Assembly: GCA_933228895.1 (NCBI GenBank) | Contig: OW121854.1 | Location: forward strand, 90,634,609 to 90,698,608 | Length of the DNA stretch: 64,000 nt | Origin: Platycnemis pennipes | Lineage: Eukaryota > Arthropoda > Insecta > Odonata > Platycnemididae | Direction of reading: 5' to 3' | Part shown: one piece after another, positions 1-64,000 of the stretch | How the letters are laid out: the number at the start of each line of letters is the position of its first letter | Numbering within the stretch: position 1 is the stretch's first letter | Notes under the pieces: model-generated | The model's database searches: none | What the model was told of the DNA's origin: nothing | Seen by the model: the letters and a program-made list of their open reading frames with translations, nothing else | Translations under genes and position numbers: made by a program

Positions 1-900
1 AGACTTTGTTTGCTATACAGTCGTGTGTTTCACATGGAAAAAACGAACTGCGTGGGATATATTAATTTCCCATCACAACCAACTTTAATCGGTAAAACAC
101 TAATACATATTTAATGCGTTGATTACTTGAATAGTGTTCATTACCGCTTACCGGCGGATGAGGCAGCGCATATAGTCGTTTCTCGTCGGATTAATCATAT
201 GGACACTAACGTACCGTTTTTTAAGTTACATGGGAAGCCTTCCTGCAGTTAAATACGCACATATATCTTGCACGAGATACACAGGTATGAAACTCGACCA
301 AAAACAGAGGTTATGCAAATCAATTTTGCCAGATGATGCCATCAGTTGATGGAATATGCAAAATTAATTTTAGTTCCAGGAAATTGTAGTCGATTGTCAT
401 TCAAATGTTATTCACTGGCACACAAATTTTACCAGTACTTGTCTTGCTTTGTAATTACAGCTCAAATATTGATAAGCTTAAAAAAAGCCTTACGGTGATT
501 GTATTCTGAAAATAAAATTTGAAAAATGTCACCAATATTTTCACCACTTGTTTAATATTTTACAAAAGGGAATATTCTAGAAGTATTCAGCGTTAAAAGA
601 CGTGTTGTGCAGTATATTCAACAATTTGTTTTAATTTGATTATATGTTATTGCTGCGCCGTCAAAGCAAGATGCAATACTTAATTACACCGTCCTTCAAA
701 GTCAAGGATTAAGACCTATCAGCGAATAACCTTAACGGAATTACGAACTGGTATACTCAATAGCGAAGTTTCCAGTAAGAAAAAAATAAATCACCTTGAC
801 CGGCATTGCATTCTAGAAATATCTATCTTTGTGTTTGAACTTAAGGCTAATGTCGGATTGCAATTACTAGTTGGAATCTGGGTTAGAAAAAATAGATGTA
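1..900. other. AT-rich stretch, nothing recognised
   Basis: No open frame of useful length, repeat copy or RNA-like motif was recognised on either strand. The base composition is typical of the AT-rich background of the window. Confidence 0.5.
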
Positions 901-959
901 GCAGGTAATAATAGTAGTGAAGGAATCGTTGTTGATGTTTCCATATCCTTACGATCGCG

Positions 960-1250
960 GCTTTTTACGTGAGGTGTGAGCGCAGTGCTGTGTACTAGCC
1001 TTACTCAGATCAGATGTTTACGACCTCATGAAAGACATTGCTTCGTAAAAATCCTTGTTTGGCTCAGAATAAATACTTGTCAATGTGGACGGGTTGGCGT
1101 GAGCTTGCACGCTGGGATTGCGGCCATCCAACACCGTAGGATGACGTGTGGCCCGTCAAAACCCACAAGCGACGGGGAACGCGAGTCGGGAGACTGTCGC
1201 CTGTCAAGTCGGCGGATTAGCGCAACTTAACTGCCCTGGAGAGGAGTTGC
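960..1250. other. GC-rich patch, unassigned
   Basis: A locally GC-rich, CpG-containing patch. An 84-codon open frame on the plus strand (976-1230) is present but has no motif I recognise, and low stop density is expected in such composition. It could be a regulatory island or an unrecognised exon; nothing in the sequence decides this. From here to about 1895 nothing else is recognised. Confidence 0.3.
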
Positions 1251-1894
1251 CATAACGAAGGTGTACTATGTGCTAGCTATAGTGGAATCTGTAATAGCGA
1301 ATTTGTGAAAGCGACCTTCACTTTTCCACTATCCAGGTGAACTTGTTTTATCTACCTTCAGAGCCCTCTTCTGATCATCCCCGAACACGTTCTTCACTTC
1401 TTAATCCATTCTTCTTTCTATCTATCGCACTGCTTACCTTCTCCTTTGCACTTTCTTTTTAATAAATCTACACCTTTGACAAGCTTAACATGTTAACGTT
1501 ACAACTATGCAACATTTATTCCTCAATTAGATATTTACGTAGGCGTGTCGTTATTAGCAGAGATGTGGGATGAAAGTGGTGTCATACTATTTATTTGTCA
1601 ACAGTTGAAATTTGGCAAATATGTTAAAAAATGGCAGAGATAAATTATATAAATTTGACGGTAAACTCCTTCCAGTTGATTCGTGTGTAGCTGAGAGTAG
1701 TATTTTCGGTATTGTTCTGCTCAGTATTCTACATTTGATATATTTCGCCCACCTACATTTCTTGCGGCGAAGTGTTGAGGAAGGAGTTTTCAAATGCATC
1801 ACGTTTAATCCAGCAATCCCTCCGTTTCCTTTGTGTAGAACTTGGGTGCACGTAAGGTTCCATACGCCACCTTCACACTACTCAAATTGACGTG

Positions 1895-2345
1895 CATGTC
1901 ACTTTTCATAGGGAGGGACTGGAAGTGACTCTTCCAGCGAGGTTTTTCCCCCGAGTTAGTGGGGTGGAAATAAAGTGCCCGTCAGCTTCGAGTTATTCAT
2001 CACCGAGGGGACGTGGAATAGGAAAGGACCGACCTGAATTTTAACCCCCAGGACCTCTGCCCAAAATGGCGAGTGCACTTGAGGGGACAGAAGCTTGGGA
2101 AAGAGAAATGGACAGCATGATTGAGATGAAAAAAGACGTTAGCGGGGCGTAGTCGAGGGAGGGACGGAGAGAAGAGAAATATGGGACCTTGGCGCAAAAG
2201 GACAGTGTTTTGTCATTTTCGCGAGTTTAAAGAAACGAGTTCGCGTTCTTTTGTCGAAAAAAGGGAAACTTTCAGGTGCGATTTTCAGGTTTGGCTTTCG
2301 GTTTGTAGCAAGGTGGAAGAGGGGACTTTACAGTGACAACCTCGC
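1895..2345. other. GC-rich, purine-skewed patch ending in an ATT microsatellite
   Basis: GC-rich and G/A-skewed on the plus strand, with no recognisable protein. It is followed at about 2366-2380 by a short ATT trinucleotide run. The next ~460 bases (2380-2840) are ordinary AT-rich sequence. Confidence 0.3.
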
Positions 2346-2844
2346 CCGAATAAAGACATTATTATTATTATTAAAAAAAACATGAAGTTTTAATCAGCGC
2401 TGATTAGGTTTAATCTAAGTTGTATCACACTTTCACTTTCAAGTTTTGAATGACCTATGAAATATCAAGCTGTTACTCCTGGTGAACAAGTAAGATTCAT
2501 ATAAGAAACGAAGTCACTGTTTGTTGTTTATTGCAAAACAGTTTACTGAAGTTATCCCCGATGCAATAAAATTTTTATAATGATTTTTTCTACACCAGAG
2601 ATCAGCAAACTTTTGACTTGGATGAGCAAAACCTTTACCTCAGTAAAAATTTAAAAATTGTTCGATAGTCTTAAAAATATTTCGCTGATAAAAAATAATT
2701 TAAGTTGCATTATCAAAAGAAGTACAATTTAATCAATTAATACACGTATATTGCTCTCTTTTTACTTAGTTCCAGCAATGAACTGGCATTTCATGAGTAT
2801 TTATGTTAGTCTGGTTCACGCATACTAATAGGTTATCAAAATAG

Positions 2845-3180
2845 GGCGTAGGATCGCTGTAGTGATTAGAGTGCCTACTCCCAATACTCCCAGTACTCTC
2901 CCTAGGAGGGCCCAGTTTTGAAAACCGACAGTGGCAAATATTTTCATAGATAAAGCGACCCCTACTTGAATGCTTGGTGGAGAGCACTCGAGTTCCGTAC
3001 TCCTTCCGTCAGGTGGGACGTTGAGCCATGATCCCATTGGCACCTTTCGTTAAGAATAGCCTAATGCCGACCCCGGGTTTCTCTACGGCCATCTTCCCTA
3101 CCCTTTCATTCCGATCTTTGTATTGTAGGTACATACCTCTCTTCCGGCGTGAAGCGCCTTTAAGTGCGTGTGCAAACAAA
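2845..3180 (+). repeat. SINE-B copy (tRNA-headed short interspersed element)
   Basis: This is a diverged plus-strand copy of the family called SINE-B here, defined by comparing copies within the window. Shared blocks in order are a tRNA-like head (degenerate here), CCCTACTTGAATGCTTGGTGGAGAGCAC, then a block ending in TTAAGAATAGCCTAATGCCG, then CCGGGTTTCTC. The tail GAAGCGCCTTTAAGTGCG is also seen at 19.1 kb. The best copy for comparison is at 31.95 kb. The repeat nature is seen directly; the SINE assignment rests on the head promoter boxes in the better copies. Confidence 0.7.
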
Positions 3181-3613
3181 TTATGACGTGATCTCAAATT
3201 CACTTTAGTGGATTCACTAAATGTCAGTATAATCGGATATTTGTTCGATACCACTATATTCTTATTTAAATGAGATTTTAATGGATTTATTGCAATATTT
3301 ACTTCAAATACACATGTATGCCCCCAAATAGTGGATTGAAGGTCGTAAGCAGCAGTCTAGAAACACGTTCTACACCATGTAGTGTCCCCAAAGTCATGTT
3401 TAAAAGACATTTTCATGCATCAGACAGGAAATTTCTGCAATCCCAGGATACTGTAAAGTTTCAGTTGCCAATGAAATTCAATATGTCATTCAATCCGGTA
3501 CTTATGTCTTGAATTCCACCATCTATATCATTGTTATATTGTAAGCCCAGAGTCAGTTTCATCATCATGTCGTTTAGGCTAACATTCTCACACTGATATA
3601 TTCATATAAAATT
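3180..3613. other. Unassigned AT-rich stretch
   Basis: Nothing recognised between the SINE-B copy and the reverse transcriptase remnant. A 64-codon frame at 3318-3512 has no recognisable motif. Confidence 0.4.
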
Positions 3614-3907
3614 TTAATCTTTCACATCCTTTATGACATATTCAATATATTTCATCTGAGATCTACCCTTTGCATTCTTTACGTCCACTTTGCCCTCGAC
3701 GACCGTCTTCATCAGGCCATCGTGTCTTATGATGTGGCCGATTAACTTGAAATTCTCAAAAATCTGAATTATACTAAGTTTTGTGAGTCTTTGCTTATCT
3801 CTATTAAGTGATAGGCCATGAAGTCGCTCATAAAAATAGGGTCCAAAGATGATACTGGATTTGAAAGAGCTGACTTTGGAGCGAGCAGCTCTGGCACAAA
3901 TATGATA
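3614..3907 (-). pseudogene. Non-LTR retrotransposon reverse transcriptase, C-terminal remnant
   Basis: Read on the minus strand, about 97 codons are open up to a stop at 3614-3616. The last part reads FKLIGHIIRHDGLMKTVVEG followed by KVDVKNAKGRSQMKYIEYV. This matches the well-known C-terminal signature of insect non-LTR (RTE/Jockey-like) reverse transcriptases: a 'GHI-RHDGL' block, then a 'xEGK' block, then a basic 'GR(P/S)' block, placed after the polymerase domain. The polymerase catalytic motifs are absent, so this is a 5'-truncated dead copy. There is no clear start codon. The family level is uncertain; the class is fairly secure. Confidence 0.75.
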
Positions 3908-4084
3908 TAACTTTCAGAAACGCAATTTAAACCTGAAATGGAGAAAATTATTTAAAAGAATCCGACTTCGGGAAAAAATACCATTCATTTTCAACTAATC
4001 GATGATTCACTCATGCGTATAAGATGAAGTAGACGTGGGAGCTATATTCTTTTGACCGAGAAAGCCTGAAAGAACTCGGTATTC

Positions 4085-4640
4085 TAAAATAAAATTCACT
4101 CACGTGTACACGACGAAAGCTACAGTTTTGGAGAAGCTCGCAGTGGTCGATGGGGAGAGTGAAAGGAATGGAAAAGGATCCGACAGTCTTGGAGAAATAA
4201 AATACAGAGTCCCGGGAGTAAAACGAGGCTTTCCGATGGGGTCAATGGTCCGGGATAAGATGTTAAGGAAGAGGCAGGGTAGTCGAAGGAAGTGTATGGT
4301 TCGGGAAGGTGGGTGGTGGAGAATGGAGTTTTGGGCGGGGCATTGTAAAAGGTTTCTTACCTACGTGGAAGAGGAAGAAAGAAGGTTTTTTGAGAGATTG
4401 TGTGTGTGTGATACGGGAGTGGGAAGGCCTGAGAGAGTGTTAGAGGCAGCGGGGGTAAGAGTGATGGCTTCGGGGATATTTATATAAAACTCACCTTCTC
4501 CTTTCTCGGCATGCTCTCGAGAGTCAGATAACTGAAGGGAAGACCATGGCGTAGGGGGAAGGAAGACTGAAGAGGGATACGAGGGAAGATGCAAAGAACG
4601 AGAATATAACGAAGACACACGGCCTTGAGGGTGAGAAGTG
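4085..4640. other. GC-rich patch with open frames on both strands, unassigned
   Basis: A purine-rich patch on the plus strand (GGA/GAA-rich) containing a 127-codon plus frame (4104-4487, no conventional ATG) and an overlapping 109-codon minus frame. Neither protein shows a recognisable domain, membrane segment or repeat. Overlapping open frames on both strands are expected where composition suppresses stops, so I do not call a gene. It also contains a short GT run near 4400. Confidence 0.3.
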
Positions 4641-5150
4641 CTGAAAAATGCAAGGCAAGAGAGTTGGCCGAAGAAGATGAATGGTTTCACGCGAAGGAGC
4701 CTAGAACCATTCGTGGGTTTCGAAGGGTTTAATAAGGAGAATTATTTACCATCATGCTGGCAGTCGTTAGTTTTTTTTCGCATCCATGCGTCATTGCGCA
4801 TAGCCGATTTAAAATATTATTTTGTTTCTTATATAATTGAAGAGTCTGCATCTGTAAACAACCATCCAAGAGAACTCAAGGGTATTCAGATGTTAGTAAC
4901 GTCCGTCGTCTCTGGTCCCGCTATAAAATCAGATAACTTTACTAAAGGCGTTTTACAGGAAATTTTCAGCTTTCAAATTTGGTCGTTCGCCATACGGTAT
5001 GGGTACTGCAAAAATGTTAGTGGTTTTTGTACCAAAAATGAAAGGGTTATATCCCGAACAAATTTGATCTGTGGAGAAAGTCATAATATCTGTACTAAAA
5101 ATCAGTTCTATCAAAGTTATGGAAAATTTTATCAATCTACGTGTACCTAG
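4638..5150 (+). other. 170-codon open frame of unknown meaning
   Basis: The frame is open for 170 codons in moderately AT-rich sequence, which is longer than most chance frames here. It starts at a non-ATG codon, with the first internal ATG about 14 codons in. No conserved domain, signal peptide or cysteine pattern is recognised. It could be a chance frame, an unrecognised exon or a decayed transposon piece; chance is my preferred reading. Confidence 0.15.
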
Positions 5151-6500
5151 CAGCACATATTCCTCGTAGATCTTCATTTATGAGGAACTTCAAATAAAAC
5201 TATTAAGTTACAGAGCCTCTGAGGAAAACTCTTATAGGTAACTAATGATTACGTTCATAATCGATCTTTGAGAGCAATTATATTAACGACATTCGCTCAC
5301 TGTTCTTCATGTTCCACACATTCCTAATCCATTTATTGCGATCAATACCTCGACTTCACTTTTCTCTTGTATACAGCATGCCTTTCATATTTGTATCATG
5401 CAGGAGTCAATTTCAAGTAATTAAAATTGAGTAGCATATTATAGGGAAGAATAATCGAAATTCGAAGATTAGCTAAAATAAAACTTGAGTGGAATGCAGC
5501 GTAAAACTAATTTTATGGTTGATGATTTGTAAAAATCATGATTTTTATCTGTCTACAATTTTATTGAATTTTGTGTACAGCTTGAATCTATTATAAAGTG
5601 TTCAAGAGCATTGCATTCATCTGTAGCTGTAGAAATCTGGTCACTCACGAAATGCACTTTTATCTTACTTTCGCGAAATATACATTTCTTTCTCATTGTA
5701 TTGCATTTATATAGGTCTTTCACTTCCCAATCTTTTATCTTCCTTGTAATGCACTCCTTAAAAGGACTTTCCTGTATCTGTCTTCATAAATCCAGTACGT
5801 CCTTTCCTATCCCTCCATTTACTTTCTCGAGAATCCATAAACACACATAGCCCAATTTTCAACTATTACCACCCTCATTTTTTTAATAAAGAGGTGTTGC
5901 ATCGTCTACTTACTCTTTGACCAATATTCAGTGCGTTTCTTGACGATTTCGCCATCACTGGAACGGTAATGTTCAGTCACATCATGTACGTTAGTCGTAC
6001 TTAATTTTAATTACCTTGCAGTAAGTGAATGATTCTGCTTTTAAGCGTTTTTTTTATACGCCATGCATTAAAAAAATGTGCATCACATACGTATTTCTTG
6101 GAAAATAATTTCAAATAACACTAATGAAAAAATAAGGTTATCTGAGAATCAAGAATAGATAATGTCTAAAAAAGATTCTACTTGGGTAATCGACTACTGC
6201 AGACTCTAAAATAGCTAAATGTGAATAAATCAAGATGTTTTGGGTGAATTAATGGACGGATTGAAGATTTTACGCATGGGTTTTGTTAAGTGCCTACTTT
6301 TGTAGTGGAATTCTTTACTTGTTCAATGATTTTTGAATATTTTATGCTTGATGAATATGTAATCATTTTCTGCCTACCAAAACATCGGACTCTCAACAGT
6401 ATTTACCGTAATTTAACACCGATACCCGGATTACAATATTGCGAGTCTTTAGGCAATGTCGGTTTAGGAAACGCCAGGCAGTTGGGCTATTAAAGGATTT
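5150..6500. other. AT-rich stretch, nothing recognised
   Basis: No repeat copy, RNA gene or plausible exon was recognised in this interval. Confidence 0.4.
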
Positions 6501-6509
6501 TCCCTAACC

Positions 6510-6870
6510 CCACAATCCTCTCTCCCTCTCTCCCACAATGCAGTTCGGCCGCAAATCCTCCTCTCCTATCTCTCTCTGCACACTTTCTTCACAAAGGGAA
6601 GACTCAATTGATCTGCAGTCCCTGGCGCCGAGATACCCCTCCGTTCGAAAACAGGCGCCCTCCGGCCGCCGTGCGATAGAGGATTTCCTGTGGTGTTGTG
6701 GGCGGTGGTCAGTCGGAAAAGGAGTAAGACTCCATTATTTTTTTCTCCCTATCTTCCTTTCTCCCCATCTCCTCGATGCACTCTCCTTCAATAGCTCCGA
6801 TAATCTTTTAAGCCTACTGTTTCGTGAAGGTGCTATCTTGCCCAATGGTTTTATAAGTGTCAATTAACAC
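6510..6870. other. CT-rich, GC-richer patch with a 109-codon frame
   Basis: The patch opens with runs of CTCTCCCT and holds a 109-codon plus frame (6538-6867, ATG start) whose product is serine/leucine-rich with no recognised motif. It resembles the other pyrimidine-skewed patches in the window (for example near 20.5, 22.9 and 63.8 kb). Confidence 0.25.
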
Positions 6871-6994
6871 ATGGAAATAGCCTCATGAAAATCCTCCTTT
6901 ACAATGGAAAATATCCTTAAAGTTGATAAAATTCCAGTAAATAAGAACCTGTAAGCCTTCATGGTGAACCAAAAGAAGAAAAGCTTCTCGGTTT

Positions 6995-7110
6995 TTTTTA
7001 CAGGGCTAGGTTGCTCATAGTGGCCGACGTTTCGATGCTCTTCTCGGGCATCATCCTCAGGGCAGTTGAGTAATCAACTCAACAGTTGATTGAATTGAGA
7101 TGCGTTGGCC
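6995..7110 (-). mobile_element. Penelope-like element terminal fragment
   Basis: The minus-strand sequence contains CTGAGGA, a short stem-loop, then CGAAACGTCGGC. This combination is characteristic of PLE terminal repeats (pLTRs), where a hammerhead ribozyme core lies close to the end. No coding sequence of the element is left here. The flanking TCAACTC/GTTGAT inverted bits may be part of it. The boundaries are approximate. Confidence 0.6.
7026..7060 (-). ncRNA. Hammerhead-ribozyme-like core in a PLE fragment
   Basis: On the minus strand the order is CTGAGGA (7060-7054), a stem GATGC / GCATC closing a 9-nt loop, then GAAAC and GTC. This is the conserved CUGANGA - stem II - GAAA - stem III - NUH order of hammerhead ribozymes. 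Bases outside the core can form a short stem I (GCC before CTGAGGA, GGC after GTC). The palindromic ACGT at stem III is very short, as reported for PLE ribozymes, which may act as dimers. Self-cleavage is inferred, not shown. Confidence 0.55.
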
Positions 7111-7209
7111 AGTATGGACAACCTGAACAGGTCGAGAACCCGAGATTCTTTTCTCAAAAATGTCGTATGTAGTTGCATATATTGGGAGGAAGCGATCGAT
7201 AGCTGTGAT

Positions 7210-7508
7210 AATGGGGTCGTTCACCATAATTGTTTTACTGCCGAATCTGATAGAGTTTGTAAAATAAAAAGACCCGTATTTTTCCGTTTTTTGATCCGTC
7301 AATTATTTCCCGAGTTATAAGCAGCGAAAAATTAATGTTTTTAACCCTTTCGGAAAAGTGGGTGTGGTGCAACCTCTGACGTATATTGACTTCGTCCAAT
7401 CACAACTGAGCCCGCGAAGCTACTTTGCCTTATCGCAATGGGGGGGAAACAGCTGACTCGGCCAATCGGAACGACTGCGACAGCATCTGTGCGAGCATAC
7501 CTTCCGAG
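7210..7508 (+). repeat. ~300-bp interspersed repeat, copy 1
   Basis: This segment matches 21606-21903 in the same orientation over essentially its whole length, with scattered substitutions. Shared landmarks are ACCCGTATTTTTCCGTTTTTTG, CAATTATTTC, GACTTCGTCCAATCACAACT, GAGCCCGCGAAG, CTTATCGCAATGGGGGG and a shared right edge at ACCTTCCGAG. It carries no open frame that makes sense, no obvious terminal inverted repeat and no tRNA-like head. The family is not recognised. Confidence 0.8.
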
Positions 7509-7805
7509 AATCACCCTCCACTCCCTTCCCCTCCCCTGAAAGCAGCCAAGGACGAGAGGAAAATGACGTCAATGTTATCACAGTGGCATTCTCGGTGGGC
7601 GTCACCTTTTGCTTATTTTCATTTTTGATTTATGAGTGAATGGTTGTGGTTAGAAGATTAATTTTTACACTAAAATTCTTTTTTCGTTTCCATTTAACGA
7701 TTTTGTGTACAAAATTGCGATTTCGGTTCCGAGTAAACGCCCCCATTTAAGCTATTAAAGATACGGGTGTACTTGGGAAAATTTAGCAATTTATGAATTC
7801 GATGA

Positions 7806-7984
7806 AGGGTGGAGAGAAACCCGGCGCCACATAAAGCTTTACGTAAGGAGCCAAGGGATCCACGGGTAACGTCCCATCCGACGGACGGATTACTGCACTC
7901 GAAGCTCTCCTCCACTAATGCACAATTGGAGACCAATGTACCACAGGAATGTCCCTACCACTGCCAATATTCAAATCCGAACTT
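7806..7984 (-). repeat. SINE-B copy, minus strand
   Basis: Read on the minus strand this runs from a decayed head (GGATTTGAATATTGGCAG region) through a GAGAGCTTCGAGTGCAGTAA block to CCGGGTTTCTCTCCACCC at 7806. It abuts a second copy in the same orientation, so the two look like a tandem or sequential insertion. Confidence 0.7.
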
Positions 7985-8216
7985 TTAGAGAGACCAAGTG
8001 ACGGCATTATGCTGCACATCACAAAAGACACCAATATAACCACTGAGTAACGAATCATCTGATGGACGGAGTACACCACTCGAAGTGCTCTCTCTAACCT
8101 TCCACAAACAACTCAAGTAGAAACCAATACACCACAGCAAAATCCCCACTACTACCAAAATTTGAATACGGGCCCTCTGGATCGCAGGCCAGTACTTTAG
8201 TACCAACACCAACCTT
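7985..8216 (-). repeat. SINE-B copy, minus strand, 3' part missing
   Basis: The minus strand begins with GGTTGGTGTTGGTACTAAAG TACTGGCCT, matching the head of the 56.1-kb copy (GGGTTGGTGTAATAGTTACG). It continues with a degenerate box B around GCCCGTATTCAAATT, then the TACTTGAGTTG and GAGAGCACTTCGAGTG blocks. The final CCGGGTTTCTC tail is missing, presumably cut by the neighbouring copy. Confidence 0.65.
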
Positions 8217-10970
8217 TTTATATTTTCCGCGAGCTGTTTTCATTTTCACGTTGATTCTATAATGCCTATCGAGCAGTGAATCCCAAGTTCTGCTGAAGCT
8301 GCGATATTTTTCTCGAACAATACTACTACTTTGGCTCACAAAATAACAATGAATCGTTTGTTTCTAACTCAGAGAAGAGTTACAACAGTGCACCCCTATT
8401 CTTACATACCAGATTTGAATTCACTCTTTCCCTCCAAAAGTGAATTTACAGCTAAAGGAGGTGAAGTTTGATGTAAAGTATGAGATTAAAATATTAATAC
8501 CAACCTATTGATAAAAATGTACACAAAAGACTTTTCTTATGCAATGAATAATTCGGAAACGCATTCTAACCAGTGCATTGACACAAATAGATCTTTTTTT
8601 TATAATTAATCTATAAATACGTATCGGCATATATTCTTTTTAATGATCTGGTCTGAAAACATATCGTACATTATATAATATAGCGACATTAATAAGACAC
8701 GAGGTTTGATAGAAAGTGAGACAAATAATAGAGCAATCAAATCCGAAGGAAATTGATCTTTCTCGCCGTCTCCATCTCTGTAGACCTATCGTTTCGGTCA
8801 TTAATTTCTGGGTAAGGTGGGGGAGAAGGTTGTTCCTAGAAATAAAATTGAGCCTTTTTCGATATCAATTTCTGTCAAGGATAAAAAAGATACTAGGAGG
8901 AATAAATAAAGAGAAGAGATATAATTAAATAAAAAGCATGATCGAATTGAGGAAAGTGAAATGTTTTGTAATAAGAATAAGGTAATATGGTAGGGAATAT
9001 TTAGTAATAATATCAAATAAGGGTAAGATTGAGACGTAATTACCCCTTTTGTCGTTTAACTCCTCAGCATATATATCTAAAAATACAAATAACAGCAAAA
9101 GTAAACCATAAATATGTTAAACAAATTGAATGACAAGGTAGAGAGAAGAAATATTCACTTATGACGCCAATTCAATGTACAAATAAATTTGCATTTCATT
9201 GCATCTATCCAAACCTTAGCTGATGGAACAGTAATAATAATTATGCTATCTAACCCTTCTCCTTTTCTCCTGTATTCCACATACACTTTTTCGTCCTTAT
9301 GTTTGTCCAGCAGCCTGACGAAGAGCGTCAACTTTCGGAGCAAAGGCGTTCAGAGAAATTTAGTTTTATGGTATGTTTGCCGATCCGCTCGTATCAAGCC
9401 TCGTTCCGATCGTTTCACTTTTCCCAGATAAAACAAATCGTGGGGGAGATAAACAGATTAAGCTCACACACGGAACAAATTGGATATTAAATGAGTAAAT
9501 ATAATTTCTTGGGGCTGTTTGGTGTCTGTTGAAAGTCAGAAAACAGCGTGGAACCGTGGATTTTGGAGAATCAAGCTCTGGAAGAACGTACCCAGCAGGG
9601 AATGAGAGGGCGCTCGTGAAGTTTTGAATGTTACACACACCTTTGAAGAACATATTTCACATTAGCCAAAGTTTCTCTGAGGAAAGTAAAATTCTACGAA
9701 GGTAAAACGTCCGATGGTCTTTCATTTGTAATTATTAATATTATTATGCTATTTTTAAGGAGATAATTTAAGCCAGTAGAATGTTTTCCCACAGAGCTAA
9801 GTCATATTCTCTAAAGTCACCATTTTTAAGAAAAATAAGGAATTGTCTGAAATAGGAAACTTGAAATTGTCATCCTAAATAGTTGAATATATTGCTTGCA
9901 CTACTTTCTGCATTAAATTCCGTTCGGCCTATTTTCAATAAATAATTTGTTTTATTTTTTAAGCTAGCGATGGGAAAACAACGCAATATAGACTGTGAAT
10001 CCTCTTTAGTATCCTTTACGATATGTGTACGGGCATAAGAGGGATTTTTTGTAGGGTAGCACCGAAACTTTTAACCCAGCGAAAATTATCACCCGTTCGA
10101 ATGTTAAAATTTGGTTCTCCTGACTTACTTCTTTGATTCATCATGTTACGGTAAACTGTGATAGTTTAGATGTTACGTCTAAAAAAGCATGAGCATTATT
10201 TGGAAAAATAATGGCGTACTATAATTACGTTTAGAAAGGTAATCCAAAAGCAGAAAAAGAGGAAAGTTTTTGTTTTAGAGCCTATATTTGGAATTAATTT
10301 TAGTAGGAGCTATTAGGTAGCCTTTTATTATTTGTTTACACAGAGAAGATTACAAGGAGAAAATGGTATCTGCTTACGTTGGCCGATCATCGTGAAAGTC
10401 AATATAATGGGTTTCAAATGAAAGCTCGTGTTTCACTGAAATATTATATAGCTCGCCTACGCTCCTTCTTATTAAAGACGTGGCCAAAACGTGCCAAAAT
10501 TCCTCCATGTTTTTCCAGGAAAGCTCTTGATTCTTATGTATTTCAAGAACACACGAGTCCACAATGTTCACAATTTCGTCACTATACTTGATGCCAATCG
10601 ATAAGAACTCATTTGCTCAATTAACTTCCTTGCGCTTGAATAATTTTTAAATATTTTCATTGCGTTAAATAATAAATCCATCGTGAGAAACTAACTGTGA
10701 AAACATTCGATTTCTTGTTCGAATGTTATTGTAAGGAGCGTAGAGAATTTACCGTCGCAATAGTAAAAGTGAAGTCAATGTTTGTATTCTGGACTGCTTT
10801 TTGTAATTATATTCTCCTTGGTCATTCTAAAGACAAACTTTTCTAGATATTAGTCTAATTAGTAGAGCGTTTACAAAAGGTCCTCGATTTGATTGCGTCA
10901 TACCCCTGAATACGGCCAGTCAAACAAGAGCTTTGTGATGTTATAGGTTGAAGATTTTCTGGTAGGGTAG
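8216..10970. other. AT-rich stretch, nothing recognised
   Basis: Small open frames on both strands (for example 8716-8928 and 9155-9653) overlap each other and show no motif. No repeat copy was matched elsewhere in the window. Confidence 0.4.
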
Positions 10971-10974
10971 AGGT

Positions 10975-11055
10975 GTGACACTGAAAAGAACTGGTCCCAC
11001 TACCCTGATGAGTGAATTTCACTTGGTTTCTTGGTCACTACTCCTGCTTGCACCT
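10975..11055 (+). repeat. SINE-A 3' fragment
   Basis: GAAAAGAACTGGTCCCACTA followed by CCTGATGAGTGAATTTCAC matches the middle of SINE-A at 39.6 kb and 58.5 kb (GAAAGGAACTGGCCCCC, then GTGTGAATTTCACACG). No tRNA-like head remains. Confidence 0.5.
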
Positions 11056-11205
11056 CTACTGCTCCCACATGAGTTTTATTGAGAACACTGCACATTGAAC
11101 ATTCCGTCCGTCAGATAGGACGTGAAACATCGAACTCCTAGGTGCCATTCGTGAAGAATAGACTATTTCCGATTTCTAGTTTCTCACCATTCCTTCACTC
11201 CCTTA
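11055..11205 (+). repeat. SINE-B fragment
   Basis: Blocks resembling GAGAACACT, TTCCGTCCGTCAG, GGTGCCATTCGTGAAGAATA and a final TTTCTC align in order with the body of SINE-B. It lies directly after a SINE-A fragment, so one probably inserted into or recombined with the other. Confidence 0.55.
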
Positions 11206-14200
11206 GTGATTACTTCTCCCCATTTACTCACGTATATTTTATGGCGCGATATATCTCGGCTGCTGGTCGTCTTCACCGAAAAAATAAAAAAGTGGAAATT
11301 TATACGAACGGATGAAAGTAATTGTGTCGAAAAATACAATTAGAATAAATCGTAATGTCTTATCAATACTTATTTGTCTTAATTGGTGCGTCAAAAGATA
11401 CAAACAAATAATTTGGATGCGCCCAATTTATATCTATAAGTAGTTTTCGGAGTACTGCCTTTTTCTTTCATTTTATTGAGTTCACCTTGGAAGACGGGGA
11501 ATTTCGGAGAAAATGATGTGGGTGGCAAGATAAAAGGGTGAAGGACGAATTTGAAATGGCTGGGCTAAGGAACATTCCAAGTGTGAGATTGGGATACTGA
11601 GACGGAATTTATGCTAATACGAGTGGAAGCCGACGAACGGAAGGAGGTCCTGGAAATCGGGGTGATGAAATGGACGGGAAAGGTTTGAGTGGGAAAAATG
11701 AAGTCTGCTGAGTGGTTGAGCATGGAAGCTGGTACTTCCTTCTGCTTTCATAGAAAAAATACCTCTTTTTCTTATGATAAAAAAAACTCATTTTTTAGGG
11801 TCACAAAAAATGAATAAAGAAGTTCTTCCTGACGCTATGAGAATCAATTAGAAATTTTGCTTAGAAAAATCATAGCTGGGTAAAAGGTTGCGTTCCAAAT
11901 ATACTATTTCTTTTCTGTCCTGATTTTCCTCCCGTGCCTGTCTCAAAACGACTTCTATAAGATGGTTTGCTGAAAAAATTAGTGATGAGACCAGTTTTAT
12001 TCTGGCCGAAACCTCAGATTTCTTGTGTGATTGCTTTAGTTCACGGCCTTTAGTTGGAGATTTCGGCGTCAGCAGCGCCGGAGCCACGTATTCAAACCTT
12101 TAAACCCATAGTTCAATACAACACTTGTGCTGTAGGGTTGTTGATGTGAAATGATCAAACCAAATTAAAAAACTTCAACTTTTGGAATTTTCAAAATCTT
12201 CTTTCCGTATGCGTTCGCGATAATTTGTCACTCGTTTAGCACCAATACCACCACGTTTCGTCTTAACGCAATTTTCGAAACTTTATTTGCAATTATTTTG
12301 TTCAACAATATCAATGCTGTTATGGTATATTATGTGGATAGTAAATGAATTCATAATTTCAATGATTCCTAACTCAATTTCTATTACATCGAAGCCCAGA
12401 GATATATAATTAATTTTAGCATGCACTGAGTGGCGAATAAGTGCTTATTTCTTCCACCACTCGCTCCGTGCTTGCTGTAGCAATAGCATATTGACGTTTT
12501 GCAATCTATGACGTTCGTTTTCCGTTGTTCAACTGGTGTGTCGTATAACCGTTCATGTTTTTTGGTTAAGAAAAAATTGCATTTTCAAATGCTACATGTA
12601 AACGTATCGCTCTATTTTCTGTTCGATGTGGCCTAAAGCTGACCTGAAAGATAAGACGCCGGAAAGTGAAAATTGACCTCTAAATACTTATAGCAATATA
12701 CTCATGGTTGTTTTTTCTCAATTACCTAATTGTGACTGCACATCATTGCGTTTTTATCCCTGATTTACTTCATTCAGTCATTTGCGGTGTTGCATTGTAA
12801 TTTCATGTAATAATACTGGTAGTACTTTATTATAGGGTATTATATATTATATTATATATTATATTATCTATTATAAATTGTTTATTAATAGTCCTTTTTT
12901 TACCTTCATTGGACCACCGTTTAGGAGTTTCTCTTTTTTGTGATGTTCATCCGAAAATGGTATTCGTATAAACCAGGATAAACGTTATTAAACGTTTAAC
13001 CTCTTCTATATTTTTTTCATTTCCCCATTGCCTTGCTGTTAAATAAAGCCAGCACCCAGACTTTTATGTATTTATTACACTAAATCATCCGGCATGGTTC
13101 TCTTGTTATCTATTCAAATCAAACAAATATAATTTTTGCCGTTCTTTTCTTCTTTTAGAAGTAGTTTTTTCTGAATATTTATTCAATAAAGGAAACCAGA
13201 AAATACTAAAATTGGGTTCATAAAGAGAGCTGTTTTTTAGAATGAATAAATATCATTATTTGGGCATATTATCTGTTCGATTCGCGGTATTTGTGTGAGA
13301 AATGAATTCAGCACGTCGAACGAAATGGGTACCTTTTAGCGGTGATTGGATCAGGAATGTTAGATTCCAAGCGGATTAATTTCTTTGTCCTCATGTCCAA
13401 CCACAGATAAAGCAGAAAGGGATTTATTGATCAACCTGGTAAAAGCTTCGAGGGGAATTTATTCTTTTGTCAAAAGAAACGGAAAAGGCGAATTCTCTTT
13501 AAGAATAATAACCAAAGGCCCAAATGACACGTGTTTCTTTTTCTCCTTCCCCAATTTGAACAACTGCTTTTTTGTAACTAACTTTTATATACTGACCGAG
13601 GCATTATTGAATTTGTACGGTAAACGCGAAATCCATTTGTAAGCATTTGGAATCAAAAGAATTTATCCCTGATTTGTTGTCATCTGATACGGTGTACTAA
13701 ACTAGTATACAAACGTGCATCTGATATTGACTTCGGATACATTACCGTTCTCTTTAGAGTCAACATCAATCCGATGAAATGCCATGCTTTGTATGTTTAT
13801 GTCCTATTTAATCTTGGGATGGTGGAAATGTAATCATTTCCGATCGTTGAAAGGCAAAGACTCGAAAATTGGACAACATGTTGCCCCAAGCATTCAAGTT
13901 GATACAAAAGGGTAAACAATACTGCATACTAATTACAGGGTAAAATAGGCTCTAAATACTAGAGCACTGTAACAAATGGCTGAGGTAAAGATGCAGATCA
14001 CCATTGGTAGTTTTAAAGATGCCGAATTATTCAAAGATAATCTATTATAAAACATTGCGGCAAGTTCGTTATAATTAATTTGTTTCAAACGCAAGTTAAC
14101 TTCCCTCCTTCAACATTCTGAAATTGGAAATAAACGCAATCTTCAACCATCTATATTCATCTCCTTGGTGTATTAGAATTCTATTAATTCCAATTTCGAC

Positions 14201-14560
14201 CCGAAGAAATTAATCCCCCAAAACTCAAAAACTGAATTCGTGTACTGATTAATCTCCTTTTCAATTTATTCTTATCTCTTATGTAAATCTTCGTTGGCAT
14301 GCCTTGAAACAATGATAAATCAACTCTAACGAATGACATTATAATATTATCCTGAAAGGTATTTATCTATGGCCAGGGATAACAGCTCTAACCTTGCAAA
14401 ACATTTTAGTCGATTCAATCATCGTTATAAATCAGCAATTCTAAAATAAGTTTAAAGAAGCTCTCCATTCAATTTTTCTACCATCCAAACTCTTCTTTAA
14501 ATAATTTTACATAATTCTCTTTTATATATATTCATATTTTCTTTCACATGCACAACTACT
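11205..14560. other. AT-rich stretch; one AT tandem tract, otherwise nothing recognised
   Basis: At about 12838-12886 there is a local tandem of ATTATATATTAT-like units. The 85-codon frame at 13385-13642 has no motif. No repeat family or RNA gene was recognised. Confidence 0.4.
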
Positions 14561-14599
14561 TGAACTAAATATTTCACGCAAATCATTTTTTTCCAAACT

Positions 14600-15060
14600 C
14601 CTCATTCAATTTTACCTTGAGGGCTGTCTTCAACACTCCATCGTGTCTTAAAATATGGTTAATTTGAATTCATAGCCTTCTCTTTTTAAAGTACCCAGAA
14701 GACTTCTCTTTCCTCCCACTCTTCTTGGGACTTCTCCGTTTGTCACTCAGTTGGTCCACTTAATCTCTTGAATCATAACTTATTGAATGCGTCCTGCTAT
14801 AGGTTCTCTGCTGCTATAACAATGAATGCCTCACTTTCGTGAAGAAGCATGCTCCAGATGTAAGTTCTAATTAACTGTTTTCTTACTTCGAAGGCTGAAT
14901 TTCCCGCGTCGAATAGATTCTAATTTTGATAGAATGCCCTCTTCGTCTCGGTTATTCTACTGGATAGCTCTTTCTACCTTCGCCCATCTTTAGTCAATCG
15001 GCTTCCCAAAGAGTAAATACCCCTCATTTCCCTATCCTTTTGTTTCCTGAGTTTAATATT
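14600..15060 (-). pseudogene. Non-LTR retrotransposon reverse transcriptase, decayed C-terminal region
   Basis: The minus-strand translation, with several stops and a frame change, reads in order ELSSRITETKRAFYQN, NLFDAGNS, EVRKQLIRTYIWSMLLHESE, then AENL*DAFNKL. This is the post-catalytic 'thumb' block of insect non-LTR reverse transcriptases (typically '...RIA..K.AF..K..L......ELRKR..K.YVWSV.LYG.E.W'). Downstream, a degenerate 'HIL RHDGV LKTAL' block corresponds to the RHDGL block of the 3.6-kb remnant. The copy is clearly inactive. A SINE-B copy lies immediately upstream of it in the minus direction. Confidence 0.75.
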
Positions 15061-15086
15061 GATCTGCGCCGCACCTCTCCTTTATA

Positions 15087-15312
15087 TGGGTGGAGAGAAA
15101 CCCGGAGTCGGCATAAGCCTGCTCTTGACAAAAGCCGCCAAGGAGACAACGTTTTAATGTCCCTTTCTACTGACGGAATATTGAACTCGAATGCTCTTCA
15201 TAAAGTACTCAAATAGAGGCCGGTTTACTGATGAAAAATATCTTCCAATGCTGGAATTCGGACCCTAGCCCCCTAGATATTTTCCTCTCCTACTGAATAC
15301 CTTAGTATTCTT
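15087..15312 (-). repeat. SINE-B copy, minus strand
   Basis: The minus strand ends in CTCCGGGTTTCTCTCCACCC at 15087 and contains GTCAAGAGCAGGCTTATGCC, GAGCATTCGAGTTCAATATT and the TATTTGAGTACTTTATG block in the order expected. The tRNA-like head is poorly preserved. Confidence 0.7.
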
Positions 15313-18120
15313 TCACAGACCTTCCAGTGATAGCAGGACAATATCTTTTGTATAGTAACTTACGGTACGAAATTACGTTAAAAATATTTTAATGGAGAGG
15401 TTATTTTACAACGTTTGATACATTCTCTTACGATTCCGATACCTCTTTCCACTTGCAGCGCCAAAATTCGTCTGTTTGAAATTACACCTTGCTTCCCGTC
15501 TACTCTGATGTGACTAATACTTTACGCATTATTAACTACCGTATATAATATATTTCCCAGCTGTCTTGGCTATTATTTGAGGGGTCTATTATAAACAGTA
15601 ATAATTATTGTCATTTAGGCTAGGTGCGTATTTTGCCTGAGAAAGCAATGAGGGAAAGGCAGGTGAACAAGGATTTTCTGGAGTTGGTAGGGGAGGAAAA
15701 GGAGTATATTTGGGTAATTAGGAAAAGCAGAGGGACTGGATGAATCCATTTATATGGGGTGAGTACATGTTAAATGAGTATCGGAACGAATTTTGGGTAA
15801 GATGGGTTGAGGAAGGAAGAAAACGGGACCTTCAGATTGAACCAATGAATATAAAAAACCCTGTCGATTCCACAACTTTCGTTAAAAAAACACGAACGGT
15901 CTCGTCACACAGTGAACATCATCATCACTTGATGGTACCTATGGGATGAGATTGCTCGTGCCTTTTTATTAAAATCTATGGAAATAATAGTTTTTAATAT
16001 TTATAACCATCAAATTTCAAGGGGTTGTGCCTGAATCTATAGAATTTGTACAAAATGATGAGAGGTGGTAAGTATATCGAGTGTAAGGTTGAAGTTATGT
16101 TAAAGATAGGAGTTTGGTTAAGAATTTCATGTCCACTTAATCTTTCTTCAGCGATATATCACTAGTAATAAAAGTAATGGGACAACTGAATGAGATGGAG
16201 AGGAACCTAGCATTGATATTATGCAATTTTTTATGGAATTCACCACGGTTTATCGTCCTGGGCGGAGTTCGGAACTTGCAGTGACCTCTATATCAAGCTC
16301 AACTTTCCTAATTCCTCAAGAATCTTGTTACCCAGAAAGTTAGACTGAGTATTACAATATTTTTTTTCCGCAAAAGTAGCATTAGCATATTTTGATTTTA
16401 TTTTCCTTTTTATCTAAATGTTATATTCTTTTTACTATTGTCATTAATTCCATATTTTTTAAGAATAAGCTCTAATAAAACAGCCTTCTTCGCAAGTGGC
16501 ATCGCGTTTTCAATAAGTAATGAAAACATTAGCAAAATCTATGTTGTCTCTTCGAATTTCAATACCTTTTCAGATTCAAATTGTTTCAGTTCCCAATGAG
16601 AAGTTTTATATCAGGCAAGGAAGATTTTTCTTTTTTTGTGAGCAGTTAAAATATTCGTCAAACACACATTTATTTACGGTAGAATCGGAATTTTCATCAT
16701 CACCATATTTCAGTTTATCAACTTGTTATGTGAGGTTAAGGTGAGGATCTGAGCAAACTTTCAGGAATATTGTCAAAAATTAGTCTGAGTGGAGGATATA
16801 ATGAAACCAGTGAGGGAATAGGTGAAGCCAATTTTTCTGCTTCAATTATGCTTCAATTGACCTAATTACGATAAAAATCAAAACCTTCAATCATTGTCGT
16901 TCATTAATTCAGCTATGTGCTGATTAACTAGCTGCGCAAAGCACTTTGATACACTTCGGCGATCGCTACACATTGGTGTTTGTCAAATATTCCGAGGATA
17001 ATCAAGTGTCTTTTGTGTTAACCGCTCGAGAAACGCTGTTCGAACACATTTCCGAGTCCACTGGTGGTGTAGAGTTCGGAGATTTTCGGAGTAACAGCCG
17101 ATAAATGCAAATATCACGCACCGAAACAGTACTTGGATAGCAAGTATGTTTGTTTTTGAGCACAGGTTCCCTTCAATGCTCCCAAGCATGGAGCTGAACA
17201 TTGTGTATTTGCGAAAGATCACCTCATAGGAAGGTGTATGTGCGTTGATCAGAGGTATTCCAATGGATTTGAGAGTGGTGGAGAAAACTTTTTGGATAGA
17301 AATGTAGGTATAATACAATGAGAAGCTTGAGGGTTTTTTTATATTTTCTACAAATTTAATAATAAAAACTATAGTTTGCCCGAAAGATGAAATGTTGAAT
17401 ATTTATTTTTGTTAGTTGTTTTAGAGTATACATGCATGCTGAGGATAACGTGATGCATTATTTACTGGCGTCGAGGATGAGGTTGTTTCTCCGAAATAAG
17501 TCGCTAAAATTTTCAGAGCGTTATGATTATTATATATATATTCCCCTAAAGGAATGTTGCCTGCAATACTATAATGCATGCACTGTAATTGCCGAAAAGG
17601 CTCCAATGCAATGAAGTGTGATTAGCTTGCTTCTTACTCCTAGCAATATCGTTTTCCAGGTTGTTTCTCAAAACAGGGTGTGTGAACGGCACCAGCAAGT
17701 ATGGTTTATTAATCCCGTGGTTTACATTATCGTACATTCTGTTATATGACTCGAACCTAACCAAACCTAACCTCGAATTTTAAAAATTGTGCTAGAGCTC
17801 TAAACATGGATGTCAACCATTTCTCACTGTGATAAATGCACACTTATATTCTTTTTAAAACATCTAAGTTTTTTCATCTTAAGTGCTGAAAAATGCATCT
17901 TATAAATACATATCAAAGGAAAAGTAAACGAGGAACTACTGCAACGAGATATTTCATTTGTACGTGGCTGACTATCCTACATTTTTCTCCACCTTTTTGC
18001 GGGTGTAGCGCGCGTTATTTGTACAAAATTAAAGTATCAACATTGCAGCCTAAAATAAAGCAATTAAAACGTTGCGCAAATAGTAATTTTTGGCATGCAT
18101 CCATAAAAATTTAGGATCTA
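15312..18120. other. Unassigned stretch, mostly AT-rich
   Basis: No repeat copy or exon was recognised. A 111-codon minus frame at 16983-17318 and a shorter overlapping plus frame have no recognisable motif. At 17755-17774 there is a short run of CCTAACC-type telomere-like units. Confidence 0.4.
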
Positions 18121-18129
18121 ATGGAAACC

Positions 18130-18930
18130 CTTTTTTGCGTTGTTCGTCATCGACATTCCTCTAGCTTGAATCCACACTGCAATTTGCAGCCACTAAAGAT
18201 GAACATCATGAGACCGACGAGTACTCACGCCTTAAACCCGTCCCACGGAGCAAAACACTCCCCGAAATTCCAGCCTAGGTTTTTTCCCCCCTACAATAGC
18301 CGAGGATGCACTCGGTCCGTTAATTAGGAGTCCGCTGTGGGTCTCACCGGGGAAGGGAAAGCCTCAGAACAGCGCCATGGTCTGAACTCGAGGGTAGGAC
18401 AAGAAGGCACTTGGCCCGGGGATGCTCTTTCCACCTCGCGAGGGTTTATTAAAAATACCCGCGGCGTCCGAAACTATTTCCTCGTCCGCTTCCACCAACG
18501 ATGCATCCCGTCCCGCCAGACGGATAACGCTTTTGCAGTCACGAAATTCATCAGTGGTGCAGGTGGGGTGATACTCAGTGGCTGTGTGTTTTTGGACTCG
18601 AACAAACAGATGTCCCCGCGAAATGAGATTCCCGCGAAATCCAGGTCAGGGAGACTTCCCCCTCTAATTGGTGCTCCAGACGATTCCAACCGCCGCCCAA
18701 CCACTCCTCCCTCATCCCCCGACGAATTAAGGCCGCGCGCGTGCGCAGGTTTTCGCCTTCTTCCGAATTCAAGGGCTCTTAATAGAGGTCACCTCTGGTG
18801 CCGGTTGAGTACAAACATAATCCTCAACCCGTTTCAACATGAGCGTAAAATAGGATTTAAAATCGGGGGGGTGGGATATGATTGTGCAAAATTGCCGCTT
18901 TGCTCATGCTCTACCAATTGATATTCTGTT
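18130..18930. other. GC-rich patch with a 194-codon frame, unassigned
   Basis: This is one of the most GC- and CpG-rich parts of the window. A 194-codon plus frame (18337-18921, non-ATG start) covers it, with a 76-codon minus frame in its shadow. The product is rich in Arg, Ser and Pro with no recognised domain, as expected from translated GC-rich non-coding DNA. It could be a CpG-rich regulatory region; I cannot show a transcript. Confidence 0.3.
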
Positions 18931-19029
18931 CCGTGCGCCCCGTAAATGATGTGATTGAATAGAAAATCCCTCTCTACAAGAAAATGTTTAGCTTGGTATG
19001 AAGTCAGTTTCCTCTCTGAATTAATTACC

Positions 19030-19112
19030 TAATAGGTTCAAGAGCCCCATCCCTTCCATTCCTAATCTTATACCTTTCCTCCCGGTCTGAAGCGCCTATT
19101 AGTGCGGAAGCA
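19030..19112 (+). repeat. SINE-B tail fragment
   Basis: CCTTTCCTCCCGGTCTGAAG followed by CGCCTATTAGTGCGG matches the far 3' tail of the 2.9-kb SINE-B (TCTTCCGGCGTGAAGCGCC, then TTTAAGTGCG). No other part of the element is present. Confidence 0.5.
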
Positions 19113-19826
19113 GACTTGAAAACACCCATGATAATTACTTAATAGTAGATAATACATACGTCTCAGTTGTTTTTGATGACAACATTTTTAAAATGTCGTA
19201 TTTTTCCAACATTTACATGGATTTATTGTTAAACCCCATCACCTTCTTTTTAAAAATCCTCAGTAATTCGGCATCCATTCATCACTCTGTTGTTGATAGC
19301 AAAAATAAATTAAAGTTTACCCATTGATGTTATGAGTGCCTTTTATTTGGATCTAATTAGGTGTTTAATTACATAAATGGCACTTGATTTGTGAAAATTT
19401 ATGAACAAATTCAAATTCTCGTTACCACCCAATATAACCTCTTTTTCTGCTTCGAGCCCATTTCTCCCAATATATTAAATTAGTAATATACTTGACTCTT
19501 TATCGTTTGCATCCCTCTCCACTCAACCTACCTGTTCTATTTTTTTCATTAACCTTATTAATATAATCACCATTCACGTCATTTGCATTATCTCCGTTAT
19601 TACCCTCTGAAGTAAAAATTATATCACTCCACTCCAGGGTTTCCCAACTCGTAGTATATTATCAATATTCCCGGGATTTCTAATTTTGAAACAAAAGGTT
19701 TGTAGGTCTCACAAGCTAAGAGTTTTAGGACTTTTTTGGGCAGGGGTACAGCGAGGTCACAAAAGATTATTTCTCATTGCAAAGTCTAATGTCTCACGTT
19801 TAGTTTAAATGTAGTGTAAAGAATGC
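19113..19826. other. AT-rich stretch, nothing recognised
   Basis: No repeat, RNA or coding signal was recognised between the SINE-B tail fragment and the long hairpin. Confidence 0.4.
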
Positions 19827-20003
19827 GTGGTATCGGTAAAATGCATAATTTTTACAATTCCACAATATAAAATAACACTGGCACGACCCGGGTTTCAGTG
19901 CATGAGCTCCATCTCCACCACCTGAAACCCGGGTCGTGCCAGTGCTATTTTATACTGTGGTATTGTAAAAGTTATACATTTTATTGATAAAATGTCATAC
20001 CAC
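19827..20003. repeat. Long imperfect hairpin (foldback element) with GAAACCCGGGTCGT core
   Basis: Arms 19827-19898 and 19922-20003 are reverse complements with a 23-nt loop. The inner ~40 bp of each arm are almost perfect (CTGAAACCCGGGTCGTGCCA on one side); the outer part carries small differences, including a roughly 10-nt insertion in the right arm. The innermost core GAAACCCGGGTCGT is identical to that of the hairpin at 58.6 kb, while the distal arm sequences differ. This points to a shared family rather than chance palindromes. The likely origin is two PLE-type terminal repeats in head-to-head orientation. Confidence 0.75.
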
Positions 20004-20239
20004 CAAGTCACTAGTGATCTTGTTTTACTTGTACGTGGTAACGGGTAATTTACTAAAATCCAAGAAGGCACGAGGAACCCCTACATTATTGTGAAGCAAA
20101 TTATTACTTCGACTTTGCAATAATCTTTTCTCGGCTCTTTACTAGACGCGAGAAAGTGTATAGGTTGCGGGAGAAGAACGAAGTTTTCCTGAAACTCGTT
20201 TCCGCAAGCAGAGGAGTCAAAATAACGAGCTTTCCTTCC

Positions 20240-20735
20240 ATGTCAAAGTTTATTGGAGGCTTTTCTTGCGCATTTCATCCTGGCACCTCGCCAAGTCGTT
20301 GTTAATAATAAGTTTTTTCCCTCCTTTCCCCCCCGTACTCATCATTCATGGGCCTTCGGGTCCTGTTCTTTATTCTACGGGCGCGCAGCTTTTCACTTCC
20401 TGTGGGGCCCTTTCACTCCCATCGGCCTTTCTCCCAACTTTCATCATCATCTCACCTCACCGTACCCCTCCTCAGTCGACTCCATTTTTCCGATCATAAA
20501 TAAACCGGTCCATATAAGTCGACCGCGATCGTTTTGCCGGGACAAACAGTAGGGAGGGGGTGTCCCTCTCCCTTCCCCTCACCCCCCCTCCCCTTAAGCT
20601 TTTACCCACAATTCCCTCACACCAATTCCCCCCTAACGACGATGCGGTCACGAAGATTCCATCAACGCATCGATATGCTGCGATTGCACACACACTACGC
20701 CAAAGGCTGGCGTCTACCAACTCCATGAATGCATG
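20240..20735. other. C-rich/pyrimidine-rich patch, unassigned
   Basis: Contains C-runs and CCCCTCC-type tracts (20560-20640) with overlapping open frames on both strands, none with a recognisable motif. A small 10-bp inverted repeat (ATATAGTTGA / TCAACTATAT) lies just beyond, near 20831-20858. Confidence 0.3.
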
Positions 20736-20739
20736 AATG

Positions 20740-21605
20740 TGCGATATTTCGGTGCATCAACTGCAGCTTTTCTTTTTCTTCAATTGCACTTTTTTCTTGT
20801 TTACAGATACTCAATTATACGATTGAATTGATATAGTTGATGATACTCAACTATATGCGATTTAAAATGAAGTCGATGTGCTGACTATGTATCGACTGTT
20901 AAGAATATTTTTCGGTCGCATCGAGATTATCTTTATCGTGCTGACGGTATTTATCGTTCATATTGGTGCCCATAACAATCGTTTACATCAGTCTATATAC
21001 GAACTCCCTCATAAATACTTTTATACATAATCTTCTAACATGTACTGTGATAAAATTGATTTATGTCAACAAAAATGTCTCTTTTGTAAATTGATAAATG
21101 ATATAGTTTATTGATATGTTTCGAGATTTCTGCTAAATTCAATGGATTTAATGTGTTTTGTATTTTATTCTTTTTTTGTACTGTTTGCCCTGTAATTATT
21201 ATGTTGGGAAAAAATTAAACTCTATAAATAAATACATAAGCATAGGCACTAGATATATCGGATCCGTCATTTTATTCAAAAATCGACGCAATTTTAGTTT
21301 TTTCTGATTTCCATTAAGTTAATCCTCACCATCCACTTTTCCTATATAGTTGCTCAGTACTCATGTAGAAATCATTTTACAAATTTCGTATAAATTTTTT
21401 TAAATCAATCTGACAATGATTATCGCTCGCATAAATGCCGATGGTCATTGTATACACCGCCTTATCTATAAAATATCGCACCAGTTGCATCGATTCCTTC
21501 AAAGTATTTATGCTGTCCGAATCGATTTGTGAAATGTAGTTGTCACGTTAGTGGTCATATCACACAGCCCTGAATTGTTAATGTGTCCGCCTAATGTTGC
21601 CTAGT
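20740..21605. other. AT-rich stretch, nothing recognised
   Basis: No repeat, RNA or coding signal was recognised apart from the short inverted repeat near 20.84 kb. Confidence 0.4.
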
Positions 21606-21903
21606 ATTGGGTTCGTTTACCATATTTTTACTGTCGGATCTGATAGCGCTTGTAAAATAAAAATACCCGTATTTTTCCGTTTTTTGAACCGTCAATTATT
21701 TCTCGAGTTATAAGCGGCGAAAAACTGATGCTTTTAACCCTTTTGGAAAAGTGGGCAAGGAGCAACCTCTGACGTCATTGACTTCGTCCAATCACAACTG
21801 AGCCCGCGAAGATACATCGCCTTATCGCAATGGGGGGGGGGACACAGCTGACTCTGCCAATAGGAGCAGTTGCGACAGCATATGTTCGAGCAGACCTTCC
21901 GAG
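21606..21903 (+). repeat. ~300-bp interspersed repeat, copy 2
   Basis: This is the second copy of the 7210-7508 repeat in the same orientation. It shares the landmarks ACCCGTATTTTTCCG, CTCGAGTTATAAGC, GGAAAAGTGGG, GACTTCGTCCAATCACAACT and ACCTTCCGAG. The sequence outside the shared block is unrelated, so this is a dispersed element rather than a segmental duplication. Confidence 0.8.
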
Positions 21904-22252
21904 TTCCTTGATAAATCGGTATTTCCGATAAAAATACCGGTGTAGCTCCTTAAAAAAAGCACCCTGAAAGTATCCTTAATGTTTATGATAGAATCCTGGA
22001 TGCCTTTGGAAAAAAGGAGAAACTTCATCTCGTTATAAATTTAGTAGAAGTGAATTTCGAGTCCATGCATCACTATCCGTATGAACTCGAAAGTTTTATT
22101 GAAAAAATGATTGTGTTTTAATCTCAAGCAAGCGTTTTTACCACTGTTAATTTCTACAAAGAGAGCATAAAAGTAGCATATTACAACGGAAGCGATGGTT
22201 GAAATCATGTATTCAGTTACTCACAGGGGATTTGATAGTAAAAAATGTATCG

Positions 22253-22605
22253 GAGAATATTGTATTCAGCACACACGTAATTGTGGATATTTTTAATGCT
22301 TCAAATTAGCGAAGAGAGGAAACGGAAGTATCTCATGGCCTTTCCAATGTTCACGCAAAAAAAATCAATAGATAGTTTATTATTTCATCCAGCGAGTACT
22401 TGATGTGGACTTTTGATGCTAAAAATTGTTGGGCGGAAAAAAATCACCGCATCTCGTCGGCTTTTCCATATTTATTTCAAGGAAAAAATTGAATGGAGAA
22501 TTTATTATTTCATCCAGCACACACATATGTGGGTGTTGATGCTTCAAAACGGAGCAGAGAAGAAATGACACACCGTCTCATTGACTTTTCCATATTTATT
22601 CCCGC
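22253..22605 (+). repeat. Three degenerate ~120-bp tandem units
   Basis: Units begin at about 22253, 22371 and 22496 (spacing 118 and 125). Each carries GA(G/T)A(A/G)T-TATT near the start, then TTCATCCAGC(A/G) or TTCAGCACACAC, a TGTGG block, TTGATGCTTCAAAA-type sequence, CATCTCGT or TCTCAT, and CTTTTCCATATTTATT near the end. The units are well diverged, so the array is old. A 110-codon plus frame (22493-22825) starts inside the third unit and runs into the GC-rich patch; it has no recognisable motif. Confidence 0.65.
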
Positions 22606-23140
22606 CTCGTATCTTCACACCGGGCCTCAAAAATATTCCATCTCCGACTTCCGTTTCTGGCGTCCGTTTGATGTAAAAGGAGCGGTAGGGGGGGCTCACC
22701 ATTCTCGCCGATTGTCTTTTATTTATGGCGCCGATCCACCCCTCGAACTCTTGGCTGCTTTCAGAGCCTCCGGTAGTTTCCCTTCCAGGCGGTATTTGGC
22801 AGGGGGAGATCGGGAGACGCATTAAGCAAACATCGATTCCCGTAGTTCGATAGCCACGCCCACGCTGAAACTGACGACCAACCCTCTAACAACCCCACCA
22901 CACCCAACTTACCCCTAAAACCCTCCTCCTATTCCTCCCCCCTCCCCTCATCCCACACTCTCACCCTCCCACGGACGCCCACATAGGGAGAGTCTCGTAA
23001 CTTCTCGACAACGCCCCACACGATCGAAAGCAAACTCAACTCTCTCTCTCTTTCTTATTTTCACCTCCTCTCGTCTCCAACAAATGCCCTCCCATCTCCC
23101 AAATGCCCAAGGCCGTGTAATAAACTGATACGTCGGCTGC
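22606..23140. other. GC-rich patch with a strongly C-rich tract
   Basis: The plus strand from about 22856 to 22982 is very C-rich (ACCCCACC, CCTCCTCCTATTCCTCCCCCC), so the minus strand is G-rich and could form G-quadruplex-like structure. It is followed by a TCTCTCTCTCTC run at about 23041. No gene is recognised. Confidence 0.35.
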
Positions 23141-23494
23141 AATGATGCGGAATTATCGGCTGGAAAAATAAATATAAGGGTGGTGTGGGTTCCCGATATC
23201 CTTAACGGAAGGGGAACAAGGGTAATAGCTGAATGACAAAAGAATTACGATTTAATGAGAAAGCGCTATGTAGGCAGGAACCGTCTACTAAGACAGCGAG
23301 ATCTTTAAGTGAGTCACATTGTCATTACTCATCAATAGCCACGTCGATTATGACGAAAATTGCCAGGAATATTTCGGGTGTCCTTATGTATACGGTCTTT
23401 TACCGAGACATAGTCATCAGTGTTCATTAATCACAGGATTGGTTTAAGCCAACTGGCCACTCTACTTTTTTACAAGTACTTCTACTAAATACCT

Positions 23495-23552
23495 TTCTGG
23501 CTATCTTTAGAGTGTTTGGCAGGGGATTATTCATCACCAAACATGCACTAAT
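23495..23552 (+). repeat. Retroelement tail-like fragment, copy 1
   Basis: GTTTGGCAGGGGATTATTCA followed by TCACCAAACATGCACT closely resembles 55581-55621. The motif resembles a 'TGTGTGGCAGGGGGT' sequence common near the 3' ends of arthropod retroelements. It is too short to classify. Confidence 0.4.
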
Positions 23553-24186
23553 ACATGCATTAACTCAGTTTCATTACCTATTCTCTTTAAACTCTCTAAG
23601 AATCTCTTTTTCATTAAAATTGTAACTTTATTATTCCTCTTTAGTACCATATTTAAAATGGTTACAGTCCTACATTACTAGCGGCTGTTATTGCCTATTC
23701 CTGGCTATAAAATAGGAACATCATATCGTGCACGTTCTAGTAACAATTCCTTACTTCCATGCTTTTATTTACAGCTGTTATTTCATCCTTCTCCAGAAAG
23801 AGTGCTCTTTTCCCCTTGGTTCCCTGTAGGTTAATTTTTTGATGTTCTGTTTCAGAACAAATTATTTTTCTTATTCTAAACTTAGCCTGCTTTTCCTTCT
23901 CGGCATTTAAGTATTCCTTAAAGCGCATGCAAATGCTTGACTTAGGGGGGAAAGAATTTTAAGTCTAAAAGCGAATTGCACCTTCACATTCTCTCGCTTA
24001 ATTGCCATTCAGTCAGAACCAACATGTGATTAATGGGATGTGGTTGACAGATATCAGTAGTGTGCACGCAAAGCGATATAACTGTAGTACGATATGTAAA
24101 AACATAATAAATATTTGAGAAGATTGATTGATTGTATCAATCCACATTGTTTAACGCGAAACTCGGTCGTATTGGTCATAGTAGTA
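23552..24186. other. AT-rich stretch, nothing recognised
   Basis: A 63-codon minus frame (23737-23928) rich in Lys and Glu has no recognisable motif. Nothing else was recognised. Confidence 0.35.
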
Positions 24187-24317
24187 CAGGCCAAGGGATT
24201 GGTCCTTTTTTAGGCGAAATTCACGCGAGAGGTTATTGAACCAAGACTTCTCTCACATTAGAACCCGTAACCTCCGGTCAGTAGCCAATTACAGTACCAA
24301 TTGGGCGACCCTGCCAT
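24187..24317 (-). repeat. SINE-A-like fragment, minus strand
   Basis: On the minus strand a tRNA-like head reads GGTCGCCCAATTGGTACTGT, then GGCTACTGACCGGAGG and GGGTTCTAATG. This parallels the SINE-A head GAGCTACTGACCGGAGTG, then GGGTTCAAATCC at 58.4 kb. The body behind it is only weakly similar (GTGAATTTCGCC). Confidence 0.5.
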
Positions 24318-24657
24318 CAAAAGAGCAAGTACCATGCAAAACAATTTGATAAGATAAAGGTACATGCGAGTGTGTGAAATAGAGCTTTTTCTTATAATAA
24401 TATATGTCCATCTTTAGTTATAAGTAAATAATAATATATTCACTGGTGGTTTTAATTTAATAAAGTGAGAAAAATTAAAGAAGAAATAAAATTCAACTGC
24501 CAAACCGGTAAAATGTTACATGAGTGTATTAACGGTAGATCAAAAATTGAAAGCTAGTATGAAATATTTGAACAGTTTAAATTGATTCTGGGGTTATAAA
24601 ACTCAAACTAATAATTTGTATGACTGATTTAGTTTTACTTTATTTATTTGTTTAGTT
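24317..24657. other. AT-rich stretch, nothing recognised
   Basis: Nothing was recognised except AATAAATAAAG on the minus strand near 24640, just beyond the stop codon of the PLE coding remnant. It could serve as a polyadenylation signal. Confidence 0.3.
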
Positions 24658-25341
24658 CTAGTCAACATACTCTTCCATCGGGCTTAGTCTTCGATGGGAA
24701 ATAAGGAGTACAGTTGAGTGAAAGTTTCTCGGGTCTTCCACCGGGTCAAAGGCTCCATCTCTGCCGAAGTTCCGGAAAACGACTCGTTTTCCATCTTCAG
24801 GGCTGTGATATGCCTTGTCAAATTTGGTGGGTTTATATATATTCTGCCAGGACGTCAAGTGTCTCCTATTGGCTGGTCGTTCTGCCTCATGCTCCGGACG
24901 CATTTCAAAATTGGCTTCCATGTCGCTGAGGTAGAATCCAGCGTCTCGATTGAAATTATTCCCATTAAGGCGGATCTCTATGGCCTCCTTGATCAGCCAG
25001 TCCCAGTGGCTTCGAGAGTGTGCAAGTAATTTTGTTTTGTCCCACAAAATTGCATGGTCGTTGAGGATGCTGTATTCTGCCACAGTCGACTTTTCAGGTT
25101 GCGCCAAACGGAAATGTCTCTGGTGTTCTTTTAATCTAGTCTCAATGGTCCGGCTAGTCTCTCCCACATAGAGTTCACCAAACTCACATGGGACCTGATA
25201 GACACCCGGTGTCTTCAGGCCAATTGGGTCCTTTGTCTTTACCACCGGGTCTCTAATTGTTGGTGGTGGTAGATGTATTGTTTTTATGTCGTAACGCCGC
25301 AGTATACGGTGAATTTTCCCAGATATCTTCCTGGAGATCAC
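24658..25341 (-). CDS. Penelope-like element protein, C-terminal GIY-YIG endonuclease part (partial)
   Basis: The frame is open for 227 codons. It begins at a GTG exactly at the truncation point, so the real start is missing. Residues ~1-45 resemble the linker after the PLE reverse transcriptase (RILRRYDIKTI, then KDPIGLKTP). The GIY-YIG domain follows: GVYQVPC (~46-52), ELYVGET (~56-62), R-LKEH (~69-73), then AEYSI where active family members usually have AEH. The downstream block IKEAIEIRLNGNNFNRDAGF (~137-156) is typical of PLEs and carries the expected Glu and Asn. The last ~65 residues are encoded by the terminal repeat itself. The missing polymerase and the His-to-Tyr change suggest an inactive copy. 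The nuclease would nick target DNA for target-primed reverse transcription. Confidence 0.85.
   Translation of the reverse strand: MISRKISGKIHRILRRYDIKTIHLPPPTIRDPVVKTKDPIGLKTPGVYQVPCEFGELYVGETSRTIETRLKEHQRHFRLAQPEKSTVAEYSILNDHAILWDKTKLLAHSRSHWDWLIKEAIEIRLNGNNFNRDAGFYLSDMEANFEMRPEHEAERPANRRHLTSWQNIYKPTKFDKAYHSPEDGKRVVFRNFGRDGAFDPVEDPRNFHSTVLLISHRRLSPMEEYVD
24766..24800 (-). ncRNA. Hammerhead-ribozyme-like core, minus-strand pLTR (damaged)
   Basis: The minus strand reads CTGAAGA, then an 8-bp stem GGAAAACG / CGTTTTCC, then CGGAACTTC. CTGAAGA and stem II are intact, but the GAAAC box has become GGAAC and GTC has become TTC. These changes hit bases needed for cleavage, so this copy is expected to be dead. 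Confidence 0.5.
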
Positions 25342-25490
25342 TTGACGTCCTGGCAGAATATATATAAACCCTCAAAATTTGACACGACACATCACAGTCC
25401 TGAAGATGGAAAACGAGTCGTTTTCCGAAACGTCGGCAGCGATGGAGCCTTTGACCCGGTGGAAGACCCGAGAAACTTTCACTCATCTAA
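25339..25490 (+). repeat. PLE terminal repeat (pLTR), plus orientation
   Basis: This is a head-on copy of the minus-strand terminal repeat. It still translates in frame to the same protein tail (LTSWQNIYKPSKFD, then EDGKRVVFRNVGSDGAFDPV), with a handful of substitutions compared with the other copy. It holds the TATA-like AATATATATAAACC, a plausible internal promoter element. The stretch to 25540 (ACGCCGGGAAAACACC) may also belong to it, as similar sequence is common next to PLE terminal repeats. Confidence 0.75.
25400..25434 (+). ncRNA. Hammerhead-ribozyme-like core in PLE terminal repeat (intact core)
   Basis: CTGAAGA (25400-25406) is followed by the perfect 8-bp stem II GGAAAACG (25408-25415) / CGTTTTCC (25419-25426) with an AGT loop, then GAAAC (25427-25431) and GTC (25432-25434). 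All invariant core positions of a hammerhead ribozyme are present in order. The stem III region ACGT is palindromic and very short, so activity might need a dimer. Stem I pairing is weak (GTC/GGC). Hammerhead motifs in PLE terminal repeats are established; activity of this copy is inferred. Confidence 0.65.
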
Positions 25491-25539
25491 TACGCCGGGA
25501 AAACACCAAATCTTACATCAAGGAATACAGTTTTTAATG

Positions 25540-26500
25540 CAAATTTATGCATAAAATTATTGTTTTCCTTTCAGATAAGACTCGTTAATTTTAATTAGCA
25601 ATGCGAAGGAAAAATTCACCACTAAACTGTTAATCAAACCGTAAATAGATCTATATGTTATTTAATTAGTAATACATAGAAAAAAAATTCAGTCAACACA
25701 TATTTATCTATTACTTTCTTGAAAATCGTTTTAATACACACGGTCTGAAAGTTCTTAATATTCTCAAAATATATTTTACAAAAATGAAATAGGTATATTT
25801 TGAAATAATTTATTCCTTCACCATATTTTTTATTAACCCTTAGAACTGCATAAAATATCCTCTTCACATTTCATTTTGTTTTTCTTGCTTTTCTAAAATC
25901 TATATTTATGACATTTATATAGTTGAATGAAGAGAAGTAAACAATTAGGCTTAAGTAATTTTTAGTTAATACTTGAGTTAAATGGCGATATAGTTATTTT
26001 CCGAAACAAATCCATCTGAACAATATTAGAATTAGATTTTTTAGGTGCACCAATGGCTCAGGATATGTCACTTCATCTAGCCTTAGACGAACACACCATA
26101 ATAAATTCAATCACAATATAAGTGCGGGGTAGGCGCGTTTCTTGATATCTCTGGTGGCATGAAAAAATCAGGACGCTAAGGATTTAACGGTGAACACGGA
26201 GGGAATTTTTACAAAGTGACCCAATGTATTTAGCATTCATACGTTCAGTAGCGATCTTATGTTGGTATTTCCGATTATGATCCTCCTTTCTTCACGACTC
26301 GACTAACAGATGGAAACGAACAGATATATATGTGATATGTCTATGGAAGAGGTGTAAATCCTACGTTCCATTCTATCAAAATTTTCGCTCACACGCTCAG
26401 GTTGGTAATAACGATGAATTAATGACGTAATTATCCCATGAGGACCATCAAACAATCAGGAAGCCTTCCGCTACCCCATTCCTGCGCACATTTAACACTC
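25540..26500. other. AT-rich stretch, nothing recognised
   Basis: Very AT-rich between 25550 and 26050, with no repeat or coding signal recognised. Confidence 0.4.
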
Positions 26501-27060
26501 AGACATCTTCTCTATTACCTCTTAATAGTTCGCGGGTGATTCATGGCTTATATCCCCTCCAACCCTAAACTTAATGAGCCCCTTCAGGCTTAGGACCCTT
26601 TGCGGTGTCAGTGAAAATCCCGCTCCAAAACCCTTCAAACTATTCTGCCCACCCCACCCCCTACCATGGTCCCTCGCCCACTGAGGTTTCGTCCTGGGCT
26701 CCCAGTCGTCCAATCACGTCGCGTGAAGCATCACTCACCCTCCAATCCTCCTCCTAATCGCCATTGACGAAAACCCGCTCGTGGAAGCTGTTAAATTTTT
26801 CAAAAGGCGAGCGATGGGAAGGGCAGGGGTATGCCGATTTAAGGGTCAGTGAGGCATGGTACGGGTCCGAAACTTGAGTAAGGATACAGGGTGCCATCCG
26901 CGGATGAATGGAGGTCATGCTCTTCCTCTACTGGTGCTTGAATCACCAGGTATCCGGAATCCTCGAACCCAAGCAGTAACGAGGATGTTACGTCAACGCT
27001 TCGGCAAATCCCATTGTTTGCACACCAAAACTGTACCCGTGATTTTGAAATTCTACTAAC
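26500..27060. other. GC-rich patch, unassigned
   Basis: Contains short open frames on both strands (26522-26713 minus; 26856-27059 plus) without recognised motifs. It resembles the other GC-rich patches in the window. Confidence 0.3.
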
Positions 27061-28125
27061 ATCAAGGCCTTACAATGAAGTTTATTTGCTTAATAAAGCC
27101 TGTGAATAGGGCTAATACATGCTGGAAACTTGTAATTAATAATACTTGTGAAATATTCCCTTAGGCATGGTTGGAATGGCATAAAATATTCTAATGCTCT
27201 AAATATATAATTACGACACTTTTTCACATTTGTATTGATCATTGGCCTTCTAAAGCTGTCTTTCTTCTTTCTTACTTGCTTTCTCCCAACATTCCATCGA
27301 AGATCCTTACTTTCTGTCCCCTTTCTCGCTCACCAAATACTTTCTCCTCCGTCTCGTCCTTTAAGACATAAGACTTTTAATAATCCTTCTATCCACTCTT
27401 TCTGACTCTTCTTAACTACTTCAATCAATTTTCACTCCTCACTTACTGTTCCCAGCAATTTAGGTTTGTCTCATTGACGCCTACCTCTGCCATCACCCAT
27501 CTTTTTCCGACGACCATCTCAAACCCGCCGGGGTACCTCCCTCCTCCATTCTAATTGTCGACGTATCAGTGACTTGCAACGACCATCCCAGATTCTCCAC
27601 TGGTAATTATGTTTTTTGGGCGAGTGATGTGTTCCTGAGAGGATAATTATATCAGAGCTGAATTGAATGAACTCTCCACTACTCCAAGTAATATCTTCTA
27701 CACACAACCATTCTTCCATCATCGTGAAGCAGTGCGGATATTTATCTAATCTGTAGAATATTGTGAACTATCATTGATCGATTGAACAAATATATATCAC
27801 CCAATAAGCGTTTTTATGAAGAAGTTAATAGGTGACATGTACCCAAATTAAGGACAGGTTAAGAAAGTATTAGCAATGATTAAAATATGGCGCGGTCATG
27901 TATGTTTGCGTCACTTCGTATGTTGAGAAGGAGAAACGCAGTTTAGAGGCTTTATACAAGTGAATTTGCAGGTTTTGAGAGTATGAATAAGGTGAGATGG
28001 GTAGAGAGAAATACAAGCGAAGAAGTGTTATACGCGGTGAGCGATGCTGCCAGTTTATCGGGTGAAATTGGATGGAGGCAGATTATTTGGAAATGAATCA
28101 CTGTGTACTTTCAATAGTTGAGATG
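27060..28125. other. Unassigned stretch
   Basis: The first half (27240-27500) is pyrimidine-rich (TTTCTTCTTTC-like); the rest is average. No gene or repeat copy was recognised. Confidence 0.35.
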
Positions 28126-28535
28126 GTTTAGAGCAGGGGTTCGCAACCTTTTAGCAACTGCGTACCACTTGAAATTTTGACGTACCAACAGTCCTATATT
28201 TTTTTTAAATTTTTATTTACTGTCGGAAAAGTACCCAATGGCTTGTTTCATTTTAGTCAAATTACTGACAAAACTTCATATTTAATTATTACTGCACTTA
28301 AATTTCGATTTCGTCAACCCTTTATCAAGACAACAATAAATATCTATGGATTTTTTTTCTATATTTTCTTTCTAATTATTATTTAAACATATATAAAGAT
28401 GCCAGCACTTGGCAGCAGAATAAATTTTGCGTGATCACGCACACAGAGGCCCCTACTAGCCTATCGTTCCTATCACCCACGCGTACCACCTGAAACGTTT
28501 CCGCGTATCACCGATTGGGAACCCCTGGTTAAGAG
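28126..28535. mobile_element. hAT-type MITE with 8-bp target-site duplication
   Basis: The element 28134-28527 (394 bp) starts CAGGGGTTCGCAACCTTTTA and ends ATTGGGAACCCCTG, giving an imperfect terminal inverted repeat of the CAGNGGTTC(T/C)CAACC type characteristic of hAT transposons. Subterminal TGCGTACCAC and CGCGTACCACCTGAAAC are related. It is flanked by GTTTAGAG on the left and GTTAAGAG on the right, an 8-bp duplication with one mismatch, as hAT elements produce. No transposase is encoded, so it would depend on an enzyme elsewhere. Confidence 0.85.
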
Positions 28536-30290
28536 GATGATGAAAAGTAAGACGGGAATGAGGTTAAACAGATGAGAATTCTGATTAGCATGAGAGAAGG
28601 TAAATACATTGAGTGTTGTAGAGGGCATTCGTGGTGCTTGGTGACCAAGAGGGTTAGAGTTTACTGGGAGCGGCATTGACGTGCTGGCCAATGGCAGACA
28701 TTGGCGCCATAGTAGGGGTGCTTGGGAAGGATTAGGCCCCACCTACTCCGCAAAAAACTCTGTTCTTTTTTCACGGCCTCTTATGGAGAATGCATGTGTA
28801 TTGAAACATAAATAGCAATAAAATCGTGCCCACATTTCATCTAGTTAGTTAATCTTTTTATGGCTACTTTAGAGACGTGTTAATGCGTTTGAGTGGTAGT
28901 TATTCCTGATAGTTAATTTCATTTCCCTTCCCTCTGTTTCTTTGATTTAAAAAAATGACTTCCATTATTCATCTTATTACTCGAAGTATTACTGTGTGCA
29001 GAAAAAGAATTTCATTTGCAGAAGCATCGCGAGTGGCAAGCCTTTATGTCCGCACGGTCCGCGCCAACCTAATGTCCGCTCTCAAATCAGCTACGATGTA
29101 TTCTTCAATGCTTTCTGACCTCCTTTTTAGTGACTAAATGGCTATGAGGTAAAGGGGGGTGAAAAAGGCACAATTTAAGAAAAAACTTAAGAAGAGAAAC
29201 TTTTTTATGTTTTTTCAAGGAGTAGGTGCATCAAACTTTGGTGTTTCCCGGCACGTTCGATGTGACAAGGGAATGACATGACATCCAAATGATTGACGGA
29301 TGTGGATTCTTCGATTGAGTACGGCAAGCTCGTGCGCAGGCAGTAAGTCATATCAGACAAAATGGAAGATTGAGAAGGGATTATGAGACAAATGGATGGA
29401 AACTTTTTTGTAAGTTGTGACGGAAGGCCGATCTATCCGATGATTAATTTTTTTTGACGGATTCGAAGTTTTTTCGGGCTGACTTAAATGTTCATCCGGT
29501 ATTTTGTTTATCTGAGTCAGGGATTTGAATTGTAGATTATAAAATGTCCTTTGGGCCTCCAATTACGATAATCCTATTTCATGTGTCATTCAAGTGGTTT
29601 GGCAGCATTTCCTTCAGGATTTGATGTTTTCACGTAACCTATCCCCGAGTTAAAATGTTTGAATCCCTCTTTCTCCACATTCTATTACCTATATTACCTT
29701 ACACTTGGACAGTAACAACTTAAAAAAGGGAAAATTCTTTGTCTCAGTGCTAAGCAAATACAGGACTAAAATTTTAGTATTGTGATACCTGAAGGGTTAA
29801 TTATTTTGGATAAAAAATTTCTATAACCAACAACTTCAAGACTACACAAGTCAAAATGTGAAGAGAACTACGGCTGCGACGTTCATTTTTTTATTTACTT
29901 ACCAATTGTTACTTTTAATCATTGCTAAACCTTGAACCATTTGTTCGTCTATAGTGTGCATTTAAGAAGTCTGTATATCGTTACGCATGGCTCGTTGCAT
30001 GTTCCTTAGTTAATAATCATGAGTTCATAACACCCTTCCCAACAAACCATAGTATATTTGGCTTTTCTCTCATATCCACAAATCTATTACCCCTGTAGAT
30101 CCAATCCTAGCATCCTCATCTCTCAGTTATGACCATGAAAGTTGAGATAGTTTTGGCAGAGCACCACAAACCATTTCCTATCATTCGTAGTAATAGTAAT
30201 TTAGATGTAGTGACCGGCTAATAAAGCCATTTAAGGCATTGCGGATTCATGAGGTTGTCACTTAATTGGCCGGCCGTCTTTCCTTAACAA
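28536..30290. other. Unassigned stretch
   Basis: No repeat, RNA or coding signal was recognised. The frames present are short and without motifs. Confidence 0.4.
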
Positions 30291-30830
30291 CTACTACCCT
30301 TTAAGTGGCTTGCAGGGTATATTGCAGACGTATATCACTGTCGTTTTGAGTGATAGGGTGCTGTGCACAATTTAAACTGTTATCATCCGCTTGATTCTCA
30401 GGGAACATTAACTCACGCAGGTTCAGAGTCCTGTGGTCCAATCCCTTCCCTTGGCGAAAGCGGAAAGGGTGACTCCCTCGCTTAGCAACGCAATTCATCC
30501 TCTTTCCACTTTTGCCCTTTCTCGGAACGGACAACCTCAAGAAATCCCCTTGGAATCAATGGAATTCATGACCTCCCCTCACTCCACAGACTTGATTTTT
30601 CAGGGAAATACCCCACCTCATTCCTTGGTTTTTCCTTTTTTTCTAATTGGCCATCCAATGCATTATTCGCGCGCCCTAATTGGTTTCCTGTTAAAAGCCA
30701 GGGTCGATGTTTCTCGCGCCGATATTTTTTTTCTTCCCTCTCCAGGCTTCATTCAGCCCCTTACTCTAAATGTCTATACCTTCGGGAAATTAAAGAAGAA
30801 TAATTAGTTGCGCATTGGAGCCAAGTGTTA
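30290..30830. other. GC-richer patch with a 124-codon frame
   Basis: A 124-codon plus frame (30433-30807, non-ATG start) overlaps a minus frame (30301-30540). The product has a hydrophobic stretch near residues 60-75 but no recognised domain. Not called as a gene. Confidence 0.2.
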
Positions 30831-31950
30831 TGAGTGGGAAAGGGAGTTTAATAAACTCTCACGCATTTCGATTGCATTCTTAAATGATTTGTTTGAATAT
30901 TCCTCCATTTCTTATGTTTTCCGTTCCGTATCCTGGCAGGCGAGGCTGACTCATTCGGGGACTAATTATCTGGAGGTTTTTTTTTAACTAAATGAATGGG
31001 TAGCACGTGGGAGTGGGTATATTTTATTTCACGAGAGGATTCTGCATAATTCACTGAACCGAGATGTGGTAATATGAGTCTAAGGCAATGAGAGCCCTTC
31101 CTCCAAATTTTGCTCGCGCAGGTATTTATCATTCTCGATTTTTTTTAGCAGGCGCGGCACGATTTTCAAGCCTTAATAAACTCAGAATTCGTTGGGCCGA
31201 GAATATTCTTGGGAAATAATTTTTGGTAGCACATATCCTTATTTTCCTGAATAAGCTTGGAAACAGCAGTATTTCAACTCGTGAAACTAACTTATCTCTG
31301 AGATCAAGCGTGAATTTCCATTTAGTTTAACGATTCCTGAGAAAACTATTGTCAAGACAAAATGTAATGCAACATTTAGCCCTGTGCACCATGTACTAGG
31401 TCTTTGACTACGGTGGCGTACATTATTGCATAGAATGTTGATTCTCTTCAGCATTTTGTATTTTAAATTTTTAAATATTTTAATCACTTTTTTTCTATAT
31501 ACTATACTGGTGGGATAATACTGATAGGGAGAACATAGACTTAGTCTTAACGCCGGTGACATGGTCTTTTACAACGTTTACTTATATATCATTTTTTTCA
31601 ATTTTTGGCAATTTTTCCAACTTTTTGGCATATTCTGAGGAAGATCTTACATAACCTGCCTTATTCGTGGCATCTGGTCGGCAACTCACCATTCTGACAA
31701 CACAAAAGTCATAGGTTCTGATTTGATTTCGTGAGGCTCGTTTGTTTTATGTTTAAGGCAACTTAAACGTTGAGATATATTTTTCTAGTTAAAAATATTC
31801 ACAAATTTACTCTGCTACAATTATAATATCTCATTATTCACCGAAAACTGGTTAGATTTAATCTTTAAAACATTAATTTTTTCCCAGCTCTGAGTCAATA
31901 TTTCCCTTATTTCATCTGTACACTTTTATATGGTTAGATTGCAATGTCCT
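30830..31950. other. AT-rich stretch, nothing recognised
   Basis: No supported feature; a 91-codon minus frame (31287-31562) has no recognised motif. Confidence 0.4.
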
Positions 31951-32305
31951 TAGGGGTATCGGGTTGGTGTGATGACTAGATTACTGAGGGTTTCCGATTC
32001 TGAGGGTTAGTGTTCGAGTTCCGGCGAAGGTGGATTTTTTATCGGTAACCCTACTTGAGTGGCTTGTGGAGAACACTCTACGTCCAGTATTCCGAGTCCA
32101 TCGGTCCAACGGGACCGCGTTAAGCCGTGGTCCCCTTGACGCCTTTTGTTAAGAGCAGGCTGAGGCTAACACCGGGTTTCTCTCCACCCTTTCTCCGGTC
32201 CCTAGCCTTTGTGAACTCCTTACCTTTACACAGTTACCCGCCTACCGCCTCGGGAGCAAATCCCTTCAGTTGTCGGTCGCCTCCCTCAAATAGCAGTAAC
32301 AATAT
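31951..32305 (+). repeat. SINE-B, near-complete reference copy
   Basis: The head TCGGGTTGGTGTGATGACTA gives a box A-like sequence, and GTTCGAGTTCC at 32012-32022 fits an RNA polymerase III box B. These are followed by CCCTACTTGAGTGGCTTGTG, GAGAACACT, TTCCGAGTCCATCGGTCC, CCCCTTGACGCCTTTTGTTA, AGAGCAGGCTGAGGC and CCGGGTTTCTCTCCACCC, then a C/T-rich tail with GTTGTCGGTCGCCTCCCTC. The promoter boxes indicate a tRNA-derived SINE transcribed by RNA polymerase III and moved by a partner LINE. No clear poly(A) or target duplication was found. Confidence 0.8.
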
Positions 32306-32930
32306 CCTTAGCTGTTGAAGAGCCCTAATACCTAACTTTATCTCAGCTCTCACCTAACATGGATTTTTGAGTTCGCCTTCAGAATGCTTCAGAATTTTTT
32401 TTCCAGCTCTCGGCCCGTAATTTCGATTACATTTCATGTATCAAATTCTGCGTGAATGGCTATTATTTTTTCTGATGGTCAAAGGTTTGGAAGCACATTC
32501 TAAATAACTTTCATTGTTTTCGTAATGGAATTGGAAAATATTTAACTAACAGTGGAATATTTACGTTTTTTAATTGTTATTTTTACGTTTTACGATGGGT
32601 TGTCAATGAACCCTCAGAATGTTGGATAGTTGTCTACTGCAATTCCAAAATTGGAGACTGCGTAGTGTCGTAAAATCGAGGGCATTGTTCTGGCAGTGAA
32701 ACTTAAAGCAATGTCATTGATCTAAATCATCACCGTGTTTTCTCAGTCAATATTTCCCCGTGGTATTCAATAGTCTTATTAAATGATACCTACTCTTTCA
32801 GGCTTTACTCGCTGAATTTAATCATTACTGGCAACTTATTTAGGATCTATGTTTTTATTTCACATAACTGTGATCGTGAAAACGTAACTGTTTTAATATT
32901 TTATGTTAATATTTCATGCATTTTATTATA
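32305..32930. other. AT-rich stretch, nothing recognised
   Basis: No repeat or coding signal was recognised. Confidence 0.4.
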
Positions 32931-32934
32931 ATCA

Positions 32935-33066
32935 ATCCACAGTTTTAAAAAAGAATACTTTGATGTATGGTGGTGATGTGTAAGCTAAGTACTAATGAGC
33001 AGTCCACAGTTTTGAAAAAAAGAATACTTATATGTGTGGTGGTGATGTGTTAGCTGGAGTACTAAT
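32935..33066 (+). repeat. Tandem duplication of ~67 bp containing a SINE-B head
   Basis: Two units, 32935-32996 and 33002-33066, share TCCACAGTTTT, AAGAATACTT, TGGTGGTGATGTGT and AGTACTAAT. The second unit continues into the SINE-B body while the first stops, so the head plus its 5' flank was duplicated. Confidence 0.7.
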
Positions 33067-33258
33067 TTTGCATTCCAAGGATTCTAGTTTGAGTCACATG
33101 ACTGACAGTACCACCGGTACGACCTTTTTTTACCGAGAATCTCGGCTTCTACTTGAAAGCCTAGTGGAGAGCACTTCACTTTCAATACTGAATCCATCGG
33201 TCAGGACACCAAACCATAGACCCCTTGGCACCATCTTTTTAAGAGTGGACTAATGGCG
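33025..33258 (+). repeat. SINE-B copy
   Basis: The head GTGGTGATGTGTTAGCTGGA is followed by a degenerate box B near AGTTTGAGTCAC. Next come CTACTTGAAAGCCTAGTGGA, GAGCACTTC, ATCCATCGGTCAGG, CCCCTTGGCACCATC and TTAAGAGTGGACTAATGGCG. The CCGGGTTTCTC tail is decayed. Confidence 0.7.
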
Positions 33259-33344
33259 ACGGATTTAAAGACAATTTAAATGTCTAAAATGTAAACTTAA
33301 CCGAACCTAAAAGGGTATAGAAATATCTATAAAAAAAAGCCACC

Positions 33345-33500
33345 GTATTGATTTGACCTTTCGCTAACACTAGGCTAATGCTATAGGTTTCAAACCTCCC
33401 TTCCTGCGTTTCCTGAATAATCTTACCCCTTCCCAAATTCCTCTTTTATGGTGAGAATGACCTCACTTGTTATCGGTTGCCTCTTTTAATAACATGAATG
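33345..33500 (+). repeat. SINE-B 3' fragment
   Basis: CTAACACTAGGCTAATGC, then TTTCAAACCTCCCTTCCTG and CTTGTTATCGGTTGCCTCTT match the 3' part of SINE-B. It may be the displaced tail of the copy ending near 33258, or a separate truncated insertion. Confidence 0.55.
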
Positions 33501-36000
33501 CAGTAATATTTTGTTTCGTGGGCCACAGAGAATAATCTTCACTTGGCCGGAGGGGTAGCTCAATTAATTCTGATCAACGTTGCCAATGGTTCTAAAAAAT
33601 GCCAACTCACTTTTGAAATGAGCATTTGAAAGTAAACGCATGTAAGGGAACTGCATGCTTCCTCTATTATGTTCTTCTGCAGATGAAACCTTTCGTATAC
33701 ACCCGAAATATTAATTTATTACGGGTTACAAATTTTATTTTGACAGTCCATTCTTTCGTGAATCGATCATTGTTTTATCCCTTCCATTTTCCTGACAGAC
33801 ATTAATCATACCGAAATAGTACCTGCGAACGGGGATCTTAGCTTAAAAGCGGCCCCCGTCACATGGTTAACGAATGGCCTGCTACCGGAACGTTTAGGTG
33901 CATTCGACAGGGCTATCAATTGTCCACGCGTGATATGCTGGAGATTATAACGTCAACCGGATACAGGTCGCCTCTTCGTCTTTTGTCCAGGTGCGTGCTG
34001 GCGCCATGTGGTGTAACGGGGTGAATAATGAGGAGAGGTCATCCTGTTTGATCAACTCCTCACGCAGCTCTCGCTTGTAATGCCTTAATGGCAGTTAAAC
34101 GACTTTCCTGACCCTCTTTTTAAGTTTTTCTATTCTCTGAACGGAGGGATCTCATCCATGCTGTAAGGTACTGAAATGGAAGCTTTTTCATTGGTAAAGC
34201 ACACATTTTCTATTACAAAAGAATATCAGTTTCATTTTATCCCCGGTTTATTTCAGTTTGTGACATTTGTAGTGATTCCCATTCATATTACGAGACTGAA
34301 TTCTTACAAAATGTGAGAATAATCCGCTCTCGGTTGTTAATCAGCTTATTTAATTTTTAATGTAATTACATTTAATTAATGCATGTAATTTTACACATCT
34401 CCTCTAAGTTTTAATCGTTTTATCCATGCTTTAGCAGGACTCTTATCAAATTAAATTGGTATAATTATCTGTGTTCATTTAAAAATTTTATATATTTCAT
34501 CTGCTATACACCTAAATTGTGTTATATAGCTGTTAGATAGCTTCCAAAATACTCTTAAGGATTTTCATACTATTGCCACCCTAACGTGATAGTCTGAAGG
34601 ATAAAGTTTTCTAAAATAGTTATCCATTCCTCTTTGTCTTATATTTGTGGAAGAAAATGTTCATCGAGAGTTAAATCTTAATTAAATTAATTGAAACCCT
34701 TCCCATATTTTTTTTATTTCAAAGCACATGCTCTTCTCTTACTAGGTTAAATGAGTTTTCTGCCCAATCAAAATCAATCAAAATCTGGAACATGTAAATT
34801 AAATCCTTTTCAATGCGGTTTAGCTAAAATTAAGTCGTTATTTTTGCTATCAACATTCGATAAATAAAAAATAAAATTGATTACAAAAATAGAAACTGCT
34901 TGAGCACTTAGGTTATTTTTTTCTAAGAAACTCTAATAACTTTTGCAAGCGTTATCTCATGAATTTTAGATTACTCATGGTTATTTTTTGATTGGCTTTA
35001 CATTACTCATTTAGAATTATATCTTAAAAAATGGCGTTATTCGCCGATACTTATCACGTTTTTTTAAGTTTCCACTGGGAGCAGAGTTAATTTGGAGCTA
35101 TGTTCCCCCTTTAGTTATATTTATTGTATCAATAGTATGCCTTTGAAGACATTCCACCTAATTTTTCAAAATCAACCAATTTCCATTCCATATCGGTTCG
35201 AGGAAACGATAGGGGCTGGGGAAATATTAAGCTTGCCAATACTCCTAGAGCTGTTTCCGATCGCTTCACCCCATACGCTTGCCTCGCCGACGAGAGAATC
35301 AGCGAAATCTAGAAATTTAGTTTTGAGATTCTTCTTAAGGCGTGCTACGACATGATTCCTCGTCCCAGCTCTCGAGTTTCTTTATCCTTCATGTCCCACG
35401 AGTGGGTAGTCAGGAAAAATCGCTCTCCGGATCCCATTTTCTGAAACCATATCGTCTCGCATTTTATTCCCTTGTTAACTTCGGTTTATCCTCCTTACGT
35501 TCTTCATCTTTGAAGTTTATGTTACTCGATGTCATCTGAGCACTTTTTTTAGACCATTCAATGCAAGCACACACGATATGCATGGTTAATTTACCGACAC
35601 AAAAATGCTGTTGAAGCCATCTATTGCGCAACAGTTGAAATTCTCCTTAAGGTACTTTTTTGTATTCATTCAGGAGGAAACGGGAAATATCCGATCGGAA
35701 ATGACTACCGTCGAGGCTCACGAATCTGCCTTCATAATATTTGCATGCAAAATAGAAAGCTTTAGAGTAAATATGGAGGGTCTAATGCTGAATCCATTTA
35801 TGCTATCGTAATTCATTGCATGCGTTGAGGAATACCAATGCAGAAATTCTGTATTGTTTTGTTTTTTCCATATAATTCAGGTGTATTTGAAATAATGGGG
35901 AATTTTTAATGCATCATATATGTATATTAATAATGGCAAATTTTGTGACTAAGAGATATACTCAAATTGCTCATGGGTTGGAGAGTAGCGAATGTAAATA
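33500..36000. other. Unassigned stretch
   Basis: No gene is recognised. At about 33550-33595 a sequence GGGGTAGCTCAATTAATTC resembles a tRNA-like head but lacks a convincing box B. GC is higher around 33830-34120, and AT-rich sequence follows. Frames at 35092-35811 are short and motif-less. Confidence 0.35.
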
Positions 36001-36008
36001 ATGACACA

Positions 36009-36830
36009 GGGGGGTTATTTTGTAATCTCACTTTAGTGAGAATACGTCATAAAATGTCACATTTTCGTAGTTAAACTCCGCCACCCAGGCGGCGTGACCA
36101 TCTTCGGATCTCAAGGTGAACTGCCGGTCATGTGCTGGTCTTTTAGACGATTCATCCGCTCGATCCGTATCTTTCGACTCTAGATCCGTTTCATTATCTC
36201 CGCCTGCCATTAGTTCCCATCTCATCTTCATAAAGAACGTGACATGGAGCCACCATCGTTTCCACTTGAAGCTTGGGTTGGAAAAAAAGCAAGAGCGAGA
36301 ATGATGCAAACGATTCAAGGCATATTCACGCCGCCTGGGTGGCGGAGTTTAACTACGAAAAAGTGACATTTTATGACGCATTCTCACTAAAGTGAGATTA
36401 CAAAAAAAGGGTGATTACACAGAACTTAAACTTTCTTAAATCACGAATTGTATATTATCAACAAATGATTTCTTGAATGAAACACTATTGAGAAAATGAA
36501 AAATGATGAAACAATATAAACGTAAAATGTAGCGAGAAACAAATGCAAATTCAAATATTGGTATAAAGGAAATTATCGGACATGAATTATCTTGACACGC
36601 CATCCGAATCATTAAAATGATAGGGACAAACAATTTTTCACTCACCTTCACCGTATTCCTCCATGTTTGAAGAAAGCGGTCGCCGTTGCCAGGCACTCGT
36701 TTATTTATTCAACGACAGAAGCTTCGACAATCCACGATCCGTTCGTGAGCCAATCATTAAGAGAGCGAAACGGATCTCCCTCCTTCCCGCAAAGAGTCAT
36801 TAAAAAGATGAGATTACAAAATAACCCCCC
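36009..36830. mobile_element. Unclassified 822-bp element with 22-bp perfect terminal inverted repeats
   Basis: The left end GGGGGGTTATTTTGTAATCT (36009 onward, through CA at 36030) is repeated exactly in reverse at 36809-36830. Inside, the left end continues into a much longer arm (36015-36097) that pairs with 36326-36408 with about 3 mismatches in 83. A second right-hand copy of the terminus therefore lies in the middle of the element. No convincing target-site duplication was found, and no transposase motif is seen. Superfamily unknown; Merlin-like or hAT-like ends are possible but not supported further. Confidence 0.7.
36015..36408. repeat. Inner 83-bp inverted repeat pair
   Basis: Arms 36015-36097 and 36326-36408 are reverse complements at about 96%. 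Between them lie ~230 unique bases. Read outward, both arms stay open and encode nearly the same short peptide (HAAWVAEFNYE-VTFYD-FSLK then stop). On the minus strand this is the end of a 96-codon frame (36028-36318). Two differing residues are too few to judge selection. Confidence 0.8.
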
Positions 36831-37570
36831 AGAACAGACACACTGTTACTATGACGATGAGTGGCCTCGTAGGAGATAAATAAGGCAAATTGTGAAGTAT
36901 TTAAAGAAGAACTAAATAAACATGAAAATCCTGGTTGATAGAGGGCCCGAGTTTGTCTACGTCAATCGAACTGAAAATTTATCAGCTGAAACTGTAAAAT
37001 TAAAAATGCTCTTTTCCCATTTAACTCAGTATTATAGCCTTTATTTTATTTCACTCTGTTATCACCACGTCATCGCCAACGTTGAATGAATATTGCGACA
37101 GGTATTAACGAGCACCATCAAAGAGGATACCTTATTTCAAATCCGACCAGAAGGGGTTGCGTGACCCCAAAAAAAATATTTTTCATGCCAGGCGTGCTAC
37201 TCCTTCACTGGTTGATTCATCGCCTACTTCCCTATTTCCTCATAGCTTGCACCTGTAATTAGCGCTGCCTAGCGTCCGCTGATTTACTCCATCCCACGCG
37301 CTTCACGCGAAACATGCTAGCCAGCCAGCCCTCCAGGAACAATTTACTGGTCTGCAACCCCTATAATTAATTGCACTCTTCCTGTGGTGAGCTTTCGGTC
37401 CCTCTTTATATCATTTTGTCGTTAAGAACACGCCATAAATATGCCGTGCTTCACGGGCAGCTGCAACAACTTAACGGTACGGGTGTTAAATATTGCGAAT
37501 ATATAATCGTTATTGAAAGGTATGGGAGCAAAAATGTGTTGTAGAGAAATTATTTTTTGGCGAGTAAAAT
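36831..37570. other. Unassigned stretch
   Basis: No repeat or coding signal was recognised. Confidence 0.4.
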
Positions 37571-37627
37571 TAGGGATTGGGATTAGAGATTAGGGATTAG
37601 GGATTTATTGGGCGAGTATAATTAGGG
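37570..37627 (+). repeat. Degenerate TTAGGGA-type tandem tract
   Basis: The plus strand shows repeated ATTAGGGATT units (ATTAGGGATTGGGATTAGAG, then ATTAGGGATTAGGGATTT) running up to and into the first 128-bp direct repeat. The units are 7-mers rather than the 5-mer TTAGG of most insect telomeres. Confidence 0.5.
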
Positions 37628-37737
37628 ATCCATCTCCATATTTGTCTGCTTTTCTTCAATTTTGTTGTGAGAGATGCATGTTTTGTGCCTCTTGATAAAG
37701 TCGTCATTTGATTCAATTAATAACTTTTTGTGTACTG
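37610..37737 (+). repeat. 128-bp direct repeat, copy 1
   Basis: Matches 38564-38691 with only two substitutions visible over 128 bases. It begins GGGCGAGTATAATTAGGGAT and ends TAACTTTTTGTGTACTG. The boundaries are sharp on both sides. There are no TG...CA ends or terminal inverted repeats. Confidence 0.85.
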
Positions 37738-38563
37738 TTTACTCAGATTGATAGATTATTTTTCTACTAGTAACAATAGATTATAAAGGTGTATTCTCAT
37801 ATTTATTTGCATTGCCAAATGCTAAGAATTTCTTCTCTACACTATATAATTCTCATCAGGGGGGAATATTTCCTACCCTCTACCAACTACCTTTTCCTCT
37901 CTACTCTCTCCTATTATCGAACATATATTTTATTTCCTTCCACCTTCTCCCGTACCCAGAATGTCACCCAAACTATGGCATTTGGTGTCTCATCGTCAAT
38001 ATTACCTGTTCTATCCACCCACTTTGCATCGTCTCAATTTCAACCTCATTCCCTTTACAACAGTACAAACATACTTCCCTCTCTCTGTCCATCGCATTTC
38101 TTCCCTTCTCCTCCGAATCCAAAGCTTCCTATCATTTCTCCAATCTTTGAGAAGTATATCCAGGCCCCTTGAATAAAGAGTTTCTGGTAATATAAACGAG
38201 TATCTTGAAATAGAATCTGGCGGAATTTGTTTTCAACGCAATGTGATAAGGAATGTGAGAAGTTTGATCCAATCGCTAAAAGGTAATAAATAAACAATGT
38301 AATTTTAAGAGAATTTCTAATGAATAATAAAGAGGAAGGAAATATAAAATAAAATTAATATCTGGAAATAAACATATAAGTATGCGTACCCGAATCATAG
38401 GATTAGGTAGGAAAGTTCACGCAAAAGGCCTTGCCAATAAATGTTTTTACACCCATCGGATTTACACTTAAAAGATACAAATCTCAACATGGTATTTTAC
38501 GCTTTTCATAGAGCATCATTTGTTATCAATTTATATTTTCCTTTGTATATAGTGATATGTGAT
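37738..38563. other. Interval between the direct repeats
   Basis: The first half (37860-38170) is pyrimidine-rich, with overlapping open frames (37789-38172, 127 codons; 37812-38150, 112 codons) that are explained by low stop density. The second half is AT-rich. No transposon protein is encoded. Confidence 0.4.
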
Positions 38564-38691
38564 GGGCGAGTATAATTCGGGATCCATCTCCATATTTGTC
38601 TGCTTTTCTTCAATTTTGTTGTGAGAGATACATGTTTTGTGCCTCTTGATAAAGTCGTCATTTGATTCAATTAATAACTTTTTGTGTACTG
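38564..38691 (+). repeat. 128-bp direct repeat, copy 2
   Basis: Nearly identical to 37610-37737, including TCCATCTCCATATTTGTCTG and CTTGATAAAGTCGTCATTTG. The flanking bases differ immediately outside, so this is either two insertions of one small element or a local duplication. Confidence 0.85.
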
Positions 38692-39450
38692 AATTTGAAC
38701 ACTTTAATGATTTTCATGTATAAAATATGGCATTAATGTTCTAAAGTTACCAAATATAATTCTGTTTTTTCAAGAATTCAATTATCTACCTCAATCACTT
38801 TGCGGCTATTCATCCTTCCGGTCACAGGGGAGATTCTAACGTAATTTTCCTTCCTTTTCTCTCTTCTGCGGGCTCAGAGCTCAAGTTCCTGGAAATCCTA
38901 CCTCTTTCTCTTCCCTCTCCCATCTTTATTTTCTTCTTCCAATTCCAGCTCAATTCTCCACCCCATTCCCCTCGTAAATACCCTTGATATCCTCTTTCCT
39001 TCCCTAACTTTCCCTCCACATGGATTTATATCCTCTTCCGTGGTTCAGAGTTTCCCCAACTTGCTCCCATACCGCGTGCTTTTATTATTTCTTAATAACT
39101 TGGCCACAAGCGGATTTCCTTTCTTCCCACAGTATATTTCCCTTCCGTAATATGTACATTCTACGGCACGAATATCAGATGTATTTTCATTATTTCACAT
39201 GTCAATACCTTCCCATCCCTCATACCGAACTCATTTTCCAGAAATGAAAATAGTGCCTGCACTTATTGCCATCTAAGAAGATTAATAGTCAATTAATTTA
39301 AAAAATTAATGGGTTAAATTTTGTTAAACTCCGAAACTATCCTTTTTAAAGTGTTTGTGATAAAACTCTATTGGGGAATGCACTATAATTCCATAAAATC
39401 CATGTGTATGTTTGCGACAGGTGTACATTTGAATGAATCCGGATATGCCA
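38692..39450. other. Unassigned stretch with a pyrimidine-rich patch
   Basis: 38820-39020 is CT-rich on the plus strand, like other patches in the window. No gene or repeat copy was recognised. Confidence 0.35.
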
Positions 39451-39488
39451 ATCTATAAATAGCAAGTTATTACATGCTATTTATAGAT
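39451..39488. repeat. Perfect 14-bp hairpin
   Basis: ATCTATAAATAGCA (39451-39464) and TGCTATTTATAGAT (39475-39488) are exact reverse complements with a 10-nt loop. It sits just upstream of a SINE-A insertion and could be a tiny foldback remnant or a chance palindrome. Confidence 0.6.
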
Positions 39489-39511
39489 ACTTGCATATAA
39501 TGGTAAGTTGT

Positions 39512-39770
39512 AATAGCAAGTAGAGCGTGGTGGCTGAGTGCATAGAGTGCTGAGCCACTGATCGAAGGGTCCCGGGTTAAAATCCGGGTGAAACCTTTGG
39601 ACACCCCCAAACGAAAACTCCTTGGAGTACGAGGTGGCCCAGGGAAAGGAACTGGCCCCCTTACCCTGAGTGTGTGAAATTCATACGTCTGAGGCTTAAT
39701 TCGGGGTGAAAACTACCCTCACCTATCCAAACCAACCATCGGGTTGAATCGCTGAGTGAAATAGCAAGTA
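39512..39770 (+). mobile_element. SINE-A, complete copy with exact target-site duplication
   Basis: The element 39523-39759 (237 bp) is flanked by AATAGCAAGTA at 39512-39522 and 39760-39770, an exact 11-bp duplication. The tRNA-like head has box A-like GTGGCTGAGTGCATAGAGTG and box B-like GGGTTAAAATCC. The body continues GGCCCAGGGAAAGGAACTGG, GTGTGAAATTCATACG, a CTCACCTATCC block and the tail CGGGTTGAATCGCTGAGTGA. The duplication shows LINE-assisted retrotransposition, presumably relatively recent. Confidence 0.9.
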
Positions 39771-40190
39771 TTCTCTGAAAAATCGTCAATTCGGATGAAA
39801 ATAATCGGTTTGCTTTCCAATAATACAGTACCAATTAATTTCTCGTTAATGTATGAAGCATTCTGAAAAAAAGGCATGTTTTTTTAAATCTATTAACTCA
39901 CTTCCATCACTGTAAACCTCTATCTCCATTTTAGCGTGGATTTGCTTATTTAAATGTGATATTATTTATCCCAATCGCTAAAATAGTTTTGGCCCTTATG
40001 GGTTTAAGCACTGATTGTGAGTACCTTGCACAATATTCATAGTACTTTAATGTAAAAAGTTCATAGGCCATAGTTACGCCGGAGATACACGGGTTATTAA
40101 ATTTTTTATTCCTTCAATTCAATGCAGTTATTTTTGTAATTATTGTTTTTGTATTAATCCATGCAGATTTTAAAAGTGGACCCTAATTTA
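39771..40190. other. AT-rich stretch, nothing recognised
   Basis: No repeat or coding signal was recognised. Confidence 0.4.
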
Positions 40191-40425
40191 AATTAAAAGT
40201 GATATTAGTAATGGAAATGGAAAAATATTGGATCAATTGGGTGACAAACATAGAGACATAAGAAGAGTGGGAGAGAATTAGAATCCTGGTGAAAACTTAA
40301 AAAAGAGGACAAGGAAACCAAATCAACCTTATACCTGGAGACAAGATGATCTGAAAAAGACAGGAATCGTAGAAAAGCAAATGGAAAAAATGGGAAAGAG
40401 AGAATACGTGTGAGATATTAGAAGA
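40190..40425 (+). pseudogene. Non-LTR retrotransposon reverse transcriptase, short C-terminal remnant
   Basis: The plus-strand translation from the ATG at 40211 reads MEMEKYWINWVTNIET, stop, EEWERIRILVKT, stop, KRGQGNQIN. This corresponds to the insect non-LTR block '(R)MEKISWTDRVTNEEVL.RI.E.R.LL.TIK.R.....GH'. The codon order agrees with the 14.6-kb remnant (TE*QTEKSQEEWEERSLLGTLKRE). It is inactivated by two in-frame stops, and neither the catalytic domain nor the RHDGL block is recognisable. Confidence 0.65.
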
Positions 40426-40429
40426 AACC

Positions 40430-43400
40430 AGTGCAAAATGCAAATGAGATAAATTGCCTCTTCGAAGTTCGTAAATTATTGTTTACATTTAGGTTGTTCA
40501 CAAGATATCCAGAGTTGCCAAAACATGAGCAATTTTTGAGCAAATAACACCGTGAAATGCATCTAGAATTTCTATCAGTGTAAACAAAAACTTTAGTAAC
40601 TAATTAAATTAAATATAAACTTTAATATTTTGTATTTTTTTGATTCCATGTTTTTAATGACGGTAAAGGAATATGACATATTGTATGCATTTAATCTTTA
40701 AACTAATCTGACTGCAAACTAGCTGGAAATAAAGATGGGAAGTCTCTCAGGCTTCCGTCTCATGACAATTTTTGCAAAATCACGAGCTTTGCCGAAATGA
40801 ATGGACTATGCTTTTCCTAATCTAGTATAGTATTAAGGATTGTTGTAAATTTTGAGAATTTGGAGTGCTGTTTGGATTCAAATAAATTATGGTTTAATCC
40901 GGGAACAAAATAATATACAAAGAGAAGCAGCAAATTTTGAAACCAACCCCAATAAATATGTAGAAAGCGTCTCTCAACTCATTGGAATAGCTTGGCTTAG
41001 ATCATTGAGAATAAAAGGTTTTTGGAATATTAAACTTCCTTAAGAAATTCAAATCACACGAGTTGACAATATAGATATATACTATCCCCAGACTACCTCA
41101 CGAGAATGAGGAGACGTGACAAATTAGAAAGATCAACTACTGCTCAGATATGCAAGAGTTCGTTTTTCCAAGCACAATACACAGCTACTACGATAGCAAA
41201 TTATAATTCTTTCAATCATATCACACTCATAACTTACATATTAATACTTTCTCCGCTTACATTTAATTCCACGGTTGTTGACTGACCTGCCACACGCCTT
41301 TGAGGCTGAATGGAGGCTGAAATGTAGATGTAGATAATGTGACGCTAACTTTGTGTAAACAGCAAATAAGAAAAAGAAAGAAGAGGGTATTTGAAGTGTC
41401 TCAATTGTAAATTCAACAATAGATATATCCAAAAAGGCAAGTCCTCATCTCCACAGTTATGTGGCCTTTACCTGAGAATTTCATCCCTTTTTGCTGACTT
41501 CTTTCTTGGAGTTACGTCCAACTGTTTTTGTGATGTAATCACTGAAATCCTGAAGGAAACGATAGGGAAACAAATACAGTTAGCTATTTTGTGCCTATCT
41601 TGCACCTTAGACTCAAGAATGGAAAATTGCATAGGAGAAAATACATTTCAATCAGCATTCGACCAGTCGTGTACAACATTTATAAAAATATTCTCTAAGG
41701 TTTGTACCCACGTAGACATTACTTAGGTTAGTAACGTTTCTTCCTTTGCGAGCAGTTTTTCAAGTTCACGAAAATTTTAAGTTTACATGGTTTAATCGTG
41801 ATTATGTGGAAATCCAAATGCCTTGGCTTTTACCACAGACGTACGGCTTTTACTTATATGCCGCGACGCTTCGCTGAGGACTTCAATGTTGGCCACCCTC
41901 TAATTTAAATATAAATTTTATCCTGGAGAGTTTGCAAACCCTATTCACGACTCACTATAAATTGCATAGCAAAAAGGATACTTTCTCTGAATCAACAACG
42001 TGCATATTATGGAGAAACAATCCAAAGGAAACAACTTAATTTTTCCAAACTTCATCTGCAATACAATGGCAAGTTACATGTAAACTATACTCCAGACTCG
42101 GCCTTAATAGGTGGCACGCAAAACACGAGTAAACTCGTGAATGGTCCGCAATGTGATAAAATCAATCCACGCTCTTTATATGTTTACAAAACTCATTTTA
42201 TGTGCTAACCTCTGTCTTTCCCTCATTGATATCAGTAGTAAATGGTGACAACACCTACGAGCTGCTTAAAAATCGTACTACAATTTAAAATTATGCTATG
42301 ATGATTTTGTAAATGTATTGCACATTGATATCCGTCCAGAATTTAGGGTACGATCTGATGTCATTTCTATTGATTTCGTGGCATTACAGGCATTCATTAA
42401 TTGAATTAAAAAATTACTATCTGCTATTCTCTTCTCTTATAATTACATGGGGAGGAAAGAAGCAACAGATATACTATTTTGCAGGAAACAAACGACTGTA
42501 TATAGATGAATTACTTAAAATATTCAACGATATTGCTCATCTCGCAAGCATTTGATGGAATATTATTTTAAGGAAAAGAGGGTGAGATTGTCATGACTGT
42601 AAATTAGCAAAAATAACATTTTGGCATACCGCTTAAGGTACTTATACCAAAAAAATAACTCACCGTAAGACGCTTCCTCAATTAAGTTAAAATTTACTTG
42701 CGATTTTATACAGAAGGTTCTGTACAGAAGGCTTCTATTTAAATGAAGAATATTCCGAAATACATTCCTAACGGTGAATGAGTATGAGTGAGAATATATT
42801 TAATGAAAAGAAAAACTCCTTATGTTTGATTTCATTAAGTACATGTAAGGCCTTAGAGTTCCATCTTTTCATTGATGAGTGTGCATGATGGAGTGGATAT
42901 TACAGTTTTTTGCCAATCTCTTGCACAGTGGTGGAATTCCCTGAGATAACCGATTAAGAGCGTTTGAATTGGTCATTCACTCAATTTTTTCTAATACTTG
43001 GAATTTTATCCAGCCTTATTGCCGAGAGAAAGGCGTGAGGAATCACCTGATAAGAGACAGTTTATCACCAGATAAACCTTGACATAACATGAAGACCGCT
43101 TAAAAATTTTCTGTCGAGTTTCACATTGTTTCCTTTTACGTAATTTTTTCATGAAAAATTGATCTTTTGGCAGTGTATCCTAATAGAAATTCCTTTTAAC
43201 TAATACGATAGGATGTTAAACAAGACTACTCGTCTACATACTTCTAAATTGGACTATAAATTCACAGTGCATTATAACTAAGCCATATATATCCTTTTAA
43301 TTGAATTTTCTAGTTTTATAAATTGAAGTATTGCAAGAAAAAATTCGGCTATATCCGTAGAATGTAGTTGAAACAAGATTTGATTTGCCATTGGGGAGCT

Positions 43401-46400
43401 ATTTACCTATAACTACCAATTTCTGGAAAAGTAGGATTACCCAGTAAATTGCAACAGCTCTCTTTATTCGAATTTTGGTATTTATGTATGCATGTTATTT
43501 AAATTGTGCCAACAGTTAACGCTATGGCGCCATAAACTGTAGCTGATAAATTAAGTGTACTATTTAGATCATTATTATGTCTATAATATGTTTGAACCAC
43601 TGAGCTGAAACATAATCTTCTCAAGCTTTAAGGGAAGCAATTGTTTTTGAAACAGGAAGCATAAAGAGATGCAACGATTTAAGGTAAAATATTATGCAAA
43701 CAATTATTTCTAAAGTCGTCATTAAAGCTAAAATTTCTCCTCATCTGAAAAAACAAATTAATTCCCATTTACCTTATTATTATTCCAGAATCGAAATGTT
43801 TTCTTATCCATAATTTTTCTTTTCAGGTGAGTGCATTTTTTGCGGATAGATTTACTTGCTGACTTTCTCTTCAACACCGTTCGTAGGTAAGCTACCTTCA
43901 TATTTCAAATGAAAGCCATTCTTTTGCGATGGATTGATTCATATAGAAAAATTAATTCTAATTACATCATGAGGAAATGAGTGTTTCTAATAGTAATCTA
44001 TTAAAGAATATCGACAGCAGTAACGTTTCCCATATTTTTTTCTTATTTATAAATAACTTTGAATTATTTATTTCTGGATACGCCTTTTGTCTCACCAAGA
44101 GAAGAAACATTAGAATTAACAAAATTAATCAGTATTTCAGAAATTCTTTTCCCAATTAATCTGTTTCTCAAATAACCGATGGAATGTTTTGTTAATTTAT
44201 CAAAGTTTATTTGAGATATTACAAGATATGTGGTGGATATTTACTGTTCGAAGCAAATCTCTTTCTTGATGCTTAGCATTGCATTAAAATTCTCGTGGAG
44301 TAATATCAGTGACAAACATAAAAGTGAATAAAATTAGAATTAAATTTTACTGTTGTGTTCTTCTATTTTCTGACATTACTTGTTGTGAAAAACGCAACTA
44401 GTTATATTTCACATCCACTCTCAATGCTGGCAAATCAACGAATTTCCAGCGCATATTAGAGCGGAATAATGTTCATATTCATTGATTTTGTTATGATAGT
44501 GAAGGGAAAAATATAGATTCTTTGTTAATGACCTTTTAATCGATAGCCATATATTCATATTGCCAGCTGCTATTCATGAATTGGATGGAAAATCTTTTCC
44601 TTTCTACTTATTGAGCCAAATATGAAGAATGAAACCCTTACAAGTGTTGAGATGAAGTATTCAGGGACGAAGAGTAGCTATTACCCAAGGTATGGGATTT
44701 CTTTGGGTCAATTTGAGGCGGAATTAATGACACTGTAGAGAGAGAAAACTTTTTGTGGCTTCTGGGGATAAAGGGAAGGAGAGGAACGGTCCATGGGGTG
44801 ACATGATTTTTATTGGATCGAAATAGAACCACAACGGTAAAATTCTTCTTTCCAAGACATACAATATTGACAGTTTTTGCTTCGGAATGTGCGTCAATGT
44901 AAAATAACTACTAGAGGTATTATGAGTGCCGGACTCTTAACAATGGTTGTCAAAAACAAATACGATATGCATCAATTTAAGTGAACGCATAAGTCACATT
45001 TAAACTCTTCTATGTAGAAATCGATAGTGATTTGTTTCTTTAAATTCCTATTTCTACCTGGATAAACCAAGTAACATACTGAAAAAGATATAGTAATCAC
45101 TTTTTCTTTTGCAATAATTGGGCATTGTAACCTGGAAGGTAAACAAGCAATAATAAAGTTCTACTTGTTGGTAATAAATGGATCTCTCGCACAACAGCTT
45201 ATTGATATTTTAGATATTCTCACCTCGCAAGTTCAATTCGAAACCATTTCATATAGATAGGTTTGAAAGAGAAACATTTTTATATAAACTAAATTTGGTA
45301 AAGAAACGAGTCATATACCTCTGATTTCTCCACCAGAAAAAAGTTGCTAGCCATTTAGTGAAGGAACAAATTAACATTTTATAAGCATGAGCATATAATA
45401 CATTGATTTCTGGCGTGGAATATTAAAATCAATTTTTATTTCATTGTAAGCAACTTTTTTCCCCTGAAGGGGTTCAGCTACTAATCACAGCTATAATGAG
45501 GTTAGATAGATGCAAAAATGCAAAATTACCTTAACATTCTATGCAAGTCAATATAAAAAATATTTTGTGCACCTGCAACAATCAAAAAAACCTTAAGTAT
45601 ATTTTTTTCGGTGCAAATAATTGCACACTACTCGTTTCTACGATTCAGTTTTTTTTTTGTTTTACTCGATTCGATGACAGGCAGTTTTGTCTCATCGTGA
45701 GGTTCTACATAATTTCATACTTGTATGTATCTGCAAGTGACCATGCAAAAGGAGTCTGGCAAAGAGTAGTAAGCCATAAGCACTAAAAACGTCTTCAAAA
45801 TAAAATTGATGGTGACACATATGAAAACACTCATGAGTATCGTTATCATTTTTGTGTCAAGTCACATCTCCCTATGTCCTCTTTTAAATGCTTCTCTTCG
45901 TTTGTCCGATATTTTATGATATTATTACATTTTTTCACATTTAAAGTATTATAAAGCATATTAATCATATATTATATCAGTAACTTTCACCCTTCATAAG
46001 CTGTCCATATTATGCTCTGGATTGCCCCAATGTGACAGTTTATTTTCACATGGGGTGAAAGGGGAACTTTTAAATATGCCTATCACAGGATGGAAATCGT
46101 GCTTTCCCGTGATTATTGGAATTTGCACAGAGGACCGAATCCGGGAATGAAAATGTGCCTTAAAGCAAATCTTATTTGTTCAATATCGGACGAAAAATGT
46201 TCTTTTTTTAAATTTTTAAATATCCTCGCTTCCATCGATCGGTAGAGGTTTTTTATCGTGATAATAAACGATTGAAATAATCATTGTGCTAAGCATTCAG
46301 TTCTTGTCATTTATCTCGATACATTTAAATTTGATGGTAATTGATATGTTGCTGCAAAATTTGGTGATTTGATGATCCCCCAAACGATATCATGCAACGC

Positions 46401-49400
46401 AAAAACAATTTCGTTGTCAAATTAAATTACTGATCAATGTCACTTGATTTGATTCTTTGTTTTTTAACGTTTATAACTCCTGATAATTGAAATAATAAAA
46501 AAATTTAAAAAATTTCTGTAATTCCGCATATGGCAATTTTACTTCTGATTGTGGCGTTTTTGTTTTAAAAAGTATCCACCTTATACTGTTTTTTATTTTC
46601 AAATTATAATTATAATCTTTGTAACCCATTCCTAATGCAAATTCCAGATTTATGTATTCAAATTGGATAATTGCACTCTTATATTTAATATTTTCTCTAT
46701 ATTTTCATGATCAAATTGATGAGAAGTGATATAAGAATAAGCAAGCGCTGCCTTATATTCCTGAACAGTAATCAGTATTCCCAAAAAGAAACGCAAACAA
46801 AACGTTTTAGAGTGATTTTTAGTTTGAAGACATTATTAAAACATTTACTATTAATAACAGTTGTTCCAGGAGTGAGATGAAAGGAATTTTTTTATGCATG
46901 AAATGTTTGTGACTCGAAAATATTTCAAAATATTATTCAGTACTATGCTAAAATTATCTAAAACGTAACCATAGAATTAAGTGGCGTTGATTCATATCAG
47001 CTGCTACTAAATGTCTGGATAAGCAACACTGACATAGAGTAGACATAATTTAGTATAAATAAATATTCTCCGGTTTCTCTCCTTATGAGTGCTATCATCT
47101 ATGGCAAAATCAGAAAAGAATGCATAAACGTATATGCTGTTGATATTTTTAAACACATGTGAAAACTTTTTGTTTAGCATCGCTACAACCCCTTCAAATT
47201 AATAAGATTTCCGATCAGTTAATTGTTCATACATAATGAAATATCATATATTGGCATTCATATTTATTTCACATCCCGTAAAATGCAGTTTTCCAAATGC
47301 AGGAATTATCAGGAGGATAGAAATGTTCAAGTCCTTTGTACAAGGAAAAATGTAGGTGTACTTGTGAAAAAAGAGGAAAACTTAGGATATAGTAGACACC
47401 ATGACATATATTGTGTAGTATCTTTTTTGAAATAAAGTTAGCATTGATCGAAATAATAAGTAGCACCAATTGCGAAGTTTGTGAAGTTTGTCCGTTATGG
47501 TGTTAGTTTGAGGCGTGAGGCTATAATGGATGTGAAATTTGGTTAGAATTAAATAAGGAAATAGGCTGTGTGATCTCAAAAATAATTATTATTCAATTTT
47601 TTTATCACATTTCTGGCGTATAATCACCGTCTGCCACCATCCCTTATGGTCGCAGAGTAAAATGGAGATCGAGAACTTTAAATGTTACATAGAGTGCTGT
47701 TATCATAGCACAGAGTTAGATAGATTTTTTAAGGTTTTAAAACTATTTAGTGCTTGTGTATTGTGGACCTCAGTACTTACATTCGTGCTCCTATTGTAAC
47801 CAAACCTTGAGGACTGCTTATGCACGCCTCAGGTTTGGTTTCATGAATTTGTCTTTATTTCTTGAAATGATAAATATAATCGGACGGCAATTCTTTAACA
47901 ATAATTCTGAAGCAGTTTTCAGTATTTTTCATTTAATCTCGTGTTATGTGAGTAATATATGCTAAATAATTTTATTGCCTCTGTAATTTGTATACCATAG
48001 AATTTCGTGGACATAAAATTTTGAAGACTTCAAAATAAGCTCTAATGTGATAATATTATCTTCTGAACATAAAATTACAGATAAACTGTTATCCCTTTTA
48101 ATATATGATTTTGAAGCACCCACAATAATTCATTCATATAATATTTTTATTTCGGTATATTTTGAAAATGGTATGTAATTATTGAGCTCATATTCAACGT
48201 ATATATTATTAAAAGACGCAACATTATTTAGTGCTGATATGGAGACGATAGTCTTTTTTTAATAATAACTAGGGTTTTTTTTAATTAACCGGCTCATTCT
48301 GCGGAAGTTACAGACATATGATGCTTTGAGATCTTCCATATGCCTGATGAAAATACTGCCTGCGAGCTCATAAACTTTCGCTAACCCCGTACTCTTAGGG
48401 AATTCTGTCAAACTGCGAGACATCACCGATAATGGGCATTTTTACGATGGGAGCACTCAAGAATAATGCATGGATAACGCCGATGGAATGTTTTTACATG
48501 AATCTGCCACTGGGAGGATTAACGCTTCAATGCTTTTACACGGTTTACTATCACCCTAGACCAGTTTTAATTCAGTTGCATTCTAACGATTGCTCATGAT
48601 TGAATGGCTATCGTAATAAATTGGTGTGGACTTCACTTACGCAGAACGTGATAGCCTAAAAAAACCACGAGCTTCCAATCGCCAGGAAATAAATTTCGTC
48701 ACCAAACTGGTACAAACGAACTTAACCAGTGGGGAGAATGTATATGGACCAACTCATTACTCTTTGTTATCGGAATGGATGTACGGGAGTCGTATTTCAG
48801 GTGTAGTAGCCGACAGTTATTTCGAGTTTAATAGTCAGAAAAAAAGGATAACTTGTGAAAAAAGTTGAAACAAAATACACCTATGCAGATGTTTCATGGT
48901 ATCCTGTGCCTCATGCAATTAATTTAACCGGCAAAAGCTTTTTGTGAAAAGTGAACAAGTTAACCATTTACTTAATTTGAATCCTTGCCCAATTCGAATT
49001 TTTTTAAAGATCATTTCAACAAGAGTCACATAGGAGGGTCATTCATTGTGCGCTAAAGTAACAATTCCTTGATAACTTCAAAATATTCGTATAAACTTTC
49101 ACGAGACAAAATTATCTTTAAGACATGATTTTATGTACCTGACGCTTAAGGACGGTTTCCGTTTATCCGTTGATTCCATTGCGTTGCTAAGTGATGGGAG
49201 ACATTTTAAACCAGCTTTAGGTTTGCATTAAAACCATAATTCTCTATTTCCTCTGAGGAATTGATATTCCTAATACAAGCCACTACTTACAGATGCAATT
49301 CGTATAAATGCATGATGCAAAAGTAAATTATAATTTTACTTAATTATAAAAGTTATCATCATCCCGGAAAAGTGAATATTTGATATCCTCTGTAGTTCTG

Positions 49401-49890
49401 AGGTTTGTATTTATTACGCCTCCCTTCTCGTTAGCCATCCGAAAATTGATAATTAATTTTTAAATATTTGGACTTAGTGATCTACTTAATATTGAATGAA
49501 AAATGAAAATGTCACGACGAATAAAATCCTGACAGCTTGCCAAAACAGTTTAATAAAAACTTAATATAGTACTGCTGCAGCGGAGTTATTTTAACTGTCC
49601 TTTAGGCTTCGTTCATAAACTCTAGCTCTATCTTCTTGAATAAGGTAACGTGTGAAAATACCAAAATATATCTTAAGAACTAAAAACTAAAACTAAAGTT
49701 TGAGTCCCTGATATTTTGACAAGAGGGGCCACAGTAGTGAAATTTAGCCAATAATAGTTCAATGATGGAACTCGAGAAGAAAAACGTATCCAAAAAATAG
49801 TCGGTATTTCTTTCGTAGCTACTGACTATGCTCGTTGTGCCAAAAATTCACTTCTGTTCCAATAAAATCTGCAGAGGAAGAGTAGCAAGG
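40430..49890. other. Long AT-rich stretch, essentially featureless
   Basis: About 9.5 kb with no SINE, LINE or MITE copy I can match to others in the window and no plausible exon. Frames of 60-111 codons (for example 41391-41726) show no motif. It could be a long intron or intergenic DNA, or hold repeat families with only one copy here. Confidence 0.4.
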
Positions 49891-50350
49891 CGATTCAGTA
49901 TACATCGATTTCATATCCTTTAACTAAATATAAAATGAGTTGGAAAACAAAGAGGATAGAAGAAAAGAAATTGAAGTTCACAGATAGACGGAAACAGGAA
50001 AGAAAATGGCGCGGAGAATGAGAGCGGGCCGTCCCGATGACAGCAAAAAGATAATGACGAGCCGGAAAGGGATTTGGAGGACGTAGGCTTTGGTGGCGAT
50101 AATGAGGATGGAACAAGTAAGAATCGGATTGCGGTTAAGAGAAGTGTATTAAGTTTAAATGCTTCCCAAGGATGTAAAGGGAATTTCCATCGTGAAAGAG
50201 GTCTGAAATGAAGGTAGAATTAGAGCGTGAAATTGTAAGCTGCATGAGATGGGTGAAGTATTCTCTGGAAAAGAAAGGGGAACCCTGAAATCTGAATATA
50301 AAAAATGACGGGGGTAAATGATGGAGGAAAAAGCTGAGTTTTACAAGGAT
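49890..50350. other. Purine-rich patch, unassigned
   Basis: The plus strand is rich in GGA/GAA (AGAGGATAGAAGAAAAGAAA, then GGCGCGGAGAATGAGAGCGG). No gene is recognised; a 73-codon minus frame crosses it. Confidence 0.25.
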
Positions 50351-53300
50351 AAAATTATATATTTTTTCGAAATCCCGTATCTTCCCCCGTAGCTATGCTC
50401 CGTGGAACAGGTCGGCTTTTGAGGCTGTTTCATCCAATCTGCGATCAGCTTCACTTCGAGCATCTGGCTTGATTAAATATTGTTTTTTAATACGGTTATA
50501 TCAGGACTTTGATTGACCAGGGTGATAACTCGTTTAAAAAGTTCCCCAAACGTGCAAAATGCCCATGATATTGGTTTTGATAATGTATGATAAATTTTAA
50601 AATATCGAAAAAAACTGCGATGGGTTTTGGCAACGCTAGGAAATATTTTTGCTCATAAAAGTTAATTGTTTTTATTTCTTGTCAAGACAGGGTTCATTGC
50701 AGATCAAGGCATTAACTAATTTGTAACACCCTTCATTTATTTGAATACAAAACATTCGATCGGAAATATTGATAAGACATTGGACTACATTGGAAAATAC
50801 CTATCGCATGTCCCGGATTCAAACCTGTGCGCTAAATCTGACCGCATCTAATCGAAACCAAGTTTTTTTGTTGCCTGTTGCCAGGTATTTCTTGGAAATT
50901 TCAGGGGTGATAAAAATATTTACCCTCTATTCAGACATGCGTATTTCACATTTCTCGTGCTGGCCTCATTACTTTTAGATAAGTATTTCACCGAAGAGGT
51001 CCATTATAGAGTAAAACATTTGGGCTCACTTCCTAGCATTAGTATTTTTCACTTGCCTTTGAAGTCATGAGAGGAAAGTACATTTTTATGAATGATATTT
51101 GCGAAGTTCTAATTATATGATGATAATGTATTAGTATCATTGAGAAATAATGCAAAAATGACAGATGTTAGCAAGCATATATTCCGTAATATCCCCAGAG
51201 GAGTTTGTTATAGACCATTTGCACTTGCGTTTTTCGTTAAAATGAAGTTTAAAATAATTAATGTAAATAGTAATCACTGTGTTTTAATTAGTGTAAGAAT
51301 TGAGTTTCAAAGGGTATTTTTCAATAAGACCTTTATTTTTAGTTGTATTTCACGCCTTCATCGTGTTGTCATGATAAAAACAGAACACATGAATAACTTT
51401 TTCTTGCGAAAATTTAATTTCTAATCTAATTTTATGAATTCCCAGGGGTAAAATTATGTATTTATGCTTATCTCTGTAACAGTCTCATCCATATTGCTAT
51501 TCCATTGAACAAAATATCCCTTATTCCACTTAACGTTGATTATAGGAAACGAAGTGGGACCAATCATCCCTGTACTTAAAGTTTGGTTACTTCAAACATC
51601 GTTATATGTATCACAGGTTTTTTTTCGTGTGATCAGAGACGATTGAAAGACCTTTCACGTAGAATTATTTTACATTTTCATACAGAATAATTAATGTTTC
51701 TGATGTTTTTTTATTCCTGTTTGACTCAGAAAGTCGATATGAAGATGAAACCACGCATTATGCTGAGTCCACGGAAGCATGAAATTCGCATATTTTCATT
51801 TCTCATTAAGGCGAGGTTTTCAGAAAAAAGAACTATTTTGGAATTAGTGGTTCCCTCTGACGCATTGTGAGGATTTATTACGAGAACCCTTTGATAATAA
51901 AAAATGAACGCGTTGCCGTGGTTTGTAGGATCTTCCATTCCTTATCAAAGGGCTTTTTGGAGAACCATGACTCCCTAAGTCTGATACGCACACTCCGAAG
52001 AAAAAAGTTCCCTTCTCGTTCTCCATCCTAAAGGGAGTTCATCGATTCTGATATATTTTTGAAGTTTCCTTAAGCTTTTCCGCCACTAACCGTCAATTCT
52101 TCGCCATTTCAGTGTTAAAATTTTCCTTTCGCAAAAACTTTCAATATTTGTGTTAGTTTTCCACAGCTAGGGTATTCAGAAATTTTCCTCTCTCGTAACC
52201 ATAGTAATTTAAATGAGGAATTTCCGCTCTGTTCACTCTTATGCAAAATCGTTGCGGTCGTTGAACTACCTATTTGAGAGCCTCATGCATTTATGATGGT
52301 AGAACGCAAATTACTACAATAATTTTTCCTAGTTTGACTCTCAAGGTTTCAGTTTTTATCAAATCTATTGCTTTTTAAGTAACCATTTCCATCATTTAAA
52401 ATTTCAAGCCAGTAAAAAAAATACCTCAACAGAATGAGTAGAGGCTCAGTAATCACAAGAATATAACTTGTGGGTTCAAGGTTATTGGGTTTTATGTATT
52501 ATGAATTTGATTATTTAATTAATTATTTAAAATTTCTGCTATCATTTTGGTGCATTCACCTACGTTTAAAAGACGAAACTCGATTGTAAGAAACACCTTC
52601 CTTGATGCTTCTTTTCGGATGTCAAAAAAAAATACTGATTGGCGTATTTAAATCAAATGCTAATTTATCATGCCGGTGAAACTCTCCATTATCAGGGTTT
52701 TATTCTTGAATCAAATATTTTTCATGGAAGTTACCGGTTTTTACCAGAAAATAAAAATAATATCTACGGACGTATGATTGTTGCGGAAACTTGCATGTTA
52801 GCATTTTTATGGGTTAATTCTATTTTATGCAACGAAGCGTTAAATCTATAATTTCCTGACTGGTCATCTACATACAATATAATATTATATGGGTTATCTG
52901 GTACGTCTTCTACTGGTTTTAATAATAACCTTAGAAAATTTCAATTGATATAAAAACTACACTAATTCAAGGGTAGTTGTGTGTTTTTGCTTATCGTTGT
53001 AAAAACAGTTATAGAAAGCAAAAAATTGCTGCTAAACCAAAATTTTGAAGATTTAACAGGAGACACTCTTAAACAAATGTATGGGTAGCATTCAAGTCAT
53101 TCATAGCCAATTTTCCTGAAAATTATAAATCCGCTGGCTATGTAAATGTTGTACAGATTTACATCACGAGGTACAGACCATAGAAAGAACCTAACATGAG
53201 AGCGTTTCTGGTGTGGCAAATAATTCCAAAATTCCGAAAAAAAAAGTTCAAACCATCTTCTGAGAAAACACATTTTATAACAAAAGAAACACTATGGCAT

Positions 53301-54040
53301 ATGTCATAAAATGAAATTTTGTTATTACCCTTTAAAATAAAATTGACAACTGCAACAAGTCCAATATAATTCAACCCCTGGACTCACATCCTGACTTCTT
53401 GTCTCAGAATCTAGGTTCAGTTAACAATAAATATTGTTATCATTTTAATCAGAACATCTTAGTGATTGAGTCCCGCTATCAGGGTGAAAGGAGTGCAGCC
53501 ATGTTTGCTGGCTACTAGTGTGCGCTTCAGCTCGACATGCCAAATGCTCAGCACAAACGCAAGTCTAGAGTCAAGAAATTCAAACATATATTAATTTAAG
53601 GAAGTATATTTTATATGCATGCATCGAAGTTCATATAATAACAAAATAAATTAAAAGAGTTTCTGTGAGTAGTTTTCCTTGATACAGTATTAAACATATA
53701 TGACCGATGTCAAAAACCTCTAGAAGATTTGGGATACACAAAATGGTTTGCATATTTTGAATCCGCATGTTTCAATTGTTTTAGAATGCGTGTTTTATAC
53801 CAATATACCCGCGTATTTTGTTTTGGTAACCAGTGTTATTATATATTCATAAATTTCATATCTTTTTGGGCAATTTTCCCCTTCACCAAAAAGAAAATAC
53901 GCAATCCTAATCGCTGGTGAGCTATGTTTGGCATGAAAGATATTTACTTACATTTAATGTACCATCATTTTATTATGTACCATCTTTTTGATTCTGAATA
54001 GTTTAGACGGCAAAAAGTACAAATTTGAAAAGATTGTTTT
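50350..54040. other. AT-rich stretch, nothing secure
   Basis: Two weak tRNA-like box B sequences (near 50817 CCCGGATTCAAACC and near 52483 GGGTTCAAGG) may be SINE heads, but neither has a supporting body. Otherwise nothing was recognised. Confidence 0.35.
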
Positions 54041-54043
54041 CCA

Positions 54044-54110
54044 GCGCCATAGCCTAGTGGTAAAAACAAAATTTATATTTTTTTGAATACTTCGGTTCAA
54101 GTTGTGTGCC
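54044..54110 (+). repeat. tRNA-like head fragment, probable SINE remnant
   Basis: GCGCCATAGCCTAGTGGTAA gives a good box A, and TCGGTTCAAGT at about 54092-54102 a good box B, with near-normal spacing. It cannot fold as a complete tRNA over its AT-rich middle. No body matching SINE-A or SINE-B follows. Confidence 0.4.
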
Positions 54111-55553
54111 AATTGCCGTTATTTGTTCATTTATGTTATAGAAACATCTTTTGTTTTGACTGCCCAGCTTTGAATTTCCCTCTATGGTCTTTCAATGGTA
54201 ATGAGCCCGCTATCTTAATGGAAGCATCTTTCCACATTTTCCTCCCCTCCTGATTCTTGATTCTTGGAAATCTCTAATGGTACGCTTAATTACAATATTT
54301 TATTTGCCTCTCGTAGACCCTTCGAGATTTCCTTTCCTTTCCTATGAGTATTTTCTCGCAGCTACTTTTATGTTCCAAAATCTTGCTTTTCGACTTATGT
54401 TTGACAAAATATTTTTTTTTTGATGAAGGGGAAAATAAAATGAGGATTTCCTTTGTTTCAGATTCGCCTCGTTTTTAATAAATGAGGACTTCTTTCTCCA
54501 ATAAGTCAATAAGTGCCTACAGTTGTTTTTCTTTACCTATTTGGATCATTCCAAACTACTTGAAGATGGAAAATATTAAAATTATTAAATTATTTCAAGT
54601 ATTATATCAAGTATTATACCATTATTTCAAGAATTGTATTATTTTCGTAGGATTTTTATATTGGATTATAAATTTCTTCATGGAGCAGAAATAATACATG
54701 TCCAACATATAATAATGGAAATTAAACTTTCTCAGGCGTTACTTCGTGGGTCTGCTACATGGTTGACAATCAAACGACAATTATGTTGCAAAATTTCTCA
54801 TATTCAATTTAAGAAAGTTTACAACCAGTTTTGCCACTTAGAGCATTATCAGTATAGTGATTAATGACGCTGGACGGTACCTGAATAAAACATAAGTGAT
54901 GAAACTGCTTGCACTCCTTGTTGTTAAATTTATGGAATGGCAAAGGCACTATTGTTTCACTATCTTACATTGCTCTATTGTCTTTGATAAATGAGTGTTT
55001 GAATCCATAACCTCAGAAATATTAATTAATTGGTTGTAAAAGTAAACCCGCCAAATGGCATAAGCTAATGAAGTTTGGCACCTACAATCGATTTGTCAGG
55101 CTCTAAACATAGTTGACCTTCGATTAACGAACCACTCAGCCCAACGGAATTTTATCAAGCTTAAAACAGTAAACAAAGTACAGATTGCATATTCTTGCTT
55201 TCGATTGCTATGAATGCTGTACCTTTTTTTATTTTCAAATTTCAAGGCCTTATTTTTATATTTAAGGTCATTAAGGTATTCCTTGCGAGTGTAATGATCT
55301 GTATGGTTTACATTAGGGGATTTGAAAAAGTAAATTTGTGGGATTTATCGACATTAGCCTCATTTCAACTGAAGGCGTTAAGGGGTTGTCACATTATTAT
55401 CCCACCTGAGGTACGGAGCACTAAGCGAAAAGTACTCAATACAGTACTCAATCATAAACTACAATAATGTTTCTGCATTGGCCGGGTTTAGAACCTTGAC
55501 CATGAAGAAATGCATGACCGATGAAAAGCCAAAACTCTTAACATCACTCCACA
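54110..55553. other. AT-rich stretch, nothing recognised
   Basis: No repeat or coding signal was recognised; frames at 54482-54864 and 55195-55467 lack motifs. Confidence 0.4.
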
Positions 55554-55621
55554 ATACATAATACTCTGCAAGCCACCATAAAGGTGTGTGGCAAGGGGTG
55601 AATTCTCACCAAACATGCACT
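55553..55621 (+). repeat. Retroelement tail-like fragment, copy 2
   Basis: ATAATACTCTGCAAGCCACC followed by GGTGTGTGGCAAGGGGTGAA and TCTCACCAAACATGCACTCC. The second half matches 23495-23552. The 'CTCTGCAAGCCACC...GGTGTGTGGC' order is common in arthropod retroelement 3' regions, as far as I recall. Confidence 0.45.
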
Positions 55622-55943
55622 CCAACTTGGAACCGAAAGAGTTATATGGAGAGAGAAAGAGTATACGGAAGGAAAACGGAGGAGATGTAAATCATGGCTT
55701 GAGAATACTTATAAAATATATATCCCAATCATTTTTATATCACACAAATAAATTTATAATGCACTGCGACCAGGTTGTAATGGTCTCGTTACAGTTTTCT
55801 GAAAGTTAAAAGTTATCCGGATTTGGCGACCACTATCTAGGGTAATTTATTCACCACCATCTAGGGTTATTAATAAAATACTTAACGCTATTTAGGATAG
55901 GAGGATGGCTGAGTAGAGGTAGGAAACTTGAAGGAGATCGAGG
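55622..55943. other. Unassigned stretch
   Basis: Contains a short internal repeat: ACCA(C)(C/T)ATCTAGGGT(A/T)ATT occurs twice at about 55830-55870. Nothing else was recognised. Confidence 0.3.
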
Positions 55944-56142
55944 AAAGGTGGAGAGAAACCCAACTCCTTCATTAGTTTGCATTAAACGAAAGACACCATG
56001 GGATCCACTGTTTTCGTCCTACCCTTGAAGTTAAAATTGCATAAAGGCCAGTATATATAATTAGCTCTTCACCGGGATTTTTACTTGGCTCCTACGAGTG
56101 AGAGGCCAGTACCGTAACTATTACACCAACCCGATCCCCTTC
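55944..56142 (-). repeat. SINE-B copy, minus strand, good head
   Basis: The minus strand starts GGGGATCGGGTTGGTGTAAT, then TACGGTACTGGCCTCTCACT, with the box B position decayed (GGAGCCAAGTAAAAATCCC). It ends GTTGGGTTTCTCTCCACC at 55944. The middle is shortened and diverged compared with the 31.95-kb copy. Confidence 0.7.
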
Positions 56143-56279
56143 CCTCTCAGTATTGCTTCATAATAGTTTGTACGACTTCATCTAGCTTTTTCGAAGTGAA
56201 GATCAATTGGAGTTAACACAAATCTGAAATTGCTGTTCGTGATGGTTTTAATTTTCGAAAAATCCATTCCCTTTTAATT

Positions 56280-56850
56280 TGTTTTTCATGTTACACCCTT
56301 ATATGGGGAGCCATTGATGTACAAATACCGAAGACTGTGCGTGCGTCCACTGGAAACGGCCGAAGGGAAGTTTTCCGAATCCCTTTGGTAGTTCCCTTGG
56401 GAGTCAAAACAGGACGGACGAAAAGGGTCTGGTGCAAAGAGGAGAAAGTAATTCCATCAGGAGCCTTGTGCAAATAGAGAGTCCGAGGAAGATCGTCGGG
56501 ATGAGGTTGGAGGAAAGAGATGACCAGGGTCCACTCACCCTGGCTGTCGGAGGAGAGATACATCCCTTTTCCTTCAGGGCTTCTTACAGAGTGAGGGAAC
56601 ATGGGGGGAAGATAAGGGAAAGAAAGGAGATATTTGGCAATACGGCATTCCCTGGGATTGCAAATGGACAAATCAAGTTGATTGTTGCTCCGGGCAAGTT
56701 GACTTATATCTGGGGGAAAATTTATCTTTTCTTAAAGCAAGGTAGTTGTTACTTGAGGGAAACTAATGTTTGTTTGAGGCAAGGAAATGTTTCCTTTTTC
56801 CCCAAACACCTTCCATTTTTGGGATTTTATAAGGAGTTTATGTATTAACC
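56280..56850. other. GC-richer patch with opposed open frames, unassigned
   Basis: A 138-codon plus frame (56432-56848) and a 126-codon minus frame (56291-56671) overlap. Neither shows a recognisable domain. The plus frame is rich in charged residues at first and aromatic residues later. No gene is called. Confidence 0.25.
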
Positions 56851-56920
56851 GAATCGTGGAATCGAAGGTTCACTGATAAGAGGTTCCGGTTTTAAATTTG
56901 GGTGAAGATTCTTACTAACG
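56851..56920 (+). repeat. SINE-A head fragment
   Basis: CGAAGGTTCACTGATAAGAG followed by GTTCCGGTTTTAAATTTGGG and TGAAG parallels ACTGATCGAAGGGTCCCGGG and TTAAAATCCGGGTGAA in the 39.5-kb SINE-A. The rest of the element was not found. Confidence 0.4.
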
Positions 56921-57765
56921 CTCAGCTTAAAATTTTTCTGGGAACTAAGTTTCCGTGGGAAACCACAAATGGCAAAGAAAAAGTAGCCGTCCTAATGAAT
57001 GGATTTTACTCGCCATTGAGCTTTGTACTTTACTAAGCTATATCCTTAGCAACCAGACCAACTTTCGATACACACGTTCTGGTGGACTTGATGGATCGAG
57101 GCATGCTTAGTGCGTTGACAATTGTACGTACTTACCTCTATTTTTGCGTTTTAAAGACATCAAAAGTCAAATAATCTCTCAATATGTGCGCAAGCATTGA
57201 AATAATATTATTCAAGATTTAACAATGCCTAATGTTTTGCTCAATTTTTTCCATCACCAAAAACCTAAGTAATTTTAGTAAGCGAAAATCATTCTTTAGC
57301 TGAATATTTCCACACTAGGTCATATGGTGTTGATAAGATCTTACTTTCTCTTTTCCTAAATCTGCTTTCGGATTTTATACATTAATCATTATATCGAAAG
57401 TATTTTGAGCTTAAAATTACTCTCTTGTGAGGTCTGTTGAGATTTTTACACTAAATGGGTAACAATTGACTAGGAGTTTAATCGACACTAAGGCCGAAAA
57501 TCGAGAATTATTATGGTTAACATGGGATCAAATTTCTTTTAATCCACGTATACGCCATTTATACAAGCAAATGAGAGTACCAGAAACCTTTTTCGTCGGA
57601 GAATTCTCCAAAAAATTCAAATGCTAGTTTTTTTATCTAATTAAAAAAATCGCTGAATATTGAAATGGAAAATGCTCTTAATAATTTAGTGCACTTGAGT
57701 CTAGCTGCGAGTTTAATTACCACATAGGTTGTTGAAGACTTATACAGTCTCAAATATCAATTTCA
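56920..57765. other. AT-rich stretch, nothing recognised
   Basis: No repeat or coding signal was recognised. Confidence 0.4.
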
Positions 57766-58339
57766 TTGACCCAACCCTTTCCCGGTAAAACTTCGTGGCA
57801 CCTTCTGAGACCAACAGAACCTCATGAGAAAAGAAGGAAGAGGCATCGACTCCTAAATCGTGCCTTGGTGCACTCTTTTTCCCCTCTAGAAGCATTGAGC
57901 GTGATTTGGAGGAAGCAACGCGCAGCGGAAAAGGATAGAGAAACGATCGGAAGGGTTTCCAGAGTGATTCAAAGGAGGGGTGGATTTTATCGCCGTCTCC
58001 AAGGAATCAACCTCCTTTTGGGGGGTGGTTTTTTTTTCTTCCACTTCCCTCTCGCGAACAAGGTCAAAATGGATGGATTCGGCGATGCAATTCGGCGCCT
58101 CCCTCCTCCCAGACGTGCTTCTCTGTATCCTCCGTGCAAAGAAGGAGTCGAAAACGGTTGAAGATGGATGACTCGAGAAATGGGGTACGGAGACGGTTTG
58201 GACTGCGTCGTGGGAGGAAATCGGGTGTTTGAGATTTCGGCCTGTTTCACCGGCAACTTTGGAGATTTTCCCCCAAGAAGATTTGTTCCCGGAGAACAGT
58301 ACGTAATGCGCAGGGTTCTCCTGGAGAAATGTCTGTCCA
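57766..58339. other. GC-rich patch with opposed 131-codon frames, unassigned
   Basis: Plus (57766-58161) and minus (57987-58382) frames of equal length overlap, a sign of low stop density rather than coding. The products are Arg/Pro-rich and motif-less. The minus frame runs into the adjacent SINE-A. Confidence 0.25.
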
Positions 58340-58591
58340 TGTGTCTTTGAAGGGGTTCGTGGTGGCCTTGTGGGTAGAGCACTGAGCTACTGACCGGAGT
58401 GTCCCGGGTTCAAATCCCGGGCAAGAGCCTTTCTGGACACCCCCTTCCTCGCGGTTCAATTTTCTGCGTCTCAGAACTTCGTCCGAAATCGCTGTTGGCC
58501 CAGGGAAAGGAACTGGCCCCCCTAACCTGAATGTGTGAATTTCACACGCCATTGGCTTGTCACGGGGTGAGCTCTACTCTCACCTATCAAA

Positions 58592-58829
58592 GACCAACCT
58601 TCGGTAACACAGAAAGAAAAACACGAGCCAAATCCACAAAAATAAACTTTACTACGACCCGGGTTTCACTGTATTACAGCATCGTCAGGACGACGATACT
58701 GTACACAGTGAAACCCGGGTCGTACTAAAGTTTATTTTTGTGGATTCGGCTCGTGTTTTTCTTTCTGTGTTATCATGTTTCGCTTCCACTCCATATCGCC
58801 TGAATCTTCAGAATTTGACCAACCTTCGG
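58592..58829. mobile_element. 212-bp foldback insertion with 13-bp target-site duplication
   Basis: GACCAACCTTCGG occurs at 58592-58604 and again at 58817-58829; the intact SINE-A at 39.7 kb has the corresponding sequence once. The insert 58605-58816 begins TAACACAGAAAG and consists of two 68-nt arms (58605-58672, 58705-58772; two mismatches) around a 32-nt loop that itself pairs partly (ATCGTC/GACGAT), then a 44-nt unpaired tail. It encodes no protein. The innermost core GAAACCCGGGTCGT is shared with the 19.8-kb hairpin. It is best explained as a non-autonomous element derived from PLE terminal repeats. Confidence 0.85.
58654..58688 (-). ncRNA. Hammerhead-like core within the foldback insertion
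   Basis: The minus strand reads CTGACGA (58688-58682), a short stem CTGT/ACAG with a 3-nt loop, then TGAAAC and CCGGGTC. The order fits CUGANGA - stem II - GAAA - stem III - GUC. Stem III would be the palindrome ACCCGGGT, which has no loop and so suits a dimer. Stem I pairing is poor. The facing plus-strand copy has lost CTGANGA (it reads ACGACGA), so only one arm keeps the motif. Activity is doubtful; ancestry is the main point. Confidence 0.4.
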
Positions 58830-58862
58830 GTTGAATCACTGAGTGAGTGAGTGTGTCTTTGA

Positions 58863-60640
58863 GGATTGCCGTAAGTCACGCTTTGAACGGTGAAAGAGTA
58901 AAAAGTCTTGCTTCGAATCCACCATAGTCACCTGGACAGTGTATCCCTAAATCTAATTTTTCGGGAATGTGGTTGCCAAGTACGAAGCTGAAACCTTGGA
59001 ATGGAATGGGCAAAACTTCTGGCCGAGCGATTGGAATCCGTCTTAATTTTAGTGGAGGGGAAAACTCATGTACTGGACGTAAAGGGAAGAATTCTTTTAC
59101 ATAGATAATGTATCACTCTCCAAACAGTTTGCCTAATCTACTTTCTGAGAACTTTTGAATGTTCAACGGCAAATCGTAAGAAATCTTTTTCGCCGTGGAG
59201 AGTGCTTTTCATTGAAAAAGTTCAGTTCTGCCCTTATCGAAAAGGCTCATGGGAACGTAGCTTGCTGATTTCACCAGGGAGGCATCCGTTTGTATGTGGT
59301 TGAAAACTCCTCTAAACAGTCTAACAAGCCAACTACTCCAATGACAGAAGCCGTAAAACATTTCCTATTTCTTCATATGACCGGTTTTGATACTTGCATA
59401 TTAGAGGGTTGAATCGTTACATTATTATTATTATGTACTTAGTTGTCTAAGAATTATAAACGACTCTGTAAAAAGCGATGAAATTAATTACAAATCATAA
59501 ATGAGATTATAGCAGAAGACACTCGGTTTTGTATTATTAATTATCAGTTTAATGATAATCAGCGATTAATTCGCTCACTGCCAACGTAACTGATGAAAAT
59601 ACTTATTTCTGATTGATTATTGATGACTTCTTGTGCGTGTATTTTATGTGTTAAACTAATTTTAGATCTTGATGATTGATAAACAATTTCTTAGGCTCAA
59701 GATATCCATACTCAAAGAGAGCGGAGAGTAGCGTCAAACCAATCTCAGGGTTACTTACTTGTAAGGCTGATGATTAAGGCTTTTTTTATATCAGGTGAAA
59801 TTTTTCTGAAGAACGAAAACAATTATGGGCGCTCTTTTCTGTTATAAATCAATGCGCATAAACCGTTTGGGTGATGCGATTTGTACTACCAGAAATTTAA
59901 CAACCGTCTTATTAACCATCCACATGAAATGATGGTTAATCTTTAACAGTTATTGCAAAATCAACATAAGGCATATTTTGACCAGTATGTTGGTTTTCCA
60001 CGATAATTATTTCCTCATTCAATGTGTAATTATTCCGCTTTCCTATCCGATTCTCGATTTTTATTCATTTTTCTCCGTTTAATTATGTGGTGAAGTGGAG
60101 ATTATTATTAATCTCCACGTAATCTCGTAATTAAATGTCATATATAATGCCAGACTACGGCATCTATAATATCCTATGATATTATATACTCCGTTGGTCA
60201 TATTAAGGCATATATAACATCACATCCTTCCCATACAATTCGGGAATACGCGATTTTTGTATGGAAAGAAGTCCTTAATCCATATACCTTAGTATTTACG
60301 CCTATTATGGTATCTCATTATTTGTGACAAGGAAGATATTCCCAACGTCATTGTAAAGCATACTCACTCAGAATCAATTTAAAAGATTCAGCGTAAATTC
60401 TAACCTATGATGTTTTAGCCATTTTTATCCAATTTCGTGTTGTTCGTGAATAAAACAAGCACCAGCTGCCTGCCTCGATGTATATCCCGTAAGTCAGTTT
60501 GGTTGGTGACGGCAAAGTTAAAGCACTAAGCTCCAACGTCATTTGAAATTTAAACGGAGATTCAGTTCCTTTTACCTGTCCCGGCTGTGATTTATAGGGA
60601 TCATGCACTCATTTGACGACAAAACTTGGCTTTAGGAGGA
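58863..60640. other. Unassigned stretch
   Basis: Near 58910-58920 GCTTCGAATCC resembles a box B, but the upstream box A is poor. The rest is AT-rich with no supported feature. A patch at 60110-60230 has several short overlapping palindromes (ATGCC...GGCAT, ATATCCTATGATATT). Confidence 0.35.
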
Positions 60641-60655
60641 TGTTTTAGACCTTTT

Positions 60656-60725
60656 CCAGATTCGAATCTGGGACACCTGGTCAACAGCCTAATACTTTTC
60701 CGCCAGGGCTTAACTGTTAACGCCA
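60656..60725 (-). repeat. tRNA-like head fragment, minus strand, probable SINE remnant
   Basis: The minus strand shows AAGCCCTGGCGGAAAAGTAT, then GGCTGTTGACCAGGTGTCCC and AGATTCGAATCT, a strong box B in a T-arm-like palindrome. Box A is weaker. No known SINE body follows in this window. Confidence 0.35.
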
Positions 60726-61650
60726 CCACAGTTATTACATATACCTTTCACGATTCATGATGGCCTTCTCTGAGCATGTTCCAACGATATAGTCAAATCT
60801 TCCTCATAAGAATTCCATTTAGATACGTAATCGTGAATGACGCCTGAAGAGAGGAAGGTACTATCTACCTCGTACTTTCTCCTCACATTCTCCTATACCT
60901 ATGCTAGGAATAACGAGCAGTCTGTAGTATAACAGATAAATTAAGCAGACAATCGCATTAGTCGGGATTGAATCACGCCTCAGACATAATCATTCTGTTT
61001 ATTTTAGGTTTATTTTACGTGGCAGTATAGCCAACGTTGTTGGTGAACCCAAAACTTGAATCCAAGAACAAGTATGTTATTATCCTTTTTATTTCGAAAG
61101 CAGCACCAAAATAGGTGAATAAGTTTGTTAGACGTAGCAATGGATTACGTTTTAAGATGTTTTAACTACATTACTGAGGTTAAACCCCATCATTTAACGG
61201 AGTATTTCTTCTCCATAAGTGGAAAAAACTTCTAAAGGGGGTGCGAAACATAACTATAGAAAGATATCATCAAATATATTTGCAATAACCAAGAAGTACA
61301 TGATTATTGTCATGTAGTTTTGTAGTTTAATTCTGAATATAGATATTGCAACAAACTATTGCTGTTGATTAAACTGCATTTATATATTTCTGTGCTGAGA
61401 GCCCATTCTTTTTCTCCATAGTGGATGTAAATTAGATGTTTCTGAGGGGTTGTGAGATCAAATGTTGAGAGCTCTAGGGGTATCTGCAGCTGAAAACATT
61501 TAGAACCACTGGTCTAACCTTTTGCTGAGCTTAATCCAAAGGAAAACAGAACGCCCGCGCCCAAATCAGGATGCAAACCCGTTAGCGTTTGAGGTATTGG
61601 TTTAGGTAAAAGTTAATATCCCAAAAATATAGACTACAGTGCCCATTAGA
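60726..61650. other. AT-rich stretch, nothing recognised
   Basis: No secure feature. A weak box B-like GGGATTGAATC lies near 60964. Confidence 0.35.
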
Positions 61651-61654
61651 GAAG

Positions 61655-62158
61655 ATGAATCATCCCGGTCGTTCTGCGCGAGGTTCTGTCCCTTACGATA
61701 ACCCTCTGGCCTCTCTCCCCTTAAGGAGTCAACCAGTTTGGAGGATGCGAGGAATAAAACGAGAACGAGGCCTATTCCTTTTTTTCCCCTCTCCGGCCCG
61801 TTCCCAAAGGGCTCATAGCCTCGGGGGAATTCCTCTCGAACGCTATTCGCCGACCGTCTTGCAAGGAGGTGGATGCTCCCTGGAATTAAATCCTTTCTCC
61901 CGTTCCCCTCACGCCCTGCGGCACGAGTGCCGCACTTCCATCGTTCCCTCGCCCCCTATAGCACTCTTTCTCCCCTCTCCCCGGAATCCACCTTTCCCTT
62001 TATCCACGGGTCGGATCGTCTCTCCAACGAAACCCCTGCTCCGCCCACGGAACGCTTTCACTGCTCTCCCTCTAGGAAGCTGGGGGAGGGAGGAGGGTGA
62101 TGTGTCCCGGGGCGACGAAAGCGAAATACTCCGCATCCTGCGCCTTATCTTCACCTAG
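61655..62158. other. GC-rich patch with a 167-codon frame, unassigned
   Basis: A strongly CpG-bearing, CT-skewed patch. A 167-codon plus frame (61655-62158) begins in ordinary sequence and spans it, with other open frames in two further readings. The product is Pro/Arg/Ser-rich without a recognised domain. A CpG island next to a promoter is one possibility, but no TATA box or exon is evident. Confidence 0.3.
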
Positions 62159-62356
62159 ACAAGCTGCGTTACTCTAAAAGTCGTAGTTTTTAACCAGGGG
62201 ACAGGTACCCTGAGAAGCGAGACACTTCCTCAGGGGTGAAATGTTACTATAAAAGTAATGGACAGTAGTTATTCAGGGAATTGGAGCAGCAGCTGGTGGT
62301 ATCTCCATCAATTAGAAAAGGCAAATTATTATATAGAGGCAAAATAAATTTTTCGG

Positions 62357-62565
62357 GGAAAAGGGTGCAGAGAAACCCTGCGTCGACATTAGCGTACTCT
62401 TAACTAAAGGCGCCAAGGGGTTCACGGCTTTGCGTTCCGTCTAACAGATGGTACGCCACGCAAGCACTCAAGCACTGGTTTACCCTTAAAATCTCTGCGA
62501 ACTTCTGTGATAATCCCGGACCCTCAAGTTATGAGACCAGTACTCTACCAGCTAGCCACCGCACA
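62357..62565 (-). repeat. SINE-B copy, minus strand, well-preserved head
   Basis: The minus strand starts GTGCGGTGGCTAGCTGGTAG followed by AGTACTGGTCTCATAAC, an excellent box A. TCCGGGATTATCAC sits at the box B position but has lost the consensus. The body has GTGCTTGAGTGCTTGCGTGG, CCCCTTGGCGCCTTTAGTTA, AGAGTACGCTAATGTCG and the ending CAGGGTTTCTCTGCACCC. Confidence 0.75.
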
Positions 62566-62579
62566 AACTTGATCAACCT

Positions 62580-63690
62580 ACAATAAAATGATAACACTCA
62601 ATATATTGTCACAGCTACCAACGACTAACTTTTATTTATTTTAACTACAACAAGTTATTATTTGTATAGCAGTTGGAATTCATTTCAGCACATTCAGACT
62701 GCAGGAAAATTGAGTGGTTGGTTGAGTACGGAGTAAACTGCATTAAAATTTCATTTAACTCAGTGCCCAATATTTCTTCTGCATAGCAAAAAGCAATTAG
62801 GTATTTTTGCGAGAGGGGAAAAAACGGAGAATATCACTTTTAAAAAGCGATTCAATAGCGATTTCAATTGTAGTTAATTGCAATATTCATATATTGAACT
62901 ACAACCACAATAATGTGTGATGGCCTTCGAGGCATCGTAAACCAAGATTTTAACTTCTTGAATTGTTTTTGACATAAAATTGAGTTTCAGAAAAAAAACG
63001 CATGTTTTTACAAACTGTATTCAGATTATCTTGGATAAAATTCTCTTACTTTTAGTATTTTTTTTAATTTTGGTGAGTTTTAAACAGGTAAATAAATTTG
63101 AAATCATAATCCTACAGTGTGATAGCGAAATATTGCATCGACAATTATACCGAATCTGAAACTGATGAGAAAGGCGCACTTCAAATCCAGTTTTGATTTC
63201 TGACGAATTGCTAAAACAACGTAATAAAACCGTGTATTGCTGTTGAGCCTCAAACTAAGGTCACTGTGAATAGTATTAATAATAACATGGTAATAATTAA
63301 TATAATATCCCTCTTTTTACATTAATGCATAATTCTCTAAATATAATCACCAGCATGAAATTTTGTACATCTTATCTCTATAGCAAGTAGCAGTGAATAC
63401 CTGTTTAAGATTTGTGCAGAATCTCTACCAGCTATATTTTGCATAGTTTCAGCGTTTCCATGCAAAGTGACTGTTCTCCAATGTTGAATTAGGTTTTAGT
63501 TTTGTTATGGTAGATACGTTGTTAAGATTACGATTCTGAGCTTGTCACTTTATGATTGTTTACGCCCTTCTATCGACATGAAGATTACAATTCAGATGCA
63601 GTTGCTTCCAAATGCTGCATTGAAGTAATTTAACCACTACTGCGGTGAATGACTGCAGGAGTCAATGAATATTTGTATTGGAATGCCGTA
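62580..63690. other. AT-rich stretch, nothing recognised
   Basis: No repeat or coding signal was recognised. Confidence 0.4.
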
Positions 63691-64000
63691 GCCTTTCCGA
63701 AGGTCTTTTCACCCCAAGTGCCTCCTAATCAGTAATTCACACGTCGACCCCATTTTGTCTCGTTTTCAATCTCCGAGGAATTCAAGTTCCCCTCTTTCAT
63801 GGACCTCTTCTCCTCCCTCAAGCCCAGAGCGAAATCTCTGCTATTGCTTTGCTTTCACCTTTCCAAGCCTCCCTCCCCTCACCCTCCTTCCCTCTCTCTC
63901 TCTCTCTCTCCACTTTCAACCTCGGCAGAACACCAAGCGCCCGTGAAATGGCATGAGAACACAATTCCATCCCCCATTCAAAGCAGGGGAAAGCTAGAGA
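63690..64000. other. Pyrimidine-rich patch with (CT)n microsatellite
   Basis: The CT-rich plus strand includes a CT dinucleotide run at about 63892-63910. A 63-codon Ser/Pro-rich frame (63755-63946) follows from the composition. The patch may continue beyond the window. Confidence 0.5.

Follow-up and report, generated by a model that had tools for sequence, protein, structure and literature searches.

A 212-bp foldback insert in Platycnemis pennipes, probably two head-to-head pseudo-LTRs of a Penelope-like element

We analysed a 64,000-nt stretch of Platycnemis pennipes DNA (contig OW121854.1, positions 90,634,609 to 90,698,608; hereafter the window), in which a 212-bp insert at 58605–58816, lying inside a SINE-like repeat, very probably belongs to the Penelope-like elements (PLEs). 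We also consider it likely that this insert is a PLE integration that retained only two head-to-head pseudo-LTRs (pLTRs) and no ORF. An earlier note on this DNA had described arms of 68 nt with two mismatches, an exact 13-bp duplication and a 44-nt unpaired tail, and our analysis gave the same values. The insert is bordered by two exact copies of GACCAACCTTCGG in direct orientation (58592–58604 and 58817–58829), which we annotate as a target-site duplication on the basis of the exact repeat and of an empty-site alignment described below; this 13-mer occurs at these two places only in the window and is absent from the other strand. The left arm (58605–58672, minus strand) would be an inverted pLTR without a tail and the right arm (58705–58772, plus strand) a pLTR in sense orientation, the two being 97% complementary. 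Alignments place between them a 32-nt apex (58673–58704) that is a gapped continuation of both arms; with gaps, the palindrome extends over 169 alignment columns (91%). The 44-nt tail (58773–58816, plus strand) follows the right arm only and contains an ATG at 58775, from which 14 codons stay open up to the end of the insert and which we infer to be the start codon of a PLE. No ORF of at least 150 amino acids overlaps the insert. Insert, arms and duplication all lie far outside chance expectation, since the predicted fold of the insert strand (−141.4 kcal/mol, z = −21.5) was equalled by none of 200 shuffles, the arm pair scored 231 bits in blastn versus 48.2 bits for the best minus-strand self-match in the shuffled window (20 two-base-block shuffles), and a direct repeat as good as the 13-bp duplication was found in 0 of 200 random zone pairs.

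The repeat that received the insert (58358–58855, plus strand; outer limits approximate) has an uninterrupted relative at 39526–39759 (plus strand), which serves as a paralogous empty site. An uninterrupted copy near 39.7 kb had already been pointed out, and joining the flanks of the insert with one copy of the duplication indeed yielded an alignment running through 39.53–39.76 kb. The duplicated stretch occurs once in this relative, with 11 of 13 bases identical. The interruption of a host repeat stands as first described, and the label of SINE has to be softened: the tRNA-like head scored 15.7 bits (E 2.9) against a gathering score of 29 in an Rfam search of 58300–59000 at relaxed E, and no tRNA was found by ARAGORN under the bacterial code. 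With this sub-threshold score, the repeat looks like a tRNA-derived SINE. A further short match to it (41 columns, 85%) lies at 10983–11022.

One arm carries a hammerhead-like core. On the minus strand, the motif scan delimited CTGACGA, a single T, a stem II of 5 bp with a 3-nt loop, GAAA and CCCGGGTCGT at 58654–58688, the left-arm sequence continuing after GAAA as CCCGGGTC. We take this order to be the hammerhead layout, for which we assume the consensus CTGANGA-T-stem II-GAAAC. The core is complete in the left arm only; at the apex, the right arm has only GACGA in common with the CTGACGA of the left. Read by eye, stem I appears to lack its 5′ strand. In the predicted fold of the isolated core, stem II pairs and the remainder is not a hammerhead (z = 0.34; 121 of 200 shuffles equally stable). 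With this strand of stem I seemingly absent and no hammerhead fold predicted for the core by itself, the ribozyme of this insert is probably dead; a transcript of the whole insert would form a single hairpin. A relaxed motif scan, whose criteria were set after the insert had been viewed, retained three of the 34 CTGANGA sites in the window (19 + 15), a count equal to the maximum of 3 (mean 0.74) that the same scan returned from 50 mononucleotide shuffles, and a stricter scan of the window returned no match. We estimate the expectation in 212 bp at about 0.0025 matches. The other two matches, at 25400 (+) and 7060 (−), both carry GAAACGTCGG. The latter, spanning 7024–7060 on the minus strand (CTGAGGATG ... 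GAAACGTCGG), is perhaps a solo PLE pLTR. Rfam reported no hammerhead in the whole window at the gathering threshold or in 58300–59000 at relaxed E, a weak piece of evidence because the hammerhead-like motif of the window's PLE copy, used as a control, was missed as well. Minimal hammerheads, usually without helix III, have been reported in PLEs (PMC6155905; PMC11167929, in the parts used here).

A second foldback of the same family lies at 19836–20033, its limits being set by a probable target-site duplication (CGTGGTATCG at 19826–19835 and CGTGGTAACG at 20034–20043; 9/10 match) that was equalled in 6 of 200 random zone pairs. A repeat finder placed its arms at 19831–19898 and 19922–19989 (90%), the first five bases of the former overlapping the probable duplication. 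The common core that had been noticed in the sequence, GAAACCCGGGTCGT (14 nt), was recovered in four mismatch-free copies in the window, two in the 58.6-kb insert and two in the second foldback, one in each arm. Outside this core the two foldbacks are 73–76% alike in two short matches (49 and 42 columns), and their tails and apices differ. In the second foldback, too, a tail follows the right arm and contains an ATG (19992), with 42 nt between insert end and ATG in both cases; this coincidence hinges on the edge chosen for the imperfect duplication, as extending it two bases past the mismatch would give 40 nt. The distances from GAAAC to ATG are 65 and 68 nt, and the chance that an ATG followed by 14 open codons lies directly past an arm end is 0.073 per site. 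A possible hammerhead remnant in the apex of the second foldback (7 of 9 positions, N scored as a match) was rejected, as it lies within chance (0.089 per 30 nt). Searching the window with a profile of the four arms recovered these arms at E below 1e-15, as expected for its own input, and no further convincing copy; four other matches, at E 1.9 to 7.9, were taken as chance. The profile likewise placed no arm of the 58.6-kb type beside an ORF in the window.

The window also contains a PLE copy with a different pLTR (24658–25488, minus strand), in which a 5′-truncated GIY-YIG endonuclease ORF lies between inverted pLTRs (24712–24866 and 25333–25488, 93% alike), and which includes the hammerhead-like motif at 25400 (+). 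Its ORF scored just under the cut-off for GIY-YIG (20.4 versus 22.6 bits) and matched proteins of Ischnura elegans, with 64% over 57% of the query for the best of them; among its 14 protein relatives, seven carry an organism name, in every case I. elegans. The arms of the 58.6-kb insert gave no blastn match to this copy, and no duplication was found flanking it, since 64 of 200 random pairs did as well as the best candidate.

The proposal that the insert consists of a pair of PLE terminal repeats fused head to head is supported by its hammerhead-like core, its one-sided tail and the second foldback with the same core, together with the inverted pLTRs of the PLE copy in the window and the published descriptions of such anatomy. 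An ORF for reverse transcriptase plus GIY-YIG endonuclease is absent, 212 bp being too short for one, so the insert is at most a PLE derivative and not a full element. Two PLE features are present, namely a short target-site duplication (13 bp, exact) and inverted pLTRs of which one may bear a tail. The sections of PMC3846280 used here describe the same features for Penelope elements of the rotifer Adineta vaga (Pen2a_Av and others): the pLTRs are inverted, most commonly head to head, an inverted pLTR completes the insert, one inverted pLTR may carry a 31-bp tail, the inverted 5′ pLTR is shorter, and palindromes occur at junctions. Duplications of 8, 9 and 10 bp flank some of those copies and none flank others. 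The A. vaga copies described there keep an ORF or cargo or are solo pLTRs, whereas nothing lies between the head-to-head pLTRs of our insert. These descriptions do not support calling the anatomy unusual, as the earlier note had done, and an undescribed non-autonomous family is not supported either: the ORF-less form needs only strong 5′ truncation, and mobilisation in trans may have taken place but need not be invoked. The structure is of a known kind, and this single case, otherwise ordinary for PLEs, is modestly informative. Searches of viral contigs, by pattern or with the PLE ORF, and of plasmids returned no matches; among other genome contigs there was none by pattern, and the PLE ORF led to 14 pattern stretches, of which 0 were confirmed. 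None of the literature titles and abstract openings searched named an ORF-less head-to-head pLTR insert.

As to how the insert arose, we lean slightly towards priming from both sides of the target. A PLE endonuclease/reverse transcriptase would cut the repeat with a stagger of 13 bp, so that the sequence to be duplicated sits on the two resulting 3′ ends, and both would prime reverse transcription within PLE RNA. For the tail-less left arm the start site would be an inner one, close to where the ORF begins; for the tailed right arm it would lie further out, about 14 codons inside the ORF. Both cDNAs would then halt at the hammerhead region, within the 5′ portion of the pLTR, where their ends would be joined, and gap filling would create the target-site duplication. 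The PLE enzyme, the two-sided priming and the end joining of the cDNAs are all inferred steps. In the parts of PMC11167929 used here, the protein of Poseidon_Ac (PAc) from Anolis carolinensis cuts and extends both target strands in vitro, and reverse transcription begins at two adjacent internal sites, with no difference in start site seen between the strands, the interval between the two sites defining the tail; the PAc hammerhead sits at the pLTR-ORF junction. All this resembles the arrangement proposed for our insert, and, as we read them together, PMC3846280 and PMC11167929 can explain it by two primed ends, two start sites and two cDNAs ending in the region of the hammerhead. There are also differences: PAc starts at a stem-loop 111–118 nt into its ORF, whereas the insert would start ~42 nt past its putative ATG, and PAc has, unlike the insert, an AT-rich target and an ORF that starts at stem II. 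Since RNA folds of the right arm plus tail did not surpass those of shuffled sequences (z = −0.53 and −0.23), no PAc-like stem-loop is apparent. The joining of the cDNAs is left unexplained, as no clear complementarity between their two 3′ ends was seen by eye. Speaking against a single template, the differences between the arms cluster at stem II, its loop and the adjoining bases (3 in 14 columns versus 2 in 68; p = 0.033, Fisher test, post hoc) and, judged by eye, leave stem II pairable.

The closest competitor, which we regard as rather unlikely, is a snap-back by self-priming, in which one cDNA or antisense RNA folds back and copies itself, such that both arms derive from one template. PMC3846280, in the parts used here, put this forward from palindromes at inverted junctions and proposed an antisense RNA origin for rotifer PLEs. 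Arms that are 97% alike over 68 nt fit such an origin, and a short apex loop is its expected residue. Snap-back from the tailed arm, however, predicts an apex in the orientation of that arm, and the sequence completing the hammerhead-like core is in left-arm orientation, opposite to the tail on the right arm; starting from the tail-less arm or from antisense RNA, it should not yield a one-sided tail. The asymmetry of tail and apex therefore favours priming from both strands, not decisively, with only two copies to judge by and the apex of the second foldback too degenerate to count as a test. It is improbable that the insert represents a non-autonomous hairpin family whose own transcripts a PLE re-mobilises in trans, in the manner of a head-to-head retrozyme. 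Two foldbacks with the same core within 64 kb would suit such a family, and trans mobilisation of unrelated cargo by pLTRs has been reported in A. vaga (PMC3846280, in the parts used here), but the wide divergence outside the core and the different tails and apices are what a diverse PLE lineage would leave through independent truncated insertions, and in the window the arm profile yields no other convincing copy. Metazoan retrozymes with type I hammerheads are likewise short, non-coding, hammerhead-bearing and low in GC, yet in the parts of PMC7229834 used here they are short tandem repeats of 150–450 bp, whereas the units of the insert stand head to head; with its two units inverted and no direct tandem copy, the insert lacks the tandem hammerhead-bearing units, a few hundred bp long, of a metazoan retrozyme. 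We regard as very improbable a DNA-transposon foldback or a MITE with terminal inverted repeats, for which the long inverted arms, the lack of coding capacity and the flanking duplication might speak, but which sits poorly with arms made asymmetric by a 44-nt tail on one side and with a hammerhead-like core in one of them. Most MITE families, moreover, have duplications shorter than 13 bp.

A bolder reading, which we hold to be doubtful, makes the hairpin the genomic footprint of two-ended target-primed reverse transcription by a PLE, in which the two 3′ ends of a single staggered break would each have primed a cDNA, one at each of two fixed start sites. In its boldest form, head-to-head pLTR pairs would be an abundant, self-standing class of insertions, arising whenever both cDNAs halt at the hammerhead. 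ORF-less head-to-head insertions would be the smallest product of the PLE reaction. As to how PLEs complete an insertion, the later steps await validation in PMC11167929 and self-priming was proposed in PMC3846280 (both in the parts used here). Across many copies, two-sided priming and snap-back could be told apart by the side that bears the tail, the spacing of the start sites and the orientation of the apex.

Other repeats were observed in the window. An inverted repeat at 36015–36408, with 83-nt arms (96%) separated by 228 nt, looks like a MITE; no 7-nt flanking duplication was found in the zones tested, and its end is matched over 27 nt at 36804–36830. A dispersed repeat of ~213 nt is present at 7233–7446 and 21626–21838 (90% identical), and a 129-nt direct repeat at 37609–37737 and 38563–38691, 954 nt apart, is 98% identical.
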